From NCBI RefSeq assembly GCF_000023905.1, contig NC_013192.1:1674001-1738000 (forward strand): a stretch of DNA of 64,000 bases. The letters run 5' to 3'. This document shows positions 1 to 64,000 of this stretch, piece by piece (within the stretch, counting starts at the first letter, position 1; every line of letters starts with the position of its first letter). Source of the DNA: Leptotrichia buccalis C-1013-b. Its GTDB lineage: Bacteria > Fusobacteriota > Fusobacteriia > Fusobacteriales > Leptotrichiaceae. Below the pieces are notes generated by a model. The model did not search any database and was not told where the DNA came from. It saw only the letters and a program-made list of their open reading frames with translations. The translations under genes and the position numbers were made by a program.

Positions 1-26
1 AACATTAATTTTTTGTTTTTTCTCAT
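1..26 (-). CDS. 5' end of a gene running off the left edge
   Basis: Only eight codons are visible on the minus strand (MRKNKKLM). They begin at an ATG at 26-24 preceded by a good AAGGAGATG ribosome binding site at about 42-34. The basic start looks like the beginning of a signal peptide. The product cannot be identified. Confidence 0.45.
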
Positions 27-51
27 GACACTTCATCTCCTTTTGAAAAAA

Positions 52-95
52 AAACGCTTGAAGTTTAACTTTTAAAGTTATTGTTCCAAGCGTTT
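52..95 (-). terminator. Rho-independent terminator
   Basis: A 9-bp stem (AAACGCTTG with CAAGCGTTT) is followed on the minus strand by a run of T (the A-run at 46-54). It ends the transcript of the small secreted-protein gene at 202-450. Confidence 0.75.
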
Positions 96-201
96 CTTAA
101 AATTATTTTGCCTTCTTATAAAATTTTTTATTAAAAGTAACTTATATTTTTTATATCTGTAGATAGACCGATATTACATTTTGTAATTGAGAAATTATCC
201 A

Positions 202-450
202 TTAATAAAGAAATTCAAAATCATATAAATATAAATTATTGTAACCATTTCCAGAAAAATAAACTGTGTAGACAGAATCTTCAGAAAGATCATCATAATA
301 TCCGCTTGTAAATGTGAAAGTTTTACCTGTTTCTAAACTTCTGCAACGTGCGTATCCATAAGACACGTCTGTAACTTCACATTCTTCAACGTATCTTGAA
401 AATCCCAATACTCCAAATATTAAAAAGGCTCCTAAAATTAGTTTTTTCAT
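202..450 (-). CDS. small secreted protein, unknown
   Basis: An 82-residue protein starting at ATG 450 (MKKLILGAFLIFGVLGFS), preceded by AAGGAG. A TTG three codons upstream is a weaker start. The first ~20 residues look like a signal peptide. The rest is rich in Tyr, Gly and Asp, with two Cys near the mature N-terminus (ECEVTD and RCRS) that could form a disulphide. No family is recognised. It sits between a small lipoprotein gene upstream and a clear terminator downstream, so the two may form one transcript. Function unknown; that it is a real gene is fairly sure from the start signal, signal peptide and terminator. Confidence 0.7.
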   Translation of the reverse strand: MKKLILGAFLIFGVLGFSRYVEECEVTDVSYGYARCRSLETGKTFTFTSGYYDDLSEDSVYTVYFSGNGYNNLYLYDFEFLY

Positions 451-510
451 ATTAAACAACTCCTTATTTATTTATTTTTTTTGTTTTTTTGATTTTACTG
501 ATTTAAAATA

Positions 511-651
511 TTAATAATATCCACTATCTATTAGTGCTCCTGTAACAGCTCCATCTACTCCGCCAAAAGCTGCTCCTAAAAGTGTTGCACAACTTGTACA
601 GCTCAACATAAGTACCAAAGCTAATAGAAATAATTTTATTTTTGCTTTCAT
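511..651 (-). CDS. 46-residue lipoprotein
   Basis: A short gene: ATG at 651, TAA at 511. The protein begins MKAKIKLFLLALVLMLSC, a signal peptide ending in a lipobox (LMLSC, with TSC three residues on), so it should be a lipid-anchored exported peptide of about 28 residues. The mature part is Gly/Ala-rich (LLGAAFGG, DGAVTGALID), resembling glycine-zipper segments of small envelope lipoproteins; that likeness is inference. A good ribosome binding site (AGAAGGAGA) and a perfect consensus promoter (720-748) precede it. The secreted-protein gene at 202-450 follows and could be co-transcribed. Confidence 0.75.
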   Translation of the reverse strand: MKAKIKLFLLALVLMLSCTSCATLLGAAFGGVDGAVTGALIDSGYY

Positions 652-719
652 AACTATCTTCTCCTTCTGTTATAATATATTTTTTTAAAGTAAATAATTT
701 TCTTTCTTTTTACAACATA

Positions 720-748
720 ATTATACAACACGATTTTTAAAATGTCAA
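720..748 (-). promoter_or_regulatory. consensus sigma-70-type promoter
   Basis: On the minus strand TTGACA (748-743) and TATAAT (725-720) are separated by exactly 17 bp, a full consensus match. It drives the 46-residue lipoprotein. Confidence 0.8.
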
Positions 749-947
749 TACTTTTTATAAAAATATTTTATGTTTTTTTTAAAAGTAATTATATAACTGT
801 TTTTATATTAAAAATATACACTTTTGATATTTACGAATACTTGATAATTCCTCAAAATTTAATTGATAATAATAAAATGCACTTAAAATTTGAAAATATA
901 CTGTAATTATTAACTTTACTCTGTTATGTGAAAAAACTGTTTTCAAT

Positions 948-976
948 TTGATTTTTAAAGATTTTAAGTATATAAT
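948..976 (+). promoter_or_regulatory. promoter of dus
   Basis: TTGATT (948-953), 17-bp spacer, TATAAT (971-976), 24 bp before the dus start. The divergent lipoprotein promoter lies on the other strand. I see no gene in the rest of 652-999. Confidence 0.7.
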
Positions 977-999
977 AAAAACAAAAAATAGGAGAAAAA

Positions 1000-1977
1000 A
1001 TGAAAATATATACCGCCCCAATGGCTGGCATTACTGATTACTCTTTTAGAAAAATACTTGAAAAATTTGAGCCAGATTTTTTATTCACAGAAATGGTAAA
1101 TGCAAATCTATTGAATCGTGAGGATGATACTACGATAAACGAGCTTTTGAAGTGTGATAATAAGGAAAAAACTGGCACACAAATTTTTGGTGGAGATAAA
1201 AATGAGCTAGTTTCAGGAATTTTAAAACTGAAAAATTTTGGATTTAGAAAAATTAATATAAATATGGGATGTCCACAGCCTAAAATCGTAAAAAATGGGG
1301 CTGGTTCGGCACTTCTTGAAAACTATGAACTAGTTGAACAAGTGCTTTTGGAAACGCAGAACATTGATGCTAAAATTTCGATAAAAATACGTGTTGGCTA
1401 TAAAGATTTTGACAATCCTGAAATATTTTTGAATTTGGCAAATAAGCATAATCTTGATTTTATCTGTGTGCATGGACGTACTCAAAAACAAATGTATTCT
1501 GGAACTGCCAACTGGGAAATTGTTGAAAAACTAAGTAAAATGCCAAGAAATATAAATTTTTTTGGAAACGGCGATTTATTTGAACCTTCCGAAATAAAAC
1601 GAAAAATAGCCTCCTGCAACCTTGACGGCATAATACTTTCACGAGGCATAATCGGCAATCCCTGGCTAATTTCACAAACAAGGGAATTTTTGAAGACTGG
1701 TAAAATAAACACTATTCAAACTTTTGATGAAACAAAATCACTTGTTTTGGAACATTTGCAAAATATCGTGGAAAATAAGGGAGAAAAGAAAGCTGTGCTT
1801 GAAATAAACAAATTTTTACGTCCATATTTTCAAAAATTTTGGGATAAAAATTTGGATAGAAATAGTGAAATTGCTGTAATTGAAAACTTTTTTGATGAAA
1901 ATTTAAAAAGCAAAATTGATAAAATTATTTTGGAAAAAGAAATTTTGAAAAAGATAAAGATGATTGAAATATTATAA
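1000..1977 (+). CDS. dus: tRNA-dihydrouridine synthase
   Basis: FMN-dependent reduction of uridine to dihydrouridine in tRNA D-loops. Family motifs are in order: MAGITD (8-13, start of the TIM barrel), NMGCPQP with the catalytic Cys at 91, KNGAGSALL (98-106), an IKIRVGY strand near 128-134, HGRT (158-161), GNGD (189-192) and LSRGIIGNPW (213-222), which resembles the usual MxGRGAxGNPW. Length of 325 residues is normal. The start follows AGGAG at about 991. The gene has its own promoter and stands alone. Which subfamily (DusA, B or C) it belongs to cannot be settled by eye; the MAGITD and NMGCP wording is closest to DusB-type. Confidence 0.93.
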   Translation: MKIYTAPMAGITDYSFRKILEKFEPDFLFTEMVNANLLNREDDTTINELLKCDNKEKTGTQIFGGDKNELVSGILKLKNFGFRKININMGCPQPKIVKNGAGSALLENYELVEQVLLETQNIDAKISIKIRVGYKDFDNPEIFLNLANKHNLDFICVHGRTQKQMYSGTANWEIVEKLSKMPRNINFFGNGDLFEPSEIKRKIASCNLDGIILSRGIIGNPWLISQTREFLKTGKINTIQTFDETKSLVLEHLQNIVENKGEKKAVLEINKFLRPYFQKFWDKNLDRNSEIAVIENFFDENLKSKIDKIILEKEILKKIKMIEIL

Positions 1978-2127
1978 TTTTTTACAGTAATAATAATTAT
2001 GTAAAAATATAAAGTATACAATAGTTTTTCTGAAACTAAATTTTAAAATTATGATGATTCTATTCAAATTCTAGATTCGTATAATTTTATTGTTTTAATT
2101 TAAAATAAATTAAAGTATATTTATTTA

Positions 2128-2156
2128 TTGAAATTTTTGGTTAAAAAAGTTATAAT
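2128..2156 (+). promoter_or_regulatory. promoter of the YhcH-family gene
   Basis: TTGAAA (2128-2133), 17-bp spacer, TATAAT (2151-2156). It lies 43 bp before the start of the 163-residue gene. Confidence 0.7.
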
Positions 2157-2199
2157 CACGGTTGAGAATTAACTATAATTTTTTAAGGAGAGTGCAAAA

Positions 2200-2691
2200 A
2201 TGATTTTTACAAATATGAATGATGAAGTACAAAACAAAAGTTTGGCAAAGGATATTCAATTTTGTATTGAATATGCGAAAAAAAATGAGAACAAAATTTT
2301 ATCACTTGTACATGGAAGTTATGATGTGGAATACAATGATATTAAGATGAATGTTGGAAAATATTTTACAAAAGAGGAAAACGAGAAATTCTGGGAGAGT
2401 CATAAAAAATATCTAGATGTACAAATTATGATTAATGGAACTGAAAGAGTTGCAATTGGTAATATTCAAAATATGAATGAAAAAAGTTTTGATTTTGAAA
2501 AAGATTTAGTAATTCTAAAAGGAGAAAAAGCATTTGATATAATTATGAAAAAGGGAGATGTGCTTGTACTTTTTCCAAATGATGTACACAAGCCTGAACT
2601 TAATATTTCTGAAAATAATGATTCTGAAAATATGAGAAGAATTGTTACAAAGGTTGTTTTTAAAATTGAAATTAATAAGATAAATATTTAA
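2200..2691 (+). CDS. YhcH/YjgK/YiaL family protein
   Basis: A 163-residue cupin-like protein of the family that includes YhcH, YiaL and EbgC. Recognisable features: YFTKEENEKFWESHKKYLDVQIMI, where the family has a conserved E-x-H-x-xYxDIQ block; the middle ERVAIG; and the C-terminal KGDVLVLFPNDVHKPEL, a metal/ligand-binding cupin strand. Family members are linked to sialic acid or other sugar handling, with anomerase activity reported for NanQ/YhcH; the substrate here is unknown. It has its own promoter and a strong AAGGAG site, and precedes a cluster of peptide-salvage genes but is 167 bp away from it. Confidence 0.88.
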   Translation: MIFTNMNDEVQNKSLAKDIQFCIEYAKKNENKILSLVHGSYDVEYNDIKMNVGKYFTKEENEKFWESHKKYLDVQIMINGTERVAIGNIQNMNEKSFDFEKDLVILKGEKAFDIIMKKGDVLVLFPNDVHKPELNISENNDSENMRRIVTKVVFKIEINKINI

Positions 2692-2858
2692 AACTAAATT
2701 TCTTAGTAACTTCATTTATTGTTACACGATATTTTTTATTAACATACTTGGCATAAAATATTATGATTTTTTGAAAATCATAGATTGTATAATATATTGA
2801 AAGCTATGAGAATGTAAAAAAATTTTACTATATAAGATAATAAAAAAGGAGTTTAAAA

Positions 2859-3821
2859 ATGAATTTTCCAGAATCGTTGAAACAAGGGGATAAAGTTTTT
2901 TTAGTATGTACTTCTTCTCCTATTTTTGAAGAAGATATTGAAAAGTGTAAGGAAACTGTGAAAAATTTAGGTTTTGAGCCAGTGTTAGGGGAGAGCCTTT
3001 TTCAGAATATTGGAGGATATATGGCGGGAACGCCTGAAATTAGGGTAAAAGATTTGCATAAGGCTTTTTCTGATGATGAAATTAAGGGAATTTTTTGTAT
3101 AAGAGGAGGATTTAGTGCTTCGCAGCTTTTGGATAAGTTAGATTATGAATTGATAAAGAAAAATCCTAAAATTTTTGTGGGTTATAGCGATGTTACAAAT
3201 TTGAGTATTGCTTTTAATCAGAAATGTAATTTGGGAGTTTTTCACGGTCCTATGGTAAAGTCGAATATGTTTAATGATTTTAATGAGTTTACAAAAAAAT
3301 CTTTTTTTAATGCCTTGAATAAGAAAAAAGGAGAAAAGTGGAAATTTCAAAATCCAATAGATGAAAAAACTGGAGCAGAAAAAGAAACTTTACTTTTGTA
3401 TAAAAAAGATTTTGAAAATAAAAAAATAAATGGTGAATTAACTGGTGGAAATCTTTCAATAATTGTTACAACTTTAGGAACAGATTATGAAATTAATACA
3501 AAAGGGAAAATATTTTTTATTGAGGAAATCGAAGAAGAAATCAGCAGAATTGACAGAATGATGACACATTTAAAATATGCTGGAAAATTTGAAGATTGTA
3601 ATGCGGTTTTGCTAGGTAATTTTGCGGGCTGTGAAAATACTTATGGGGAAAATTATGAGTTAATGGACTTTTTAAAAGATTTTTTCAAGGATTATGAAAA
3701 GCCTGTAATTTATGGACTTGAAAGTGGACATGAAAAGCCTGACTTGGTAACAATGCCGATGGGAGCAAAATGTACTTTGAAGATTAATGAAAATATAAAT
3801 GAAATTTATTTTGAAAAATAG
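2859..3821 (+). CDS. LD-carboxypeptidase family protein (S66)
   Basis: A 320-residue serine peptidase of family S66 (LdcA/MccF type). Cytoplasmic LdcA removes the terminal D-Ala from recycled murein tetrapeptides; MccF members cleave acyl-AMP peptide antibiotics. Visible: N-terminal GDKVFLVCTSSP, GIFCIRGGF, the nucleophile motif FVGYSDVT with Ser110, HGPM after it, and the C-terminal ESGHEKPDLVTMPMG bearing the catalytic His; the Glu of the triad is likely in FIEEIEEE. AAGGAG precedes the start. A dipeptidase gene follows 50 bp downstream and a C26 hydrolase after that, which favours a murein-peptide salvage role over microcin immunity. Confidence 0.87.
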   Translation: MNFPESLKQGDKVFLVCTSSPIFEEDIEKCKETVKNLGFEPVLGESLFQNIGGYMAGTPEIRVKDLHKAFSDDEIKGIFCIRGGFSASQLLDKLDYELIKKNPKIFVGYSDVTNLSIAFNQKCNLGVFHGPMVKSNMFNDFNEFTKKSFFNALNKKKGEKWKFQNPIDEKTGAEKETLLLYKKDFENKKINGELTGGNLSIIVTTLGTDYEINTKGKIFFIEEIEEEISRIDRMMTHLKYAGKFEDCNAVLLGNFAGCENTYGENYELMDFLKDFFKDYEKPVIYGLESGHEKPDLVTMPMGAKCTLKINENINEIYFEK

Positions 3822-3871
3822 AAGTACAGAAAACAGTATAAATAAATTTACTTAGAAAGAAGGAAAAATCA

Positions 3872-4855
3872 ATGTTTTTTGATATGCATGCAGATGTGTG
3901 GACAGATAATTTCTGGGAATATCAGAAGGGAAATAAGGATGTTATCAGAAATAAATATAAGGAAAAATTTTTGAAAGGAGGGCTTTCTGGAGGAATTTTT
4001 GTGATTTATTTGAATGTGAATGAAGTAGAGAATGCTGAAGAATATTTTTTTGCGGATTTGAGGGCGATGACTGAGGAATTGTATCACGCAAGAGATTTGA
4101 TAAAGGTTATAAAAGAGCCATCTGATTTTAAAATTTTTGAAAATCGGGAAAATGTTAAGGAAGAAGATAAAAAGTTTGGAGTTATGCTTGGGATAGAGGG
4201 GCTTCCAGGGATTGGAGATAAACTTGATTATATTTATTTATTAAATCAGCTTGGTGTGCGACATATTGGAATGACTTGGAATGAAACAAATGCTTTTGCA
4301 ACAGGTCAGAGCGGAGATAAAAACAGGGGATTGACTTCACTTGGAATTGACGCTGTGAGAATAATCAACGAATTGGGAATCCTGCTTGATGTTTCACATG
4401 CAAATGACAAAACATTCTGGGATATAGCAAAACATTCTAAAAAGCCTTTTTTTGCTTCACATTCTAATGTCAGAAGTCTTTGTCCGTCAATGAGAAACTT
4501 GACTGATGATCAAATTTTGTGTATTGGTGAGCGTGGGGGAATAGTTGGAATGAACAGTTACCATAATTTTGTTAGTCAAAATGAAAATGAAAAAAATTTG
4601 GAAATGCTGTTAAATCATATGGAGTATGTGGCTGAGAAAATTGGGCTGGATAAAGTTGGATTTGGACTTGACTTTGCGGAATATTATACTCCAGAAGGAG
4701 AAGAGTCTGAAGGGCTTTTTGGTCTTCACGATGTTACAGAGTTAGGCAATGTGAAAAAAGCCTTGAAAAAAAGAGGATACTCTCAAGATGAGATTGAAAT
4801 GATAACTTATAAGAATTTTATTGATTTTTTTGGAAGAGTGAGAAATTTTAAATAA
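3872..4855 (+). CDS. membrane dipeptidase family protein (M19)
   Basis: A zinc dipeptidase of the M19 (renal dipeptidase) family, 327 residues. Metal ligands are visible: HAD at 6-8 near the N-terminus, GIEG (the bridging Glu), DVSHAND and the SHSNVRSL motif. LGVRHIGMTWNETN is also typical. Family members hydrolyse dipeptides, often with a C-terminal D-residue. There is no signal peptide, so it should be cytoplasmic. It lies between the LD-carboxypeptidase and the C26 hydrolase with short gaps (50 and 41 bp), so the three are probably one transcript. Start chosen at ATG after AGAAGGAAAAATCA. Confidence 0.9.
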   Translation: MFFDMHADVWTDNFWEYQKGNKDVIRNKYKEKFLKGGLSGGIFVIYLNVNEVENAEEYFFADLRAMTEELYHARDLIKVIKEPSDFKIFENRENVKEEDKKFGVMLGIEGLPGIGDKLDYIYLLNQLGVRHIGMTWNETNAFATGQSGDKNRGLTSLGIDAVRIINELGILLDVSHANDKTFWDIAKHSKKPFFASHSNVRSLCPSMRNLTDDQILCIGERGGIVGMNSYHNFVSQNENEKNLEMLLNHMEYVAEKIGLDKVGFGLDFAEYYTPEGEESEGLFGLHDVTELGNVKKALKKRGYSQDEIEMITYKNFIDFFGRVRNFK

Positions 4856-4896
4856 AAAAATAATAGTAAAATTGAGAAAAGAAAGGAACTTAATAA

Positions 4897-5625
4897 ATGA
4901 ACAATAAAAGAAAACCAATTATAGGAATTACTACTTCGCTGGAATTAAATCCAAAAAGACTGAATGATCATAAGACGATAGTTTCTGTGGATTATAGCAA
5001 AGCGGTTATAAATGCTGGAGGAATACCGTTTATTTTGCCAATAACAGAAAATATGGAAGTTATAAGGGAACAAATTCAGCTTCTGGATGGTCTTTTACTT
5101 TCTGGAGGAGGAGATCCTGATCCGATTTTATATGGAGAGGACTGTCTGCAGGAAGTTGGGAGCATTACGCCAGAGCGGGATAAATTTGAGCTTGAAATTT
5201 TAGATGAGTTTATGAAAACTGGAAAGCCTATTTTGGGGATTTGCCGTGGATTGCAAATTGCAAATATCTATTTTGGCGGAAGTTTGTATCAAGATGTAAA
5301 ATATATAGACACAACTGTCAATCACATGCAAAAGTGGCTTCCTGACTTGCCTACACACGATATAAATATTGAAAAAGATAATATTTTATTTGAAATTTTT
5401 GGTGAAAAAACAAGAATTAATTCTTATCATCATCAAATGATAAAAGATTTGGGAAATGGCTTGACTGCTATTGCAAAAGCAAATGATGGGATAATAGAAG
5501 CTTTTCAAAATAAAAATCATAGATTCTTTTACGCAGTACAATGGCATCCTGAAATGATGGCAGTTCGTGGCAATGAGAAAATGCAAGAGATTTTTGATAA
5601 ATTTATTGAAAGTTGTGGGAAATAA
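4897..5625 (+). CDS. gamma-glutamyl-gamma-aminobutyrate hydrolase family (peptidase C26)
   Basis: A 242-residue class I glutamine-amidotransferase-like hydrolase. Motifs: GLLLSGGGDPDP (66-76), the nucleophile elbow PILGICRGLQ with Cys116, and AVQWHPEM carrying the catalytic His. PuuD and related enzymes cut gamma-glutamyl amide bonds. In this context a natural substrate could be the gamma-D-glutamyl bond of murein peptides, but that is inference; polyamine degradation genes are not present here. It is the last gene of the three-gene run; an AAAGGAAC site precedes the start. Confidence 0.9.
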   Translation: MNNKRKPIIGITTSLELNPKRLNDHKTIVSVDYSKAVINAGGIPFILPITENMEVIREQIQLLDGLLLSGGGDPDPILYGEDCLQEVGSITPERDKFELEILDEFMKTGKPILGICRGLQIANIYFGGSLYQDVKYIDTTVNHMQKWLPDLPTHDINIEKDNILFEIFGEKTRINSYHHQMIKDLGNGLTAIAKANDGIIEAFQNKNHRFFYAVQWHPEMMAVRGNEKMQEIFDKFIESCGK

Positions 5626-5730
5626 TTTGAATAACTGAATTAGAAAATTATAATGTTTTTTTAGAATTAAATTCAAAATACGAAAATTTTCTTTTGATAA
5701 AAAGTGACAAAATTAGTTTAAGATTGAACT

Positions 5731-5780
5731 AAAAAAACTGCACCCTATTTTGTTTGTATCCAACTTTCTGGAGTGCAGTT
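5731..5780 (-). terminator. Rho-independent terminator of purD
   Basis: An 8-bp stem (AACTGCAC 5736-5743 with GTGCAGTT 5773-5780), followed on the minus strand by seven T, 34 bp after the purD stop. Confidence 0.75.
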
Positions 5781-5813
5781 CAAAAACAATCTTTTTTATT
5801 GTTTTATTTTTTA

Positions 5814-7079
5814 CTAAAATCTTCCGCCAATATCTTTTCTAAAATACATTCCTTCAAAATTTATAGTTTTCAAAAGTTCATACGCCTTTTTCTGAGCTTC
5901 TTCCAATGTATTCCCTAAAGCCACAGCATTTAGAACTCTTCCGCCATTAGTCAACAGTTTCCCATTTTCAACTTTTGCTCCACAAATAAACACTTTATTA
6001 TCTTCAGTTTCTTTAAAATCAAGAACTCCTGTAATTTCATCGCCTTTCTTGTAACTTTCAGGATAGCCTCCAGCAGCGGCTACTACACAGCACGAGTGTA
6101 ACGGTTTCCAATTAACTTTTATTTCCGATAATTTTTTATCAAAAGATTTTTCTATTAATTCAAGCAAATCATTTTCCAGAAGTGGCAATACCGCCTGAGT
6201 TTCTGGATCTCCCATTCTCATATTATATTCAAGCAAATAAACACCTTTTTTCGTAATCATAAGCCCAAAAAAAATTACACCGGCAAAATCCATTCCTTCA
6301 GCCTGCATTCCCTTCAAAGTCGGCTCCATTATATCTAACTTAAATTTTTCAAAAATTTCATCTGTAACAAACGGATTTGGACTGATAACTCCCATTCCTC
6401 CTGTATTTAAGCCTGTTTCATCTTCCCCTATCTTTTTATGATCCTTTGCGGACAATAGCGGTACAATTACTTTACTGTCTGTAAACGATAAAATCGAAAC
6501 CTCTACTCCGTCCAGAAATTCTTCAATGACAACCTGATTTCCAGCATTTCCAAATTTTTCATCAACCATTATATCTTCCACAGCCTTAATTGCCTCATCC
6601 AGATTTTGAGCAATAATAACTCCCTTTCCTGCTGCAAGCCCGCTAGCCTTTATAACCACAGGAAAATCTTTCCAATTATTCAAAAATTCCTTAGCTTTTT
6701 CAGAATTATCGAAAATTTCATAAACTGCTGTCTTTATTCCATATTTTTTCATAAAATCCTTAGAATAAGCCTTACTTCCCTCAAGAATCGCGGCCTTTTT
6801 ATCAGGCCCAAATATTTTCAGTCCATTTTTATGAAATTCATCCACAATTCCCTGAACAAGCAATTCCTCACTTCCCACAACTGTCAATTCCACATTATTA
6901 TCTTTGGCAAACGAGATATACTCATCAATTGATCCTAAATTCACACTTTCAGCATTTGGTAACATTTCTACACAGGCATTTCCTGGAGCTATAAAAATTT
7001 TCTCCACCTTTTCATTTTGAGAAAGTTTCCAAGCAATCGCATGTTCTCTTCCACCAGCACCCACAATTAATATTTTCAT
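5814..7079 (-). CDS. purD: phosphoribosylamine-glycine ligase
   Basis: GARS, the ATP-grasp enzyme joining glycine to phosphoribosylamine in purine synthesis. N-terminal MKILIVGAGGREHAIAWKLSQ is the family signature; GLAAGKGVI (ATP-binding), GMGVISPNPF, DFAGVIFFGLMI and LEYNMRMGDPETQ (metal/ATP site) follow in order. About 421 residues, normal. Two ATGs are adjacent (7082 and 7079); the GGAGG site is only 2 bp from the first but 5 bp from the second, so I chose 7079. No other pur genes are nearby, so it is a detached purine gene with its own terminator. Confidence 0.95.
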   Translation of the reverse strand: MKILIVGAGGREHAIAWKLSQNEKVEKIFIAPGNACVEMLPNAESVNLGSIDEYISFAKDNNVELTVVGSEELLVQGIVDEFHKNGLKIFGPDKKAAILEGSKAYSKDFMKKYGIKTAVYEIFDNSEKAKEFLNNWKDFPVVIKASGLAAGKGVIIAQNLDEAIKAVEDIMVDEKFGNAGNQVVIEEFLDGVEVSILSFTDSKVIVPLLSAKDHKKIGEDETGLNTGGMGVISPNPFVTDEIFEKFKLDIMEPTLKGMQAEGMDFAGVIFFGLMITKKGVYLLEYNMRMGDPETQAVLPLLENDLLELIEKSFDKKLSEIKVNWKPLHSCCVVAAAGGYPESYKKGDEITGVLDFKETEDNKVFICGAKVENGKLLTNGGRVLNAVALGNTLEEAQKKAYELLKTINFEGMYFRKDIGGRF

Positions 7080-7141
7080 CATTTCCTCCTTCAGAACTTC
7101 TACATTTCTAACTACCTTGTTTCCTTATATTTCTTGAATAT

Positions 7142-7152
7142 ATTTTAGCACA
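7142..7152 (-). promoter_or_regulatory. possible extended -10 promoter of purD
   Basis: On the minus strand TGTGC followed by TAAAAT, about 63 bp upstream of purD, with no clear -35. It resembles the TGTGGTATAAT boxes at 18699 and 50128. Confidence 0.4.
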
Positions 7153-7251
7153 TTTTCCTGTAATATTAAATGCAAAAAATTGAAAATTATTTATTTCTAT
7201 CAATCATATATCATTATTTCCGAATAAATTTTATTTTCTTTCATAACTTTT

Positions 7252-8370
7252 TTAATCTAACTTCTGATGCCGTGGACAATCTATCAAAAAACAGTCATAC
7301 AAAAATTTAGGATAAATTTTTACTTCTGGTTTATAATCTGTTTTCAATATTTTTTCATATTCCGCCTTCAAATTCTTTATTTGCCTTTTTATCTCCTTAA
7401 TTTCTTCTTTTTTCTCAGATTTCGTACATTCTGTTAAAAATTCTCCATTTTTAATGCTCTCTATTTCTTCATCTTTAATCTTCAAAACTATTTTAAAATT
7501 TTCTTGTAATTTTTCTATTTCATTTAACTGCTTTAGAGAATAAAAATAGAATCTCAGCCACCAAGCTGGAAATTGATAATCTTGAATTTTAAACTTTGAA
7601 TAAATTTTTTCACTTTTCTCATAACTTCCAGCCAAATAATATAGCTCTGCAAATTCTTCCTCAAAAAAATCATCATTATTAACAGTTTCTAACATTAATT
7701 CATTAATTTCATTCTCAATATTTTCAAATTCCCTTAATTGAATTTTATTCGCAATATAACTATATTTTATCTTAGCAAAATCCTCTTTTCCAAACTCAAA
7801 ATCTTTTTTTACTAATTCTTCCAAAATTATTTTCGCCTCCTCGTTTTTTCCATTAACCATCAACAAATTCGCATATTCAAACTTATAAATCGGATTATTT
7901 TCTAATTCACAAGCTCTTTTATACATTGCTTCTGACTTATCGTATTTCCCAGCACCATAATAATCCGCTCCAAGTCCATAATAAGCCTTAGAATTATTTG
8001 GATTAAACGCCACAGCCTTTCTCAAAGTTCTAATCGCTCTCTTACTGCCATCTCTCTGATCATCATAATAATACCCTAAATTAGTATAAATCCGTGATTT
8101 TTCCTCATCAGTCAATTCATTTTCATATTTTTTAATAAACTCATTCAATAATTTATAAATATCCTTCCATTGATAAGTTAATTCATTGTAAACTGCCACT
8201 AATTGACAAACAACTTCCACATTTTTGGGATTTTCTTTCAATTTATTTTCCAAAAATATTTTATACTCTTCATAAACAGAATCGTAATCACTATTATTTC
8301 TAATTTTTTCTTGAATATATTTTATCCATTCTTTTATCGTTTTTCTTTCTAAATTTTTTTGTTTTTCCAA
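7252..8370 (-). CDS. TPR-repeat protein with C-terminal DCPxHQKLD (copy 1)
   Basis: A soluble, almost wholly helical protein of about 372 residues. Repeats resembling tetratricopeptide units are visible in the middle (RIYTNLGYYYDDQ, KAYYGLGADYYGAGKYDKSEAMYKRA). Two parts are shared with the next two genes upstream: an N-terminal ENPKNVEVVCQL block and the C-terminal LIDCPRHQKLD. I chose the TTG at 8370 because AGGAGG lies 4 bp before it; longer starts would overlap the upstream gene without a binding site. It overlaps the upstream gene's stop, so translation is probably coupled. TPR proteins usually scaffold partners; no function is known to me for this C-terminal signature. Confidence 0.8.
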   Translation of the reverse strand: MEKQKNLERKTIKEWIKYIQEKIRNNSDYDSVYEEYKIFLENKLKENPKNVEVVCQLVAVYNELTYQWKDIYKLLNEFIKKYENELTDEEKSRIYTNLGYYYDDQRDGSKRAIRTLRKAVAFNPNNSKAYYGLGADYYGAGKYDKSEAMYKRACELENNPIYKFEYANLLMVNGKNEEAKIILEELVKKDFEFGKEDFAKIKYSYIANKIQLREFENIENEINELMLETVNNDDFFEEEFAELYYLAGSYEKSEKIYSKFKIQDYQFPAWWLRFYFYSLKQLNEIEKLQENFKIVLKIKDEEIESIKNGEFLTECTKSEKKEEIKEIKRQIKNLKAEYEKILKTDYKPEVKIYPKFLYDCFLIDCPRHQKLD

Positions 8371-8378
8371 TTTTCCTC

Positions 8379-9515
8379 CTAATCTAATTTCTGATGCATT
8401 GGACAATCAACTAAATAGCAAGTTTTATACATTTTTTCTAAATTTATTTTTGTATTTTGAGGCTTATAATTACTATTCATTATCTTTTTATATATCTCCA
8501 AAATCTTTTTTATTTCATTCTTTTCTTCTTCAATAAATTCATCAATCTCTTCTTCATTCCAGTATTTTTTGTCATAAATTTCTCCAACTTCAATTTTTTC
8601 AATATACTTATTATGTTTTTGAATCAATTCTGACAATTTGTTTTCTGCTTTCTTAAAATTTCCTAATTTTTTTAAACTGTAAAAATAAAATGAAAAACCC
8701 ATATTATAATAAAAACGTTCTTCCCAGTCAAGTTCATCTATCTCTTTTTCAAAAACCAAGACACACCTATCGTATTCTTCAAATAAATAATATAAGTCTA
8801 TAAGTTCTTCAAATAAAATTTGCTCATCATAATAATATTTCTCTAACGACACTTTCTCTAACAATTTATCCAGAATTGGCTCAGCCAATTTTTTATCATT
8901 GGTATAATGTAAGCACAGTGCCAATGCATATAAAATTCCTGCACTTTTAGGTTCCTTTTCATAACATCTCAATAGCATTTCTTTCGCTTTTTCAAAATAA
9001 CCACAATAAAACAACGTTATCCCATAATTATAATCATCTTCTATTTCCTTCTCATCTGAAAATTTTTCCATTTCCTGAAAACATTCAAGTGCCTTTTTGT
9101 ATTTTTTTCTTTTTAAATAATATTCTCCCAATACTTCCCATACAACCACTGATTGTTTCCCCATTTTAATTAATTTTGTCAAATAATACTTACACATTTT
9201 ATCATCATAAGCATCTTTTTCATATAAATCAGCCAAATCCTGATAAATAATAGCCTTCTCATCATCATTTAAATCTTTTGAATATTTTTTCAAAAACTCC
9301 TCTAATACATTCACACTCTTTTTTCCATCTTGATATACCGTAAAATAGGCTATCGCTAATTGACAAACCTTTTCCACATCTCGTGGGTTTTCCAAAAGAC
9401 ATTTCTCTAAATAATCCATATATTCAATAAATGCATGCCTATAATTATCGTAACTATCATTTTTTTTGATTTCATCCTGAATATATCTTGCCCATTCTTT
9501 TTGTGTTTGTTTCAT
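8379..9515 (-). CDS. TPR-repeat protein with C-terminal DCPxHQKLD (copy 2)
   Basis: A paralogue of the genes on either side, about 378 residues, acidic and helical. It has the same N-terminal block (ENPRDVEKVCQLAIAYF), TPR-like units (VWEVLGEYYLKRKKYKKALECF, GILYALALCLHYTNDKKLAEPIL) and the C-terminal LVDCPMHQKLD. Start chosen at ATG 9515 (MKQTQKEWARYIQ) with AAGGA 8 bp upstream; the TTG at 9542 lacks a good site. N-terminal TQKEWARYIQDEI aligns with TIKEWIKYIQEKI of copy 1, which supports both start choices. No signal peptide or membrane segment. Function unknown. Confidence 0.8.
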   Translation of the reverse strand: MKQTQKEWARYIQDEIKKNDSYDNYRHAFIEYMDYLEKCLLENPRDVEKVCQLAIAYFTVYQDGKKSVNVLEEFLKKYSKDLNDDEKAIIYQDLADLYEKDAYDDKMCKYYLTKLIKMGKQSVVVWEVLGEYYLKRKKYKKALECFQEMEKFSDEKEIEDDYNYGITLFYCGYFEKAKEMLLRCYEKEPKSAGILYALALCLHYTNDKKLAEPILDKLLEKVSLEKYYYDEQILFEELIDLYYLFEEYDRCVLVFEKEIDELDWEERFYYNMGFSFYFYSLKKLGNFKKAENKLSELIQKHNKYIEKIEVGEIYDKKYWNEEEIDEFIEEEKNEIKKILEIYKKIMNSNYKPQNTKINLEKMYKTCYLVDCPMHQKLD

Positions 9516-9538
9516 AATTTTATTCCTTTCGTATTTCT

Positions 9539-10699
9539 TCAATCCTCATCAATTATCAAATGTTGTGGACAATCTGCCATCCAGCATTCATATTTAAAAA
9601 ACATTGTTATTTCCATCTTAGGCTTAAAATCTGTATTTAATATTTTTTCCGACATTAAATTAATGTTTTTCAATTTCTGTTTTTCATCTTCTATCATTTC
9701 CAAAAGTTCTTCTTCCGTTGTATCTTTCTGATATTCTTCGTCAGTCTTTATTTCTTCAATGTTTTGAAAAATCTCTTTTTCAGCTTCTTTCAATATTTTA
9801 TCTATTTTCTCAAATTTATCCAATTGTTTTAACGAATAAAGATACGGTGCCATATAATTTGCTTCTAAATTAAAATTAACATTCTCTGCATATTTGCAAT
9901 ATTTTTCATAATTACCACATAAATAATATAAATCTTTTATTACATCTTCGTCAAACGTGTTAAAACCTTCATACGTCAACCAATTCAAATATCTTTCATA
10001 ATCTGTTTTCTCCAGCATTTCAAACTCTTTTATTTTTTTCAAAAGTTTTTCTATATTTTCAGTATCTTTATTTCCTAAATAAATTTCACAAAGAACTCTG
10101 TAAAAATGATATTTAATGTTGTTTGAGTCTTCCATTAACAAATCATCTAAAATTTTTTCAGCTTTTTTATATTCTTTATTTTGAATTAAAATCAGTGCAT
10201 ATCCATAACTATATTTCGCTTCATCACTCATTTTGCAGGCAATTTTTATATTTTCAAGAGATTTTTGATATATTTTAGCATAAAAACAAATAGCTGCAAG
10301 TCTGTAATAAATGTCTGCATTATTTGAATTAATTTTTATTGCTTTTTCAAGATAATCAATAGCCTCTTCTTCCATACATCCCATGTCTTCACACAAATAA
10401 GCCAAATCAGCATATATTCTAAACTTTTCATCTTCTGTCAAAATATCAAAATTCCTTTTCAAAAATGTTTCTAAAATTGCTATACCATCACATTTCCTGC
10501 TCAAATAGCAAACTCCCGCCAACTGACAGACGACCGAAACATCTTCAGGATTTTTCGTGGTTTCCTTCAACAAGTATTTCCTATAATTTTCAAGTGCAGC
10601 ATCATATTCTGTTCTGTCTTCATTTCCCATTTTTTCCCATATTTTATAAATATATTTTTTCATACCTTCATTCAATTTAACTTCAATATCCAACTTCAT
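9539..10699 (-). CDS. TPR-repeat protein with C-terminal ADCPQH (copy 3)
   Basis: The first gene of the three-paralogue run, 386 residues. It shares the KNPEDVSVVCQLAGVCYL block, TPR-like helices (ADIYYRLAAICFYAKIYQKSLENI) and a diverged C-terminus (MADCPQHLIIDED; the QK of the other copies is LI here). Start is uncertain: ATG 10699 lies directly against GGGAG, while a TTG at 10693 would have a 6-bp spacing. The stop is 24 bp before the chosen ATG of copy 2. Function unknown; likely soluble. Confidence 0.78.
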   Translation of the reverse strand: MKLDIEVKLNEGMKKYIYKIWEKMGNEDRTEYDAALENYRKYLLKETTKNPEDVSVVCQLAGVCYLSRKCDGIAILETFLKRNFDILTEDEKFRIYADLAYLCEDMGCMEEEAIDYLEKAIKINSNNADIYYRLAAICFYAKIYQKSLENIKIACKMSDEAKYSYGYALILIQNKEYKKAEKILDDLLMEDSNNIKYHFYRVLCEIYLGNKDTENIEKLLKKIKEFEMLEKTDYERYLNWLTYEGFNTFDEDVIKDLYYLCGNYEKYCKYAENVNFNLEANYMAPYLYSLKQLDKFEKIDKILKEAEKEIFQNIEEIKTDEEYQKDTTEEELLEMIEDEKQKLKNINLMSEKILNTDFKPKMEITMFFKYECWMADCPQHLIIDED

Positions 10700-10740
10700 C
10701 TCCCGATTTTTATTTTAAACTTATTATAACACTTTTTTAA

Positions 10741-10774
10741 AAAACAAAAAAGGCTACAATTTTACTTGTAACCT
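10741..10774 (-). terminator. terminator of the toxin-antitoxin operon
   Basis: AGGCTACAA (10751-10759) pairs with TTGTAACCT (10766-10774) with one mismatch; on the minus strand a T-rich tract follows. Confidence 0.6.
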
Positions 10775-10802
10775 GTCTTTTTTCACAATTTATTTATTCT
10801 AC

Positions 10803-11069
10803 TTAATGTGTCCACATACTAATGATATTTATTCTTTTCTCTTCTTCTATAACTTCATACACGAGCCTGTGTTGTTTATTAATTCTTCTTGAATAATAAT
10901 CTTTCAAATCTTTAGTTAAAATCTCATAAGACGGTGGTGTTTGAAAAGGATTTTTCTTTATAAGGTTTATTAATTTTTCCACATTATTTTTTAATGCTGG
11001 AAATTGCTTTATTTTCTCTTTATCCTTATTAGCTTTTTTCAAAATATAAATTTTGTATTCTTCTACCAT
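10803..11069 (-). CDS. Txe/YoeB family toxin
   Basis: An 88-residue RelE-superfamily mRNA interferase, expected to cut mRNA at the ribosome. Family features: NPFQTPPSYEIL (E49 at the position of the YoeB catalytic Glu), LKDYYSRRINKQHRLVYEV (R61/R62, H67, R68) and the final MWTH with H88. YoeB and Txe normally end in His-Tyr; here the stop codon directly follows His88, so the terminal Tyr is absent. The start overlaps the antitoxin stop by 7 bp, as usual for coupled pairs. Confidence 0.88.
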   Translation of the reverse strand: MVEEYKIYILKKANKDKEKIKQFPALKNNVEKLINLIKKNPFQTPPSYEILTKDLKDYYSRRINKQHRLVYEVIEEEKRINIISMWTH

Positions 11070-11302
11070 TCAAAAGCCTCATAATCTTCATCAGTGGCAT
11101 TTTTTGCCGCTTCAATTTTTTCTTTCAATATTGGATCTGATAACAAGTATAGAGTTTCTAATAAACCATTATATTCAGCTTCGCTAATGATAATAGCATT
11201 TCCTTTTTTAGTGTTCACATTGATAACATCATTATAGTCAATTGCCGACTCTAAATAAGAAAATAAATTTTTTCTCAAATTAGTTGCATTTGTATTTGTC
11301 AT
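11063..11302 (-). CDS. YefM/Axe (Phd family) antitoxin
   Basis: A 79-residue antitoxin: an N-terminal Phd/YefM DNA-binding fold (TNATNLRKNLFSYLESAI, KKGNAIIISEAEYNGLLETLYLLS) and an acidic C-terminal tail (ATDEDYEAFEW) that would wrap the toxin. I chose ATG 11302, which has AAGGAG 8 bp upstream; a GTG three codons earlier is too close to that site. It is expected to repress its own promoter with the toxin as co-repressor, binding the TGTACA boxes at 11324-11341. Confidence 0.9.
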   Translation of the reverse strand: MTNTNATNLRKNLFSYLESAIDYNDVINVNTKKGNAIIISEAEYNGLLETLYLLSDPILKEKIEAAKNATDEDYEAFEW

Positions 11303-11323
11303 AAAAATCACTCCTTTTATTTA

Positions 11324-11357
11324 TGTACATAATACAGTACATAATTATAAAAGTCAA
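11324..11357 (-). promoter_or_regulatory. toxin-antitoxin promoter with TGTACA operator
   Basis: On the minus strand TTGACT (11357-11352), 17-bp spacer, TATTAT (11334-11329). The -10 is bracketed by TGTACA (11324-11329) and the half-matching AGTACA (11336-11341), which together form an inverted repeat. YefM-YoeB operators are known to contain TGTACA cores, so this is probably the autoregulation site. Confidence 0.75.
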
Positions 11358-11374
11358 GCAATTTTTTATAATTT

Positions 11375-12550
11375 TTATTTTCCCCTGCTTTTTATGATCT
11401 TATCCACATTATTAACAACTTCATAGTCATCTTCTCCCAATTCGACATTTTTTCCAATTGGAATATACCACAGGAATTTTGAGAAATAATCTTTTAATTT
11501 TTTATCAGAAAAATCATATCCTGCTACTGCATAAGGATAATTTCTCATTATTTTCAAATCTTCATTGGTAAGTTCTTTTAATTCATCTGCTGTTAAATAT
11601 CCCGCACTGTAAGCGGCTTTTGTTAGATCATCTCTGTATTTATAGCCTTTTTCCGTTTTTTCAGAGAAATAGTAATTACCATTTAGATATGCTATCTCTG
11701 ATAGGCTAAATTCATCTTCAGGGCTAAAATTCTTTGTTTTAAAATGTAAATATCCTTTTTTCAATTTTGCATAAAGAACTTTATATTGTCCGTCTCTATC
11801 GTAATAATTTCTGTATCCGTAATCAATATTCCCTTCTCCAACTAATTTCCAGTCTATATATTTTCCATTCTTCATCTTTATTTCAGGTATTGCAATCAAA
11901 GCGCTTCCAGGCTCAACAATTACTTCAAAGTCATCCACTTTTTGATTTTTCCATTTTGAAATAGTAGACCAGACATAATTAAAGTCGTTATATCCGACAC
12001 CGCCACTTCCATCGTAACGATAGCTATGCTCAATTACATTTTCTCCCTTTTTAAAGTTTGCTTTAAAATAATAAACATAGCTTCTTTTATAATAGTCGGC
12101 TTCCTCTTTTGCCTTTTCTTCATCATATTCCTTAAAATATTTTTTCACTTCTTCAAGTTTCTTTACGTCCTTTGGAACAAAATCAGTTAGTCTGTAAGAA
12201 ACTGTATTTACACTTTTCCCATTTACAACAGTTCTAAAATTTTTAAAATGATTAACTTCATCCCATTCCTCATTTCCACCTTCAGGCGTAATAAACCCAA
12301 TGTACTTCTCTCCAGCCGCAGGACTGTCAAACACAAATCTTACAGTCACTGCCATTTCATTTACTGTCCCATATTCGCCCTTCACTTTTTCCAGCTTAAA
12401 ATGCAGCTTCTCACTTTTTATTGCAATATCAGACATGTTCATCGGAACTATATGCCCTCCTTCCGAACCAAATTCCCAGTCATTTGCCAATAAATTTACA
12501 CTAAAAATAAATATTAAACAAAACAATAAAAATACTCTGATTTTTTTCAA
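11375..12550 (-). CDS. secreted YARHG-domain protein (copy 1)
   Basis: A 391-residue exported protein: signal peptide 1-22 (FLLFCLIFIFSVNLLA), an N-terminal beta-rich region starting GGHIVPMNMSDIAIKSEKLHF that resembles DUF4424, and a C-terminal YARHG-type domain (LKIMRNYPYAVAGYDFSDKK followed by LKDYFSKFLWYIP). YARHG domains occur at the C-termini of extracellular proteins of unknown role. The start is TTG 12550 with AAGGAG 9 bp upstream. The stop of its paralogue lies only 38 bp upstream, so the two form an operon. Probably periplasmic; function unknown. Confidence 0.85.
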   Translation of the reverse strand: MKKIRVFLLFCLIFIFSVNLLANDWEFGSEGGHIVPMNMSDIAIKSEKLHFKLEKVKGEYGTVNEMAVTVRFVFDSPAAGEKYIGFITPEGGNEEWDEVNHFKNFRTVVNGKSVNTVSYRLTDFVPKDVKKLEEVKKYFKEYDEEKAKEEADYYKRSYVYYFKANFKKGENVIEHSYRYDGSGGVGYNDFNYVWSTISKWKNQKVDDFEVIVEPGSALIAIPEIKMKNGKYIDWKLVGEGNIDYGYRNYYDRDGQYKVLYAKLKKGYLHFKTKNFSPEDEFSLSEIAYLNGNYYFSEKTEKGYKYRDDLTKAAYSAGYLTADELKELTNEDLKIMRNYPYAVAGYDFSDKKLKDYFSKFLWYIPIGKNVELGEDDYEVVNNVDKIIKSRGK

Positions 12551-12588
12551 TGCTACCAGCTCCTTTTCATAATTCTAAATTTATATGT

Positions 12589-13785
12589 TTATTTTTTTCT
12601 ACTATTTATAATATTATCGGCTTTTTTAATCCATTCGTATTCATCTTTTCCCAATGTTACGTTTTTTCCAGTAGGTATGTACCACAAAAATTTTGAAAAA
12701 TAATCTTTCAATTTTTTATCAGAAAAATCATAACCTGCCAATGCATAAGGATAATTTCTTATTATTTTTAATTCATCATCTGTAATATTTTTTAAATAGT
12801 GTTCTAAGTGATATTCTAAATTAGTTCCTGTAGATCCTGCATCTGAAAAATTATCTCTAAGTTTAAATCCTTTTTCAGTTTTTTCAGGAAAATAGTAATT
12901 TGCATCCAGACTTGTTATTACTGTCAAGTAAAATTCATCTTCAGGTTTAAAGTCTTTTGTTCTGAAATGTAAATAACCTTTTTTCAATTTTGCATAAAAA
13001 AATTTATATTTATCTTCTTTTTTACCATCTCCATTAGAAGAAATTTTGTATCCGTAATCCGTATTTCCTTCTCCGACAAGTTCCCATTTCATTTCTTTTC
13101 CATTTTTCATTTTTATAACAGGCATTTCAATGAATGCATTTCCAGGCTCAACAATTACTTCAAAATCATCTACCTTCTGATTTTTCCACTTTGAAATAGT
13201 TGTCCATACATAATCAAAATCTATATATCCGTCACCACCAGCTTTATTATAACGGTAGCTATGCTCAACTATATTTTCCCCTTTTTTAAAATTTGCCTTA
13301 AAGTAGTAGATATTGCTTTTCTTATAATATTTGAATATCTCCATCATTTTTTCCTTGTCATATTCCTTAAAATATTTTTTCACTTCTTCCAGCTGTTCCA
13401 CATCTTTTGGAATAAGATCTGTCAATCTGTATGAAACTGTATCTGCTTTCTTTCCATTTACAATTGTCTTAAAATCTTTAAAATACTCTACTTCATCCCA
13501 TTTATAGGCTCCTCCTTCAGGAGTAATAAATCCTATATATTTTTCTCCTGCATCCGGGCTGTTAAATACAAACCTTACAGTTACAATCATTTCATATTTA
13601 TCTTCATCCTGTATTTTATTTTTTTCCAGCTTGAAGTGAAGCTTCTCACTCTTTATTGAAATATTGGACATGTTCATCGGAACTATATGCCCACCATTCG
13701 ATTCAAAGTGCAAATCATTTGCCAATAAATTCATACCAAAAATAAACATTAAACAAAACAATAAGAATGCTCTAATTTTTTTCAT
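12589..13785 (-). CDS. secreted YARHG-domain protein (copy 2)
   Basis: A 398-residue paralogue of the downstream gene, colinear over its whole length: signal peptide (MKKIRAFLLFCLMFIFGMNLLA), GGHIVPMNMSNISIKSEKLHF, SKWKNQKVDDFEVIVEPG, and a C-terminal YARHG domain (IIRNYPYALAGYDFSDKK). Divergence is greatest near residues 285-345, where extra residues occur. ATG 13785 is chosen (GGAG 8 bp upstream) over two earlier starts at 13791 and 13794. The pair looks like a tandem duplication. Function unknown. Confidence 0.85.
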   Translation of the reverse strand: MKKIRAFLLFCLMFIFGMNLLANDLHFESNGGHIVPMNMSNISIKSEKLHFKLEKNKIQDEDKYEMIVTVRFVFNSPDAGEKYIGFITPEGGAYKWDEVEYFKDFKTIVNGKKADTVSYRLTDLIPKDVEQLEEVKKYFKEYDKEKMMEIFKYYKKSNIYYFKANFKKGENIVEHSYRYNKAGGDGYIDFDYVWTTISKWKNQKVDDFEVIVEPGNAFIEMPVIKMKNGKEMKWELVGEGNTDYGYKISSNGDGKKEDKYKFFYAKLKKGYLHFRTKDFKPEDEFYLTVITSLDANYYFPEKTEKGFKLRDNFSDAGSTGTNLEYHLEHYLKNITDDELKIIRNYPYALAGYDFSDKKLKDYFSKFLWYIPTGKNVTLGKDEYEWIKKADNIINSRKK

Positions 13786-13829
13786 AACCATCACTCCAAT
13801 TTTATTAAAAATTTTTGTTTTTCATTATA

Positions 13830-13857
13830 ATTATACCTCGTATTAAATTTTAGTCAA
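13830..13857 (-). promoter_or_regulatory. promoter of the YARHG pair
   Basis: Minus-strand TTGACT (13857-13852), 16-bp spacer, TATAAT (13835-13830). Its layout resembles the promoters at 54380 and 60845. Confidence 0.65.
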
Positions 13858-13983
13858 TATATTTAATTTAAAAATATTTTTTATATTTTATCCTTTAATT
13901 TTAACTTTTAGTTTTATTATATAGAATTATTATTCATATTAAAAAATCAGGTTATAAAATTTTTTAGAAAAATTTTTTTTAAT

Positions 13984-14012
13984 TTGATAAATTTTAATTT
14001 TTAAGATATAAT
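13984..14012 (+). promoter_or_regulatory. promoter of the 275-residue anchored protein
   Basis: TTGATA (13984-13989), 17-bp spacer, TATAAT (14007-14012), 30 bp before the ATG, which has AGGAGG. Confidence 0.7.
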
Positions 14013-14041
14013 TACTACGAGTTAATAATCTAGGAGGAAAT

Positions 14042-14869
14042 ATGAGTGATAATCAATTTGAAGAAAATGAAAAAGAAAAACTAGAAAAGGAAATTGAAGA
14101 ATTAAAAAAACAAAAGGAGATTAAGGATTTACAGAAACAAAAAGAGGAATTAGAGCGAGAAATATTTGGTAATAATGAAAAAAGTGCAGAAAATATTGAC
14201 TTTTATGAGGAAGAAACTGAAAATAAATATGTATCAAATAAGATGACTACAATTCTAGCAGCTATAGTTGCGGTGATTATTGCCATTTTTGCAGGTGGAC
14301 TATTTTATTTGAGAAGTCAAAATAAAAAAAGGGAAAATTTAAAAAAACAAATGGCAGCCATATCACAAAATAAAAATTCATCAGCTGCGACAAATTCAGC
14401 TTCTGCACAGTCTACAACATCCAATCCATCAACTTCACAAATTCAGAAAAAAAAGGATGAAAAATCAAAACAAGTGGACAAAATAAATAAAAATGAAGAA
14501 AAACAGGAAAGATTAATTGTAAGAAAACCAGTAGATGTGAGAAAAGGGAGCTATTGCGTGAATCCAAGCTCTTCACAATCGTACTTTAATACATCAACAG
14601 TTTCTGACCCAGGTGCAGACCATCCATATATGGCAGATATTCATTTTTCAGATTGTGTAGTTTATGGAACACATAGTGAAGGAACTTACAATGGAAGACA
14701 TACAGGACCTATAACAATGACTGTAAGCCTTGCTGAAGAAAAAAATTTTGAGGCTGTTATGAAAAGAAATAAATGGTATTTGGAAAATGGAGAAATTATG
14801 AGAGTAAATGGATATGACTATAATAATGTCTACTTTAACGGATGGTTGATGTACAAGCAAACGCAATAG
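14042..14869 (+). CDS. single-pass membrane protein with coiled coil, unknown
   Basis: A 275-residue protein in three parts. Residues 5-45 are a highly charged heptad-like coiled coil (EKEKLEKEIEELKKQKEI). Residues 73-93 form one membrane helix (TTILAAIVAVIIAIFAGGLF). After a Ser/Thr/Lys-rich linker, residues ~165-275 form a small domain with two Cys (SYCVNP and FSDCVVYG) and aromatic residues. With no signal peptide, the N-terminus should be cytoplasmic and the C-terminal domain outside. No family recognised. It has its own promoter. Confidence 0.8.
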   Translation: MSDNQFEENEKEKLEKEIEELKKQKEIKDLQKQKEELEREIFGNNEKSAENIDFYEEETENKYVSNKMTTILAAIVAVIIAIFAGGLFYLRSQNKKRENLKKQMAAISQNKNSSAATNSASAQSTTSNPSTSQIQKKKDEKSKQVDKINKNEEKQERLIVRKPVDVRKGSYCVNPSSSQSYFNTSTVSDPGADHPYMADIHFSDCVVYGTHSEGTYNGRHTGPITMTVSLAEEKNFEAVMKRNKWYLENGEIMRVNGYDYNNVYFNGWLMYKQTQ

Positions 14870-14917
14870 TAAAAATAAGAAAATGGGAAATATCTATTAA
14901 AAAATACAGGATAATAA

Positions 14918-14946
14918 TTGACTTTTTTTATAAAATAAATTATAAT
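14918..14946 (+). promoter_or_regulatory. promoter of the SIMPL gene
   Basis: TTGACT (14918-14923), 17-bp spacer, TATAAT (14941-14946). Confidence 0.7.
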
Positions 14947-15011
14947 TTGATAGAACTTTTGTAATTTAATGTTAACAATAAACTGATTAAATTCAGTAAA
15001 GGAGTAAGAAA

Positions 15012-15785
15012 TTGAAAAAAATACAATTTATATTAATTCCTACGATATTATCTTTTGGATTAATTATATCATCAGCACTGATTTCAAATGCCATGGATAA
15101 GGCTAATAAGGATGAAAATAGAATTACAGTAAAGGGCGTAGCTGAACGGAGAATCAAAGCGGACAAGGCACTTATAAACATAGTAATTTCTAAAAAAAGT
15201 GAAAATCTTGATGAATTGAAAAAAGATATTTCAGAAAGAGAAAAATTAACTATAGATTTAATTAAAAAACTTAAAATTAACGAAAATGAATACAGCATAG
15301 GAAATCTACGTATTCAGCCAAATTATACAGAAAGTTCATCAAATGTAAAGAAATCATCTGAAAATTCTGCTAAATCTACTGAAACACCTGCAACAAATAA
15401 TAAAATTTCAGATTATGACGGAGTCGAAGTAATTTCGATTGTTACAAAAAATATTGATAAGGCTGGAGAATTTTACGAAAAGCTGGCTGAATTAAAGCTA
15501 CAAAGCAGCAATATTGAGATAAATATGCCAGAATACTATATTACAAATTTAGAAAAATATAAGCGGGACTTAATTGTAGATGCTTCAAGAAATGCTGAAA
15601 TTCGTGCAATTGAAATGCTAAAAGTGAATAACAATGAAATTGGCGGGCTGAAAAATATGAATCAAGGACAATTTGAAGTACTGGCAGATACTGAAGATGT
15701 AAAAAAAATAAATGAAGATGAAAGTAATCAAATTTATAAAAAATTAAGATTAGTTGTAACAGCAACTTACTTAATAAAATATTAA
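15012..15785 (+). CDS. SIMPL domain-containing protein (DUF541)
   Basis: A 257-residue exported protein. An N-terminal hydrophobic segment (IQFILIPTILSFGLIISSALI) serves as signal or anchor, followed by the typical SIMPL opening ITVKGVAERRIKADKALINIVISKKSENLDELKKDI. The C-terminus YLRL-like segment is KKLRLVVTATYLI. SIMPL proteins are periplasmic or surface proteins, BP26-like, with no settled biochemical activity. The start is TTG with GGAG 7 bp upstream. There is an insertion rich in Ser/Thr/Lys around residues 100-130. Confidence 0.85.
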   Translation: MKKIQFILIPTILSFGLIISSALISNAMDKANKDENRITVKGVAERRIKADKALINIVISKKSENLDELKKDISEREKLTIDLIKKLKINENEYSIGNLRIQPNYTESSSNVKKSSENSAKSTETPATNNKISDYDGVEVISIVTKNIDKAGEFYEKLAELKLQSSNIEINMPEYYITNLEKYKRDLIVDASRNAEIRAIEMLKVNNNEIGGLKNMNQGQFEVLADTEDVKKINEDESNQIYKKLRLVVTATYLIKY

Positions 15786-15905
15786 AAAACTCTTGTGTAA
15801 AAAATTACTTTAAGTTTAGACAAACATTCAAAAATTAAGTGATTTTAATACACCAAAAAGAGAAATTTATAAATAATAAAGTTAAAAATTAGGAGGAAAA
15901 AATTA

Positions 15906-16478
15906 ATGAAACCAGCAGCAGAATTAAGACAAGGAAGTACATATAGAAAGAATAACATCCCATATTTAATACTAAAAGCTGAAAGACATCAATCAACATC
16001 AGGAAAAAGACAAAGGGCAGCCGAAGTAAAATTCAAAACAAAAGAGTTAATTTCAGGAAAAATTCAAGAAATTACAGTTTTGGCAACTGAACTTATGGAT
16101 GACATCATTCTTGACAGAAATCAAATGCAATTTTTATATGAAATTGACGGAGAATATAACTTTATGGATCAAGAAACTTTTGAACAAATTGCCTTATCAA
16201 CTGAAGATTTAGGAGATGCAGTAAATTTCTTGGAAGAAGAAATGATTATTCAAGTTCTAATGTACGAAGGGACTCCAGTTGGTGTAGAATTGCCGAACAC
16301 AGTAATTAGAGAAGTAACTTATACAGAACCAGGACTAAAAGGAGATACAATCGGACGTGCAACAAAACCTGCGACAGTGTCAACAGGTTACACTTTACAA
16401 GTACCTTTATTTGTAGCAATTGGAGATAAAATTAAAATTGATACAAGAACTGGTGAATACATCGAAAGAGCAAATTAA
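15906..16478 (+). CDS. efp: elongation factor P
   Basis: EF-P, which rescues ribosomes stalled on proline stretches. 190 residues with the three beta-barrel domains; the C-terminal block GATKPATVSTGYTLQVPLFVAIGDKIKIDTRTGEY is the classic domain III signature in variant form. Domain I's tip loop reads HQSTSGKRQ (28-36) with Lys34 at the position of the modified lysine, but the surrounding residues differ from the usual KPGKGQ and the loop seems to have extra residues before VKFK. No efp-modification gene is next to it. Good AGGAGG site; a terminator follows. Confidence 0.95.
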   Translation: MKPAAELRQGSTYRKNNIPYLILKAERHQSTSGKRQRAAEVKFKTKELISGKIQEITVLATELMDDIILDRNQMQFLYEIDGEYNFMDQETFEQIALSTEDLGDAVNFLEEEMIIQVLMYEGTPVGVELPNTVIREVTYTEPGLKGDTIGRATKPATVSTGYTLQVPLFVAIGDKIKIDTRTGEYIERAN

Positions 16479-16516
16479 TGATAATTCAAAATTAGGAATA
16501 TAATAATAAAAAATAT

Positions 16517-16543
16517 GGCTATCGGAAAACGGTAGCCTTTTTT
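16517..16543 (+). terminator. Rho-independent terminator of efp
   Basis: GGCTATCG/CGGTAGCC stem with a short A-rich loop, then six T. Confidence 0.85.
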
Positions 16544-16599
16544 GAAAAAATAAAAAACAATTAAATAAAAATTAAAAGAATGGAAAAGAGGTAAATTTT

Positions 16600-16908
16600 A
16601 TGAAAAATGATAAAATAAAAAGAGTTGAAGAAATGGAAAAAATTATGGATAAATCAGCAGATATTTTTAGGGAACTGAATATAGTGTTAGATAAGCTGGA
16701 GGAAAATTTGGTGGATTATAAAAAGTTGGATGAATATTATAGTAGCGAAAACTGGTTTTTGGATGCGGAAGATCATAATAACGGTATTTTGCCACAAGAC
16801 TTAAAATGTGGAGTTTTGAGCGAAGACGGAGCTTATAACTTGTTTGGGGAAAATCATGAACTGGCAATTAGAATGGTAGAGATTGCGGCGAAGATGTTGA
16901 GAAGATAA
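16600..16908 (+). CDS. DUF4298 family protein
   Basis: A 102-residue soluble helical protein matching the DUF4298 pattern: RVEEMEKIMDKSADIFRELN at the N-terminus, a central LDEYYSSENWFLDAEDHNNG, and DLKCGVLSEDGAYNLFGENHELAIRMVEIAAKMLR at the C-terminus. No enzymatic residues are evident and the family has no known function. It follows the efp terminator, so it belongs to a new transcript, probably with the two membrane-protein genes downstream. Confidence 0.8.
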   Translation: MKNDKIKRVEEMEKIMDKSADIFRELNIVLDKLEENLVDYKKLDEYYSSENWFLDAEDHNNGILPQDLKCGVLSEDGAYNLFGENHELAIRMVEIAAKMLRR

Positions 16909-16970
16909 TAACATTTGAAAATTGTGGAGGTTTAAATGATTTTAGATTTTAACAGGAGTTTTTGAAAAAT

Positions 16971-17972
16971 ATGAAAAAAATCTATCGTATAAAAATTTTA
17001 AAAATAATTCAAACATTATTTTTTAATCTTTCTGTAGGATTTGTATCATCATTTTTAATTCTTGGAAATTTTTTATTACTGATTCCTCAGATTTTTCCTA
17101 TTGTATTACTAATTCTAATTTTATATACTGTTATAAGTTGTTATGGAAACGAAATTACTGTAAAGCGTAGTAAAATTAGTTATTTTAATTTGGGGAGAGA
17201 AGAAAAGGTTCTGGATATTATAAAAAATGATGTAAGGGTAGTTGAAAGTGTAGAAAATCGATTTAAAAGTTTGAAAATAAAAGTAAATAGATACTTAAAG
17301 TTTACTGAGAACGGGGAAAATCATTTCAAAAATATTTCATGGATAACTTTAAAAGAAGGAAATGAATTAAAAGTATATATTTGGAAATATAAATATTTTT
17401 TTGAAAGAAAAATTGGAAAATATAAGAATGATACTTTAAAAGAAAAAAAATTTATGATTCCGACAGAAAAACTTGCAATTTTAAAGGAAGTTGATGTAAA
17501 AACAAAATTTTTTGTAATTTCAATTTTTATTTTTATAATTTTGATGACTTTTTCAGAAAAAGAAACTGCAAAGTTTGTAACTCAACTGATTTATCTCATT
17601 ATTATTGAGACGTTTTTACTAATTTTTTATTTTGCTCAATATTCTAATGTGAAAGATAAAATTCAGAAAAAACTTCCAAAAAATATAACAATAGACAATT
17701 TAAAAATAATGATAGATGAAAAAATATTTTACAAATCTGATATAAAAAAAATTACTATGACAGGATTAAAAATAACGGAAAGATCATATTTAAACATTTT
17801 AAATGTGCCAAAAGTATTAATAATCGAAAATAATGCTGGAAATCAGAAATTTGTTATTGCACCTATTGGGATAAATGTAAAATGGAAATACCCTGAATAC
17901 ATATCATTATTTAAAAACATTAGGAATTGGTGTTTTGAAAATAGAATTGAGTTTGTAATAACTGGATATTAA
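16971..17972 (+). CDS. multi-pass membrane protein, PH-like repeats possible
   Basis: About 333 residues. Hydrophobic stretches near residues 12-58 and 170-212 give at least four membrane segments, each pair followed by a beta-rich, Lys-rich soluble region. The C-terminus (SLFKNIRNWCFENRIEFVITG) matches the end of the next gene (IFLHIRKICQEKEIKFIAEG), so the two are related and this one may be an internal duplication of the same TM-pair plus domain unit. Bacterial PH-like (DUF304-type) fold is a guess. ATG 16971 is 12 bp from AGGAG; a TTG at 16962 is only 3 bp from it, so the start is uncertain. Confidence 0.7.
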   Translation: MKKIYRIKILKIIQTLFFNLSVGFVSSFLILGNFLLLIPQIFPIVLLILILYTVISCYGNEITVKRSKISYFNLGREEKVLDIIKNDVRVVESVENRFKSLKIKVNRYLKFTENGENHFKNISWITLKEGNELKVYIWKYKYFFERKIGKYKNDTLKEKKFMIPTEKLAILKEVDVKTKFFVISIFIFIILMTFSEKETAKFVTQLIYLIIIETFLLIFYFAQYSNVKDKIQKKLPKNITIDNLKIMIDEKIFYKSDIKKITMTGLKITERSYLNILNVPKVLIIENNAGNQKFVIAPIGINVKWKYPEYISLFKNIRNWCFENRIEFVITGY

Positions 17973-18010
17973 ACTTAAAATAGAAAAATAAGGAAGGAAA
18001 GGTGAAATTC

Positions 18011-18556
18011 ATGGAAGAAAAAATTTTTGAATTAGGAGATTATTCATTTTTAAAAAAGAGTAAAGTACAGATGTCAACTTTGATAAAGGCTACAATTTTT
18101 TATATAGTATCAGGAATTGTAACGGCTTTTATTGTATTTTTTGGAGTAATTGCCTTATTTTTTAAATCGGCAATACCAATTTCTGTTGGAGAGTTTTTTA
18201 TATACATTATTCCAATTTCAGTATTTCTATTTTTTGGATATCAATGTTTTAGGCTTTGGCAAAGACATTTTCAGATAATAAATTCTCCAAATAAATTAAT
18301 TGTAAATGATTATGAAATTGCAATTGATGAAAATAAATTTGTTTATAAAAATATAAAAGTAATAAAAATGACGCATCCTAAATCTTTAAATGATAAAAAA
18401 ATAACAATAGTTCAAAAGGATGGAAAAAAATACAAGTCTTTTTTATATTTTTTTATAAAAAGAGATTACTCACAAAATTACTTGGCAATTTTTTTGCATA
18501 TACGAAAAATATGTCAAGAAAAAGAAATAAAATTTATTGCAGAAGGAAATGCATAA
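18011..18556 (+). CDS. membrane protein related to the upstream gene
   Basis: About 181 residues with two membrane helices (roughly 25-50 and 58-78), then a soluble domain of short strands (KLIVNDYEIAIDENKFVYKNIK) and a final helix shared with the preceding gene. The architecture fits a PH-like membrane-associated protein, but I cannot assign a family with confidence. ATG 18011 is chosen because AGGAAAGG lies 8 bp upstream; a GTG at 18002 would overlap that site. It is 38 bp after the previous stop, consistent with an operon. Confidence 0.7.
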   Translation: MEEKIFELGDYSFLKKSKVQMSTLIKATIFYIVSGIVTAFIVFFGVIALFFKSAIPISVGEFFIYIIPISVFLFFGYQCFRLWQRHFQIINSPNKLIVNDYEIAIDENKFVYKNIKVIKMTHPKSLNDKKITIVQKDGKKYKSFLYFFIKRDYSQNYLAIFLHIRKICQEKEIKFIAEGNA

Positions 18557-18698
18557 AAAATCCTTTAACAAATAAATAAAAATATCGAGAAAGTCTCAAA
18601 AAATAATTTATTTAAGTATCTAATTTTGAGTTTTATTTAAAATAATTGTGCTCAAGTGATAAATTTTAAATAAATTTCATACAAAATTTTAAAAAGTG

Positions 18699-18707
18699 TG
18701 GTATAAT
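18699..18707 (+). promoter_or_regulatory. extended -10 promoter of the DEAD-box gene
   Basis: TGG-TATAAT within AAGTGTGGTATAAT, without a recognisable -35. The same extended box is found before the cold-shock gene (50128-50138) and, as TATAAC, before the phosphatase gene (43759). Confidence 0.6.
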
Positions 18708-18785
18708 GGTATGTATGAGAAATTTTTAAAAAATATAAGTATAAACTTAAACTATGAAAAGTAAAGGAAGGTAAATTAAAAAATA

Positions 18786-20501
18786 ATGCAAAGATTTGAA
18801 GATTTTGGCTTAAGTACGGAAATGCTTAATGCCCTAAGTAAAAAAGGATTTGAAGAACCAAGTGAAATACAGAAGCTGGTTGTTCCTGAATTATTGAAAG
18901 AAAGAACTCACTTGATTGGACAGGCTCAGACAGGAACAGGGAAAACTGCAGCTTTTGGTATTCCAATACTGGAAACTATTGACGCTGATAAAACAGTCAG
19001 AGCTTTAATTTTGGCACCGACAAGGGAGCTTGCAAATCAAGTTTCTGATGAAATTTATTCATTAAAAGGAGAAAAAGATATAAAAGTTCTTGCTGTTTAT
19101 GGAGGAGCTTCTATTGAAAACCAAATAAAAAGATTAAAAGCTGGAGTAGATATTGTTGTAGGAACTCCAGGACGTGTTATGGATTTAATAAATAAAAAAG
19201 TTCTGAAAGTAAATGGCTTAGACTATTTCGTGCTGGATGAAGCAGATGAAATGCTTAATATGGGGTTTTTGGAAGATATTGAAGAAATTTTAGAAAAAAC
19301 TAATGACGAGAAAAAAATGTTATTCTTTTCAGCCACAATTCCTAAAGCAATTTTAGCGATTGCAAAAAGATTTATGCCTGAACACAAACTGTTAAAAGTT
19401 GAAAAAAAGGAACTTACAACAAACTTAACAGAACAAATCTATTATGAAGTAAAACAAGAAGATAAATTTGAAGCACTATGCAGAGTTTTAGATTATGAAC
19501 AAAACTTTTATGGAATTGTTTTCTGCCGTACAAAATCAGAAGTTGACGATGTTACAAATAAATTGAAAGCAAGAAACTATGATGCAGAATGTATTCACGG
19601 AGATATTACTCAAGCTCTAAGACAAAAAGCACTTGATTTGTTCAAGAAACAAATATTGACAATATTAGTTGCTACGGACGTTGCCGCTCGTGGAATTGAT
19701 GTAAGCAACTTAACCCATGTTATTAACTACTCTATCCCGCAGGAAGCTGAATCTTACGTTCACAGAATCGGTAGAACAGGACGTGCTGGTCATAAGGGAA
19801 TTGCAATAACTTTTGTAACTCCAAGAGAAGCAAGCAAACTTGCCCAAATTAAACGAGTTACAAAAACTGACATTAAAAGAGAAGACATTCCAAACGTGGA
19901 AGAAATTCTGGAAGCTAAAAAAGAAGCATTAGTTGCTTATGTAGACGAAATTATCAAAGAAAGCGATTTTAATGCTTATGAGGAGCTTGCTCAAAGATTG
20001 ATTGAAGGAAGAGACGCTAGACAAGTGCTTGCTTCTGTTTTAAGACACGTTTATGAAGATGAATTTTTACCAGATAATTACAATGAAATTGCAGATGTAA
20101 AAGTAAAAATTAACGATAAGACAAGATTATTCATTGCACTTGGAAGCAAAGACGGCTATAACGTAGGAAGACTTCTTGATTTGTTAAATAAAAAGGCAAG
20201 AACACCTGGAAGAAAAGTAAAAGATGTAAAAATTATGGACAAATACTCTTTTATCACAGTACCGTTACAAGAAGCCGAATATATAATGCGGGCATTAAAT
20301 TCTAAAAAAGATGCAAAACCGCTTGTTGAAGAAGCTACTGGAAGCAGAAATGGTGGCGGTGAAAAAGGTGATAAAAAATCTGGAAAAAGAGATAGAGACA
20401 GAAAACGAAGAAAAAAATCTTCTGAAAAAAAATCTGATAAATCTTCAAAAGTAAAAAAAGATAAAAAGAAAGATAAAAAAACAAGAAGAGTGAAAAAATA
20501 A
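18786..20501 (+). CDS. deaD: DEAD-box ATP-dependent RNA helicase
   Basis: A 571-residue helicase of the DeaD/CshA type. Visible motifs: Q motif region (GFEEPSEIQ), AQTGTGKTAAFG (I), APTRELANQ (Ia), GTPGRVMD (Ib), VLDEADEML (II), FSATIP (III), VATDVAARGIDV (V), HRIGRTGRAG (VI). Residues ~430-510 form a DbpA-like RNA-binding domain (KTRLFIALGSKDGYNVGRLLDLL) and the last ~60 residues are a Lys/Arg-rich tail. This is the layout of helicases acting in ribosome assembly and mRNA decay at low temperature. Its extended -10 promoter resembles that of the cold-shock gene. Terminator follows. Confidence 0.93.
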   Translation: MQRFEDFGLSTEMLNALSKKGFEEPSEIQKLVVPELLKERTHLIGQAQTGTGKTAAFGIPILETIDADKTVRALILAPTRELANQVSDEIYSLKGEKDIKVLAVYGGASIENQIKRLKAGVDIVVGTPGRVMDLINKKVLKVNGLDYFVLDEADEMLNMGFLEDIEEILEKTNDEKKMLFFSATIPKAILAIAKRFMPEHKLLKVEKKELTTNLTEQIYYEVKQEDKFEALCRVLDYEQNFYGIVFCRTKSEVDDVTNKLKARNYDAECIHGDITQALRQKALDLFKKQILTILVATDVAARGIDVSNLTHVINYSIPQEAESYVHRIGRTGRAGHKGIAITFVTPREASKLAQIKRVTKTDIKREDIPNVEEILEAKKEALVAYVDEIIKESDFNAYEELAQRLIEGRDARQVLASVLRHVYEDEFLPDNYNEIADVKVKINDKTRLFIALGSKDGYNVGRLLDLLNKKARTPGRKVKDVKIMDKYSFITVPLQEAEYIMRALNSKKDAKPLVEEATGSRNGGGEKGDKKSGKRDRDRKRRKKSSEKKSDKSSKVKKDKKKDKKTRRVKK

Positions 20502-20520
20502 TTATATAAATAATTAACAA

Positions 20521-20551
20521 AAAAGGGCTATTAAAAGAGTAGCTCTTTTTT
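20521..20551 (+). terminator. Rho-independent terminator of the helicase gene
   Basis: AAAAGGGCTA pairs with TAGCTCTTTT (one G-U), followed by T-rich sequence. Confidence 0.7.
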
Positions 20552-20682
20552 AATTATGAATAAACTTAAATTTTTTTAGAAAAAATTTTCTCATTCATTT
20601 TATATTCATAAAACTGTTATATAATGTATTCAAGATAAGAGGGGAAGTCAGAAAATAAATGAATACCAGAGGAGAGAGAAAA

Positions 20683-21048
20683 ATGAAAAATAAAACAGTG
20701 AAATTTGCAATTTTCGGAATTGCATTATTAGGGGCACTTGGTATTGCTTATGGAGCAAGCAGAAAATATAGAAATAGAAACAAAGTCTCAAATGATACAG
20801 TTTATATTAATAATAACGCAAATAATTCACAAAATATAACAATGGAAAAAGCAAAATCAATTGCACTTGCACAAGTGCCAGGAGCGAATGAAAGTCATTT
20901 TGGAGAAATAGATTTAGATCATGATCATGGAAGAACTGTTTACGAAATTGAAATTTTTTACAATAATTCAAAATATGAATTTGACATTGATGCTTCAACG
21001 GGTGAAATTGTTGGAACTGAAGTAAAGCATTATAATAAAAATTATTAA
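20683..21048 (+). CDS. PepSY-domain exported protein (copy A)
   Basis: About 121 residues: a signal peptide (KFAIFGIALLGALGIAYGAS), a short basic/Asn-rich linker, then one PepSY domain (ITMEKAKSIALAQVPGANES, GRTVYEIEIFYNNSKYEFDIDASTGEIVG). PepSY domains are thought to modulate peptidases or bind ligands outside the cell. ATG 20683 is chosen as it follows GGAG by 8 bp and directly begins the signal peptide; an ATG 8 codons upstream lacks this. First of three PepSY genes upstream of a two-component system. Confidence 0.85.
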   Translation: MKNKTVKFAIFGIALLGALGIAYGASRKYRNRNKVSNDTVYINNNANNSQNITMEKAKSIALAQVPGANESHFGEIDLDHDHGRTVYEIEIFYNNSKYEFDIDASTGEIVGTEVKHYNKNY

Positions 21049-21091
21049 ATCAAAAAAAATAAAATTAAACGAAAAAAGAAGGAGAAAAATT

Positions 21092-21667
21092 ATGAAAAAG
21101 AAAATTTTAAGTATCGCATTATTATCAATTATGGTATTAGGAGTATCAGTAGCTACAAACGCAAAAAGCAAAAACAAATACAACAGAAACATTGCTTCAA
21201 ACAGCTACATTGGAGTAAATAGAGCAATGAACATTGCATTGAAAAAAGTGCCAGGAGCAAACAGCTCTCATATGAAGAAAATCCACTTGGACAGAGAAAA
21301 TGGAAGAATGGTTTATGAAGGTGAAATTTACTATAATGGACAGGAATATGAATTTGATATTGATGCTGTAACTGGTGACATTGTAAAGTGGAAAGTAGAA
21401 GGAGTTTCAAATAATTCTCCTTACGCTAATAGTAATGCAAACAATTCACAAAATATAACAATAGAAAAGGCAAAATCAATTGCACTTGCACAGGTGCGAG
21501 GAGCTAGTCAAAGCCATTTTGGAAAAATAGAATTAGATCACGATCATGGAAGAGCAATTTACGAAATCGAAATTTTTTACAATAATTCAAAATACGAATT
21601 TGATATAGATGCTTCAACAGGTGAAGTTATTGGAACTGAAGTAAAACACTATAATAGAAATTATTAA
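21092..21667 (+). CDS. exported protein with two PepSY domains (copy B)
   Basis: A 191-residue protein: signal peptide (ILSIALLSIMVLGVSVATNA), a first PepSY domain (residues ~42-105: IGVNRAMNIALKKVPGANSS to VTGDIVKWKV) and a second (~120-190: ITIEKAKSIALAQVRGASQS to GTEVKHYNRNY). The first half matches copy C and the second half matches copy A, even at the DNA level, so it looks like a mosaic of the two neighbours. Good GAAGGAG site. Likely periplasmic or surface-located. Confidence 0.88.
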   Translation: MKKKILSIALLSIMVLGVSVATNAKSKNKYNRNIASNSYIGVNRAMNIALKKVPGANSSHMKKIHLDRENGRMVYEGEIYYNGQEYEFDIDAVTGDIVKWKVEGVSNNSPYANSNANNSQNITIEKAKSIALAQVRGASQSHFGKIELDHDHGRAIYEIEIFYNNSKYEFDIDASTGEVIGTEVKHYNRNY

Positions 21668-21745
21668 AATATATATAAATAAAAAATCTTGAAAAAATGT
21701 TTAAATCAAAAAAACAAAATTAAATAAAAAAGAAGGAGAAAAATT

Positions 21746-22063
21746 ATGAAAAAGAAAATTTTAAGTATCGTATTATTAGGAATCATGGTATTAGGAGTAT
21801 CAGTGACTGCAAACGCAAAAAGCAAACACAAACATAACAAACACATTAGTTCAAACAGCTATATTGGTGTAAACAGAGCAAAGAATATTGCATTGAAAAA
21901 AGTGCCAGGAGCAAACAGTTCCCACGTGAAGGAAATCCATTTGGACAGAGAAAATGGAAGAATGGTTTATGAAGGTGAAATTTATTATAATGGATGGGAA
22001 TATGAATTCGACATTGATGCTGTAACTGGTGCTATTGTAAAATGGAAAGTAGACAGAGATTAA
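21746..22063 (+). CDS. PepSY-domain exported protein (copy C)
   Basis: A 105-residue protein with a signal peptide (ILSIVLLGIMVLGVSVTANA) and one PepSY domain. Sequence from ~20 bp before the ATG into the coding region is nearly identical to the start of copy B, showing recent duplication. It ends the PepSY run and is followed by a strong hairpin terminator before the response-regulator gene. Genes of this type beside OmpR/histidine kinase pairs are often targets or sensors of that pair; that link is inferred from position. Confidence 0.88.
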   Translation: MKKKILSIVLLGIMVLGVSVTANAKSKHKHNKHISSNSYIGVNRAKNIALKKVPGANSSHVKEIHLDRENGRMVYEGEIYYNGWEYEFDIDAVTGAIVKWKVDRD

Positions 22064-22087
22064 TAAATTTAACTAAAAACATTCTTT

Positions 22088-22133
22088 AGAGGGTTGATTG
22101 GAAATTTACTATTTTCAGTTTACTCTCTTTTTA
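22088..22133 (+). terminator. Rho-independent terminator after PepSY genes
   Basis: A long imperfect hairpin (left arm from 22088, right arm 22111-22128, with G-U pairs), then a T-run. Confidence 0.65.
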
Positions 22134-22258
22134 TTTAAAAAAATTTGTGATATATTATAGTAAAATCGCTATAATTTTGAGATTAAAAGAATAAAAAAAT
22201 TAGAAAATTAAAATTTTAGTTTTTTACTAAAAAATAATATAGGAGAGAAATATTAAAT

Positions 22259-22933
22259 ATGAAAATTTTGTTGGCAGAAGATGAAATAGATTTGAATAAT
22301 ATTATTACAAAATATCTTAAAAAAAATGGATATAGTGTGGATAGCGTGCTTGATGGAGAAGAAGCGCTTGACTATCTGGAATATGGCGAATATGATTTAG
22401 TAATTTTGGATATTATGATGCCGAAAGTAAATGGATTTGAAGTTATAAAAAAACTTAGGGATAAGGGAAATCATACTTCAGTTCTTATGCTTACGGCAAG
22501 GGATAGTGCAGATGATAAGGTAAAAGGACTTGATTTGGGAGCTGATGACTATATTGTGAAACCATTTGACTTTAATGAGCTTATGGCAAGAATTAGGGCA
22601 GTTGTGAGAAGAAAGTATGGTAATAGTTCAAATAAACTTATGATAGGAAATTTAGTTTTAAATACTTCAGAAAAATCAGTAACAAGAGGGGGAAAACAGA
22701 TAGAATTAACTGGAAAAGAATACGAAGTTCTGGAATACCTTATGCAAAGTAAAAATCGAATTTTAAGTAGAGATCAGATTAAGGAGCATGTCTGGGACTT
22801 TGATTACGAAGGAGATTCCAACATAATTGACGTTTTGATAAAAAATATTAGAAAAAAAATAGATGTAGAAGGTGGAAAGCAGATAATTTACACAAAAAGA
22901 GGACTTGGCTATGTTATAAAAGATGAAAATTAA
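22259..22933 (+). CDS. OmpR-family response regulator
   Basis: A 224-residue two-component regulator. Receiver domain 1-115 with acidic pocket E8/D9, phospho-acceptor D51 (VILDIMMPK), Thr in MLTARDS and Lys in YIVKPFDF. The C-terminal winged helix (~128-222: IELTGKEYEVLEYLMQSKNRILSRDQIKEHVW, VLIKNIRKKID, TKRGLGYVI) is of OmpR/PhoB type. The histidine kinase gene follows 37 bp later. Likely regulates envelope genes, perhaps the PepSY cluster just upstream. Confidence 0.95.
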   Translation: MKILLAEDEIDLNNIITKYLKKNGYSVDSVLDGEEALDYLEYGEYDLVILDIMMPKVNGFEVIKKLRDKGNHTSVLMLTARDSADDKVKGLDLGADDYIVKPFDFNELMARIRAVVRRKYGNSSNKLMIGNLVLNTSEKSVTRGGKQIELTGKEYEVLEYLMQSKNRILSRDQIKEHVWDFDYEGDSNIIDVLIKNIRKKIDVEGGKQIIYTKRGLGYVIKDEN

Positions 22934-22970
22934 ATTTTAAAATGTTAAATGAAAGGAATAGCTAAAAACA

Positions 22971-24323
22971 TTGAAAAATAAAATAAACAAAATTTGGGAA
23001 AATTTTCCGATAACTGTAAAAATAACTCTCTGGTACACTGCCTTTATCGTAATTTTAATAGCGATTATGCTAACTGGATCTTTTACTATTGCAGACAAGA
23101 TGACTGGGGACTTGAATCAAAGGGAACTTATGGAATCAGTAGTTGAAATGGCTTCCGAGATGGTTTCCAATCCTGATGAGTTTGATGACTTTGATGACGG
23201 GATTTATTTTGTGAAGTATAATAATGCTGGAATAGAAATGGCTGGAATGTCACCAAGGGGCTTTGATTTGACGTTAAATTTTTCAGAAAACACAGTTAAA
23301 ACTTATGAAAAAGATGGAGGAAAATTTTATTATTTTGACAAAAAAATAAATATTCCTGAAGGTGAATGGGTTAGGGGAATTATACCAGTAAATAAGTTGA
23401 CAAACGAAGTAAATAGAATGCTTTTAATAATTTTAATTTCAAGTCCATTATTACTGTTAATAATAGTTTATGGCGGATATAAAATTATAAAAAAAGCTTT
23501 AAATCCCGTAGCCAAAATATCAGGTACAGCTTCAGAAATTCAAAAAAATGGTGATTTTTCCAAAAGAATTGAAATTGACGAAGGAAAAGATGAAATTCAC
23601 AAGATGGCAACCGCCTTTAATGAAATGCTAAATTCACTTGAAAATTCTTACATACGTGAAAAACAGTTTAGTTCAGACGTTTCACATGAACTTCGGACAC
23701 CTGTTAGCGTTATTCTTACAGAAAGCCAGTATTCTTTGGAATATGCAGATACTTTAGAAGAGGCAAAGGACTCTTTTTCTGTAATTCAGCGTCAGGCAAA
23801 AAAAATGTCAGAACTTATAAATCAAATTATGGAACTTTCCAAAATAGAAAAACAGTTTATAATTCCAACAAAAAAAATAAATTTTTCGGAAATAATAGAA
23901 AAAATATTGCTGGATTATAAAAATTTAATTGACAAAAAAAATATTAAAATATCAAAAGAAATAGAAGAAAACATTTTTATAACTGGAGATAAAATAATGA
24001 TTGAAAGATTGCTTGACAATTTACTGAATAATGCAATGAAATTTACAAAAAATGAGATAAAGATAAAACTTTATTCAGAAAATGAGAACTGTATTCTGGA
24101 AGTGGAAGATAATGGTATTGGAATGTCTGAAGAATTTAAAAATCTCATTTGGGGAAGATTTTATCAAATTAATGATTCTAGAAATAAAAAAATAAATAAA
24201 GGTTTTGGACTGGGGCTCTTTTTAGTTTCTAAAATTATAGAACAGCATAATGCGGTTATTAACGTTGAAAGTGAGTTAAATAAAGGAACAAAATTTATTG
24301 CTAAATTTAAAAAATATTATTGA
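22971..24323 (+). CDS. sensor histidine kinase
   Basis: A 450-residue kinase: first membrane helix ~18-38 (TLWYTAFIVILIAIMLTG), extracytoplasmic sensor ~40-150, second membrane helix ~150-172 (MLLIILISSPLLLLIIVYGG), HAMP ~173-225, HisKA with phospho-acceptor H239 (DVSHELRTP), then HATPase_c with NLLNNAMKF (N box), DNGIGMSEE (G1) and GFGLGLFLV (G2). The start is TTG; the nearest AAAGGA is 13 bp upstream, so the start is not secure. It pairs with the preceding response regulator. Confidence 0.93.
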   Translation: MKNKINKIWENFPITVKITLWYTAFIVILIAIMLTGSFTIADKMTGDLNQRELMESVVEMASEMVSNPDEFDDFDDGIYFVKYNNAGIEMAGMSPRGFDLTLNFSENTVKTYEKDGGKFYYFDKKINIPEGEWVRGIIPVNKLTNEVNRMLLIILISSPLLLLIIVYGGYKIIKKALNPVAKISGTASEIQKNGDFSKRIEIDEGKDEIHKMATAFNEMLNSLENSYIREKQFSSDVSHELRTPVSVILTESQYSLEYADTLEEAKDSFSVIQRQAKKMSELINQIMELSKIEKQFIIPTKKINFSEIIEKILLDYKNLIDKKNIKISKEIEENIFITGDKIMIERLLDNLLNNAMKFTKNEIKIKLYSENENCILEVEDNGIGMSEEFKNLIWGRFYQINDSRNKKINKGFGLGLFLVSKIIEQHNAVINVESELNKGTKFIAKFKKYY

Positions 24324-24381
24324 AATTAAATTGGAAAAATAAATTTATAATTAGAATAGTCATAATTTTTAAGTTTGTAAA

Positions 24382-24422
24382 AATAACAGGAAATTACTAT
24401 AATAAAGTTTTTTCCTGTTATT
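24382..24422. terminator. bidirectional terminator
   Basis: A perfect 12-bp stem (AATAACAGGAAA with TTTCCTGTTATT) between convergent genes, T-rich on both exits. Confidence 0.8.
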
Positions 24423-24448
24423 TTGTTTAGAGTTTTAAAAGTAAAAAA

Positions 24449-25414
24449 TTATTTATTATTTGGATTTTCACGATATTCTTTAAGAAGTTCATCGTTTTCC
24501 ATAATAAATGGCTTCGCAGTAGATTGTCCCCAAGCTGTATCGTATTTATTCATAAGATAATCATTCAATTCTGTGCGGTTATTAAATTTTAGAACCTGAT
24601 AAGGCTGTTGAAATGCTAATTTTTCAATAAACATTAATTTTCCATCCTTTTCAGGAATTAATACTCCGACATGACCAATAAATAGTATGTTTTCTTCAGG
24701 TTCATCATTAAAGTGAAAAAATACTGAAATAAGTGAAATTTTATTTTTATTATTAAATTTAACACCTTTTTCTTTCCAGTATTTTTTTACATTTTCAACG
24801 TGAAATTTTATATCTTTAGTTGATTTTGTGGGAATTTCTGAAAATAAAGTTATAAATTTATTTTTTTCAGTTTGTGAAAATAGCTTGAATGGAACATTTT
24901 GCAATGATTCCATATCCATAAATAACATTTCTCCAGATTTTGTAATCGGATTTTCCACAGTTATAAAATCTTTCATTAAAGTAAAGGCTGTTATTCGGCA
25001 GTTAAATCCTAAAAAATCTTTATTTTTTTTATTCCAGATTTTTTGTATTTCTATTTCATCATAAATAGGATTTATATTTTGAGAATTTATAAAACCTGAC
25101 TTTATCAAATCTTTATTTTCTGTTGCATTATTGTAATAATTTACGCTTTGAAAAAAAGAACTTATATTTTCAGAGCTAATTCCCGCATTTTTCAAGGTAT
25201 CCTGTACTTCATCTTGTACTTTTTTATCTGCTAAATTTGAATAAGTTACATTCTTTAAATATTCTATTTTTAAATTTTTTTCTGGCTTTTTATTTATAAC
25301 TGTATTTTGAACTTTTGAATTATCTTTTTTGTTAAAATTTACCTTGTTATTATTTGAACAGTTAGCTATAAATATTACCAAAATTATATACAAAAATTGT
25401 TTTCTATGCTTCAT
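24449..25414 (-). CDS. DUF4300 family lipoprotein
   Basis: About 321 residues. Starting at ATG 25414 the protein begins MKHRKQFLYIILVIFIANC, a signal peptide with lipobox (IANC), so it is lipid-anchored; longer TTG-started versions would bury the signal peptide. The mature part after an Asn/Lys-rich linker begins VTYSNLADKKVQDEVQDTLKNAGIS, which fits the DUF4300 family, and continues with NCRITAFTLMKD and FIGHVGVLIPEKDGKLMFIEKLAFQQPYQ. Function unknown. The secreted-protein gene upstream ends 76 bp before this start. Confidence 0.78.
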   Translation of the reverse strand: MKHRKQFLYIILVIFIANCSNNNKVNFNKKDNSKVQNTVINKKPEKNLKIEYLKNVTYSNLADKKVQDEVQDTLKNAGISSENISSFFQSVNYYNNATENKDLIKSGFINSQNINPIYDEIEIQKIWNKKNKDFLGFNCRITAFTLMKDFITVENPITKSGEMLFMDMESLQNVPFKLFSQTEKNKFITLFSEIPTKSTKDIKFHVENVKKYWKEKGVKFNNKNKISLISVFFHFNDEPEENILFIGHVGVLIPEKDGKLMFIEKLAFQQPYQVLKFNNRTELNDYLMNKYDTAWGQSTAKPFIMENDELLKEYRENPNNK

Positions 25415-25490
25415 TTTTATTCTATTTCCTACTTTGTAATTTTTATTTTTTATATCTTTTAAATAATTTTTCAAGTTTTCCGCTTTAAAA

Positions 25491-26030
25491 TTATTTCATA
25501 GTTTTATTAAAACTTTTACTATTCGTAAAATAATTTTCTTTATCTTGTGAAACTGATATTTTTAAGCTTTCTAAATCTGAATCATGCACTTCTTTGTTTG
25601 AATTATCAGTTGAATCAGCTAACTCTAGATAGAGATATTTTCCATCTTTAACTTTTTCAGCTTTTCCGTTTTCATCTATTTTATCACTTGTATAAATTTT
25701 AGAAATTTTTCTTTTAACTTTTTTTGTTTCCGCTGTAACAAATGCAGATTCATCTGATTTTTTAGAGATTTTTTTTTGAGTTACAGTAACTTCATTTTTG
25801 GACAATGCTGGATCTTTTATTGTTTTATCAAACTCAATAATTACAGTTTTAACTTTTTTTTCTGAGCCTTTAGTTTCAGCTACTGCTGTTACATTTTTTA
25901 TATTTTTTACATCTAAATTTTCTTTATCAGCAATTTTTATATCCAATTTATTATCATTGCTTTCAACCAGAATTACAAACCCAAGCAAGGCAAGTAATGC
26001 GGTCAGTACTAAATTTCCTGTTCTTTTCAT
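25491..26030 (-). CDS. secreted protein, unknown
   Basis: A 179-residue protein with a signal peptide or anchor (LVLTALLALLGFVILVES), then a Lys/Asp/Ser-rich region without Cys. A beta-like middle part (KTVIIEFDKTIKDPALSKNEVTVTQKKI, KDGKYLYLELADS) resembles an Ig-like adhesin fold in tone only. No family recognised. A good site (AAAGGGGAG) precedes the ATG and a promoter lies at 26133-26162. Likely co-transcribed with the DUF4300 lipoprotein. Confidence 0.7.
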   Translation of the reverse strand: MKRTGNLVLTALLALLGFVILVESNDNKLDIKIADKENLDVKNIKNVTAVAETKGSEKKVKTVIIEFDKTIKDPALSKNEVTVTQKKISKKSDESAFVTAETKKVKRKISKIYTSDKIDENGKAEKVKDGKYLYLELADSTDNSNKEVHDSDLESLKISVSQDKENYFTNSKSFNKTMK

Positions 26031-26132
26031 ATTTATCTCCCCTTTATTTTTAATTTAATTAAGTATTCCACTTATGTTATATATTATACACTCTTTTCTT
26101 GTCTTTTTCCTTAAAAAATTCTATAGATTTTT

Positions 26133-26162
26133 ATTATATATACTTAAATTTATTCAAGTCAA
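26133..26162 (-). promoter_or_regulatory. promoter of the 179-residue secreted protein
   Basis: Minus-strand TTGACT (26162-26157), 18-bp spacer, TATAAT (26138-26133). Confidence 0.65.
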
Positions 26163-26171
26163 ACAACTTCT

Positions 26172-26207
26172 AAAAAACTGCCTTAATTTTAACTTTTTAA
26201 GGCAGTT
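26172..26207 (-). terminator. terminator of the SH3 pair
   Basis: A perfect 11-bp stem (AACTGCCTTAA with TTAAGGCAGTT), followed on the minus strand by six T. Confidence 0.85.
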
Positions 26208-26225
26208 CAGTACTACCCTTCTAAT

Positions 26226-26990
26226 TTATTTAGATATTTTCAATTGACTTTTATGTACAAAACCATATCCAACTTTATCTGATCCTCCTTCAAAATATAC
26301 AATATATTTCCATTCTCCAAAATCCTGTGTTATTACTGCATAATAATTATTTGGAACTTTTCCTATTACATCATATTGTTTAGAAGGCCCTTTTCTTATA
26401 TTCGTATAACCTTCTTTTGAGTGTATTATATATGTATTATCCTCACCAATAAATGATATTCTATCATCACTGTCCTCCCTGTTCATATTTTGGGGTATTT
26501 TGACTATTGTTGATGGAATTTTCTCATATTTTACTATTTCTGCATAATAATAATCTACTGAACAGCAGCTTCCATATAATTTTACAGGTTTCAAAGTTAA
26601 TTTTACAGGCTGAGAAACATATCCCCAGTCATTTTTTTTCATTTTATTCTCAATATCAGGAGATATTTCCTTTCCTATACTAAGTATTCTGTTATGCATT
26701 TCCATTCCATTAACTTTTCCATATATATCTCCAGGCCATACAGTCAGAATATGATTCATAAATTTTCCTTTATCTTCAGGAGTAAATTCCAGATATATTG
26801 CAAAACCTGCTGTTCCACTATTCTCGATTCCTGTTATAGGAAATTTTGAATATTTATTATATTTTCCATGATCCATCCATACAAAACGCAGCATTCCTTT
26901 AGCTTCCGTAGTAATATTATCTCCGTTATCATTTTTTCCAAATGAAACACATGTAATCAAAAGCATTATCAGCAATAATATTTTTTTCAT
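26226..26990 (-). CDS. secreted protein with C-terminal SH3 domain (copy 1)
   Basis: About 254 residues: signal peptide (KKILLLIMLLITCVSFG), a ~170-residue domain of unknown family (GMLRFVWMDHG, PEDKGKFMNHILTVWPGDIYG), and a C-terminal bacterial SH3 domain (GYTNIRKGPSKQYDVIGKVP, YGFVHKSQLK). Such SH3 domains bind cell wall or proteins. ATG 26990 follows GAGGTG; an upstream GTG is part of that site. It is a paralogue of the gene 35 bp upstream. Ends at a strong terminator. Confidence 0.82.
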   Translation of the reverse strand: MKKILLLIMLLITCVSFGKNDNGDNITTEAKGMLRFVWMDHGKYNKYSKFPITGIENSGTAGFAIYLEFTPEDKGKFMNHILTVWPGDIYGKVNGMEMHNRILSIGKEISPDIENKMKKNDWGYVSQPVKLTLKPVKLYGSCCSVDYYYAEIVKYEKIPSTIVKIPQNMNREDSDDRISFIGEDNTYIIHSKEGYTNIRKGPSKQYDVIGKVPNNYYAVITQDFGEWKYIVYFEGGSDKVGYGFVHKSQLKISK

Positions 26991-27024
26991 AAAAATCACC
27001 TCTTAAGTTTATATATTTAATGTT

Positions 27025-27777
27025 TTAATTAAATAAATCAATATTTTCAAAAGGATGTCTTATATTTTTCTTCAATTCACTTTTACGTACATATCCATAT
27101 GTGAAATCAGGATACGTATTACGGTAATATACAAAAACCCATTCTCCAAAATCCTGTATTTCCCCTACAGTGTCATTTTTTCCAATTCTTTTTACAACTT
27201 TAGAATTTGCATCTGGCTTTTCCATAATATTTGCAGAACCGTTTGGAGATTTTACAGTATATCCGACGGTAAAATGACCAGCCAATTTTGTATCATATTT
27301 TTCTTCTGATAATGTTACTTTTGGCACTTTTATTTCTTCAGCATTTACAAACTCACTGTACAACATCACATTATTACATTCAACTACAGGCTTTAAGGAT
27401 TTTAATCTTATTTTTACTGCTATTTCTTCATGTCCATTTTCTCCATTTCCTATTTCAGGATTTTTAAAAATTCTTTTAGCCAGTTTTAGAACTTCGTCTC
27501 CCGCTTTTTCATCCGACTCATTTGACATGTCTTTTGCCCATACATAGGCTATTTTACCTCCAAAGGCTGTAGGATTATCAGGAATAAAATACATCTTTAT
27601 CAAACCAAGATAATCGCAGTCATCTCCCTCTTTCCACTCAACCCTTAGTGTTCCTGTTGTTTCAAAAACATTATTCTCATTTCCGCTTGAAATTATTTTT
27701 ACTTCGGAAGCGCTTGAAACAGAGTAGATTGTAAATACAATAATTAAAGCTAGAATTGTAAAAATATTTTTTTTCAT
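27025..27777 (-). CDS. secreted protein with C-terminal SH3 domain (copy 2)
   Basis: About 250 residues, organised like the downstream gene: signal peptide (NIFTILALIIVFTIYSVSSA), an unknown domain (GTLRVEWKEGDDCDYLGLIKMYFIPDNPTAFG with AYVWAKDM) and an SH3 domain (GSANIMEKPDANSKVVKRIG, YGYVRKSELK). ATG 27777 has AAGGAG 6 bp upstream. The two genes form a transcript ending at the 26172 terminator. Function unknown; the RKSELK/HKSQLK ending is also found in the LRR lipoprotein at 59493. Confidence 0.82.
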   Translation of the reverse strand: MKKNIFTILALIIVFTIYSVSSASEVKIISSGNENNVFETTGTLRVEWKEGDDCDYLGLIKMYFIPDNPTAFGGKIAYVWAKDMSNESDEKAGDEVLKLAKRIFKNPEIGNGENGHEEIAVKIRLKSLKPVVECNNVMLYSEFVNAEEIKVPKVTLSEEKYDTKLAGHFTVGYTVKSPNGSANIMEKPDANSKVVKRIGKNDTVGEIQDFGEWVFVYYRNTYPDFTYGYVRKSELKKNIRHPFENIDLFN

Positions 27778-27822
27778 CGCCATCTCCTTTTATTTCAAAT
27801 ATTTTTAAAATTACAGTTATAA

Positions 27823-27847
27823 AACAACAAGGGGTCAAGACCCCTTG
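27823..27847 (-). terminator. terminator after the 166-residue gene
   Basis: CAAGGGGTC/GACCCCTTG (27828-27847), a near-perfect palindrome, with a T-rich stretch on the minus strand. Confidence 0.7.
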
Positions 27848-27912
27848 CTAAATAATACTTACTTTAGTATAATTCTAAATCTGTATACTTACTAAATGAG
27901 TCTAATAACTTT

Positions 27913-28413
27913 TTAAAAATAAACATCATAATGATCTAACTCTTCACCTTCATCTCCTGTTTCCAATGCCCAATTTGGTTCCATTGTTTTCTGTTTTGTT
28001 TCCAATGCCCAGTCTAGCTCTACTGTTTTCTGTTTTCCTTTATAACTAATTATTAATCTTGCTTGAGGCATTCCTTCTGGAATTATTCCCATAAAGCTGT
28101 AAACTTTATTTTTTTCAGGTCTAATCGTAAAACCTGTCCTTGTTTTTATAGGATTCATGGAACTGATAAAATCTGAATATTCTACATATTCATGTTTTAC
28201 AGTAACTCCGTTAACTTTTGCAACAAATTTTATTTCCTTATCAAATTCATTTCTCCCTGAAAGCAACAGTTTCCCTTTTCCTAGTGAAGTATAGCTTTTT
28301 GTTAATGGATTTGTATAAATGGAAAGAACTTTTGTTTTTCCAAAGCTAATAACTGAACACATTGTTAATAAAGTTAATACAAAAATTTTTAAAAATAGAC
28401 TTTTTTTCATCAT
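27913..28413 (-). CDS. secreted protein with C-terminal tandem repeat
   Basis: A 166-residue exported protein: signal peptide (SLFLKIFVLTLLTMCSVISFG), a beta-rich body (GKGKLLLSGRNEFDKEIKFVAKVNG, MPQARLIISYKG) and, near the C-terminus, two copies of a 13-residue unit (KQKTVELDWALET, KQKTMEPNWALET) encoded by a 39-bp tandem duplication at 27959-28036. No family recognised. It follows the LprI-like gene by 21 bp and ends at its own terminator. Confidence 0.75.
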   Translation of the reverse strand: MMKKSLFLKIFVLTLLTMCSVISFGKTKVLSIYTNPLTKSYTSLGKGKLLLSGRNEFDKEIKFVAKVNGVTVKHEYVEYSDFISSMNPIKTRTGFTIRPEKNKVYSFMGIIPEGMPQARLIISYKGKQKTVELDWALETKQKTMEPNWALETGDEGEELDHYDVYF

Positions 28414-28434
28414 AACTCATCTCCTTGTTTAATT

Positions 28435-28875
28435 TTACTTGCCTGTTAAACGGTCATACATTTCTGCCAACTCAAGAGTTCGTTGTTCTAATAATTTTAC
28501 ATTAGTATTTAATGAAAATAGAACTCCCATGCTTCCGCCTTCAGGATTTTCAAAATAATAACTGTCATGTACTTTTTTATCTCTAGATTTTAGCCAGGCA
28601 CGTTGGGCATTTCTAAGATTATTTTTAGTCTTGGTATTTGCAATTTTCATTATTTTCTGGTAAACAATATTCAATTCCTTGTCCCATTCTTCCTGCATTG
28701 CTCGCAAAGCATCTTTTTGCTGAACATCATGACCTTCATCTACATTCTCGTATACTTTATTCCGAAAATCGCTCATACGATTTACCAGCTGATCCTTATA
28801 CTGCCCTGAAATACTAATGCTAGAAATCAATAAAAATATTAACATTCCTAAAAATTTGTTTTTTGAAATTTTCAT
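28435..28875 (-). CDS. LprI-like (DUF1311) secreted protein
   Basis: A 146-residue protein with a signal peptide (FLGMLIFLLISSISISG) and the DUF1311 pattern: ALRAMQEEWDKELNIVYQKIM, then LRNAQRAWLKSRDKKVHD. The family includes the N-terminal domain of the lysozyme inhibitor LprI. The usual Cys pair of that family is not present, so disulphide bonding is absent here. Good AAAGGAGG site. A role in protection against lysozyme is possible but not shown. Confidence 0.8.
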   Translation of the reverse strand: MKISKNKFLGMLIFLLISSISISGQYKDQLVNRMSDFRNKVYENVDEGHDVQQKDALRAMQEEWDKELNIVYQKIMKIANTKTKNNLRNAQRAWLKSRDKKVHDSYYFENPEGGSMGVLFSLNTNVKLLEQRTLELAEMYDRLTGK

Positions 28876-28964
28876 TTAAATTACCTCCTTTTGTGATTTT
28901 AATAAAATTTATGACTATAAAATTTGAAACCTAATTTTAATTATTTGTAGAATATGCTGAAAAA

Positions 28965-30803
28965 TTACTTATCATCACTATCGTAATCACTTTCTAAACT
29001 ACTGAATGTATCTGATGAAGAATTAGACAAAGAATGCGGTCTTTTCTTATAAGAAATTATTCTTATAGATCTATTAAGTTGTTTTGAATATACGAATAAA
29101 TCATTGATTGTTTTTGATACATTGCTAATTCCTGGTAAATCTGAATTAATTTTAATTGTTTCTTCAAATAGTTTTATAAAGTTATGTTTTAAATTCAAAG
29201 CTATCGCATACGGTAAGACTTCTTTAAAATAATTTACAAGTTTCTCACTGTTATCAAATTTTTTTATCTGATCTTTTGTGGCAGTTTTTATATATTTTTT
29301 CAAGCCTTCAATATATTCTTTTTTTCTCAAGCCTTCTTCAGAATATATTTTTAAATTGCGATAATATATTCCGTTGGCAATTAATAGCAGAATTAATGTT
29401 ATGGAACTCAGAATGTTTCTATTAAAATATGTTAGCATTATGGATATAATTAATAACCATTTTACAATAGTTAACATATTTTTGAAGAATTTTTTTCTAA
29501 AAAATCTCTTGCTTTTATGATACAGATATACGAAAAATTCTATAATAGTAGCCAAAATCATAGAAGTTAATAAATCTCTTAATACAGAAAATAAATTTAT
29601 CACATTTCCATCAAACGTATTCATCATACAGATAGTAATGCTTATAAATAAAGGAAATAAATAATAAAAATCTTTATCTTCGCAAAGTGAATTATATTTT
29701 TGGGAAAAATCTTTAATAATCAAATTTAGGGATTTAGATGATATTACAAATTTCTTTGTTTTTTTATTTGAAGATATTTTATTTAAGGAATCAAAAAGAT
29801 TTATTTCTTCAGGATAAAGTTTTGAATTATTTTGTTCTTTTATTTGCTCCTGCATTTTCCTTCCATCTTTAGTAATGCTGTCGTTAGTTATAAGGGAAAG
29901 AATTCCTGCATTAAGTAGCCTATTTTGATAATGTTTATCTTCAAAATAAGAGACAAACATGGCTGACATATCATTTGGAACTTCTGATCGTAATATAATT
30001 TTTTCTTTAGGAGGCTGTTTTAAAATTATAAGTTTTGTAATTATCATAAAAGTTATTGATATTAAAAATAGTATTAAATTAAAAATTAAATACTTTGAAG
30101 TTGTGAAAAATATTTTTAAATTATCAGAGAAATTTGGAGATATTTTATCTGTTTTTAAATTTAAAAGAAAAGTAATTCCTTCTTTAGGTGCTAATGGTTT
30201 TTGTGTTGTAAATTTTATTTCCTTATTTTCCTGCAAAATTTTATAATTTGTTCCTACTGCTCCAGTTTTTCCAGTGTAAATTTCAAATTTTGAAATTTCT
30301 TCACTTGTTATTGGCTGACCATCTCCAAATCTTATTGTAATATTAGCCTTTTCTATTGGAACATTCCAGAATTGCCCTATTATATTAAAGTATATTTGTT
30401 GAATATCGTTATATTTAGATATATCACTATACATCGTATATTTAATTTCATATATATTTGTAAGCTGAGTTATTTTTCTATCTTCTGAACCAATTTTTAA
30501 TCTAAGTTTTTTATCAAATGTTTCATATTCGTATTTCTCGTTCTTTTTGTTTCTCATTATGGAATTTATTTTAATAAGACTCTTTTTTAAATTTTTCATA
30601 TTTTTTTCTCTTAAAAATACACCCCAAAAAATTTCTCCACGATCTGAACTATCAAATTTATATTCAATTGTTTCAGTTACTGTCAGTGTGGAATCTTTAT
30701 TTATGTTCATTACTACATCATAATTTTTTATGGCAGAGCCGTTTATAATTATAGAAAAAATTAAAAATGTCATTATAAAAATAGTTTTTGTAATTCTTTT
30801 CAT
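28965..30803 (-). CDS. DUF2207 family membrane protein
   Basis: A 612-residue protein of the DUF2207 type: signal peptide/first helix (FIMTFLIFSIIINGSA), an extracytoplasmic beta domain starting YDVVMNINKDSTLTVTETIEYKF and containing RGEIFWGVF, a membrane helix (~240-260), a cytoplasmic region with RSEVPNDMSAMFVSYFEDK and SLITNDSITKDGRK, a second group of helices (~385-480) and a Ser/Asp-rich C-terminus. Family function unknown. The zinc-ribbon gene lies 43 bp upstream, so both are likely co-transcribed. Confidence 0.85.
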   Translation of the reverse strand: MKRITKTIFIMTFLIFSIIINGSAIKNYDVVMNINKDSTLTVTETIEYKFDSSDRGEIFWGVFLREKNMKNLKKSLIKINSIMRNKKNEKYEYETFDKKLRLKIGSEDRKITQLTNIYEIKYTMYSDISKYNDIQQIYFNIIGQFWNVPIEKANITIRFGDGQPITSEEISKFEIYTGKTGAVGTNYKILQENKEIKFTTQKPLAPKEGITFLLNLKTDKISPNFSDNLKIFFTTSKYLIFNLILFLISITFMIITKLIILKQPPKEKIILRSEVPNDMSAMFVSYFEDKHYQNRLLNAGILSLITNDSITKDGRKMQEQIKEQNNSKLYPEEINLFDSLNKISSNKKTKKFVISSKSLNLIIKDFSQKYNSLCEDKDFYYLFPLFISITICMMNTFDGNVINLFSVLRDLLTSMILATIIEFFVYLYHKSKRFFRKKFFKNMLTIVKWLLIISIMLTYFNRNILSSITLILLLIANGIYYRNLKIYSEEGLRKKEYIEGLKKYIKTATKDQIKKFDNSEKLVNYFKEVLPYAIALNLKHNFIKLFEETIKINSDLPGISNVSKTINDLFVYSKQLNRSIRIISYKKRPHSLSNSSSDTFSSLESDYDSDDK

Positions 30804-30846
30804 TAAGATGCACTCTCTTTCATAAAAATATCCTTTAAAGAATTTT

Positions 30847-31902
30847 TTAGTCTTTAAAAAACAAGAAATATAAGATGCAAATTACTATAATAGCAGCAAT
30901 TATTGCAAATGTAATCTTGATTATTGATTTTGGATATTCTCCAACTACTGTTCCGTTTTCTCCGTTAATCAGAACTTGATAGGATTTTCCGTTGAAAGAA
31001 TAGGATGTCGAGTAGACAGGCAGCATTAAAAGTCTGTAAAATTCATCGCTCCAATATATATTCATTGATATGCTCTTAACTCTGTCGTATCTTCTAAGGA
31101 CATCGCTTCTGACCATTCCTTCCAATTCATTTTCCATTACTTCCTTTGCTTCAACATAGCCTTCCCTCATAGGAATTTGAAATACTTCAGATGCATAACC
31201 TGATAGATAGCCTGTATCAAAATTAATTGTATTTTCCAAGTCAAATCCGCCAAGACTTTTTAAAAGATTGTCCTTAAGACTTTTAGAAGCTCTCATAATT
31301 ATGTTTTTAAAATCATTCTGGACATTTCCTCTGACGCTGTACCAGTCTGTTACAATTCTCGTTTTTTCTTTTCCATCCTCATAATATGTTTCTGTACGGT
31401 CAATTCCTCCTAAAGCTGTATAATCACAGTCAGCATTGTTATCGAAAGACCAGTATGGCAAATAAATTCCCATTATTTTCCCTGCTTGATAAAGAGTTTT
31501 CAAAGCATTTGGGGCAAACCATCTCTTTTTTACCCAGTTTGAAAAAATCCTTCCAACATCTCTTTGATCTACTCCAAAAGGTCTTAATCCGTCAGGCTCA
31601 AGAAGTGATACTGCCTTTTCGCTAATTACGATATTTGAATTGCAGTAAGGACATTTTCCTGAACTTATATGCGGATCCATTTCGATTGTGGCACCGCAAG
31701 ATTGACATTCAACAACTGTAAGGCTATTGTCACTTTCTTTTTTTAATAAATGATCATATTCATCCAGTCTATGTCTTTCCCAAGTGAGAGTTCGTGGCAA
31801 AGTCTTCTCTGTTCCACAATTCTCACATTTAAGAGATTGTGTTTTAGAGTCAAATCTCATCATTCCTCCACAATTTTCACAACTGAAATTATCATTTTTC
31901 AT
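30847..31902 (-). CDS. zinc-ribbon membrane protein
   Basis: A 351-residue protein with three CxxC pairs forming zinc ribbons: SCENCGG (8-14), KCENCGT (28-34), and VECQSCGAT with KCPYCNSN (~63-92). A middle domain (RPFGVDQRDVGRIFSNWVKKRWFAPNALK, GIYLPYWSFD) is followed by a C-terminal membrane helix (~325-348). Proteins like this are often labelled TFIIB-type zinc-ribbon or PriA-like from the ribbon alone; there is no helicase here. Likely a membrane-associated regulator or assembly factor; function unknown. Good GAAGGGAG site. Confidence 0.82.
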   Translation of the reverse strand: MKNDNFSCENCGGMMRFDSKTQSLKCENCGTEKTLPRTLTWERHRLDEYDHLLKKESDNSLTVVECQSCGATIEMDPHISSGKCPYCNSNIVISEKAVSLLEPDGLRPFGVDQRDVGRIFSNWVKKRWFAPNALKTLYQAGKIMGIYLPYWSFDNNADCDYTALGGIDRTETYYEDGKEKTRIVTDWYSVRGNVQNDFKNIIMRASKSLKDNLLKSLGGFDLENTINFDTGYLSGYASEVFQIPMREGYVEAKEVMENELEGMVRSDVLRRYDRVKSISMNIYWSDEFYRLLMLPVYSTSYSFNGKSYQVLINGENGTVVGEYPKSIIKITFAIIAAIIVICILYFLFFKD

Positions 31903-32030
31903 TATTGTTCTCCCTTCCTTATGAAAAGTAATCTATTTTTCTTGGAATTTTATTTAAAAGAAAATATTCACTTAAATATTTTTAAATGAACCAAGAATTT
32001 GAGTTTATTTTCGCTAGTTATCCATTATGA

Positions 32031-32058
32031 ATTATACCCTATATTTTTGAAAATCCAA
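32031..32058 (-). promoter_or_regulatory. promoter of the zinc-ribbon/DUF2207 operon
   Basis: Minus-strand TTGGAT (32058-32053), 16-bp spacer, TATAAT (32036-32031), leaving a ~125-nt leader before the ATG at 31902. Confidence 0.6.
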
Positions 32059-32149
32059 AATAATATTGATTTTGTTTTAAAATTTGATTATATATATAAA
32101 TCTTCTTGATATCAAACCAATACTTTGAATAAAATGTTCTCTTTCTAAA

Positions 32150-32182
32150 AATAAAAAGCAGGTAATTAACCACTCCCTGCTT
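32150..32182 (-). terminator. hairpin terminator without a known gene
   Basis: AAGCAGG (32156-32162) pairs with CCTGCTT (32176-32182); on the minus strand TTTTTATTTTT follows. Confidence 0.6.
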
Positions 32183-32480
32183 CGTATTATGATTTGTCGA
32201 CATTCTAATTTTTATACATACTTTTCATAAGTTTTAAAAATTTGGGACATTAAATAATAGAAACAAAATAATAATTTTTTCATAATAAATCACTTATATG
32301 TATAGCCATTAAAATGTCAACAATTACATCAAATTCTGAAAAACAAACTCTTTTAAGAATATTTCTAAATAACAGATTATATGATTTTAAATGTTTTGCT
32401 TAGTACATGAATATGCTCTATAACTTGGTTTTCCGATTATGTCCTTTTATGTCCTTTTCCCTTTTACAATTTAATATTAT
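32156..32480 (-). other. possible orphan transcript or gene remnant
   Basis: No intact gene lies in 31903-32856. Within it, the minus strand has a candidate promoter (TTGAAA at about 32514, then TATTTA 17 bp on) and a hairpin terminator at 32150-32182, bounding ~320 nt. Frames inside are broken; one open stretch of ~38 codons (ending HISDLL) has no start. It may be a non-coding RNA or a decayed gene; a tandem TATGTCCTTT repeat lies at 32438-32457. Confidence 0.3.
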
Positions 32481-32711
32481 CATATAAATATTAAAGAAAA
32501 ATGAGAGTTTCAACTTTTTAAATTAATATTTTATGGAAATAATAATAAATTTAGATTTGAAATATGCTCGAATTTCTGTAATATTGAAACTAATAAAATT
32601 AATAGTGCTAGACTTTTAATAATTATAACTTTATAAATAAATGATTTTATCATAGTTTTACAATATAAAAATTTTCAAACACAAAAATCAGAAAATAATT
32701 TTTCATCATTA

Positions 32712-32740
32712 TTGATAAAACTTGAAAAATATAGTATAAT
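32712..32740 (+). promoter_or_regulatory. promoter of carAB
   Basis: TTGATA (32712-32717), 17-bp spacer, TATAAT (32735-32740), with a ~110-nt AT-rich leader before carA. I found no hairpin attenuator in that leader. Confidence 0.7.
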
Positions 32741-32856
32741 TATGAGATTAGAGATGTTAGCAAATATCACAAATCAAACTTATTTAATAATCAAATTAAA
32801 CAAATTTAGTAAAAATCAATAATAAATCATTGTAAAATTTTAGGGAGGTAATATTT

Positions 32857-33948
32857 ATGTACGCATTGGATAAACAGCTTGTTCTGGAAGATGGGAGCGT
32901 GTATAAAGGGTATGGATTTGGTGCAGATGTGGAAATGGCTGGGGAAGTTGTTTTTAATACTGCTATGACTGGGTATCAAGAAACTATTTCAGACCCATCG
33001 TATAATGGTCAAATTATTACATTTACTTATCCATTGATTGGAAATTACGGAATAAACAGGGATGACTATGAAACTATAAATCCAACTATCAAAGGGATCA
33101 TAACTCGTGAAATATGCAGAAAACCTTCTAATTTTAGGAATGAATTTACGTTGGAAGAAATTCTGAAGGATTTAAATATTCCTGGTATTTCCGGCATTGA
33201 TACACGTAGCCTGACTAAAAAAATACGGGAACATGGAACAATCAAGGGAATTATCGTAGACATAGACAAAAATCCTGAAGAAGTTGCAGAAAATTTGAGA
33301 AATAATTCGTTACCAACTAATCAAATTGAACAAGTATCTACAAAAAAAGCATTTCTTTCTTCTGGAAGAGGAATGAGAGTTGTACTGCTTGATTTAGGAA
33401 TGAAATCAGGAATTATGAGAGAACTTAATTCAAGAAACTGTGATATTGTAGTAATGCCTCATAATGCATCTGCTAAAGAGATTTTAAGACAAAAGCCTGA
33501 TGGAATAATGTTAAGTAATGGGCCTGGAGACCCAACAGATGTACCTGAAACAATTGCTACAATTAAGGAATTAATAGATAAAGTGCCAATTTTCGGAATT
33601 TGTATGGGACATCAGTTAATTTCGCTTGCCTGTGGAGCAAAAACCTATAAATTGTTATTCGGGCATCGTGGAGCAAATCAGCCAGTAATAAACCTTGAAA
33701 CAGGAAAAGTTGATATTACGGCACAAAATCATGGATTTGCAGTGGACATTGATTCATTAAAGGAAACAGACTTGGAATTGACACATATCGCAGTAAATGA
33801 CAGAACTTGTGAAGGTGTAAGACACAAAAAATATCCTGTATTTTCAGTACAGTATCACCCTGAAGCTTCTCCGGGACCACACGATCCAAATTATTTATTT
33901 GATATATTTATTGAAAATATGAAAAAGAATCGGAAAGAACAATATTAA
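32857..33948 (+). CDS. carA: carbamoyl-phosphate synthase small subunit
   Basis: The glutaminase subunit, 363 residues, which supplies ammonia to CarB for carbamoyl phosphate (arginine and pyrimidine routes). N-terminal domain with TAMTGYQE and SDPSYNGQIITFTYPLIGNYG; C-terminal class I amidotransferase with NGPGDP, the nucleophile Cys249 in FGICMGHQL and VQYHPEASPGP carrying the catalytic His. AGGGAGG precedes the ATG. carB follows 42 bp downstream. No other pyrimidine or arginine gene is nearby. Confidence 0.97.
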   Translation: MYALDKQLVLEDGSVYKGYGFGADVEMAGEVVFNTAMTGYQETISDPSYNGQIITFTYPLIGNYGINRDDYETINPTIKGIITREICRKPSNFRNEFTLEEILKDLNIPGISGIDTRSLTKKIREHGTIKGIIVDIDKNPEEVAENLRNNSLPTNQIEQVSTKKAFLSSGRGMRVVLLDLGMKSGIMRELNSRNCDIVVMPHNASAKEILRQKPDGIMLSNGPGDPTDVPETIATIKELIDKVPIFGICMGHQLISLACGAKTYKLLFGHRGANQPVINLETGKVDITAQNHGFAVDIDSLKETDLELTHIAVNDRTCEGVRHKKYPVFSVQYHPEASPGPHDPNYLFDIFIENMKKNRKEQY

Positions 33949-33990
33949 ACAGATTTTTAAGAATTAAAATAACTGAAGGAGATGTGAAAA

Positions 33991-36900
33991 ATGCCTAAAC
34001 GAAAAGATATAAAAACAATTTTAGTAATTGGGTCAGGTCCAATAATTATAGGGCAAGCCGCTGAATTTGACTATGCGGGAACACAAGCCTGTCTTTCATT
34101 ACGCGAAGAAGGATATAAGGTTATCCTTGTAAATTCCAACCCTGCTACAATTATGACAGACAAGGAAATTGCAGATAAAGTTTATATCGAGCCGTTAACA
34201 GTTGAATTTGTTTCAAAAATTATAAGAAAGGAAAGACCTGATGCGCTGCTTCCTACTCTTGGAGGACAAGTTGGACTGAATCTAGCTGTGGAATTACACG
34301 AATCTGGTGTGCTGGAAGAATGTGGAGTTGAACTTCTGGGTACTAAACTTGAATCTATAAAACAAGCTGAAGATAGAGAATTATTTAGAGATTTGATGAA
34401 TGAGCTGAAAGAGCCTGTACCTGAATCAGATATTATCCATAATTTAGAAGAAGCACGTAAATTTGTAGAAAAAATCGGCTATCCAGTAATAGTAAGACCT
34501 GCATTTACAATGGGAGGAACTGGTGGTGGAATTTGCCACAATGATGAAGAACTTGAAGATATTGTTACAAATGGACTTAGATATTCGCCAGTAACACAAT
34601 GTCTATTAGAAAAATCAATTTCGGGATATAAGGAAATTGAGTATGAAGTAATGCGGGACAGTAATGATACAGCGATTGTTGTTTGTAATATGGAAAATAT
34701 TGATCCTGTTGGAATCCATACTGGAGATTCGATTGTAGTTGCTCCGTCGCAAACATTGACAGACAGAGAATATCATATGTTAAGAGATGTTTCGTTAAAA
34801 ATTATAAGAGCATTGAAAATTGAAGGTGGATGTAATGTTCAGCTGGCATTGGATCCGTACTCGTTCAATTACTATATTATTGAGGTAAATCCGAGAGTAT
34901 CACGTTCATCGGCACTTGCCTCAAAAGCAACAGGCTATCCAATTGCAAAAATTGCTGCAAAAATTGCGATTGGCTTAACACTTGATGAAATTATAAATCC
35001 TGTTACAAAAAATTCTTACGCATGTTTTGAACCGTCACTTGACTATGTTGTAAGTAAGATACCAAGATTTCCATTTGATAAATTTGAAAAGGCAGATAGA
35101 CATTTAGGTACACAAATGAAGGCAACTGGCGAAGTAATGGCTATTGGTAGAACTTATGAGGAAAGTTTGCTAAAAGCTATTCGTTCGCTTGAATATGGTG
35201 TTCATCATTTAGGGCTTCCAAATGGCGATGAATTTAGCTTGGAATATATTTTGAGAAGAATCCAAAAAGTTGGAGATGAAAGATTATTCTTTATTGGAGA
35301 AGCGTTAAGACGTGGAGTTACTCCGCAGGAAATACACGATATGACAAAAATTGACATGTTTTTCCTTGACAAAATGAAAAATATTATTGATATTGAAGTA
35401 GAACTGAAAGCAAATGTAAATAATCCAGATTTGCTACTGTTTGCTAAAAGATATGGATTTTCAGATAAAGTTATTGCACATCGTTGGAATACGACAGAAG
35501 ATGAAGTTTATAAACTTCGTGAAAAATATAGTATCAAGCCTGTATTTAAAATGGTTGATACCTGTGCAGCTGAATTTAAGTCAGAAACACCTTATTTTTA
35601 CTCAACTTATGAACAGGAAAACGAAAGTATTATAGGAAATAAGAAAAAAATCGTTGTGCTTGGTTCGGGACCTATTAGAATCGGACAAGGTGTAGAATTT
35701 GACTATGCAACGGTTCATGCTGTGAAGGCGATAAAAGAGTCTGGATACGAAGCAATTATTGTAAACAACAATCCAGAAACTGTTTCAACAGACTTTTCAA
35801 TTTCGGATAAACTTTATTTTGAGCCACTTACAGAAGAAGATGTTATGGCAATAGTTGAGCTTGAACAGCCAGAAGGAGTCGTAGTTCAGTTTGGTGGACA
35901 GACTGCAATTAACTTGGCTGAAAAATTGTCAAGACATGGTGTAAAAATATTGGGAACAGCACTTGAGGAAATTGACAATGCGGAAAATCGTGATAAATTT
36001 GAGGCATTGCTGCATAGGCTAAATATCCCGCAACCACTTGGAAAGACTGCATTTGATACAGAAACGGCTGTAAAAAATGCGGCTGAAATCGGCTATCCAG
36101 TTCTGGTACGTCCATCTTACGTATTAGGTGGAAGAGCAATGGAAATTGTATATCGTGAAGAAGAATTACGACAATATATGGAAAATGCTGTAAAAGTTTC
36201 ACCAGACCATCCTGTGCTGACTGATAGATATTTAGTTGGAAAGGAAATTGAAGTAGATGCGATTTGTGATGGGGAAACAGTTGTAATTCCAGGAATTATG
36301 GAACATATCGAAAGGGCAGGAGTCCATTCTGGAGATTCCATCGCCGTATATCCGCCACAAAATGTTACAGATGAACAAAAGCAAACATTAATTGATTATA
36401 CAATCAGATTGGCAAGAGGTCTAAATATTGTAGGTCTTTTGAATATCCAGTATGTAATTAGCGAGGGACAAGTTTACGTACTTGAAGTAAATCCTAGAAG
36501 TTCAAGAACAGTTCCATTTTTAAGTAAAATTACAGGCGTTCCAATGGCAAATCTTGCTATGAAAGGAATTCTTGGGGAAACATTGAAGAATAAAGGATAT
36601 GAAACTGGATTGATTAAAGAAAGTAAAAATGTATACACAAAAGTTCCTGTATTCAGTTTCCAAAAATTAAAAGATGTGGACACAACACTAGGGCCTGAAA
36701 TGAAATCAACTGGAGAAGTAATGGGAAGCGATGAAAATCTTGAAAAATCACTTTACAAAGGACTAATTTCAGCTGGAATAAAAGTGAAAGATCAGGGAAG
36801 TGTGCTATTTACAATTAGTGGAGCTGCAAAAGAGGAAGCATATGGACTGGCTAAAAGATTTTCTGATTTAGGCTATCACATAATGGCTACAAAAGGGACT

Positions 36901-37176
36901 GCCAGATACTTTGAGGAAAAAGGGCTTAGAGTGGAAACTGTTGGCAAAATCGAAGAAGAAGGAAAATATGAACACGATGTGCTAGGACTGATTTATAAAG
37001 GGCTTGTTGATATGGTAATAAATACGGCGGCTAAGAAAAAAACTGCAAGAAACGACGGATTTAAAATCAGACGTGCTGCAAGTGAGCAGGAAATCGCCTG
37101 TCTTACTTCACTTGACACGACGGACGCTTTACTGAAAGTTCTGGAATCTATTTCGTTTAATGTAAGTTCGATATAA
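33991..37176 (+). CDS. carB: carbamoyl-phosphate synthase large subunit
   Basis: A 1061-residue protein, normal for CarB. Two homologous synthetase halves are plain: [20 protein letters not shown] near the N-terminus and [20 protein letters not shown] in the second half, each followed by an ATP-grasp domain ([26 protein letters not shown]) and EVNPR. The C-terminal ~130 residues are the MGS-like regulatory domain ([27 protein letters not shown]). It assembles with CarA. Good AAGGAG site. A hairpin follows the stop. Confidence 0.97.
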
Positions 37177-37222
37177 TTAAATATTGATTTTATAAAGTAA
37201 GATAAAAAATAAATTTTAAAAA

Positions 37223-37282
37223 TTACCAATTTCGTTAGTTTTATTTTAAATAGTAAAATTAGAGGAATTGGTAAAATTTTTA
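37223..37282 (+). terminator. possible carAB terminator
   Basis: TTACCAATT (37223-37231) pairs with AATTGGTAA (37266-37274), followed by AATTTTTAAT; a partly paired interior strengthens the hairpin. Confidence 0.45.
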
Positions 37283-37303
37283 ATAAAAAATGCTGGAGTG
37301 AAA

Positions 37304-38293
37304 ATGAATTATAAAAAAATAATATTAATAGCAACTTTATCAATTTTGTTATTTTCCTGCGACAAGTCATTTAAGGAAATTGGACAAAGACTTAGTATAA
37401 AAAAAGTTAAAAATGAGGAAATGGAAAAATACAATAGCTATATAGAGATTTACAATAAATTGTCAATAATTGATGATGAAATTTCATCATATATTGAAGC
37501 AGCTGGTGAAAATAATTCAATAAATATTGAGCAGATGAAAACTTTGGGAAATATTCCAGTTATTAAGATTGAAAGCCAAATTTTTGAAAAGCTGGAAAAA
37601 AATATTAATTCAAAATTTAAAATGGAAAAGCTGGATAATTCTGCTAAAAAGCTGTTGCCCATATTAAAAGAATTAAAAACAGCAACTGACACAATGGGAA
37701 ATTATTATGGAAAAAAGGAAAATTTAACGGATAATTTTGCTAAAAGTCAAGGATTGCATACAAGTTTTTTAAGAATTTACAAAAAATACAAGATAAGTTC
37801 AGATTTATTTAAAATGGAAATGGCAAAAGTATCAGATGAAAAAATGCAAAAAGTTTTAGAAACCTACAAAAATGAAGGCAGCATTATAAAATATAATTTA
37901 ACAATCCTAATGAATAACTGCGAATCCTTTATAGATAAGATAGACAATCCAAAATTAAGAATGACAACTTTTATAAAAGGTGATTTAGGAAAATTAAAGA
38001 AAATTCAGCAAAATATTTCAATCAGCTCAAATAGTTTCCAAAAAGTAATTGAAAATGAAAAACAGTTGAAAAAAGAGAATTATTCAAGAGAAAAATTGGA
38101 AATATTTAACAAACAGCTTGCACAATTTGAAAAATCAGTTACAATATTTATTAGGGAGCTAGAAAAAAATAAATTATTGAACATAAATCAGATTGAGAAA
38201 AAGATTTATTCTGAAAATTCAGCAGGGACTCCAAACGATGTAATTAAAAATTATAATAAATTAGTAAATGACTATAATAATTTAATGAATTAA
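37304..38293 (+). CDS. DUF3829-like lipoprotein
   Basis: A 329-residue lipoprotein: signal peptide with lipobox (ILIATLSILLFSC), then an all-helical, Lys/Glu-rich body whose start (EKYNSYIEIYNKLSIIDDEISSYIEAAGE) and end (VIKNYNKLVNDYNNLMN) look like the YiiG/DUF3829 family. ATG 37304 is chosen (GGAG 5 bp upstream) because it begins the signal peptide; an upstream start would add 12 residues. Function unknown; envelope-located. Confidence 0.72.
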   Translation: MNYKKIILIATLSILLFSCDKSFKEIGQRLSIKKVKNEEMEKYNSYIEIYNKLSIIDDEISSYIEAAGENNSINIEQMKTLGNIPVIKIESQIFEKLEKNINSKFKMEKLDNSAKKLLPILKELKTATDTMGNYYGKKENLTDNFAKSQGLHTSFLRIYKKYKISSDLFKMEMAKVSDEKMQKVLETYKNEGSIIKYNLTILMNNCESFIDKIDNPKLRMTTFIKGDLGKLKKIQQNISISSNSFQKVIENEKQLKKENYSREKLEIFNKQLAQFEKSVTIFIRELEKNKLLNINQIEKKIYSENSAGTPNDVIKNYNKLVNDYNNLMN

Positions 38294-38352
38294 CTTTTTC
38301 TTGTCTGCTTACTCAAGAAATAAATTATAAAAAAAATAAAAAGGGAAAATAA

Positions 38353-38892
38353 ATGAAAAAGAACTTGAATAAATTAGGAAGGTTTCTAAGCTTTATTTTA
38401 AGACATTCACCACAGACAATTGATATAAAATTGGATAAAAATGGATGGGCTGATGTAAATGAATTGATTAAAGGAATTAATGAAAATGGAAAAAAGATAA
38501 ATTTTGAAATGCTAAATGAAATTGTAGAAACAAATGATAAAAAAAGGTATGAATTTAATGAAGATTTTACAAAAATAAGAGCTTGCCAAGGACATAGTTT
38601 AGATGTAGATTTGGAACTAAAATCAGTAATACCGCCAAAATTTCTTTATCATGGAACAGCAGAAAGATTTCTCCCCAAAATTAAAAGTGAAGGAATAAAA
38701 AAAATTAACAGGCAACATGTACATTTGTCTGAAACTTATGAAACAGCCTATAATGTTGGAAAAAGACATGGAAAGCCTTTTATTATAAAGGTTTTGGCTG
38801 AAAAGATGTATAAAGATGGGAAAAAATTTTTTATTTCAAAAAATGGTGTGTGGCTAACAGATGATGTTGAAGTGAAATATTTGGAATTTTAG
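38353..38892 (+). CDS. kptA: RNA 2'-phosphotransferase (Tpt1/KptA family)
   Basis: A 179-residue enzyme of the KptA/Tpt1 family, which transfers an internal RNA 2'-phosphate to NAD+. N-terminal winged-helix part LGRFLSFILRHSPQTIDIKLDKNGW (8-32) with the RHSP motif, then the ADP-ribosyltransferase-like part: FLYHGTAERF, RQHVHLSETYETAYNVGKRHG and the C-terminal GVWLTDDVEVKYL. All conserved residues appear intact. In bacteria there is no tRNA splicing needing this step, and its physiological job is unclear. GGG-AAA site before the ATG. Confidence 0.92.
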   Translation: MKKNLNKLGRFLSFILRHSPQTIDIKLDKNGWADVNELIKGINENGKKINFEMLNEIVETNDKKRYEFNEDFTKIRACQGHSLDVDLELKSVIPPKFLYHGTAERFLPKIKSEGIKKINRQHVHLSETYETAYNVGKRHGKPFIIKVLAEKMYKDGKKFFISKNGVWLTDDVEVKYLEF

Positions 38893-38916
38893 ATAAAAAA
38901 GGAAGAAGGGATTTTT

Positions 38917-39897
38917 ATGAAATTGGGAATTATTGGTTCAGGAATGATTGTTCAGGAGTTTTTGCCTAGCCTTGTGAAATTGGAAGATTTGGAAATTTTG
39001 GGAATACAAGGGACAAAATCGGGAATTGAAAAAGTTGAGGAGATTTGTAAAAAATATAATATTCCGAATTTTACAGATAATTTCGACGAATTATGTAATT
39101 TTGGAATTGATACAGTTTATATTGCTGTTCCGAATTTTTTGCATTTTGAATTTTGCAAAAAGGCATTGGAAAAAGGAATCAACGTTATTGTAGAAAAACC
39201 AATTACAACAAACTATCGTGAAGCTAAGGAACTGGAAAAATTGGCTAAAGAAAAAAAATTATTCTTATTTGAGGCGATCACTACACTTTATTTTGAAAAT
39301 TATAAAAAGATAAAAGAGTGGATTTCAAAAATTGGAGACATAAAACTTGTTCAAAGCCAATATAGCCAATATTCCAGCAGATACGATGCTTTTAAAAGAG
39401 GAGAAATTTTACCTGTGTTTGACCCTGAAAAAGCTGGTGGGGCATTAATGGACCTAGGACTTTATAATTTGCATTATGTATTGGGACTTTTTGGAAAGCC
39501 TGAAAATGTAAAGTATTATGCAAATATTGAAAAAAATATTGACACAAGCGGAGTTCTTATGATGGAATATAAAAATTTCAGTGCTATGTGTGTATGTGCA
39601 AAGGATAGTGAAGGTGAGAGAATAGGAGTAATTCAGGGAAGTGAAGGAAAAATTGTAAGTGAAGAAGCTCCGGGACTTGTCGGAAAAGTTACGTTAAAAC
39701 TCTACGATGGAACGACAGAAAGTTTTGATGATGGATTTTCAAAGGATAGGGTTGTACCTGAATTTACACAATTTATTCGTGCAGTAAAAGAAAATGACTT
39801 GGAATTTTGTTATAGACAGCTGGAAAAAAGTCTGTTGGTAAGCGAGGTTCAGACAAAAGCCAGAATTGATGCAGGAATTAAATTTACACAAGACTAA
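38917..39897 (+). CDS. Gfo/Idh/MocA family oxidoreductase
   Basis: A 326-residue NAD(P)-dependent oxidoreductase. N-terminal Rossmann fold (KLGIIGSGMIVQEFLPSL, GIDTVYIAVPNFLHFEF, INVIVEKPITTNYREAKELE) includes the EKP motif with the catalytic Lys. The C-terminal domain has GGALMDLGLYNLHYVLGLFG. Members act on sugars, inositol or related substrates; the substrate cannot be told from sequence. It sits between kptA and a glycosyltransferase gene, 24 and 15 bp away, so these form an operon. Confidence 0.9.
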   Translation: MKLGIIGSGMIVQEFLPSLVKLEDLEILGIQGTKSGIEKVEEICKKYNIPNFTDNFDELCNFGIDTVYIAVPNFLHFEFCKKALEKGINVIVEKPITTNYREAKELEKLAKEKKLFLFEAITTLYFENYKKIKEWISKIGDIKLVQSQYSQYSSRYDAFKRGEILPVFDPEKAGGALMDLGLYNLHYVLGLFGKPENVKYYANIEKNIDTSGVLMMEYKNFSAMCVCAKDSEGERIGVIQGSEGKIVSEEAPGLVGKVTLKLYDGTTESFDDGFSKDRVVPEFTQFIRAVKENDLEFCYRQLEKSLLVSEVQTKARIDAGIKFTQD

Positions 39898-39912
39898 AAA
39901 TAAGGAGAAAAA

Positions 39913-40680
39913 ATGGAAAAAGAAAAAGAGATAGAAAAGGAAAAAGTTTCAATAATTGTTCCAATGTACAATGCAGAAAAATTTATTGGAAAAACAATTG
40001 AATCAGTTCTCGCTCAAACTTATCAAAATTGGGAAATGCTGATTATGAACGATGTTTCCACAGATAACAGCCTCGCCATTGTGAGTTTGTATGCAAAAAA
40101 AGATGAAAGAATAAAAATTGTAAATACTGAAAAAAATGTAGGCGTTGTAAAAGGAAGAAACTTTTTAATTGACTTGGCAAGCGGAAAATACATTGCATTT
40201 TTAGACGCTGATGATTATTGGCATAATGAAAAATTGGAAAAGCAGATAAAATTTATGAAAGAAAAAAATGCCAGCATTAGCTGTACAGAATACACAAGAG
40301 TCAAAGAAAATGAAGAAAAAATCAATGATGTTATTATAAAGGAAGAAATTTCTTACAATGATATGTTAAAAAATAACTATTTAGGCTGTCTTACAGTTAT
40401 ATACGATGCTAAGAAAATTGGAAAAAGATATTTTAAGGAATTGGAGAAAAATGAAGATTATGTTCTTTGGCTAGAAATTGTAAAAGATGTTAACACAATT
40501 TATGGACTTAAGGAAAACTTGGCATATTATCGAGTGCTGGATAATTCACGTTCGAGCAATAAAGTTAAGACAGCAAAAGTGCGTTGGGAAATTTACCGAA
40601 AAATTGAAAAATTATCGCTCTTGAAATCACTTTATTATTTTTTACATTATGCAATAAGGGCAGTATTGAAAAATGGATAA
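39913..40680 (+). CDS. family 2 glycosyltransferase
   Basis: A 255-residue GT-A glycosyltransferase: VSIIVPMYNAEKFIGKTIES (12-31), QTYQNWEMLIMNDVSTDNS, ERIKIVNTEKNVGV and the metal-binding FLDADDYW. The C-terminal ENEDYVLWLEIVKD holds the likely catalytic acid block. No transmembrane helices are obvious, though the last ~25 residues are moderately hydrophobic. It probably adds a sugar to a surface glycan; acceptor unknown. AAGGAG precedes the start. Confidence 0.9.
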   Translation: MEKEKEIEKEKVSIIVPMYNAEKFIGKTIESVLAQTYQNWEMLIMNDVSTDNSLAIVSLYAKKDERIKIVNTEKNVGVVKGRNFLIDLASGKYIAFLDADDYWHNEKLEKQIKFMKEKNASISCTEYTRVKENEEKINDVIIKEEISYNDMLKNNYLGCLTVIYDAKKIGKRYFKELEKNEDYVLWLEIVKDVNTIYGLKENLAYYRVLDNSRSSNKVKTAKVRWEIYRKIEKLSLLKSLYYFLHYAIRAVLKNG

Positions 40681-40710
40681 AAATAATTCTTAGTTTTTAA
40701 AATTTAATAA

Positions 40711-40760
40711 AAAAAAAACAGTCGTAAATATAATAACAATAATTATATTTTATGGCTGTT
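40711..40760. terminator. bidirectional terminator
   Basis: AACAGTCGTAAATATAA pairs with a right arm ending GGCTGTT (40760); on the minus strand a run of T follows, on the plus strand a T-rich stretch. Confidence 0.7.
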
Positions 40761-40807
40761 CTTAATTTTTAATTTTTAATATCAAACTTCAAAAATCAAA
40801 TAATTTA

Positions 40808-41224
40808 TTATAATTTCACTTCAACTTCACTTTCCAAGCTATATTCCATTTTCAAAAAATGCTCCCATCCTTCCAATACTCTCTTATATTCTTCAAATTT
40901 ACAGCTCCATATCGGATATTCCTCACAAATCCCAAAAATTGTATGTTCAAATTCAACTGTTTCCTTGTTAATCTTATGCTGAAAAGCCTGTCCGTCCCAA
41001 ATAATTTCCTTTAATTCTGCAGTTTCAATTTTTTCCAGCTTTAATAAAAAATCATCAATTATTTCTTCATAAGGAAAGTCCTCCATAATCCCAGTTACCA
41101 AGTATTTTATATATTCGTTCTTGTTTTTTTTATTTTCAAATATTTCTTTTTGAGAAAATTCTATTTCTGAAAATGCAGTCAATCCAAAATCTTCATCATT
41201 ATAATAACTAAATTTTATAATCAT
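40808..41224 (-). CDS. candidate immunity protein for the EndoU nuclease
   Basis: A 138-residue acidic soluble protein of no family I recognise. It begins MIIKFSYYNDEDFGLTAFSEIEF and has aromatic/acidic blocks (DFPYEEIIDDFLLKLEKIE, GICEEYPIWSCKFEEYKRVLEGW). It lies 45 bp downstream of the EndoU gene on the same strand, with a terminator after it. Small acidic proteins encoded directly after a toxin gene are commonly its immunity factor, so I infer that role from position and composition only. No strong ribosome binding site is visible close to the ATG. Confidence 0.6.
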   Translation of the reverse strand: MIIKFSYYNDEDFGLTAFSEIEFSQKEIFENKKNKNEYIKYLVTGIMEDFPYEEIIDDFLLKLEKIETAELKEIIWDGQAFQHKINKETVEFEHTIFGICEEYPIWSCKFEEYKRVLEGWEHFLKMEYSLESEVEVKL

Positions 41225-41269
41225 TTATGTTTTATATTTCCCTTCTTTAATATTTTATTCCAGATATTT

Positions 41270-41872
41270 TTATCGATTTTCATAAATAGGATAAGCCGTT
41301 ATTCTAGGACTTTTATAACCACGAATCAAAACTCCGCTTTTACTGATACCTTGCCACATATTACTGTCTTTTCCTTTTACATCTTTTCTATTTTCCCAGG
41401 CAGAATTTATTTCATCAATAATTCTAGCTTCATCCCAATTTTCAGGAAACATAGTATTCACTCCGCCATTAGAAGTTTTTGCCTGCCAAGTTCCATCTTT
41501 TTTCTTCACTTCAATGCTTGCCCGATAAACACCATTTTTAGCTGGATTTCCAACTTTTTTCACAATTCTGACATCCCCACGCAAAAGTGAATGTCCGCCA
41601 GTAACTTTCCCGTGAGAATTCTCATCTCCACCAATTATATGGTCATAATCTATATTATATTTTCGATTTCCACTTTTTGAACCTGAATCTTTAGGCTGTT
41701 TTAAATTTTGCTTTTTTTGATTAGCTGATTTTGAATTATCACTTTTATTATTTTGTGCAATAACATTACTTTGTGTATTCAAACCACGATTTTTACTTAA
41801 ATATATTTTCCCAAATCCAAGTACAATAATAATTAATACTAACAAAATTTTAGATATTTTATTTTTATTCAT
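41270..41872 (-). CDS. membrane-anchored EndoU-family nuclease
   Basis: A 200-residue protein: N-terminal hydrophobic helix ~8-25 (KILLVLIIIVLGFGKIYL, signal anchor or signal peptide), a basic Ser/Asn/Lys linker (~30-72), and a C-terminal bacterial EndoU domain. Motifs: HIIGGDENSHG (His78), TGGHSLLRGD (His94), GVYRASIEVKKKDGTW and NTMFPENWDEARIIDEI (Thr140). EndoU nucleases cut RNA and often serve as toxins; the two His are the expected catalytic pair. It lacks the large delivery domains of CdiA or LXG toxins. GGAGG lies 9 bp before the ATG. Flanked by an antitoxin-like gene upstream and a candidate immunity gene downstream. Confidence 0.85.
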   Translation of the reverse strand: MNKNKISKILLVLIIIVLGFGKIYLSKNRGLNTQSNVIAQNNKSDNSKSANQKKQNLKQPKDSGSKSGNRKYNIDYDHIIGGDENSHGKVTGGHSLLRGDVRIVKKVGNPAKNGVYRASIEVKKKDGTWQAKTSNGGVNTMFPENWDEARIIDEINSAWENRKDVKGKDSNMWQGISKSGVLIRGYKSPRITAYPIYENR

Positions 41873-42074
41873 TGATAGATTCCTCCATACTTATTATAAT
41901 AACTTCACTATTTTCAAGTTGTTTAATGCTTTTATTAAACATAGTCAAATTATTGTATTCTTTTTTACTTACCATGTACAAATTTTCATTTTTTACTATA
42001 GTTTGGCATCGTGTCTTAAAATTATTTCTAATATCCATTAACTTTACTAATAACATTTGACCACTCTTTTTCAT
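41865..42074 (-). CDS. short antitoxin-like protein
   Basis: A 69-residue protein. LMDIRNNFKTRCQTIV resembles the opening helix of Phd/YefM antitoxins and ENLYMVSKKEYNNL resembles their conserved strand-helix, but about ten residues that usually lie between them are missing. The C-terminus (NSEVIIISMEESINE) is acidic. It overlaps the EndoU start by 8 bp, so translation is coupled. It could be a shortened DNA-binding antitoxin/regulator of the operon or a remnant. The start may also be ATG seven residues in (MLLVKLM). Confidence 0.6.
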   Translation of the reverse strand: MKKSGQMLLVKLMDIRNNFKTRCQTIVKNENLYMVSKKEYNNLTMFNKSIKQLENSEVIIISMEESINE

Positions 42075-42092
42075 ACATTTTTCCGTATTTTA

Positions 42093-42121
42093 ATTATAAC
42101 AAATTTATATTTTAAAATCAA
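42093..42121 (-). promoter_or_regulatory. promoter of the EndoU operon
   Basis: Minus-strand TTGATT (42121-42116), 17-bp spacer, TATAAT (42098-42093). The mobile cassette's target duplication begins only 3 bp upstream of the -35. Confidence 0.75.
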
Positions 42122-42124
42122 TAT

Positions 42125-42133
42125 TGTAAACTT
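42125..42133. repeat. 9-bp target-site duplication, left copy
   Basis: TGTAAACTT, directly abutting the first base of the inverted repeat (CACGACAA). An identical copy abuts the right end at 43722-43730. Confidence 0.85.
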
Positions 42134-42277
42134 CACGACAAGTGCATGAAGATTAGATTAAATTTTTAATACTCGCAAATATAGAAAAAACAGCTATTAA
42201 AAAAATTAACTAACTTATTTTTTGATAATATTTTTTGATATTAGATTATTTTAATGAATTTTTAATATTTTGTGATG
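42134..42277 (-). repeat. left terminal MITE-like repeat
   Basis: About 144 bp. Reads as the reverse complement of the right repeat from CACGACAAGTGCATGAAG inwards, including the GCAAATATAGAAAAAACAGC block. Its inner end (TTTTGTGATG) is a worn version of the TTTGTCGTG end seen in the right copy, so this copy is shortened and decayed internally. Confidence 0.8.
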
Positions 42278-42295
42278 TAAAGTAAATTTAGGTCC

Positions 42296-42324
42296 TTGCT
42301 TTTCTCTTTTTCTTTGTGTATAAT
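42296..42324 (+). promoter_or_regulatory. promoter of the cassette genes
   Basis: TTGCTT (42296-42301), 17-bp spacer, TATAAT (42319-42324), just inside the left repeat. It gives a leader of ~310 nt before the DUF1722 gene. Confidence 0.65.
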
Positions 42325-42593
42325 TAAATAGAACTTGAGTAAACTTATTATAGTATCTGAAGAACTTAAATGCAATGCCTATTTTGCACATTGTCAGTGC
42401 TACTTTCAATACTCTTATCTTAGCCGTAATGAACATTCAAACGAGAAGATAATAAGAAAGATTGCATTAGAAAAGATGTCATTCTAAGAGCCGAAAAATG
42501 AAGCGATTACCATTATGATATAGCACTTTGAGGCTACGCTCTTCCGACTCTTTTAAAAAAAATAACTAACGAAAAATTGAAAGGAGAACATAG
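42325..42593 (+). other. long structured leader of the cassette operon
   Basis: No certain gene. A 50-codon frame (TTG 42335 to TAA 42487) containing YFAHCQCYFQYSYL has no ribosome binding site and starts at the predicted transcript start, so it may be a gene remnant. Around 42486-42543, AAGAGC and GCTCTT can pair. The region is less AT-rich than its surroundings. Confidence 0.35.
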
Positions 42594-42647
42594 ATGAAGT
42601 TAATGCTCATATATGATTTGAATATCTTGAAAGAAGGGCTGATGTGA
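42594..42647 (+). CDS. 17-residue upstream peptide
   Basis: MKLMLIYDLNILKEGLM, preceded by a strong AAGGAG 7 bp before the ATG. Its stop overlaps the GTG start of the DUF1722 gene (ATGTGA), the usual layout for translational coupling. It may be a leader peptide or the residue of a lost gene's N-terminus. Confidence 0.45.
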   Translation: MKLMLIYDLNILKEGLM

Positions 42648-43048
42648 ACCACATGAATAAAAAAAAAGAATGCGAAGAGCTATGGGCAAAAAATAAATAT
42701 TATGTGTTAAGCAAATCGCATAAAGTATACTTAGAAATAAGAAAGTATTTGAAAGAAAAAGAAATTGATATTGTATTTATTAATGAAAGAATACAAAAAG
42801 TAAAGGATATGAAAGAAAGTAAAAAAGATTTTAGTAATGCAATTCTTCATTTATGGGGATATTTCAAAAAAAAAGCAACGAAGATCGAAAAACAAGGATT
42901 ATTTAACATACTGGAAGAATATATGGGAGGGAAAAATAATCAGAAATCGGTAATTGAATATATCAATACTTTACTAAAGAAATATCCAAATAAATATTTA
43001 CAAGAATCTACTTTATTAACAGGAGAAAAAGATGAGACTATGGCATGA
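42644..43048 (+). CDS. DUF1722 (YbgA-type) protein
   Basis: A 134-residue soluble protein of the DUF1722 family: ELWAKNKYYVLSKSHKVYLEI (the family's FxxxHKxxLLAHS block), FSNAILHLWGYFKKKATKIEK (the HxxGYFK block), LEEYMGGK and KYPNKYLQESTLL. In E. coli ybgA is adjacent to the photolyase gene phr, and DUF1722 also forms the C-terminal half of TudS (thiouracil desulfidase); its own activity is unclear. GTG 42644 has AAGG 6 bp upstream and is coupled to the 17-residue peptide. The glycosylase gene starts inside its 3' end (17-bp overlap). Confidence 0.82.
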   Translation: MNHMNKKKECEELWAKNKYYVLSKSHKVYLEIRKYLKEKEIDIVFINERIQKVKDMKESKKDFSNAILHLWGYFKKKATKIEKQGLFNILEEYMGGKNNQKSVIEYINTLLKKYPNKYLQESTLLTGEKDETMA

Positions 43049-43400
43049 ACAAATTATTCATCTATTGCCTAAAAACCAGCTTCTTGGTCAACATAGAGAA
43101 TGTTGTGCACTTAGGGGAAATGGATGGAAAAAGAAACATAAAACAGTAGATTATGTATTTTTATATTCTCCATATTATTTATTTATTTATCATTCATTGG
43201 TTATGGATGAAATGGAAAAAAGAGGGTATAAAGTTTCTAAAGAATGGAGAGATAAGAATTATAGGGGAAAGAAAGCAGAAAATTACAATAATCTTGAAGA
43301 AAAAATTATAGATAGCCCGATTTACAAAGAACATGATAATGAATATTTAGTTGAGTGTATCGAAAACTTGCGAAAAAAAGGGATTAAATTGGAACTATAA
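43032..43400 (+). CDS. pyrimidine-dimer DNA glycosylase (TIGR02328 family)
   Basis: A 122-residue protein starting MRLWHEQIIHLLPKNQLLGQ, followed by HRECCALRGNGWKKKHKTVDYVF and YSPYYLFIYHSLVMDEMEKRGY, which are the conserved blocks of the endonuclease V-like pyrimidine-dimer glycosylases. T4 endonuclease V uses its N-terminal amine and Glu23 and has an HRE tripeptide; HRECCALRG (22-30) places His, Arg and Glu the same way. It should remove UV-induced pyrimidine dimers. AGGAG with a 6-bp spacing lies inside the DUF1722 gene; the two genes overlap and are surely co-transcribed. Confidence 0.88.
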   Translation: MRLWHEQIIHLLPKNQLLGQHRECCALRGNGWKKKHKTVDYVFLYSPYYLFIYHSLVMDEMEKRGYKVSKEWRDKNYRGKKAENYNNLEEKIIDSPIYKEHDNEYLVECIENLRKKGIKLEL

Positions 43401-43429
43401 AAGTTTTGATCGTTTTAACTACCACAACT

Positions 43430-43465
43430 CATTGTCCCACAAGGGAGACACGAGCCAATGATTCT
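43430..43465 (+). other. hairpin after the glycosylase gene
   Basis: TCATTG and CAATGA can pair, enclosing a smaller TCCC-ACAA-GGGA hairpin. No T-run follows, so it is not a classic terminator. It may be an mRNA-stabilising or folding element within the cassette. Confidence 0.35.
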
Positions 43466-43509
43466 TGTAATAATTTTTAGATAACAAAAACAGCTGTGAA
43501 AAGAGAATT

Positions 43510-43689
43510 ATGAAAAGAGTATTGGTTATAGGTTCCCACGACAAACACATGAAAAATTTATTAAAATGCTCTAATATTGAAAAATATTATATTCAAAAAA
43601 ATATTAAGATAAAAAATTTAAAATATTATCGAAAAAACAAGTTACTTAATTTTTTTAATAGCTGTTTTTTCTATGTTTGCAAGTATTAA
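43510..43689 (+). pseudogene. third cassette gene, cut by the right repeat
   Basis: A frame begins at ATG 43510 as MKRVLVIGS, the sort of start seen in Rossmann or P-loop proteins, and from codon 10 onward (43537) it runs into the right repeat, giving AT-coded low-complexity sequence to a stop at 43689. It looks like the 5' stub of a gene truncated by the repeat; it may also be chance. Confidence 0.4.
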
Positions 43690-43721
43690 AAATTTAATCT
43701 AATCTTCATTCGTTTGTCGTG
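43537..43721 (+). repeat. right terminal repeat, a complete MITE-like element
   Basis: 185 bp bounded by its own inverted ends: CACGACAAACACATGAA at the left and the complement of CACGACAAACGAATGAA at the right. So this copy is a whole small element in itself, while the left copy is a worn inverted partner. No duplication matching TGTAAACTT is found at its inner edge. Confidence 0.82.
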
Positions 43722-43730
43722 TGTAAACTT
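43722..43730. repeat. 9-bp target-site duplication, right copy
   Basis: TGTAAACTT, identical to 42125-42133 and directly following the last base of the right repeat. Confidence 0.85.
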
Positions 43731-43758
43731 TTTCTAATTTAATAATTACGAGAAAATG

Positions 43759-43767
43759 TGGTATAAC
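43759..43767 (+). promoter_or_regulatory. extended -10 promoter of the phosphatase gene
   Basis: TGG-TATAAC within AATGTGGTATAAC, 65 bp before the ATG. It lies 29 bp outside the cassette. Confidence 0.5.
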
Positions 43768-43831
43768 AAATTTAAAAAACAAACGAAATTATGCAAGAAT
43801 ATCTATAAAAATAGAAAGGAATAGCTTAATT

Positions 43832-44401
43832 ATGAAAAAGACTTTGTATTTAATGCGGCATGGGCAGACTTTATTTAATTTACGGAAAAAAATTCAAGGA
43901 AGCTGTGATTCTCCACTAACTGACGAAGGAATCAGACAAGCTAAAATAGCTAAGAAATATTTTGAAAATAATGAAATTACTTTTGATGCAGCTTACTCCT
44001 CTACTCAAGAAAGAGCTAGTGATACGCTTGAAATTATAACTGAAAATAAAGTAAAATCTGAAAGGTTAAAAGGGATAAAAGAATGGCATTTTGGCGTATT
44101 TGAAAGTGAAAGCGAAGATTTGTTCCCGAGTGATTATAAAAATTTTTTTGGAAAATTTGGTGGAGAAAATTGGGAAGATGTGGAAAAAAGGACAAATGAA
44201 ACTTTGACTCAAATTATGGAAAAAGATAATCACGATTCTGTTCTGGCTGTAAGTCACGGAATGGTATGCCGTGTATTTTTTGAAAAATGGAATAGTGAGT
44301 CGCCACTTGAAAGCGTACCAAACTGTGCAATTTTCAAATATGAATATGAAAACGGAAAATTCACATTCATCGAAATGATTACCCACGATTTCACAAAATA
44401 A
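43832..44401 (+). CDS. histidine phosphatase family protein
   Basis: A 189-residue enzyme of the phosphoglycerate mutase-like superfamily. The phospho-acceptor motif LMRHGQT is at 7-13 (His10), with a Glu donor likely in the middle (GIKEWHFGVFESE) and the second catalytic His in VSHGMVCRVF. Members range from cofactor-dependent mutases to broad phosphatases; at this length a phosphatase is likelier. AAAGGAAT precedes the start. It faces the GNAT gene across a bidirectional terminator. Confidence 0.9.
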   Translation: MKKTLYLMRHGQTLFNLRKKIQGSCDSPLTDEGIRQAKIAKKYFENNEITFDAAYSSTQERASDTLEIITENKVKSERLKGIKEWHFGVFESESEDLFPSDYKNFFGKFGGENWEDVEKRTNETLTQIMEKDNHDSVLAVSHGMVCRVFFEKWNSESPLESVPNCAIFKYEYENGKFTFIEMITHDFTK

Positions 44402-44410
44402 AAAATAATA

Positions 44411-44480
44411 AAAACGCCTTAAATAGACTTTTACCTTTTTCATCATTCTAATTTTGTAAAAATCTTATTTTAAGGCTTTT
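44411..44480. terminator. bidirectional terminator
   Basis: GCCTTAAA (44416-44423) pairs with TTTAAGGC (44469-44476) between convergent genes; T-runs on both exits. Confidence 0.7.
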
Positions 44481-44503
44481 TCTTTTGTATTTTTTACTGA
44501 ATT

Positions 44504-44773
44504 TTAGGCTTTTAAATCATCATATTCTCCACTTTCAAACTTTTTCACAATGTAACTGCAAATTGGCACAATTTTATACCTATTTTCTCTTGCATACTCC
44601 ACACCAGCATCAAACAATTTTCCTGCAATTCCTTGACCTCTTAATTCGTAAGAAACTACAGTTGATTCAAAATACAATTTTTCCCCTTCTTTTCTGTAAG
44701 TCAATTTTGCAAGTTCATCTCCATTTTTTCCAAATATAAAAAATCCTTCATTTACTACGTGTCTTATTTCCAT
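44504..44773 (-). CDS. small GNAT-family N-acetyltransferase
   Basis: An 89-residue protein of the short GNAT group related to YjdJ. The acetyl-CoA loop is visible as RGQGIAGKLFDAGVEYAREN (45-64), preceded by the strand LYFESTVVSYEL and followed by YKIVPICSYIVKKFESG, typical of this subgroup. The substrate is unknown. AAGGAAG lies 9 bp before the ATG. Single gene on the minus strand. Confidence 0.88.
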   Translation of the reverse strand: MEIRHVVNEGFFIFGKNGDELAKLTYRKEGEKLYFESTVVSYELRGQGIAGKLFDAGVEYARENRYKIVPICSYIVKKFESGEYDDLKA

Positions 44774-44842
44774 TTTTCAAACTTCCTTTCAATTTTTTAT
44801 CTTATTATATAGTAAAATCGTTTTAAAATCAAATAAAAAAAT

Positions 44843-45601
44843 TTACAAATATTTTAATATTTCCCGCTTGTATTTGATAAATTCTTCTGACATTATAATT
44901 TCTTCATTATTATACGCTTTATTCTCGCTATTTTTTAAGTCAACATTTATTTGTGCAGCAATTTTACCTGGACTTCCTGCCAAAATATAAATTCTGTCGG
45001 AAAGCAGTATCGCCTCATCAATATCATGAGTAATAAACAAAGTTGACATCTTAATTTTGTTCATTATGTTCAGATACCAGCTATGAATTTTATGCTTTGT
45101 AATGGCGTCCAATGCACTGAAAGGCTCGTCAAGGAGAGCAACTTCGCTGGAAAATAAATATGTTCTAAGCAATGCCGCCCTTTGTTTCATCCCGCCTGAC
45201 AGTTTACTCGGATATAAATTTTCTGTACCTTCCAATCCAAAATCTTTAAAATACGGCTTTGCAATTTCCCGTGCCTTATTTTTATTTTCACCCCTTATCA
45301 CAAGTGGAAGTGCCACATTGTCAATAATTTTTTTATGAGGTAAAAGCAAATCCTTTTGCAGCATGTAGCTTATTTTTCCAGATTTTCCAGTTATATCTTC
45401 TCCATTCATTTTCACATTTCCACAATCAGGCTTTAAAAGTCCTGCAATAATGTTAAATAATGTCGTTTTTCCAGCGCCACTTACTCCTAAAATACAAACC
45501 AGCTCATTTTCATACAAATCAACCGAAACATTTTCCAAAACTTTTTTATTTTCAAAAGAAATGGAAATATCTTTTATTTCAAGCTTTTTGTTTTTCTTCA
45601 C
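44843..45601 (-). CDS. thiZ: ABC transporter ATPase, thiamine/precursor uptake
   Basis: A 252-residue ATPase of the NitT/TauT group: Walker A GVSGAGKTTL (38-47), signature KLSGGMKQR, Walker B VALLDEPFSALD and the switch His in FITHDIDEA. The start is GTG with AAGGAG 9 bp upstream. It is the last gene of a four-gene operon (thiamine-binding protein, permease, substrate-binding lipoprotein, ATPase) downstream of a TPP riboswitch, so the cargo is thiamine or its pyrimidine precursor. The symbol follows from this context. Confidence 0.88.
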   Translation of the reverse strand: MKKNKKLEIKDISISFENKKVLENVSVDLYENELVCILGVSGAGKTTLFNIIAGLLKPDCGNVKMNGEDITGKSGKISYMLQKDLLLPHKKIIDNVALPLVIRGENKNKAREIAKPYFKDFGLEGTENLYPSKLSGGMKQRAALLRTYLFSSEVALLDEPFSALDAITKHKIHSWYLNIMNKIKMSTLFITHDIDEAILLSDRIYILAGSPGKIAAQINVDLKNSENKAYNNEEIIMSEEFIKYKREILKYL

Positions 45602-45628
45602 TTAATATTTCTCCTTTTGATAAATTTT

Positions 45629-46603
45629 CTATTTCAAATACTCGTTACTATATCCAAAATCCTTTGGTATTTCACGCTCTACAGCTTTATTTTTGTAAAG
45701 CCATTCATAAAATCTGTTCCAACGGTTCCCATCAATTATTCCCCATTCCTTTGCATCAGACTGGTATTCTTTAGAAATCCATTTTTGGCTGGCTGTTACC
45801 AAGTTTATATCAAGCTCTGGTGAATTTTTTACCAAGATTTTTGCTGATTCCTCTGGATTTTTCATTGCGTATTCATACCCTTTTTTTATTGCCTTTAAAA
45901 CTTTTTTTGCAATTTCAGGATTCTTTTTCAGAAAGTCATTATTTGCAATAATTACAGGGCTGTAATAGTCAAGTTCTTCTCCATAGTCACGAATTTTTAG
46001 AAAATTTGTCTGAAGCCCTGCCCTTTCTGTAGCAATTCCATCCCACGCATAATAAACCCAGACAGCATCAACATCAGTCTTTAAGCCAGTTACAACATCT
46101 GTTATAGTATAAGGAATTAATTTTACTTTAGAAAAATCACCTTTATCATCTGTTACTAATTTTTTCAAAATAGCCTGCTCAATATTATCTTCCCAAGTGG
46201 CATATTTTTTACCTTCCAGTTTTTTTGGCGAGTCTATTCCTTTTTCCTTCAATGAAATAATTCCAGATGTATTATGCTGAAGAATTGCAGCGACAGCTGT
46301 TACTGGTACAGGATTCTCCTTTGCAAATGATTTTGCCAATGTATCCTGAAAACTTATTCCAAATTCTGCTCCTCCAGCTCCGATAAGTGCCGTTGTACTC
46401 CCTTCAGGCGGCTGCACAATTTCCACATCCAGTCCTTCTTCCTTAAAATATCCTAGGTCTTTTGCCACATAAAGCCCTGTATGATTCGTATTTGGTACCC
46501 AGTCCAGTACGATTTTTATTTTCTGATTATTTTTAGATTTTCCACACGAAACAGCCAAAACCAAGATTAAACATAAAATTAGAATTTTTGACACCTTTTT
46601 CAT
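45629..46603 (-). CDS. thiY: NMT1/THI5-like substrate-binding lipoprotein
   Basis: A 324-residue lipoprotein: signal peptide with lipobox (ILVLAVSC), then an NMT1/THI5-like fold: KIVLDWVPNTNHTGLYVAKDLGYF at the start, VEIVQPPEGSTTALIGAGGAEFGISF, and YSPVIIANNDFLKKNPE. Family members bind formylaminopyrimidine, HMP or thiamine. AGAGGT site before the ATG. It lies 27 bp upstream of the ATPase gene and 48 bp downstream of the permease gene. The exact ligand is not determinable by eye. Confidence 0.9.
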   Translation of the reverse strand: MKKVSKILILCLILVLAVSCGKSKNNQKIKIVLDWVPNTNHTGLYVAKDLGYFKEEGLDVEIVQPPEGSTTALIGAGGAEFGISFQDTLAKSFAKENPVPVTAVAAILQHNTSGIISLKEKGIDSPKKLEGKKYATWEDNIEQAILKKLVTDDKGDFSKVKLIPYTITDVVTGLKTDVDAVWVYYAWDGIATERAGLQTNFLKIRDYGEELDYYSPVIIANNDFLKKNPEIAKKVLKAIKKGYEYAMKNPEESAKILVKNSPELDINLVTASQKWISKEYQSDAKEWGIIDGNRWNRFYEWLYKNKAVEREIPKDFGYSNEYLK

Positions 46604-46651
46604 TTCTTTTACCTCTTTTCATTTTTTATTTTGAATTTTTTATTTAAAAAC

Positions 46652-47407
46652 TTACTTTTCCCAAACCATGCACCATTTCTGTATTTTTTTTACAAGATAC
46701 ATAAGCAGCAGGCTTATTGCAGAAATAAGAAAAATTACTGCAAACATCTTATCAAATGAATACGATTTTCTGACTCTTGTCATATAAACTCCAAGTCCGC
46801 TAAATCCACCGAGCCATTCAGCCACAACTGCTCCAATTATCGAATATGAAACCGAAATTCTAAGCCCTGCGAAAAAATATCCTAATGAGCCTGGCAATTT
46901 GACATGAATAAAGTTCTGAAATGGCGTTGCTCCCATTGTTTTTAACAAATTCAGCATATCCTTGTCAGCCGAACGAAATCCATCCAGAAGCCCAATAGTT
47001 ATAGGGAAAAACGAAGTCATAACAATAAGCGTAATCTTTGGCAATATTCCATATCCCAGCCAAAGTACCAAAAGCGGTGCAATCGCAACCGTCGGAATTG
47101 TCTGCGTAATCACCAAAACAGGATAAATCATTTTATACGCATATTCAAACCTATCCATAACAACCGCCACGGCAAATCCCAGGATTATTCCCAGTCCAAG
47201 CCCTAAAAATGCTTCAAGCAGAGTAATTTTTGTATGCTCCATAAGCAGTGGAAAATCATAAACAAACGCTTTTACAACTTCAAATGGCGACGGCAACATA
47301 AATTTTGGAATAATATTCACCATTGACAAAATTTGCCAAATCATCAATAATACAGCAATAATAATACTTGGTGCAATTTTATCTGTTATATTTTGAAATT
47401 TTTTCAT
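46652..47407 (-). CDS. thiX: ABC transporter permease, thiamine/precursor uptake
   Basis: About 251 residues with five to six membrane helices, of the binding-protein-dependent permease family (BPD). The EAA-like loop is in GFRSADKDMLNLLKTMGATPFQNFIHVKLPGS, and the C-terminal FLISAISLLLMYLVKKIQKW is a final helix. Its start lies within the 3' end of the thiamine-binding gene (28-bp overlap), indicating translational coupling. ATG 47407 is chosen over TTG 47410. Partners: the lipoprotein and ATPase genes downstream. Confidence 0.9.
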   Translation of the reverse strand: MKKFQNITDKIAPSIIIAVLLMIWQILSMVNIIPKFMLPSPFEVVKAFVYDFPLLMEHTKITLLEAFLGLGLGIILGFAVAVVMDRFEYAYKMIYPVLVITQTIPTVAIAPLLVLWLGYGILPKITLIVMTSFFPITIGLLDGFRSADKDMLNLLKTMGATPFQNFIHVKLPGSLGYFFAGLRISVSYSIIGAVVAEWLGGFSGLGVYMTRVRKSYSFDKMFAVIFLISAISLLLMYLVKKIQKWCMVWEK

Positions 47408-47690
47408 CAATCTTTAAAATATCTCCTTTCGGTTTATAATTTATTTTTACATACGACATCACACCCTCAGCCCCCGCTTTCACAGCCACAACTTGACATT
47501 CCTTCACAATTTCCATAAGTTCGTCAAAATTCCCTTCTATCGTTGTTTCAAATGGAGCAACATTCATTTTTAACCCTTTACTTTTAATAAATTCAATAAC
47601 TTCATCAACAACTCTTACAATTTCCTCATTTCCCACAACATTTGGCAATACTTGAATTGCAATACTCGCATTAATTTCTTTTCTTTCCAT
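47379..47690 (-). CDS. thiamine-binding protein (YkoF/MTH1187 type)
   Basis: A 103-residue soluble protein of the DUF77/MTH1187 family: INASIAIQVLPNVVGNEEIV, VDEVIEFIKSKGLKMNVAPFETTIEGNFDELMEIV and GAEGVMSYVKINYKPKGD. Related proteins bind thiamine or HMP. It is the first gene after the TPP riboswitch, and overlaps the permease gene, so it is part of the uptake operon. AAAGGA lies 11 bp before the ATG. Confidence 0.87.
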   Translation of the reverse strand: MERKEINASIAIQVLPNVVGNEEIVRVVDEVIEFIKSKGLKMNVAPFETTIEGNFDELMEIVKECQVVAVKAGAEGVMSYVKINYKPKGDILKIDEKISKYNR

Positions 47691-47732
47691 AATTTACCAT
47701 TCCTTTCTTATTTTTTATAATTTAAAATTTTT

Positions 47733-47764
47733 AAAACAAAAAATCCCCTTATCACAAGGAGATT
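47733..47764 (-). terminator. riboswitch-controlled terminator
   Basis: AATCTCCTT pairs with AAGGGGATT (one G-U) on the minus strand, followed by a T-run, between the TPP aptamer and the first gene of the operon. It is the likely off-switch. Confidence 0.75.
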
Positions 47765-47861
47765 TCTATAATTTTTTATAATTTAAAAATAAATATAAAT
47801 AACTTTAAAATTAAAATTATTTCATTCTTTATCTTAAACTATTTTTTATTTTATATAAAAT

Positions 47862-47932
47862 ACTCCCTCCGACAGCATTATCTGTATCAGGTTATATGGG
47901 TTTAATTCTCAGCAAATCTGCTCCCCAGTATT
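47862..47932 (-). promoter_or_regulatory. TPP riboswitch aptamer
   Basis: Read on the minus strand the sequence has all THI-element blocks: ACTGGGGAGC, GCTGAGA, ACCC, ACCTGATACAGATAATGC and GTCGGAGGGAGT, closing the P1 helix. TPP binding should favour the downstream terminator at 47733-47764, shutting off the transporter operon. The aptamer begins about 10 bp after the stop of the Wzz-like gene. Confidence 0.93.
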
Positions 47933-47942
47933 TTTTGATTGT

Positions 47943-48695
47943 TTAATTTTTTCTTTTCTTAATGTCTTTCCAGTCCAATGTATGAGAAAATTCTTTTGCA
48001 AATGCAATTAAAATTCCTAAAAATAATCCTAAAAATAAAGAACCAGCTATGACTAATTTTTTATTTAGTGCAGGTTTTGTTATGGAATTTACATATTTTA
48101 CAACTGGATTTGAATCATTTTTTAATAAACGGTAATATGCTAATCTCGAAACTAAAGTATCTGTTAGAGAATCTTTTGTTGTTCGGACATCAATATTTTT
48201 TGTCAAAAAAGCATACTGTTCTTCCAATAATTTTATTTGTGAATCCAAAAATTTATTTTTTCTTTCTAACAAATAATTTTGAGCAAGCATCGGATATTCT
48301 TTAGCAAAATTTTCTCCTTCAGTCTTATTATTTGTAGTAAATTTTATTTTTATGGTTGGATCGTTAGTTTCCGATTGGGCTGTCAATCTTGTTGTCATTT
48401 CCTTAAAAAATTTATCTTCTGGTAAATTTACATTTCTTAAAGTTTTTGAATTTTTTTTCAAAAAAGAATAAAAGTCAAAAGAACTTAGTGAAAATTGAGA
48501 ATTTTCTCCAATTTCAGTCAATACTTTGTCATTTCCATACATAATAATATCTGATTTAAAAGACTTATTTATAAAAACAAAAGCTGTAGACAGTATAATT
48601 ACTATTACTGTAGTTAAAGCAATTAAAAACTTGTTTTTATAAAGAATTTTCATTATCATATTCGCATCTATTATCTGCTGATTTTCATTATTCAT
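47943..48695 (-). CDS. Wzz-like chain-length determinant protein
   Basis: A 250-residue inner-membrane protein with the Wzz layout: N-terminal helix ~24-45 (FLIALTTVIVIILSTAFVFI), a large helical periplasmic part (~46-210) and a C-terminal helix ~215-236 (LVIAGSLFLGLFLGILIAFA), followed by a short basic tail. It lacks the tyrosine-kinase half of Wzc. Family members set polysaccharide chain length, but no polymerase gene is nearby. GGAAAGG precedes the ATG. The TPP riboswitch starts immediately after it. Confidence 0.8.
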   Translation of the reverse strand: MNNENQQIIDANMIMKILYKNKFLIALTTVIVIILSTAFVFINKSFKSDIIMYGNDKVLTEIGENSQFSLSSFDFYSFLKKNSKTLRNVNLPEDKFFKEMTTRLTAQSETNDPTIKIKFTTNNKTEGENFAKEYPMLAQNYLLERKNKFLDSQIKLLEEQYAFLTKNIDVRTTKDSLTDTLVSRLAYYRLLKNDSNPVVKYVNSITKPALNKKLVIAGSLFLGLFLGILIAFAKEFSHTLDWKDIKKRKN

Positions 48696-48851
48696 TTTTA
48701 TTTCCTTTCCAAAATCTAATTTTTATATATTCTAATTTTATCAAAAAAAGAAAAATATTACAATGAAAATTTTAAAATTATTAAAAATATCTAAAGTAAT
48801 TTTTTTAAATGAATAACGTTCAAAATAACAATTTAACTTTTAAATCCAGAA

Positions 48852-49709
48852 TTATCCTATTTCAACCATTTTTCTCTTTCTCTTATCAAAAGTTACCATT
48901 TCGGTAATTCCAAATTCCTTCACATATTCCCCAGCTTCCTTTATTTTCATTCCAACATGTTCCGCATAATGCGAATCACTTGATAAAATCACTGGAATAT
49001 CGTACTTTTTAACATATTCCATAAAATCGCGGTATGGTGTAATTTCCCTTATTGGATACCGATAAAATGTACCTGTATTTACATCTACAATCATATTATT
49101 TTTTTTCAAGCATTTAGCTGTATTTTCTAATAAATTATCAACATTCTTTTTATCTGGAATATTTTTAAACATTCGTAAATTAAACGGATGTCCTAAAATA
49201 TCATACATTCCCGTATTAGCTACATCTTCAATTTCCTTGGCATAATCCTTCCAGATTTGCACCAAATCTCCATCAACAAATTTATGTTTTAAAGCACTGA
49301 AATCAAATCCCCAGCCTTTAACAAAATGAATTGAAACTATTAAGTAATCAAACTCGTATTTTGACAAAATTTCCTTGACTTTCTCCTGATTTTTAAAATT
49401 ACACACTTCAATTCCAAATTTTACTGGATAACCTTTTGCTTTCAATTTATTTATAAAATCTCTGTATTCATCTAATGTATGAACAAATTTTGTTTTCTGC
49501 TCAAGCCATTTTTTCTGAAAATTCCCAGTTTCACTATCGTCCAAAATCAATTCCTCATAATACAAATCCTTAAATTCCTTAAATCCATGAGTATGTTCCG
49601 TTATACCAATTTCAGACAGCCCCATCTTTTTTGCCTGTTCAAAAAATGGATTTACATAATCTTCATCATAACTCCCAAATTCAAAATGCATATGATAATC
49701 TACTAACAT
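48852..49709 (-). CDS. PHP-domain histidinol-phosphatase family protein
   Basis: A 285-residue metal-dependent phosphoesterase: VDYHMHFEFGSYD (HxH motif at 5-7), GITEHTHGF, IVSIHFVKGWGFDF, ILGHPFNLR and VILSSDSHYAEHVG provide the trinuclear metal ligands. It could be HisK-type histidinol phosphatase or a phosphatase for another small phosphoester; no histidine genes are nearby. GAGGAAATATT precedes the ATG. Confidence 0.87.
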   Translation of the reverse strand: MLVDYHMHFEFGSYDEDYVNPFFEQAKKMGLSEIGITEHTHGFKEFKDLYYEELILDDSETGNFQKKWLEQKTKFVHTLDEYRDFINKLKAKGYPVKFGIEVCNFKNQEKVKEILSKYEFDYLIVSIHFVKGWGFDFSALKHKFVDGDLVQIWKDYAKEIEDVANTGMYDILGHPFNLRMFKNIPDKKNVDNLLENTAKCLKKNNMIVDVNTGTFYRYPIREITPYRDFMEYVKKYDIPVILSSDSHYAEHVGMKIKEAGEYVKEFGITEMVTFDKRKRKMVEIG

Positions 49710-49765
49710 AATATTTCCTCGCTTTCCTTATAATTAAAATAATTGAAATAAAAACTATATATAAA

Positions 49766-49806
49766 GGAAAAAGCTATTCCAAAATTCACCATTTTGAAAC
49801 AGCCTT
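49766..49806 (-). terminator. terminator of the cold-shock gene
   Basis: A long imperfect hairpin (AGGCTGTTTCAAAAT with ATTTTGGAATAGCTT) followed on the minus strand by TTTTTCC. Confidence 0.75.
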
Positions 49807-49833
49807 TCTTTAAACAAAAAATTAATTAATCGA

Positions 49834-50031
49834 TTATTGAGAAATTACATTTGTTGCTTGAGGTCCTTTTGGTCCTTCTTCTACATCAAAGCTTACTTCT
49901 TCACCTTCGTTAACTGTTTTGAATCCTTCTTTATTGATTTTTGAGAAATGTAAGAAATAATCATTTCCATCTTCTCCTGAAATAAATCCGAATCCTTTTT
50001 TGTCGTTAAACCATTTTACTTTACCTAACAA
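49834..50031 (-). CDS. cold-shock domain protein
   Basis: A 65-residue single OB-fold protein binding single-stranded nucleic acid: [16 protein letters not shown] (RNP1 KGFGFI), DYFLHFSKI (RNP2-like, VFVHF in most) and [12 protein letters not shown]. The start is TTG 50031 with AGGAGG 7 bp upstream; longer frames add ten residues not found in the family. RNP2 reads YFLHF rather than VFVHF. A ~100-nt leader from an extended -10 promoter (50128) may allow temperature-dependent control. Confidence 0.93.
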
Positions 50032-50138
50032 AGTATTACCTCCTAAAATTTTACACCTCAAACAACTGTTACTGTTACAAATATATATTTTTTGTTACAT
50101 GTTACTTGCTTTTGGTTATTTGATATTATTATACCACA
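50032..50138 (-). promoter_or_regulatory. extended -10 promoter and leader of the cold-shock gene
   Basis: Minus-strand TGTGGTATAAT (50138-50128), no clear -35, then a ~100-nt leader with repeated GTTAC/GTAAC tracts (TAACATGTAAC, GTAACAGTAAC). Long leaders are typical of cold-shock genes. Confidence 0.6.
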
Positions 50139-50305
50139 TTTTTTTTAAAAAGCATAGTTTTTTTTTCTAAAATTTTAATGATTTTTAAAAAAATATTATA
50201 AAATACTAATATAAACAAATAATTTATTACAAATAAATCTTGTAATTTTGTCCAAAACAATATAAAATATAAATAAAAATAAATATAAAAAGGAAGTGAT
50301 AATTA

Positions 50306-50848
50306 ATGAATTTAAAAAAATACATGTTATTAAGTTTATTTACGATACTAGCTATAATAAGTTGTGGAAAACCAGAAGAACCTAAAGATGAAAATGTGGA
50401 TGAAATTCAAATTGACCAAACAAATTCAGCAGATACAAACAATAACAATAATAACCAGCAAGCTAAAGCGAATCCTGCTAATCCTCAAGAATCTCAGGCA
50501 ACTCAGACTACTCAGACTGCTACAGAAATTCCGCAATCTGGTAATGAACAACCTCCTTCTCAAGTAAAGCCAGAAGAAGTCAAAGCTAGTAAAACTTTGC
50601 AGCATTTGGATAAATTAATGAATAAAGAAATTGCTGTAGAAGATAGAATCTTAGTATTTTCTAAAAAAGGTAACCAATATTTGGTGACTTATAAAGTTGA
50701 GAATGAAAATGGAGTAAGTACAGATGTAAAAAATCTGACTTTTAATGAAAAAACTGATAGTTTGACTGATGGTATTTATACATTTAAATTGAATAAAAAT
50801 AAATTAGGTTTGTATGCAGGAAATCAATTTATATTCTCAGTTGAATAA
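50306..50848 (+). CDS. lipoprotein, unknown
   Basis: A 180-residue lipoprotein: signal peptide with lipobox (FTILAIISC), then a long low-complexity region rich in Asn, Gln, Thr and Pro (~25-95) acting as a tether, and a C-terminal domain of ~80 residues with strands (ILVFSKKGNQYLVTYKVEN, LTFNEKTDSLTDGIYTFKLN). No family recognised. GGAAGTG before the ATG. It is convergent with the next gene across a terminator. Confidence 0.75.
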   Translation: MNLKKYMLLSLFTILAIISCGKPEEPKDENVDEIQIDQTNSADTNNNNNNQQAKANPANPQESQATQTTQTATEIPQSGNEQPPSQVKPEEVKASKTLQHLDKLMNKEIAVEDRILVFSKKGNQYLVTYKVENENGVSTDVKNLTFNEKTDSLTDGIYTFKLNKNKLGLYAGNQFIFSVE

Positions 50849-50921
50849 ATTAATTATCATATTTAACGAATATTAGAAAGAAGTCGTAGGCTTTTTATAA
50901 ATAGGAGTAGTTCATGAAAAT

Positions 50922-50976
50922 CACTCAAACAACTAGTAATATTTTAACTAATTAGTGTTTGAGTGTTTTATTTTTT
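50922..50976. terminator. bidirectional terminator
   Basis: CACTCAAAC (50922-50930) pairs with GTTTGAGTG (50957-50965), with further partial pairing inside; T-run on the plus strand. Confidence 0.75.
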
Positions 50977-50978
50977 AT

Positions 50979-51827
50979 TTATTCAATTGTTATTTTTCGT
51001 GGAATAATTCTTTTTTTCTCAACAATTTCCCTGTCTTTTCCCAAATTTTCCAAAATTTTTACTAAATGTTGATAAAGTTCCTCATTACTATAATTTTCCC
51101 GCTCTAGATGTAATTTTAAATTAATATAGGCAATTATAACATCACGTTCAACGTTTCCATTCAAACAATTTACATAAAAATTTATATCGAAAATATCCAA
51201 ATTTTCTTTTTTTGAAGCATCTTTTCCAAATAATTCTAAAATTTTAGGATGAAGTGTTCCTAGTTCATGTTTTGAAGAATACTTTGTATTTATTAATTCC
51301 AGCAAGTTAAAATCACGTCTTAAATCTATAAAATTATTATAGTCATTCCTAAGTTCAGCCCCTGTTCTTGTAATAAATCTTGTTATTTCTATTTCTCCAA
51401 TTTTATTTTTATCATTTTTCTGATTTTCAAAATTATTTGTTATTACCGTTTCTTCCTGTTCGATATTTATATTATCATTATTTAAAATTTCAAGTGAAAA
51501 ATCAGCATTTCTAATATAAAATTTTCGTTCTTCAAAATCTGAATATAATTTTAATTTTAACACATAACGATTTTCAATTTCTGGCATATCAAAATTATAA
51601 TTATTATTCATCCAGAAAATCTTTCCTCCACATTTTACAATTCCCTTTGTTACAATTACCCGTTTATTTTCTGAATCTGTAATTAAATCAAATCCAGTAA
51701 TTATCCCATCTTTATGATCCAAATACATTAAATTTGTTAGTTCAGCGGGATTATCCCTTAATAAATCAAGCGCCTCCTTACTTATTGTTTGTCCATGCCC
51801 AAATATTGGATATTTATTTTCAATCAT
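50979..51827 (-). CDS. unknown protein of the injection-like locus
   Basis: A 282-residue soluble protein. N-terminal half is beta-rich and ends in a short charged stretch (GHGQTISKEALDLLRDNP, GFDLITDSENKRVIVTKGIVKCGGKIFWMN); the C-terminal half is helical. The general tone (KGIVKCGGKIFWM) recalls baseplate or tail-associated proteins, but I recognise no family. It is the last minus-strand gene of the locus, 240 bp after the 721-residue protein. No signal peptide. Confidence 0.6.
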   Translation of the reverse strand: MIENKYPIFGHGQTISKEALDLLRDNPAELTNLMYLDHKDGIITGFDLITDSENKRVIVTKGIVKCGGKIFWMNNNYNFDMPEIENRYVLKLKLYSDFEERKFYIRNADFSLEILNNDNINIEQEETVITNNFENQKNDKNKIGEIEITRFITRTGAELRNDYNNFIDLRRDFNLLELINTKYSSKHELGTLHPKILELFGKDASKKENLDIFDINFYVNCLNGNVERDVIIAYINLKLHLERENYSNEELYQHLVKILENLGKDREIVEKKRIIPRKITIE

Positions 51828-52067
51828 TTTTTCCCCACCTTTTGTCTAATTTAGAATCAGACTTTAAAAATCACAATCATTTTTTATTTAGAAATTGATT
51901 TTATCAATTTTGATATTATACTCGAACCCATTTAAAATTGAACTGCTAAAAATTATAAATTTAGGGTTGAGTAAAATAGTCATAGCTTTTGAGTTCGACT
52001 TTAAAGCAGTTTTACTATAAAATAATTTTGAATATAATTTTAAATCTGATTCCAAATTTTTTCGTCA

Positions 52068-54233
52068 TTAATTTTTATTAATCTCAACTTGCAGATTTTT
52101 CAAATTCCCTGCAAACGTAATATTTAACTGGCAAATTCCATTATCTACATCAATTATATGCGACAAATCATCACCTTTTTGCATAATTCCATTTACAAAT
52201 TTTGTATCTTTTAGCCAGACTGATTTCTGGCTTTCAGGATTTGTACTGAAAAACATGTTTAATTTATCTTGTTTAAAGTCTGTTGTTGTAAATCGTAAAG
52301 TTCTTTCAATATAAGTTGTTGTAAGCGTTTTATAAAGTGGTTCATAACCTCCATCTGGATTTTTAAGCAATGTTCTTGCTTTGTAAACAACAATGTTTCT
52401 TATTTTTTCACGTGCGATATTTGCATTGTCCGATGAAAATACAAATCCATAGTTAAACTGGTTTATTTTATCCTTTATTGTATTTGTAAAGCCTGATATT
52501 TCCTTAGACATCGTAGTTTTAGCATGATAAGAATTATCTCTTTCTTCAATATCAAAACGTACTCCAGGATATTGCGGAGATACTGCTGAAAATCGTTCTT
52601 TCAGATAATTAGGACATTGTGTGGCACTGATTATTCCAGCTGCAACATACGCTGCATCAACATACACTCCTTCTATCCAGAATTTTAACAAGTCTTCCTG
52701 TTCCTTTGAAAGTGAAACACCTTTTTCCTCTTCAAATTTCATTTTATAATCCAGCATTACTCCTGATTTATCTTTTGGAATTATCGTAAAATTAGGAATT
52801 ACTGGTATTAAATATTCAGAATATTTCTGATTTTCCAGTCCTTGAGTTTTTTCAATATATTTATCAACGCCTGTTGTTGCAAGATTGTCAAAAGATGTTT
52901 CAGGTTTTCCTTCAAAATTAAAAAACACTTGCACTCTGTATTCTCCCAAAACTGTCATCAAATTGGTCAAGACTTCCATTGTATTTTTTTCCGCTTTGTT
53001 TTCATTTTTTGTTCCCATAAATCTTTCACGCACTTTTTTTTCTGGCTTTTTCACGTCTAAATCTACATTTGGATAAATTCCAAACCAGACTGTGTTATCA
53101 AAATCATTCTTCTCATTGGTTGTATTTAAAAATGCACGAATTTTATCTTTATTTCCAGCTTTTACTATCATTTCAGGCTTCACATTTGTAATTAAAAGTG
53201 TCGGTTTCATCATTCCCATTCTGACATCATACTGCTCGAAAAACATTTTTACACCTAGTATCTTTTCAATTAAAGGTTTTGCGATTTTTATAAAATCTTC
53301 TTGAGCTGATTTATAAAATGACAAGTAATTATTATAATTTTGAACTTCCTGTTCAGGATCAACATCTACAAAAGTTTTTGCAAGTGGTACAAAAGTTCTA
53401 ACAACCAAGTCGCTTATATATTTATTTGGCTCATCTGTCACATTTTCATAATCATCTCGAAAAGCTTCAACTAGGGCTGTTGTATTTTTTTCTTCAATCA
53501 TCGCAAGGCTTGTCTGATTTTCCTGTTTATATTCAATGACTTCCAGTTCTCCTTTTTCTCCAACTTGCAGCATTCCCAATTTTATTTTTTCTGATTTAAA
53601 ATTATTTGAATCATTTCCAATTAAAAGTCTTGTTTTAATATCTTCTATTGCAAGTGGCAACATTCCAAGTACATTACTGTAATTCTCAGAGGCTTCTTCA
53701 AATTTTGAATTAAGTTTATCTCCAAGTTCCAATTTTTTCGGATTTTCATCATCCAGTTCTTCGTATTTCTGATAAATATATGCAATTTCTTTTCTTGTCT
53801 GCTTAATATCCTCGATAACTTTTTTTGGCGAAATTAATTCCAAAATATTTTCAAATTTAAAGTCAACATTTCTGTTTCCTTGTGATTTTCTAGCTTCAAT
53901 CAATGTACTTAACATTTTGAAAAACATATTTCCATTATTTATTTTAATTTCCGTTATCAAATCTTCAGGAATCCCTTCAGGTTTTTTCAAAATATATCTG
54001 ATACTTTGACTTTCTGCATCAAAATAACTGTAAACTTTCGGATCAAATTTTTCCAAAAATTCATCAAAGCTCCCAACTAAAAGATGTTGGTTAATTTCAA
54101 TAATATTCTCGTCATCAAGTGAATCCAACCCCTTAGAATCATTAATAAGTGTCAAAATATCCATTTTTTCTGGATTAATTTCCTCAAATAAAATCGTTCG
54201 ATTAGTCTGATTTATAACATTCTTATTCCCCAT
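52068..54233 (-). CDS. large structural protein, possibly sheath-like
   Basis: A 721-residue cytoplasmic protein without signal peptide or membrane helix. Its second half resembles contractile sheath proteins in outline: GVYVDAAYVAAGIISATQCPNYL, then YPGVRFDIEE and a C-terminal part with SSDNANIAREKIRNIVVYKARTLL. The N-terminal half is helical. The likeness is only by eye; TssC/VipB or phage-sheath membership would need a structure search. It has its own promoter (54380) and lies next to a gene for a DUF4280 spike protein. It could instead be an unrelated structural protein. Confidence 0.45.
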   Translation of the reverse strand: MGNKNVINQTNRTILFEEINPEKMDILTLINDSKGLDSLDDENIIEINQHLLVGSFDEFLEKFDPKVYSYFDAESQSIRYILKKPEGIPEDLITEIKINNGNMFFKMLSTLIEARKSQGNRNVDFKFENILELISPKKVIEDIKQTRKEIAYIYQKYEELDDENPKKLELGDKLNSKFEEASENYSNVLGMLPLAIEDIKTRLLIGNDSNNFKSEKIKLGMLQVGEKGELEVIEYKQENQTSLAMIEEKNTTALVEAFRDDYENVTDEPNKYISDLVVRTFVPLAKTFVDVDPEQEVQNYNNYLSFYKSAQEDFIKIAKPLIEKILGVKMFFEQYDVRMGMMKPTLLITNVKPEMIVKAGNKDKIRAFLNTTNEKNDFDNTVWFGIYPNVDLDVKKPEKKVRERFMGTKNENKAEKNTMEVLTNLMTVLGEYRVQVFFNFEGKPETSFDNLATTGVDKYIEKTQGLENQKYSEYLIPVIPNFTIIPKDKSGVMLDYKMKFEEEKGVSLSKEQEDLLKFWIEGVYVDAAYVAAGIISATQCPNYLKERFSAVSPQYPGVRFDIEERDNSYHAKTTMSKEISGFTNTIKDKINQFNYGFVFSSDNANIAREKIRNIVVYKARTLLKNPDGGYEPLYKTLTTTYIERTLRFTTTDFKQDKLNMFFSTNPESQKSVWLKDTKFVNGIMQKGDDLSHIIDVDNGICQLNITFAGNLKNLQVEINKN

Positions 54234-54379
54234 ATTCCTTTTAAAATTATTCTTAATATCATATAAAAATTAACTATTACCTATCGACTTTTTACATCCA
54301 TTTAAACTAATTTTATATAATATTTCAAATAACTTTATTTTCCCCCTTCTTTTGTTTTAATTTATTTTTAATTAATATA

Positions 54380-54408
54380 ATGATACACTATAATTAAAAT
54401 TTTGTCAA
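54380..54408 (-). promoter_or_regulatory. promoter of the 721-residue protein
   Basis: Minus-strand TTGACA (54408-54403), 17-bp spacer, TATCAT (54385-54380). The sequence around it closely resembles the LRR-lipoprotein promoter at 60845-60873. Confidence 0.7.
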
Positions 54409-54419
54409 TATCATTATTT

Positions 54420-55349
54420 TTAATTTACATCATATCTTTTGACTTCATTCAAATTTTTAAGCAAATATTCGTATATTTTACCATCATCATAAATATAAAA
54501 TATTCCTTTATAAATTGCCATATCTGTATTTTTATAATCTGTAATTTTTATTTCTTTTAATATTTTGTTATTTTTGCCTGTTATTAATATTTTGTTATTT
54601 TTCAACAAATAAATAAATCCCAAAATACTATCAGCTTCATTTTCAAAAACTTTATTATTTTGATTTCCTTCTCTAACCAGCCACTCTTCCTCTGAAATTC
54701 CTTCCATCTTTGACAATTTATTCAAAACATTATCAACATTTGTTAAATTATATTTTTTATCAATTTCATAATTCCCAAATTCCAAGTTATATGTTAAATA
54801 TCTTAATATAATTTCAATATCTTTAATATTAAAATTTTTTTCTAATATTTGATACATCAGTTTTTCTTTAGGGTGTATTTTTTCTTTATATTTTTCAATA
54901 TAATTACCAAATGTTGATAATAACATATTATTTGTATATTCATTATCTGCTAATAATAATGGAATTTCTTTTTTTCTCATTTCAATTAATAACTTCATCA
55001 TTTGAATAACTTTTTCTTCTTGAGTTAAATTTTTAAATTCTTGTAATTCAGAACCAATTTTATAATTTTTCATTTTTTTTTCTTTCAAACGAATATATTT
55101 CTCCAGTTCTCTATTTTTCGTATTTATTGAAGATATTTTCAAATATTCATTAATCATATCCCAATAAGAATACTCACTATTAAATTTTTCAAGATTAATG
55201 TATTTTTTTGCACTATAACTTTTATTTTCCACTTTTTGTTTCCCCTCTTTTACAAAGTTTATTTTCCCATTGTACTTTTGTATATCTTCTTTATTTTTAG
55301 CTTGACAAGCAACTAATAAAAACAATAAAATCCATATTTTATCTCTCAT
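54420..55349 (-). CDS. lipoprotein following the spike gene, candidate immunity
   Basis: A 309-residue lipoprotein: a short signal peptide with lipobox (ILLFLLVAC), then a helical Lys/Glu-rich body (ELEKYIRLKEKKMKNYKIGSELQ) and a C-terminal strand-rich part (NKILITGKNNKILKEIKITDYK). No family recognised. It starts 26 bp after the spike/effector stop on the same strand. Because the effector carries cell-wall-cutting domains, an envelope-anchored neighbour is a plausible immunity protein; this is inference from position and location. AAGGAG site before ATG. Confidence 0.65.
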   Translation of the reverse strand: MRDKIWILLFLLVACQAKNKEDIQKYNGKINFVKEGKQKVENKSYSAKKYINLEKFNSEYSYWDMINEYLKISSINTKNRELEKYIRLKEKKMKNYKIGSELQEFKNLTQEEKVIQMMKLLIEMRKKEIPLLLADNEYTNNMLLSTFGNYIEKYKEKIHPKEKLMYQILEKNFNIKDIEIILRYLTYNLEFGNYEIDKKYNLTNVDNVLNKLSKMEGISEEEWLVREGNQNNKVFENEADSILGFIYLLKNNKILITGKNNKILKEIKITDYKNTDMAIYKGIFYIYDDGKIYEYLLKNLNEVKRYDVN

Positions 55350-55374
55350 ATCATCTCCTTTGAAATCAATTTAT

Positions 55375-58300
55375 TTATTTTCTAAATTCATTTGATACTT
55401 TCAATTTAAATTTTCTTAATACTTCATGATTTTTAAGTTTTTTTCCTTCTACTTGAACAGTATAACTTATAATTTTTTTCATAAATTCAAAAGATTTTGA
55501 TTTATCACATCTGTGTATCAAACCATCTCTATAATAATTTTTTGCAATTATTAAACACCCTATCGAACTACCTCTACTTGTGCCAGGATGAATTAATATC
55601 CATCTTTCTGGATGGATCAATTCTTTTTTCAAGCCCCTGTTATCTTTCTGATGATTAAATACTCCTATTGCCCAATAATTTCTTGGTTCACCTCTATAGT
55701 GCCATCTCAATTCATGTGTTCCTGCAATTATTCTTTTCTTTCTCAACGGTTCAACCGTATCAGGCCCTTCTCTTTCAATAATATAACCCTCATATCCTAG
55801 CACTTTTTTACCGCTTGGGTCCAGTATGCTAAATTCAGATAAAGTCGATAATTTTGTTTCTTCTATTCTTCTGACACTTATTGTATAATATCCTTGTATC
55901 CCAGTATGTGGACATGTTTTACAACTCGCAACTTCTTGAGAATTTTTAGTATTATTTTGACTTTTAGCATTACTTTCCACTTTTGTATTTTTATTAACAG
56001 ATTCTACAGTACTAGATTTTGAGTTCAAAATATTCGACTGATATTTAGTTGTACCCTCATTAATCTCTATTTTAGGACTATTGTCATTTTTTTTCTGTGT
56101 AGCATTATTAGAATTTATAGCTTTTGATGAACCATGAGTTTCGTCCCATTCTCCCTGACTAAATGGACACACAGCCAAACTTCTTCCATTTTTTCTTATT
56201 CCATTTAAAATATCTTTTGTATCTGGAGGGTATTTTGTAGATGTATAAAGCATTTTTCCTATTCCAATCCAATTTGTAATATCTGATGATTTTATCTTTT
56301 GCTTCGGAACAAATTTTGTCTGCTTTACATTATCTTGTATTTTATAGTTTTCTAACTTTACTTGTTCTGTATTAGTGACATTTATATCATTATTTAATTC
56401 TGATTCGATTAATCTTTTTGCATTTTCTGTTACAGTCAAGTTTCCAGCTCGCATTAAGTAACCATAGACTATTACAGGCAGCATTTTTGCAGAATAAAAA
56501 TTTTTTCTTTCGTAATCGCACAGACTTAACCCATAATTTTTTATTATCCCTTTTGTATCAAATTTAGGTCCTGATTTTTGTTTTACACTCTTGTAAGCTT
56601 CTTTGAATGCGTAAAATATTCTTTGTCTTAAATTTTTTTCCTTTTCTGAAGTAGCTTCTTGATTTGCAATTTGCACTTTTGACTTGTTTGCATTTATAAA
56701 ATTTTCAGGATTTTTCTTCTTTGATTTACTTAATTTTTGCATTTCAATCATATTTTTTTCATCTTTTGCAAAATACGAACGCGTGGTATTCGTTACTCCA
56801 GTTTTATATTTCTTCCATTTGGCATATTTCTGTGCCTCTTTTTTCAGCTGTGTCTGCATAAAATTATTATTTATATCACTGCAAATATTTATTAATAGCT
56901 TATACTGACAATCAGCATCTCTTTCAGCTTCATTAACTTCCTTATTTTTGGTAACCGCAGTTCCTACATCTTTTTGTCCAGCGTCATCAATACTTATCAC
57001 TCCACCATGCGTGCATTGTATAGTCGAAATATCCAGTAATGCAGGCTTATCTCTCACTTTCACATCTGTATTTTTCTCCCATGTCCCTATTAATGCAGGT
57101 TGGCAAGTCCCAATAGCGCTACATGATTTAAAAGGCTGAATGTTTGTATCATTTATATTTGCCTGCTTTGCTCCTTTAAGCATTACTCTATCCTCATTTA
57201 TTATTAATCTGCTGATGTCTTTCCCAAGTGTACACTTTAACATGCAATTAGTATTTACAAATAACTCTCCAGTAGGATTTATAACATTCTCCAAATCATA
57301 AAATGATTTATAAAAAGAATACAAGTCCATAGAATCAATATTTGCAGCATAATCTCTCAATTCTTTGCTATCCTTAAATAATGCTAAAATAAGACCCTTG
57401 TCTTTTTCAAAGTCAGAGTCATCTCTGTAATTTTCATAGACCTCATCTATCAAATCACTTATTTTCCTGATATTTCTTACCTTTATAGCTGATTTTGAAG
57501 TTATCCAGTCATTTAAAACGGTCGTTACTCTTATATCCTTCCCAATCTTTTCAAGCCTGTCAAACAGTCCCATTTCATTTTTTGAAGGCAAATCTATTCC
57601 CTTGTGTTTTTTTATATACCATAACAAGTAATTTCTCACTATATTACTATCTCTGTATTTATGGTTATCAAAATATTTAATTTCATTTTCTTCCTTAAAT
57701 CCAGCCTGCACCTTCAAAAATTCAATTATTATATTGTCAATTAGCCTTCTTGACAAAGGAAACTGTCTAACCCCATTTTCATCCATCAAATAAGTTTTTT
57801 CATATTCCAACTCATTTTCACCAAGTTCCCTTATCAAATTTTCACATCTTGTCTTTTGCAATTCTGACGGCTGTTTTTTACTAACTTTTATAATAATTTC
57901 GTCAATATCCTTTATTCCTTGCATGTATTTATCATATTTTTCAGGTAATTGATTTTTTTCAATCTTAACTTCCTCATCTTTTACATGTATCTGAATCACA
58001 CCCTGTATTTTATCCACATAATCATTTTGCTTCTTAAATTTATTTACAGGCTTTTTATCAGGAAATTTCACATATTTTGCTGAATATTGACTAAGTACAT
58101 ATTCTAGTGACTCTACACTAGTTTTATTTGAAATAGGATATGAATAAATATAATAAACTATATCCTGTATCCGCAAAACTTCATTATTTTCTTCTCTTCC
58201 CCTCAAAACATCAAATCCATGCTGCTTTATCACATTCCCAATGTTTTCGTTGTCCCTTGTTGCCTCATCATACATTTTCAAAATAACATTTATATCTTCC

Positions 58301-59370
58301 TTATTCTCTTCCAGCACTTTTTTGCCAGTCTTAGTTTCCAAATATTTTACATAATCCTGATTATAAAGATTTTCATCTTGAAACTTAGCTTGCAGTCTCT
58401 TCAAAATAGCTTCTTCAGGATTTACAAAGGCTAGTTCAGGAGCTTTTCCATTTTCAGCTCTATCCCTTTTATACTCTTCACTATCCCAGACTTCTTCAAA
58501 TTTTTGTCCATTAAACGTAAACACACCTGCTTTATTATTTTCAGTACTTTCTGTTGAATTTGAATTTTGTGTTTGTATTGATTTTTGTTGAGAATTATTT
58601 GAAACATTAGTTTTAGGTTTTTGCTGAACCACAGCCTGCTTATTTATATTTTTATTATCAGTTTGAGTATGATTCTTCTCTACAACTTTAGTCCCAATTT
58701 CACAATTATCTTTAAATCCAATAATTACTGATAAATCGTGTCCTGCTAAATTTTCAGCATAAAGTAAGGAAGGCATTGCATTCCCATCTACTGGTATTCC
58801 CCAGACACCTTTAAAATTATTCTCCAAAGCATTAGACATTGCACCTTGTCCACATAAATGTGAGGCGGCAAGCATTCCAGATGATGTAAGTAAAAAACTT
58901 TTCCCTCTTAAGTCTTCTGCTTTATATCTCTGATTTCTTTTTTTCATTATTATTGTTTTTACTCTTGCTTCAGAAGCTGTTACTTTTCCAGGTGCTTTGT
59001 AAACTGCATTTTTAGGAACTGCTATATTTTTACAAATTTTATCCTTATGTTTTTTCAAAGTCGCCCATCTCATTTTAACAGAACGCATTATTACCTCATC
59101 TTGAGCTGCTGGAGTGTTTAAAAAACTTTGTTTTCCTGTTAATTTCCATTTTGTGGCACCTTCACCTATAAATCTCGCATTTGCCCAAGTCGAGCCTTTT
59201 GGAAGCCACCCCATGTCCATCAAAATATCTGTTCCTATTTGATATTTTCCAATATAATATTTTTGATCTGCTAAATTATATTTTCCTCCACTTTCCAGCT
59301 TAGCCAATTTTTCAAAAAATTCAACCGCACTATCCCCAATATCTACCCCATTAAATTTCCTATTTACCAC
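55375..59370 (-). CDS. DUF4280 spike protein with lysozyme-like and DUF5675-like domains
   Basis: A 1331-residue protein. Residues ~12-110 resemble a lysozyme-like glycosidase: FFEKLAKLESGGKYN with the presumed catalytic Glu26, then IGKYQIG. A long helical region follows (~280-690). Residues ~700-800 form a DUF4280 PAAR-like domain (NCMLKCTLG, CSAIGTCQP, IQCTHGGVIS). From ~1150 on is a domain with TCPHTG, then GTHELRWHYRG and WILIHPGTSRGSSIGCLI, like DUF5675. PAAR-like proteins sharpen the spike of contractile secretion systems. The start is GTG with AAGGGGG upstream. It looks like a spike that carries two wall-directed domains. Confidence 0.8.
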   Translation of the reverse strand: MVNRKFNGVDIGDSAVEFFEKLAKLESGGKYNLADQKYYIGKYQIGTDILMDMGWLPKGSTWANARFIGEGATKWKLTGKQSFLNTPAAQDEVIMRSVKMRWATLKKHKDKICKNIAVPKNAVYKAPGKVTASEARVKTIIMKKRNQRYKAEDLRGKSFLLTSSGMLAASHLCGQGAMSNALENNFKGVWGIPVDGNAMPSLLYAENLAGHDLSVIIGFKDNCEIGTKVVEKNHTQTDNKNINKQAVVQQKPKTNVSNNSQQKSIQTQNSNSTESTENNKAGVFTFNGQKFEEVWDSEEYKRDRAENGKAPELAFVNPEEAILKRLQAKFQDENLYNQDYVKYLETKTGKKVLEENKEDINVILKMYDEATRDNENIGNVIKQHGFDVLRGREENNEVLRIQDIVYYIYSYPISNKTSVESLEYVLSQYSAKYVKFPDKKPVNKFKKQNDYVDKIQGVIQIHVKDEEVKIEKNQLPEKYDKYMQGIKDIDEIIIKVSKKQPSELQKTRCENLIRELGENELEYEKTYLMDENGVRQFPLSRRLIDNIIIEFLKVQAGFKEENEIKYFDNHKYRDSNIVRNYLLWYIKKHKGIDLPSKNEMGLFDRLEKIGKDIRVTTVLNDWITSKSAIKVRNIRKISDLIDEVYENYRDDSDFEKDKGLILALFKDSKELRDYAANIDSMDLYSFYKSFYDLENVINPTGELFVNTNCMLKCTLGKDISRLIINEDRVMLKGAKQANINDTNIQPFKSCSAIGTCQPALIGTWEKNTDVKVRDKPALLDISTIQCTHGGVISIDDAGQKDVGTAVTKNKEVNEAERDADCQYKLLINICSDINNNFMQTQLKKEAQKYAKWKKYKTGVTNTTRSYFAKDEKNMIEMQKLSKSKKKNPENFINANKSKVQIANQEATSEKEKNLRQRIFYAFKEAYKSVKQKSGPKFDTKGIIKNYGLSLCDYERKNFYSAKMLPVIVYGYLMRAGNLTVTENAKRLIESELNNDINVTNTEQVKLENYKIQDNVKQTKFVPKQKIKSSDITNWIGIGKMLYTSTKYPPDTKDILNGIRKNGRSLAVCPFSQGEWDETHGSSKAINSNNATQKKNDNSPKIEINEGTTKYQSNILNSKSSTVESVNKNTKVESNAKSQNNTKNSQEVASCKTCPHTGIQGYYTISVRRIEETKLSTLSEFSILDPSGKKVLGYEGYIIEREGPDTVEPLRKKRIIAGTHELRWHYRGEPRNYWAIGVFNHQKDNRGLKKELIHPERWILIHPGTSRGSSIGCLIIAKNYYRDGLIHRCDKSKSFEFMKKIISYTVQVEGKKLKNHEVLRKFKLKVSNEFRK

Positions 59371-59492
59371 AATTAATTTCCCCCTTTTAATTTTATGATT
59401 TTCCTAAAATTAACTTTATCAACTCAAATAAAACTATCACATCCTCTCTTTTATCTTAAAACTTCTTATTTATAATTAATTTTTATCATAAA

Positions 59493-60773
59493 TTATTTTA
59501 ACTGGCTCTTATGTATGTATCCTTTCATATAATATCCCCCATCTTTATTATAAAAATACACATATTTCCAGCCTTCTTCATTTGAAATTTCCTCAACGGC
59601 AACATTATTCCTTAATTTATGAATTATAGAACTGTCTGAGCCATAACTTTCTCTTACATTAACAATATTTTCCCTTGAAGTCGTTATAAAAACTTTACCA
59701 GTCCTTTTAGGAGCTATTTCTCCAAAATCTCTATATTCCTCTCTCCACATTTTCCCGCTTTTCATATCCGTTATTGCATAATTTGTGGCACCACTTGCCG
59801 CAACTGTTGATAAAAACAGATTATCTCCATCAATACTTTCCAGTTGATAACCTAAATCTACTGTATCACTTGCAATTATTTTTCCATTTTTTGTAAAAAT
59901 TGTCTGCCTGTTTGATTGTCCAGCATAAGCGTACGGATAAATAAGTGTGTATATTGAATAAGTTTTATTTGTAAAAAACATTACACTTTCGACTTTATCA
60001 TTTGCTTCTGTAGAATTTTTATTATATTCTTCAACTGTTTTATAAATTTCTTTTGGAAGTTTATCCAGTGCAATTTCCTTTGTAGAAAGTTCCTTTACAA
60101 TTTTTACTGTTTCAAAGCCATTTATTTTATTTTCAAATTCTGAAAAGTTTGAGTATTTTATCGTATTTTCCCTTTTTTGAGCAAGTTCTGGATATTTTTG
60201 TTCAATAAATATTTTTTCAGGAATCATAAAATTATGATAATTTTCATATACATAATCCACAATTTCCTTTGGAATTTCACGTAATTCCAACCTTTTTAAG
60301 TTTTTTAATCGAGAAATTTCCTCAACTCCATTTTTCAATGGATTAAAACTTACATCCAAATGTTCCAGCTTTGTTAATTTTTCAATTCCTCTAATATCAT
60401 TTATTTTGTTATTATGTATCCATAGTTCCTTTAAATTTGTCAAATTTAATAACGGTTTTATATTCTCTATCTGATTAAAATTTATTTTTAGAACTTCTAA
60501 TTTTTTCAAATTTTCCAATGGTGTCATATCTTTTATTTTATTCCATCTTAAATCCAGTTCTTTCACATTTTTATAGTTAGATATACAATTTATTTCTGTC
60601 AAATTTGAGTTTTTCAATTCAATTTTTTCAGAATTAACATCAAATTTACTTAATTTTTTACAACTTTCATTTTTTTGAAAATTTATTTCACTATTTTTCT
60701 TTAATCCTTGACTTCTACTATTATTACAAACCATAAGTAATAATAAAACAAATATTCCAAATATTTTTTTCAT
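59493..60773 (-). CDS. leucine-rich-repeat lipoprotein with SH3 domain
   Basis: A 426-residue lipoprotein: signal peptide with lipobox (FVLLLLMVC), internalin-type leucine-rich repeats (~55-170: NVKELDLRWNKIKDMTPLENLKKLEVLKI and successors), a middle domain (~200-360) and a C-terminal SH3 domain (NVRESYGSDSSIIHKLRN, GYIHKSQLK). Likely surface-exposed and binding a protein or wall ligand. It is the first gene of the minus-strand locus, 122 bp upstream of the spike gene, with its own consensus promoter and AGGAGG site. Confidence 0.88.
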   Translation of the reverse strand: MKKIFGIFVLLLLMVCNNSRSQGLKKNSEINFQKNESCKKLSKFDVNSEKIELKNSNLTEINCISNYKNVKELDLRWNKIKDMTPLENLKKLEVLKINFNQIENIKPLLNLTNLKELWIHNNKINDIRGIEKLTKLEHLDVSFNPLKNGVEEISRLKNLKRLELREIPKEIVDYVYENYHNFMIPEKIFIEQKYPELAQKRENTIKYSNFSEFENKINGFETVKIVKELSTKEIALDKLPKEIYKTVEEYNKNSTEANDKVESVMFFTNKTYSIYTLIYPYAYAGQSNRQTIFTKNGKIIASDTVDLGYQLESIDGDNLFLSTVAASGATNYAITDMKSGKMWREEYRDFGEIAPKRTGKVFITTSRENIVNVRESYGSDSSIIHKLRNNVAVEEISNEEGWKYVYFYNKDGGYYMKGYIHKSQLK

Positions 60774-60844
60774 TTTTTACCTCCTATTATAATTAGATTT
60801 TATTTAAAAATTTTATTATTATTAATTTTATTTTAATTTATATA

Positions 60845-60873
60845 ATAATACCTTATGTTTTAAATTTTGTCAA
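60845..60873 (-). promoter_or_regulatory. promoter of the LRR lipoprotein
   Basis: Minus-strand TTGACA (60873-60868), 17-bp spacer, TATTAT (60850-60845). Confidence 0.75.
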
Positions 60874-61028
60874 TAAAAAAATAAATTTTTACAAAATTAT
60901 TCACAAGATCCGAAGATAATAGAAGCAATATTTTTATCTTTAAGTAAAAGTAAAAAAACTCCGAAGACTACTTTAAAGTCAATTAATTTTTTGGAAGTAT
61001 TCATAACTTTAAGCTCTATATTTTTTAT

Positions 61029-61036
61029 GGTATACT
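61029..61036 (+). promoter_or_regulatory. extended -10 promoter of the esterase gene
   Basis: TGG-TATACT, 42 bp before the ATG; no clear -35. The 60874-61028 stretch has no gene that I can see. Confidence 0.5.
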
Positions 61037-61077
61037 AGTAATGGTAAAACAATAGTTCATTTTTAGGAGGTATCATA

Positions 61078-62727
61078 ATGAAAAAGTTTAAATTAATAGT
61101 GATCTCATCACTTTTAATAGCAACAGGAATTACAACTTTTGCAGAAAGAGCGAATAATAAAAAAATTGAAAAAAAATCAGGTGTATTTACAGAAGCAACA
61201 AAGGAAAAATGTATGAGTTTAAAAAACAGTAAAATTTATCAGACTGAGATTACAAGTACAGAATGGAAAGAGGAAGGACCTTTGGAAGAAGATGAAAATG
61301 CCAGATTTAGTGGTTCCAGTACAGCTAAGGCTTCGGCTCCCGCACATTGTGTAGTTAGAGGGGAAATTGAAAAGAGAAAAGGTGCAGATGGGAAAGATTA
61401 CTCGATTGGTTTTGAATTAAGACTGCCTTCGAAATGGAATAATAAATTTCTGTTTCAAGGCGGAGGCGGATTGAATGGAACTGTTTCACCAGCAGTTGGA
61501 AAAGCTCGTCCATCAGGGTCAACAGCAACACCTGCCCTGACTCGTGGATATGTAGTTGTAAGTACTGATAGTGGACATTCAGGCTCAAGAGATACAAGCT
61601 TTGCAAAAGATCAGCAGGCAGTTTTAAATTATGCATTTCAGTCTACTGGGAAAGTTACAAATGTTGCAAAGCAATTAATAAAAATAATGTATAGTAATCA
61701 ACCAAAACATAGTTATTTTATGGGATGTTCAAATGGTGGTCGTGAAGCAATGCAGGCTGCAATGTACTATCCAAATGAATTTGATGGAATTGTAGCCGGA
61801 AATCCTGGATTTAGATTATCAAAAGCTGCGATTGGTGAAGCATGGGATAATAATCAATTTCTAAAATATGCGCCTACTGATGCAAATGGCAATAAGATAG
61901 TCGCAGATGCCTTGACACAGGAAGATCTGAATGCAGTTGTTCAAGGTGTTGTTGATAGATGTGATGCTAAAGATGGATTGAAAGATGGAATTATAAACAG
62001 CTGGGAAAAGTGTGACTTTAAACCGGAAATGATTGAGAAAAAAATTGGCAAGAAAAAAGTTGATTTGCTAAATGCAATATTTAATGGAGCAAAGAACAGC
62101 AAAGGAGAAAATGTTTATGCATCATGGCCTTATGATGCGGGAATAAGTACAAGAGGTTGGCGTATGTGGAAACACGGTACCTCAAAAACGGGAACACCAA
62201 ATTCAATGAATTTCATGATGGGAGCATCCAGTTTGAGTGATTATTATATGAAACCTGCAAAACCTGGAATGAAGTCAACAGAATTTGACTTTGATAAGGA
62301 TGTTGCAAAAACCAATGAAATTGGTGGATTAAATGATGCTGATAAAACGGATTTGTCAACATTTAAAGCTCGTGGCGGGAAAATGATTATTTATGAAGGT
62401 GTGTCAGATCCTGTGTTTTCTGCTCATGATATTAGAGACTGGTATAAAAAATTAGTGGAAAATATGGGAAATGTTGACAGTTTCACACGTTTATTCATGG
62501 TTCCAGGAATGAATCATTGCGGTGGAGGCCCTGCGATGGAAAATTTTGATGCTTTGACAGCTCTTGAAAAATGGACAGAAGACGGTGTTGCCCCAGATTA
62601 TATCATTGGAAAAGCTGGAAAAGAATATCCAGATCAAAATAAGGAACAGCCACTTTGTCCATATCCGAAGGTAGCGACTTATATTGGCGGAGATAAGAAT
62701 AAGGCTAGTAGTTTTGAGTGTAAATAA
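61078..62727 (+). CDS. tannase/feruloyl esterase family protein
   Basis: A 549-residue exported esterase. Signal peptide ~1-22 (LIVISSLLIATGITTFA). Catalytic elements: nucleophile elbow GCSNGG with Ser218, Asp444 in GVSDPVFSAHD and His480 in MNHCGGGP. The paired Cys typical of the family beside Ser218 (Cys217) and His480 (Cys481) are both present and could form the known disulphide. These enzymes hydrolyse gallate or ferulate esters of plant polyphenols; the oral or gut niche fits. AGGAGG site. Single gene. Confidence 0.93.
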   Translation: MKKFKLIVISSLLIATGITTFAERANNKKIEKKSGVFTEATKEKCMSLKNSKIYQTEITSTEWKEEGPLEEDENARFSGSSTAKASAPAHCVVRGEIEKRKGADGKDYSIGFELRLPSKWNNKFLFQGGGGLNGTVSPAVGKARPSGSTATPALTRGYVVVSTDSGHSGSRDTSFAKDQQAVLNYAFQSTGKVTNVAKQLIKIMYSNQPKHSYFMGCSNGGREAMQAAMYYPNEFDGIVAGNPGFRLSKAAIGEAWDNNQFLKYAPTDANGNKIVADALTQEDLNAVVQGVVDRCDAKDGLKDGIINSWEKCDFKPEMIEKKIGKKKVDLLNAIFNGAKNSKGENVYASWPYDAGISTRGWRMWKHGTSKTGTPNSMNFMMGASSLSDYYMKPAKPGMKSTEFDFDKDVAKTNEIGGLNDADKTDLSTFKARGGKMIIYEGVSDPVFSAHDIRDWYKKLVENMGNVDSFTRLFMVPGMNHCGGGPAMENFDALTALEKWTEDGVAPDYIIGKAGKEYPDQNKEQPLCPYPKVATYIGGDKNKASSFECK

Positions 62728-62756
62728 AACTAAACTTTTAAAAATGAGGTGTATAA

Positions 62757-63659
62757 ATGAGTAAAATAAAATATTCATCACAATGGCAAGTTGAAAAATT
62801 AGAACATGAATATTTCAAAGAGATGAAAGAAGACCATCAACAACAGTTAGCATTGTCTCAAGAAAATCAATTTAATGATTACCAATATGACTACTATTCA
62901 GCAAAAGATGAAAATTATTATGATAAACTAAAAAAAATCCAAAGAAAAATTGCTAAAATTAATCATGATAATTATAAAGAATTTGATAATTTTTCTAAAA
63001 GTGAAGATATATTTTTGAAATATTGGGAAAATATTAAAAAGAATTATAGGATTATTTATGAAATAGAAAAAGAACTGATTAAAATGGAAGAAGAAATACA
63101 TCCATCACTGTATATGCCAGCTATAATAGATGATAATAAAGGAGAATTTCAAAAGTTTATAGATAATTTAAAAAAAGAAATTGATGAAAAATTATTACTA
63201 ATTTGGGAATATGAAAAACCATTATTTCGATATCGATTTGATATTTTACTAACAGATTTTGAAAGAAAAGAAAAAGAAATAAAAACACTAATAGAAACTC
63301 ATGAAAAAACAATAAATAAACAACTAAAAGAAACAAAAGATATAGAAGAAAAATACAGAGAGTTAATTAATGAACAAAAAAAATATGATAAAAAAATATT
63401 AGAAATAATGGGAATATTTTTAAGTATATTTTCAGTAATAGGATTAGGTGTTTCTAGTTTATCAAAATTAAAGAGTAATTATTTTTCTACATGGAGTATG
63501 ATTTGTGGAACAATTTTAATAACTATTTCAGGATTATTTTATTTAATAAACTTTAATGAGAAAGTTGAAAAGAAAACTTTAAAAATTCTAATACCTGGCA
63601 TAATTGGGTTAATACTAATAATTATCGGTGTTGTGTGCAGAAAATTTCTTGAGATTTAA
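62757..63659 (+). CDS. coiled-coil membrane protein, unknown
   Basis: A 300-residue protein. Residues ~1-215 are a charged, Lys/Glu/Tyr-rich helical region with coiled-coil stretches (KIQRKIAKINHDNYKEF, KTINKQLKETKDIEEKYRELI). Residues ~220-298 hold three membrane helices near the C-terminus (MGIFLSIFSVIGLGVSSL, WSMICGTILITISGLFYLI, ILIPGIIGLILIIIGVVC). No family recognised. The ATG follows GAGGTG. It starts 30 bp after the esterase stop but probably has an unrelated job. Confidence 0.72.
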   Translation: MSKIKYSSQWQVEKLEHEYFKEMKEDHQQQLALSQENQFNDYQYDYYSAKDENYYDKLKKIQRKIAKINHDNYKEFDNFSKSEDIFLKYWENIKKNYRIIYEIEKELIKMEEEIHPSLYMPAIIDDNKGEFQKFIDNLKKEIDEKLLLIWEYEKPLFRYRFDILLTDFERKEKEIKTLIETHEKTINKQLKETKDIEEKYRELINEQKKYDKKILEIMGIFLSIFSVIGLGVSSLSKLKSNYFSTWSMICGTILITISGLFYLINFNEKVEKKTLKILIPGIIGLILIIIGVVCRKFLEI

Positions 63660-63666
63660 ATTTAAT

Positions 63667-63711
63667 AAAAATGATGTTTTGAATTAATTTTCTCTACATC
63701 ATTTTTATTTT
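63667..63711. terminator. bidirectional terminator
   Basis: AAAAATGATG (63667-63676) pairs with CATCATTTTT (63697-63706), T-rich on both exits, between convergent genes. Confidence 0.85.
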
Positions 63712-63717
63712 TTCAAA

Positions 63718-64000
63718 TTATTTGTTTTTTATTTTATACACTTTCTTTTTATCTCTTATCTTATATCCGTCATCATTTTTATTATAGTGTTTATTAAGTG
63801 TTTTTACATCTGCTTCCTTAAAAATTTTACCTTTGTAATAAGCATTATTCTTATCTTTTGTATAATCTTCATCAAGAATTTGAAAAGTATCAATATCGAC
63901 ATTTTTACTTTCTAATAGGACAAATTTTGTATTATCATTTTCATCTTCAGTAAAATAGTACAAATCTTTATTTTGTTTTACTAAAGAATAGTCTATTACT
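63718..64000 (-). CDS. partial DKNYYY-type protein, runs off right edge
   Basis: The frame stays open from the stop at 63718 to the window edge, so the 5' part is missing; an apparent TTG start at 63963 is internal. The visible part includes VIDYSLVKQNKDLYYF at the edge and DYTKDKNNAYYKGKIFKEADVKTL, which fits the DKNYYY repeat family of exported proteins of unknown function. It ends KKVYKIKNK. Confidence 0.7.
   Translation of the reverse strand, partial: VIDYSLVKQNKDLYYFTEDENDNTKFVLLESKNVDIDTFQILDEDYTKDKNNAYYKGKIFKEADVKTLNKHYNKNDDGYKIRDKKKVYKIKNK

Follow-up and report, generated by a model that had tools for sequence, protein, structure and literature searches.

A DNA-repair module and the first codons of a crtI gene between two inverted miniature elements with ISAs1-type ends in Leptotrichia buccalis

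In the chromosome of Leptotrichia buccalis C-1013-b two intact genes and the beginning of a third lie between two inverted copies of a small repeat, and the question is how this arrangement came about. The window (the whole 64,000-nt stretch analysed, G000:C1:1674001-1738000, from a genome consisting of a single contig of 2,465,610 bp) was compared with 12 other Leptotrichia genomes, and the features discussed below are listed in Table 1. The two repeat copies are together bounded by an exact 9-bp direct repeat, TGTAAACTT, a feature absent from an earlier reading made from the sequence only; two random 9-mers of the window are identical with a frequency of about 5e-5. Two congeners (G001 and G003) have an empty site with one copy of the 9 bp, TGTAAATTT, and flanks that are continuous on both sides. 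The duplication around the pair and the empty site therefore indicate that 42134-43721 arrived as a single insertion of 1588 bp, which supports the earlier proposal that an inverted pair had moved the segment between its members. As in a composite transposon, the target duplication surrounds the whole unit and two related miniature elements flank the cargo. No transposase frame of the kind that an ISAs1 insertion sequence (IS) encodes for itself is present in 42134-43721. We consider the insertion to be a non-autonomous composite transposon that is best explained as having been moved in trans by an ISAs1 transposase (probability roughly 0.85).

Table 1. Positions of the features in and around the insertion (window coordinates)
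Feature	Position	Strand	Remarks
Left target-site duplication, TGTAAACTT	42125..42133	.	Identical to 43722-43730; present once at the G001 and G003 empty site
Left small element, ~144 bp	42134..42277	+	Outer end CACGACAAGTGCATGAA intact, inner end decayed
Spacer	42278..42570	.	Between left element and passenger genes; no match in 12 congeners
Passenger gene 1, DUF1722 protein (PF08349), 134 aa	42644..43048	+	GTG start; ATG also at 42653
Passenger gene 2, pyrimidine dimer DNA glycosylase (PF03013, TIGR02328), 122 aa	43032..43400	+	Profile matches
Conserved structured leader preceding crtI in Lachnoanaerobaculum	43413..43478	+	66 nt; L069 518-583; L068 400-465
crtI-type carotenoid desaturase, first nine codons (MKRVLVIGS)	43510..43536	+	Frame continues through the element, stop at 43689
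Right small element (185 bp), in inverse orientation to the left one, both ends intact	43537..43721	-	Alignment of copies
Outer right terminal inverted repeat, ISAs1-type	43705..43721	-	Recurrence of the end in the genus
Right target-site duplication, TGTAAACTT	43722..43730	.	Matches 42125-42133

The right-hand repeat had been described as a whole 185-bp MITE with inverted ends of its own, and a whole element it is: its ends, CACGACAAACACATGAA (43537-43553) and TTCATTCGTTTGTCGTG (43705-43721), are 17-bp inverted repeats with two mismatches, and an equally good pair at this 185-bp span occurs nowhere else in the 64-kb window (1/63,600 positions). The inverted copy on the left is also real, being 92% complementary to the right element over 90 nt and in one further block, with an internal deletion of 39 bp relative to it. 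No duplication flanks the right element by itself (ATAGGTTCC on its inner, left side and TGTAAACTT on its outer, right side), which is expected if it arrived as the outer end of the composite. The name MITE fits it in part: it is short and non-coding and its terminal inverted repeats match those of an ISAs1-type IS in one congener (G012), but it fails on multiplicity, since solo copies of the 185-bp element, which the sequence-only reading had expected elsewhere in the genome, were found neither there nor in the 12 congeners; what recurs is the 17-bp end alone. A 170-bp sequence in G007 (L051 4463-4632) that may be a relative was not counted as a solo copy, since its left end has four mismatches and it lacks a target duplication. 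Other BLAST matches to the element (L003, L004 and many at E 1e-5 to 1e-3) are for the most part confined to its AT-rich middle and were regarded as chance matches.

The ends of the insertion connect it with a family of autonomous elements. The end CACGACAAACGCATGAA, allowing up to two mismatches, is present in 9 of the 13 genomes as ISAs1-type ISs and their relics. In G012 this end is found at both extremities of a complete element, which has a 9-bp duplication (AGAAAATTT) and encodes a 380-aa transposase of the ISAs1 family (NF033564, E 6e-93), intact in one copy there. Independent elements that combine the 17-bp end with a 9-bp duplication are a second in G012 (TATAATTTT), one in G010 (TACTATTGC) and a cassette in G011 (TTGAAATAT). 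The terminal repeats and duplication length of the insertion are thus those of an element that encodes an ISAs1 transposase, and judged by its sequence 42134-43721 is by membership an ISAs1-type non-autonomous composite. As it shares only the terminal 17 bp with the autonomous ISs, while the sub-terminal DNA differs, movement in trans is something that we infer. No intact ISAs1 transposase was found in the L. buccalis genome, only relics of the gene (L108), so the insertion is probably now stranded there. Elsewhere in the genus, G011 has a 499-bp internally deleted ISAs1 relic (L109 1272-1770) between near-identical 9-bp duplications (GATATAGGA/AATATAGGA), and in G004 many copies of the ISAs1-type end are located at contig ends, which suggests that this genome carries many recent IS copies.

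The third gene is crtI. From the ATG at 43510 the frame MKRVLVIGS enters the right element at codon 10, as had been noticed before, and the 27 bases 43510-43536 are identical at 25 positions to the crtI start of Lachnoanaerobaculum gingivalis (L069), where the gene encodes a 502-aa crtI-family desaturase (TIGR02734 crtI_fam, E 1e-127) and is followed by a squalene/phytoene synthase gene. The same leader precedes both starts, at 31 nt from the ATG in the window and 33 nt in L. gingivalis, so that coding start and upstream context both match a known crtI, in keeping with the earlier suggestion that the right element truncates a third gene. In 33 Leptotrichiaceae genomes no crtI homologue was found beyond the common nucleotide-binding motif, and for this reason the crtI scrap probably came from a Firmicute. 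The donor order is less direct. In L. gingivalis the genes run GNAT, leader, crtI, crtB, DUF92, DUF1722, glycosylase, GNAT; the leader is placed after the glycosylase gene both in the window and in Eubacterium brachy. An intact glycosylase–leader–crtI locus, or any longer gene directly after the glycosylase gene as the sequence-only reading had anticipated in relatives, was not found, the Lachnoanaerobaculum crtI–crtB genes preceding DUF1722. A donor with crtI after the glycosylase gene is therefore inferred rather than observed, and this order is the main gap in the reconstruction. In Lachnospiraceae oral taxon 107 (L065 4182-4310) the leader and the crtI start are kept and most of the crt operon is lost.

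The leader was found only beside crtI or a crtI remnant, or in this cassette. Its hairpin has 15 consensus pairs, two of which show pair-keeping changes on both sides among six sequences. As a single sequence the window copy is predicted to fold no more stably than its shuffles, and support for the structure therefore comes from the alignment and from the copies in Lachnoanaerobaculum. There was no match to a family in Rfam 15 at E up to 1, and a search with the leader model through 397 genomes from the L. gingivalis family and 350 from that of E. brachy gave no additional copy, nor did viral contigs contain one. A wider proposal, which we regard as speculative and rather doubtful, is that a module for pyrimidine-dimer repair is being spread through oral Firmicutes and Fusobacteria by an ISAs1-type composite, which also picked up the leader, this being an undescribed regulatory RNA of a carotenoid operon.

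Copies of the passenger pair show how the module has fared at other sites. Seven other Leptotrichia genomes have the pair with 95–98% identity, at two further sites, and E. brachy has it with 94%; the native neighbour gene, a histidine phosphatase, is 75–86% identical where BLAST aligns most of its length. In all copies (eight in Leptotrichia, and E. brachy for DUF1722) the two frames are intact, with 134 and 122 aa, and the glycosylase copies in Leptotrichia differ from that of the window with dN of 0.003–0.015 and dS of 0.03–0.16. With an intact frame and dN far below dS, the glycosylase is probably in use. At the second site (G001, G002, G003, G004 and G010) the module lies before a peptidyl-prolyl isomerase gene and argG, with AATTATTTT on both sides, and G008 offers a candidate empty site for the locus (AATAATTTT). 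These copies end within GAGAATTAT, which in the window precedes the ATG, and their right flank starts with AATTATTTT; the simplest reading is that a slippage deletion between two AATTAT stretches would have taken out both the right element and the scrap of crtI. At the third site (G006 and G011) what comes after the module is the 3' part of an ISAs1 transposase gene and then a normal right end, the duplication being TTGAAATAT (with one mismatch in G006), and this form is without the leader, which the window and E. brachy have, as do the copies at the argG locus. The left end of the G011 cassette is split (L050 4031-5775) by an IS200/IS605-like element with a short transposase gene and a TnpB-like gene. 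The spacer has no relatives in the genus (42275-42545, most of it, was searched). Direct repeats ending in AACTAAC (ends at 42214 and 42570) enclose it together with the inner part of the left element, and the stretch between them is missing in every Leptotrichia cassette copy except that of the window, which is consistent with a deletion between these repeats. Plasmid and phage collections gave only distant relatives of the glycosylase, and no plasmid or phage vehicle was found among them.

On the composite-transposon reading, the cargo carried between two short, inverted, non-coding, ISAs1-ended elements is the DUF1722 gene, the glycosylase gene, the crtI leader and nine crtI codons. The right element would have landed in a donor crtI gene located after the repair genes, a second copy would have been situated upstream of them, and an ISAs1 transposase acting in trans would then have used the two outermost ends and inserted the 1588 bp, duplicating 9 bp of target. 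An alternative is that the module first moved as an IS-like mobile insertion cassette, such as that in G006 and G011, and that the right end in the window, instead of being a second inserted element, arose later when recombination duplicated the left end in inverted orientation. The G006/G011 form does have the same left end and passenger genes, with a transposase remnant, an ordinary right end and the duplication TTGAAATAT, and the two ends in the window are 92% alike over 90 nt. That form, however, looks derived, having lost the leader that the window has in common with E. brachy and with the copies at the argG locus, and a duplicated left arm, with its inner end decayed as it is now seen, would not supply the intact inner terminal repeat of the right element; we think this course of events unlikely. 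AT-rich DNA yields many weak repeats, and one might therefore take the repair module to be native, the flanking repeats to be chance or independent insertions and the third frame to be random, but this is refuted by the exact 9-bp duplication and the empty site in two congeners, as well as being contradicted by a passenger identity far above that of the native neighbour and by the match of crtI start and leader, and it is to be considered extremely improbable.

Taken as a composite transposon, the insertion resembles the TIME-COMP elements, which are composites with a miniature element derived from Tn3 at each end (PMC4133298, PMC13367494), in that a pair of short non-coding elements, whether inverse or direct in orientation, mobilizes the DNA between them via a transposase from elsewhere, with a duplication around the whole. 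TIME-COMPs belong to the Tn3 family, make 5-bp duplications and have been shown to transpose with a trap plasmid (PMC4133298, PMC13367494), whereas the L. buccalis insertion has ISAs1-type ends and a 9-bp duplication and is known from sequence; they carry other genes, including antibiotic resistance, where the cargo here is DNA-repair genes. In Acinetobacter a pair of 439-bp MITEs around class 1 integrons (PMC3934969) likewise truncates its cargo at both ends and has a duplication around the whole, but this is of 5 bp and the pair encloses a resistance integron on a plasmid, as against 9 bp and repair genes on a chromosome. With the full IS of G012 the insertion has the terminal repeat and 9-bp duplication in common, and it differs in having no transposase gene and in sharing nothing beyond the terminal 17 bp. 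Mobile insertion cassettes, in which passenger genes lie between IS ends without a transposase, describe well the G006/G011 form, with its IS ends, passengers and mere transposase remnant, while the ends in the window are two whole small elements, not one left and one right end.

The insertion is thus a mobile element of an ordinary kind, a MITE-bounded composite transposon, with an unusually readable history. It allows the movement of a DNA-repair module between species by short ends without a transposase to be followed completely, from the empty site through to copies in decay, and the gene scrap inside it points to a donor in another phylum, probably another oral bacterium. The published composites of this kind considered here are mostly on plasmids and many surround antibiotic resistance genes (PMC4133298, PMC13367494, PMC3934969), in contrast to the present cargo of chromosomal repair genes under purifying selection. 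Elsewhere in the window, 41270-41872 on the minus strand encodes a protein with a bacterial EndoU nuclease domain (PF14436) and is followed by a small unassigned gene (40808-41224, minus strand), an arrangement that resembles a toxin with its immunity gene.
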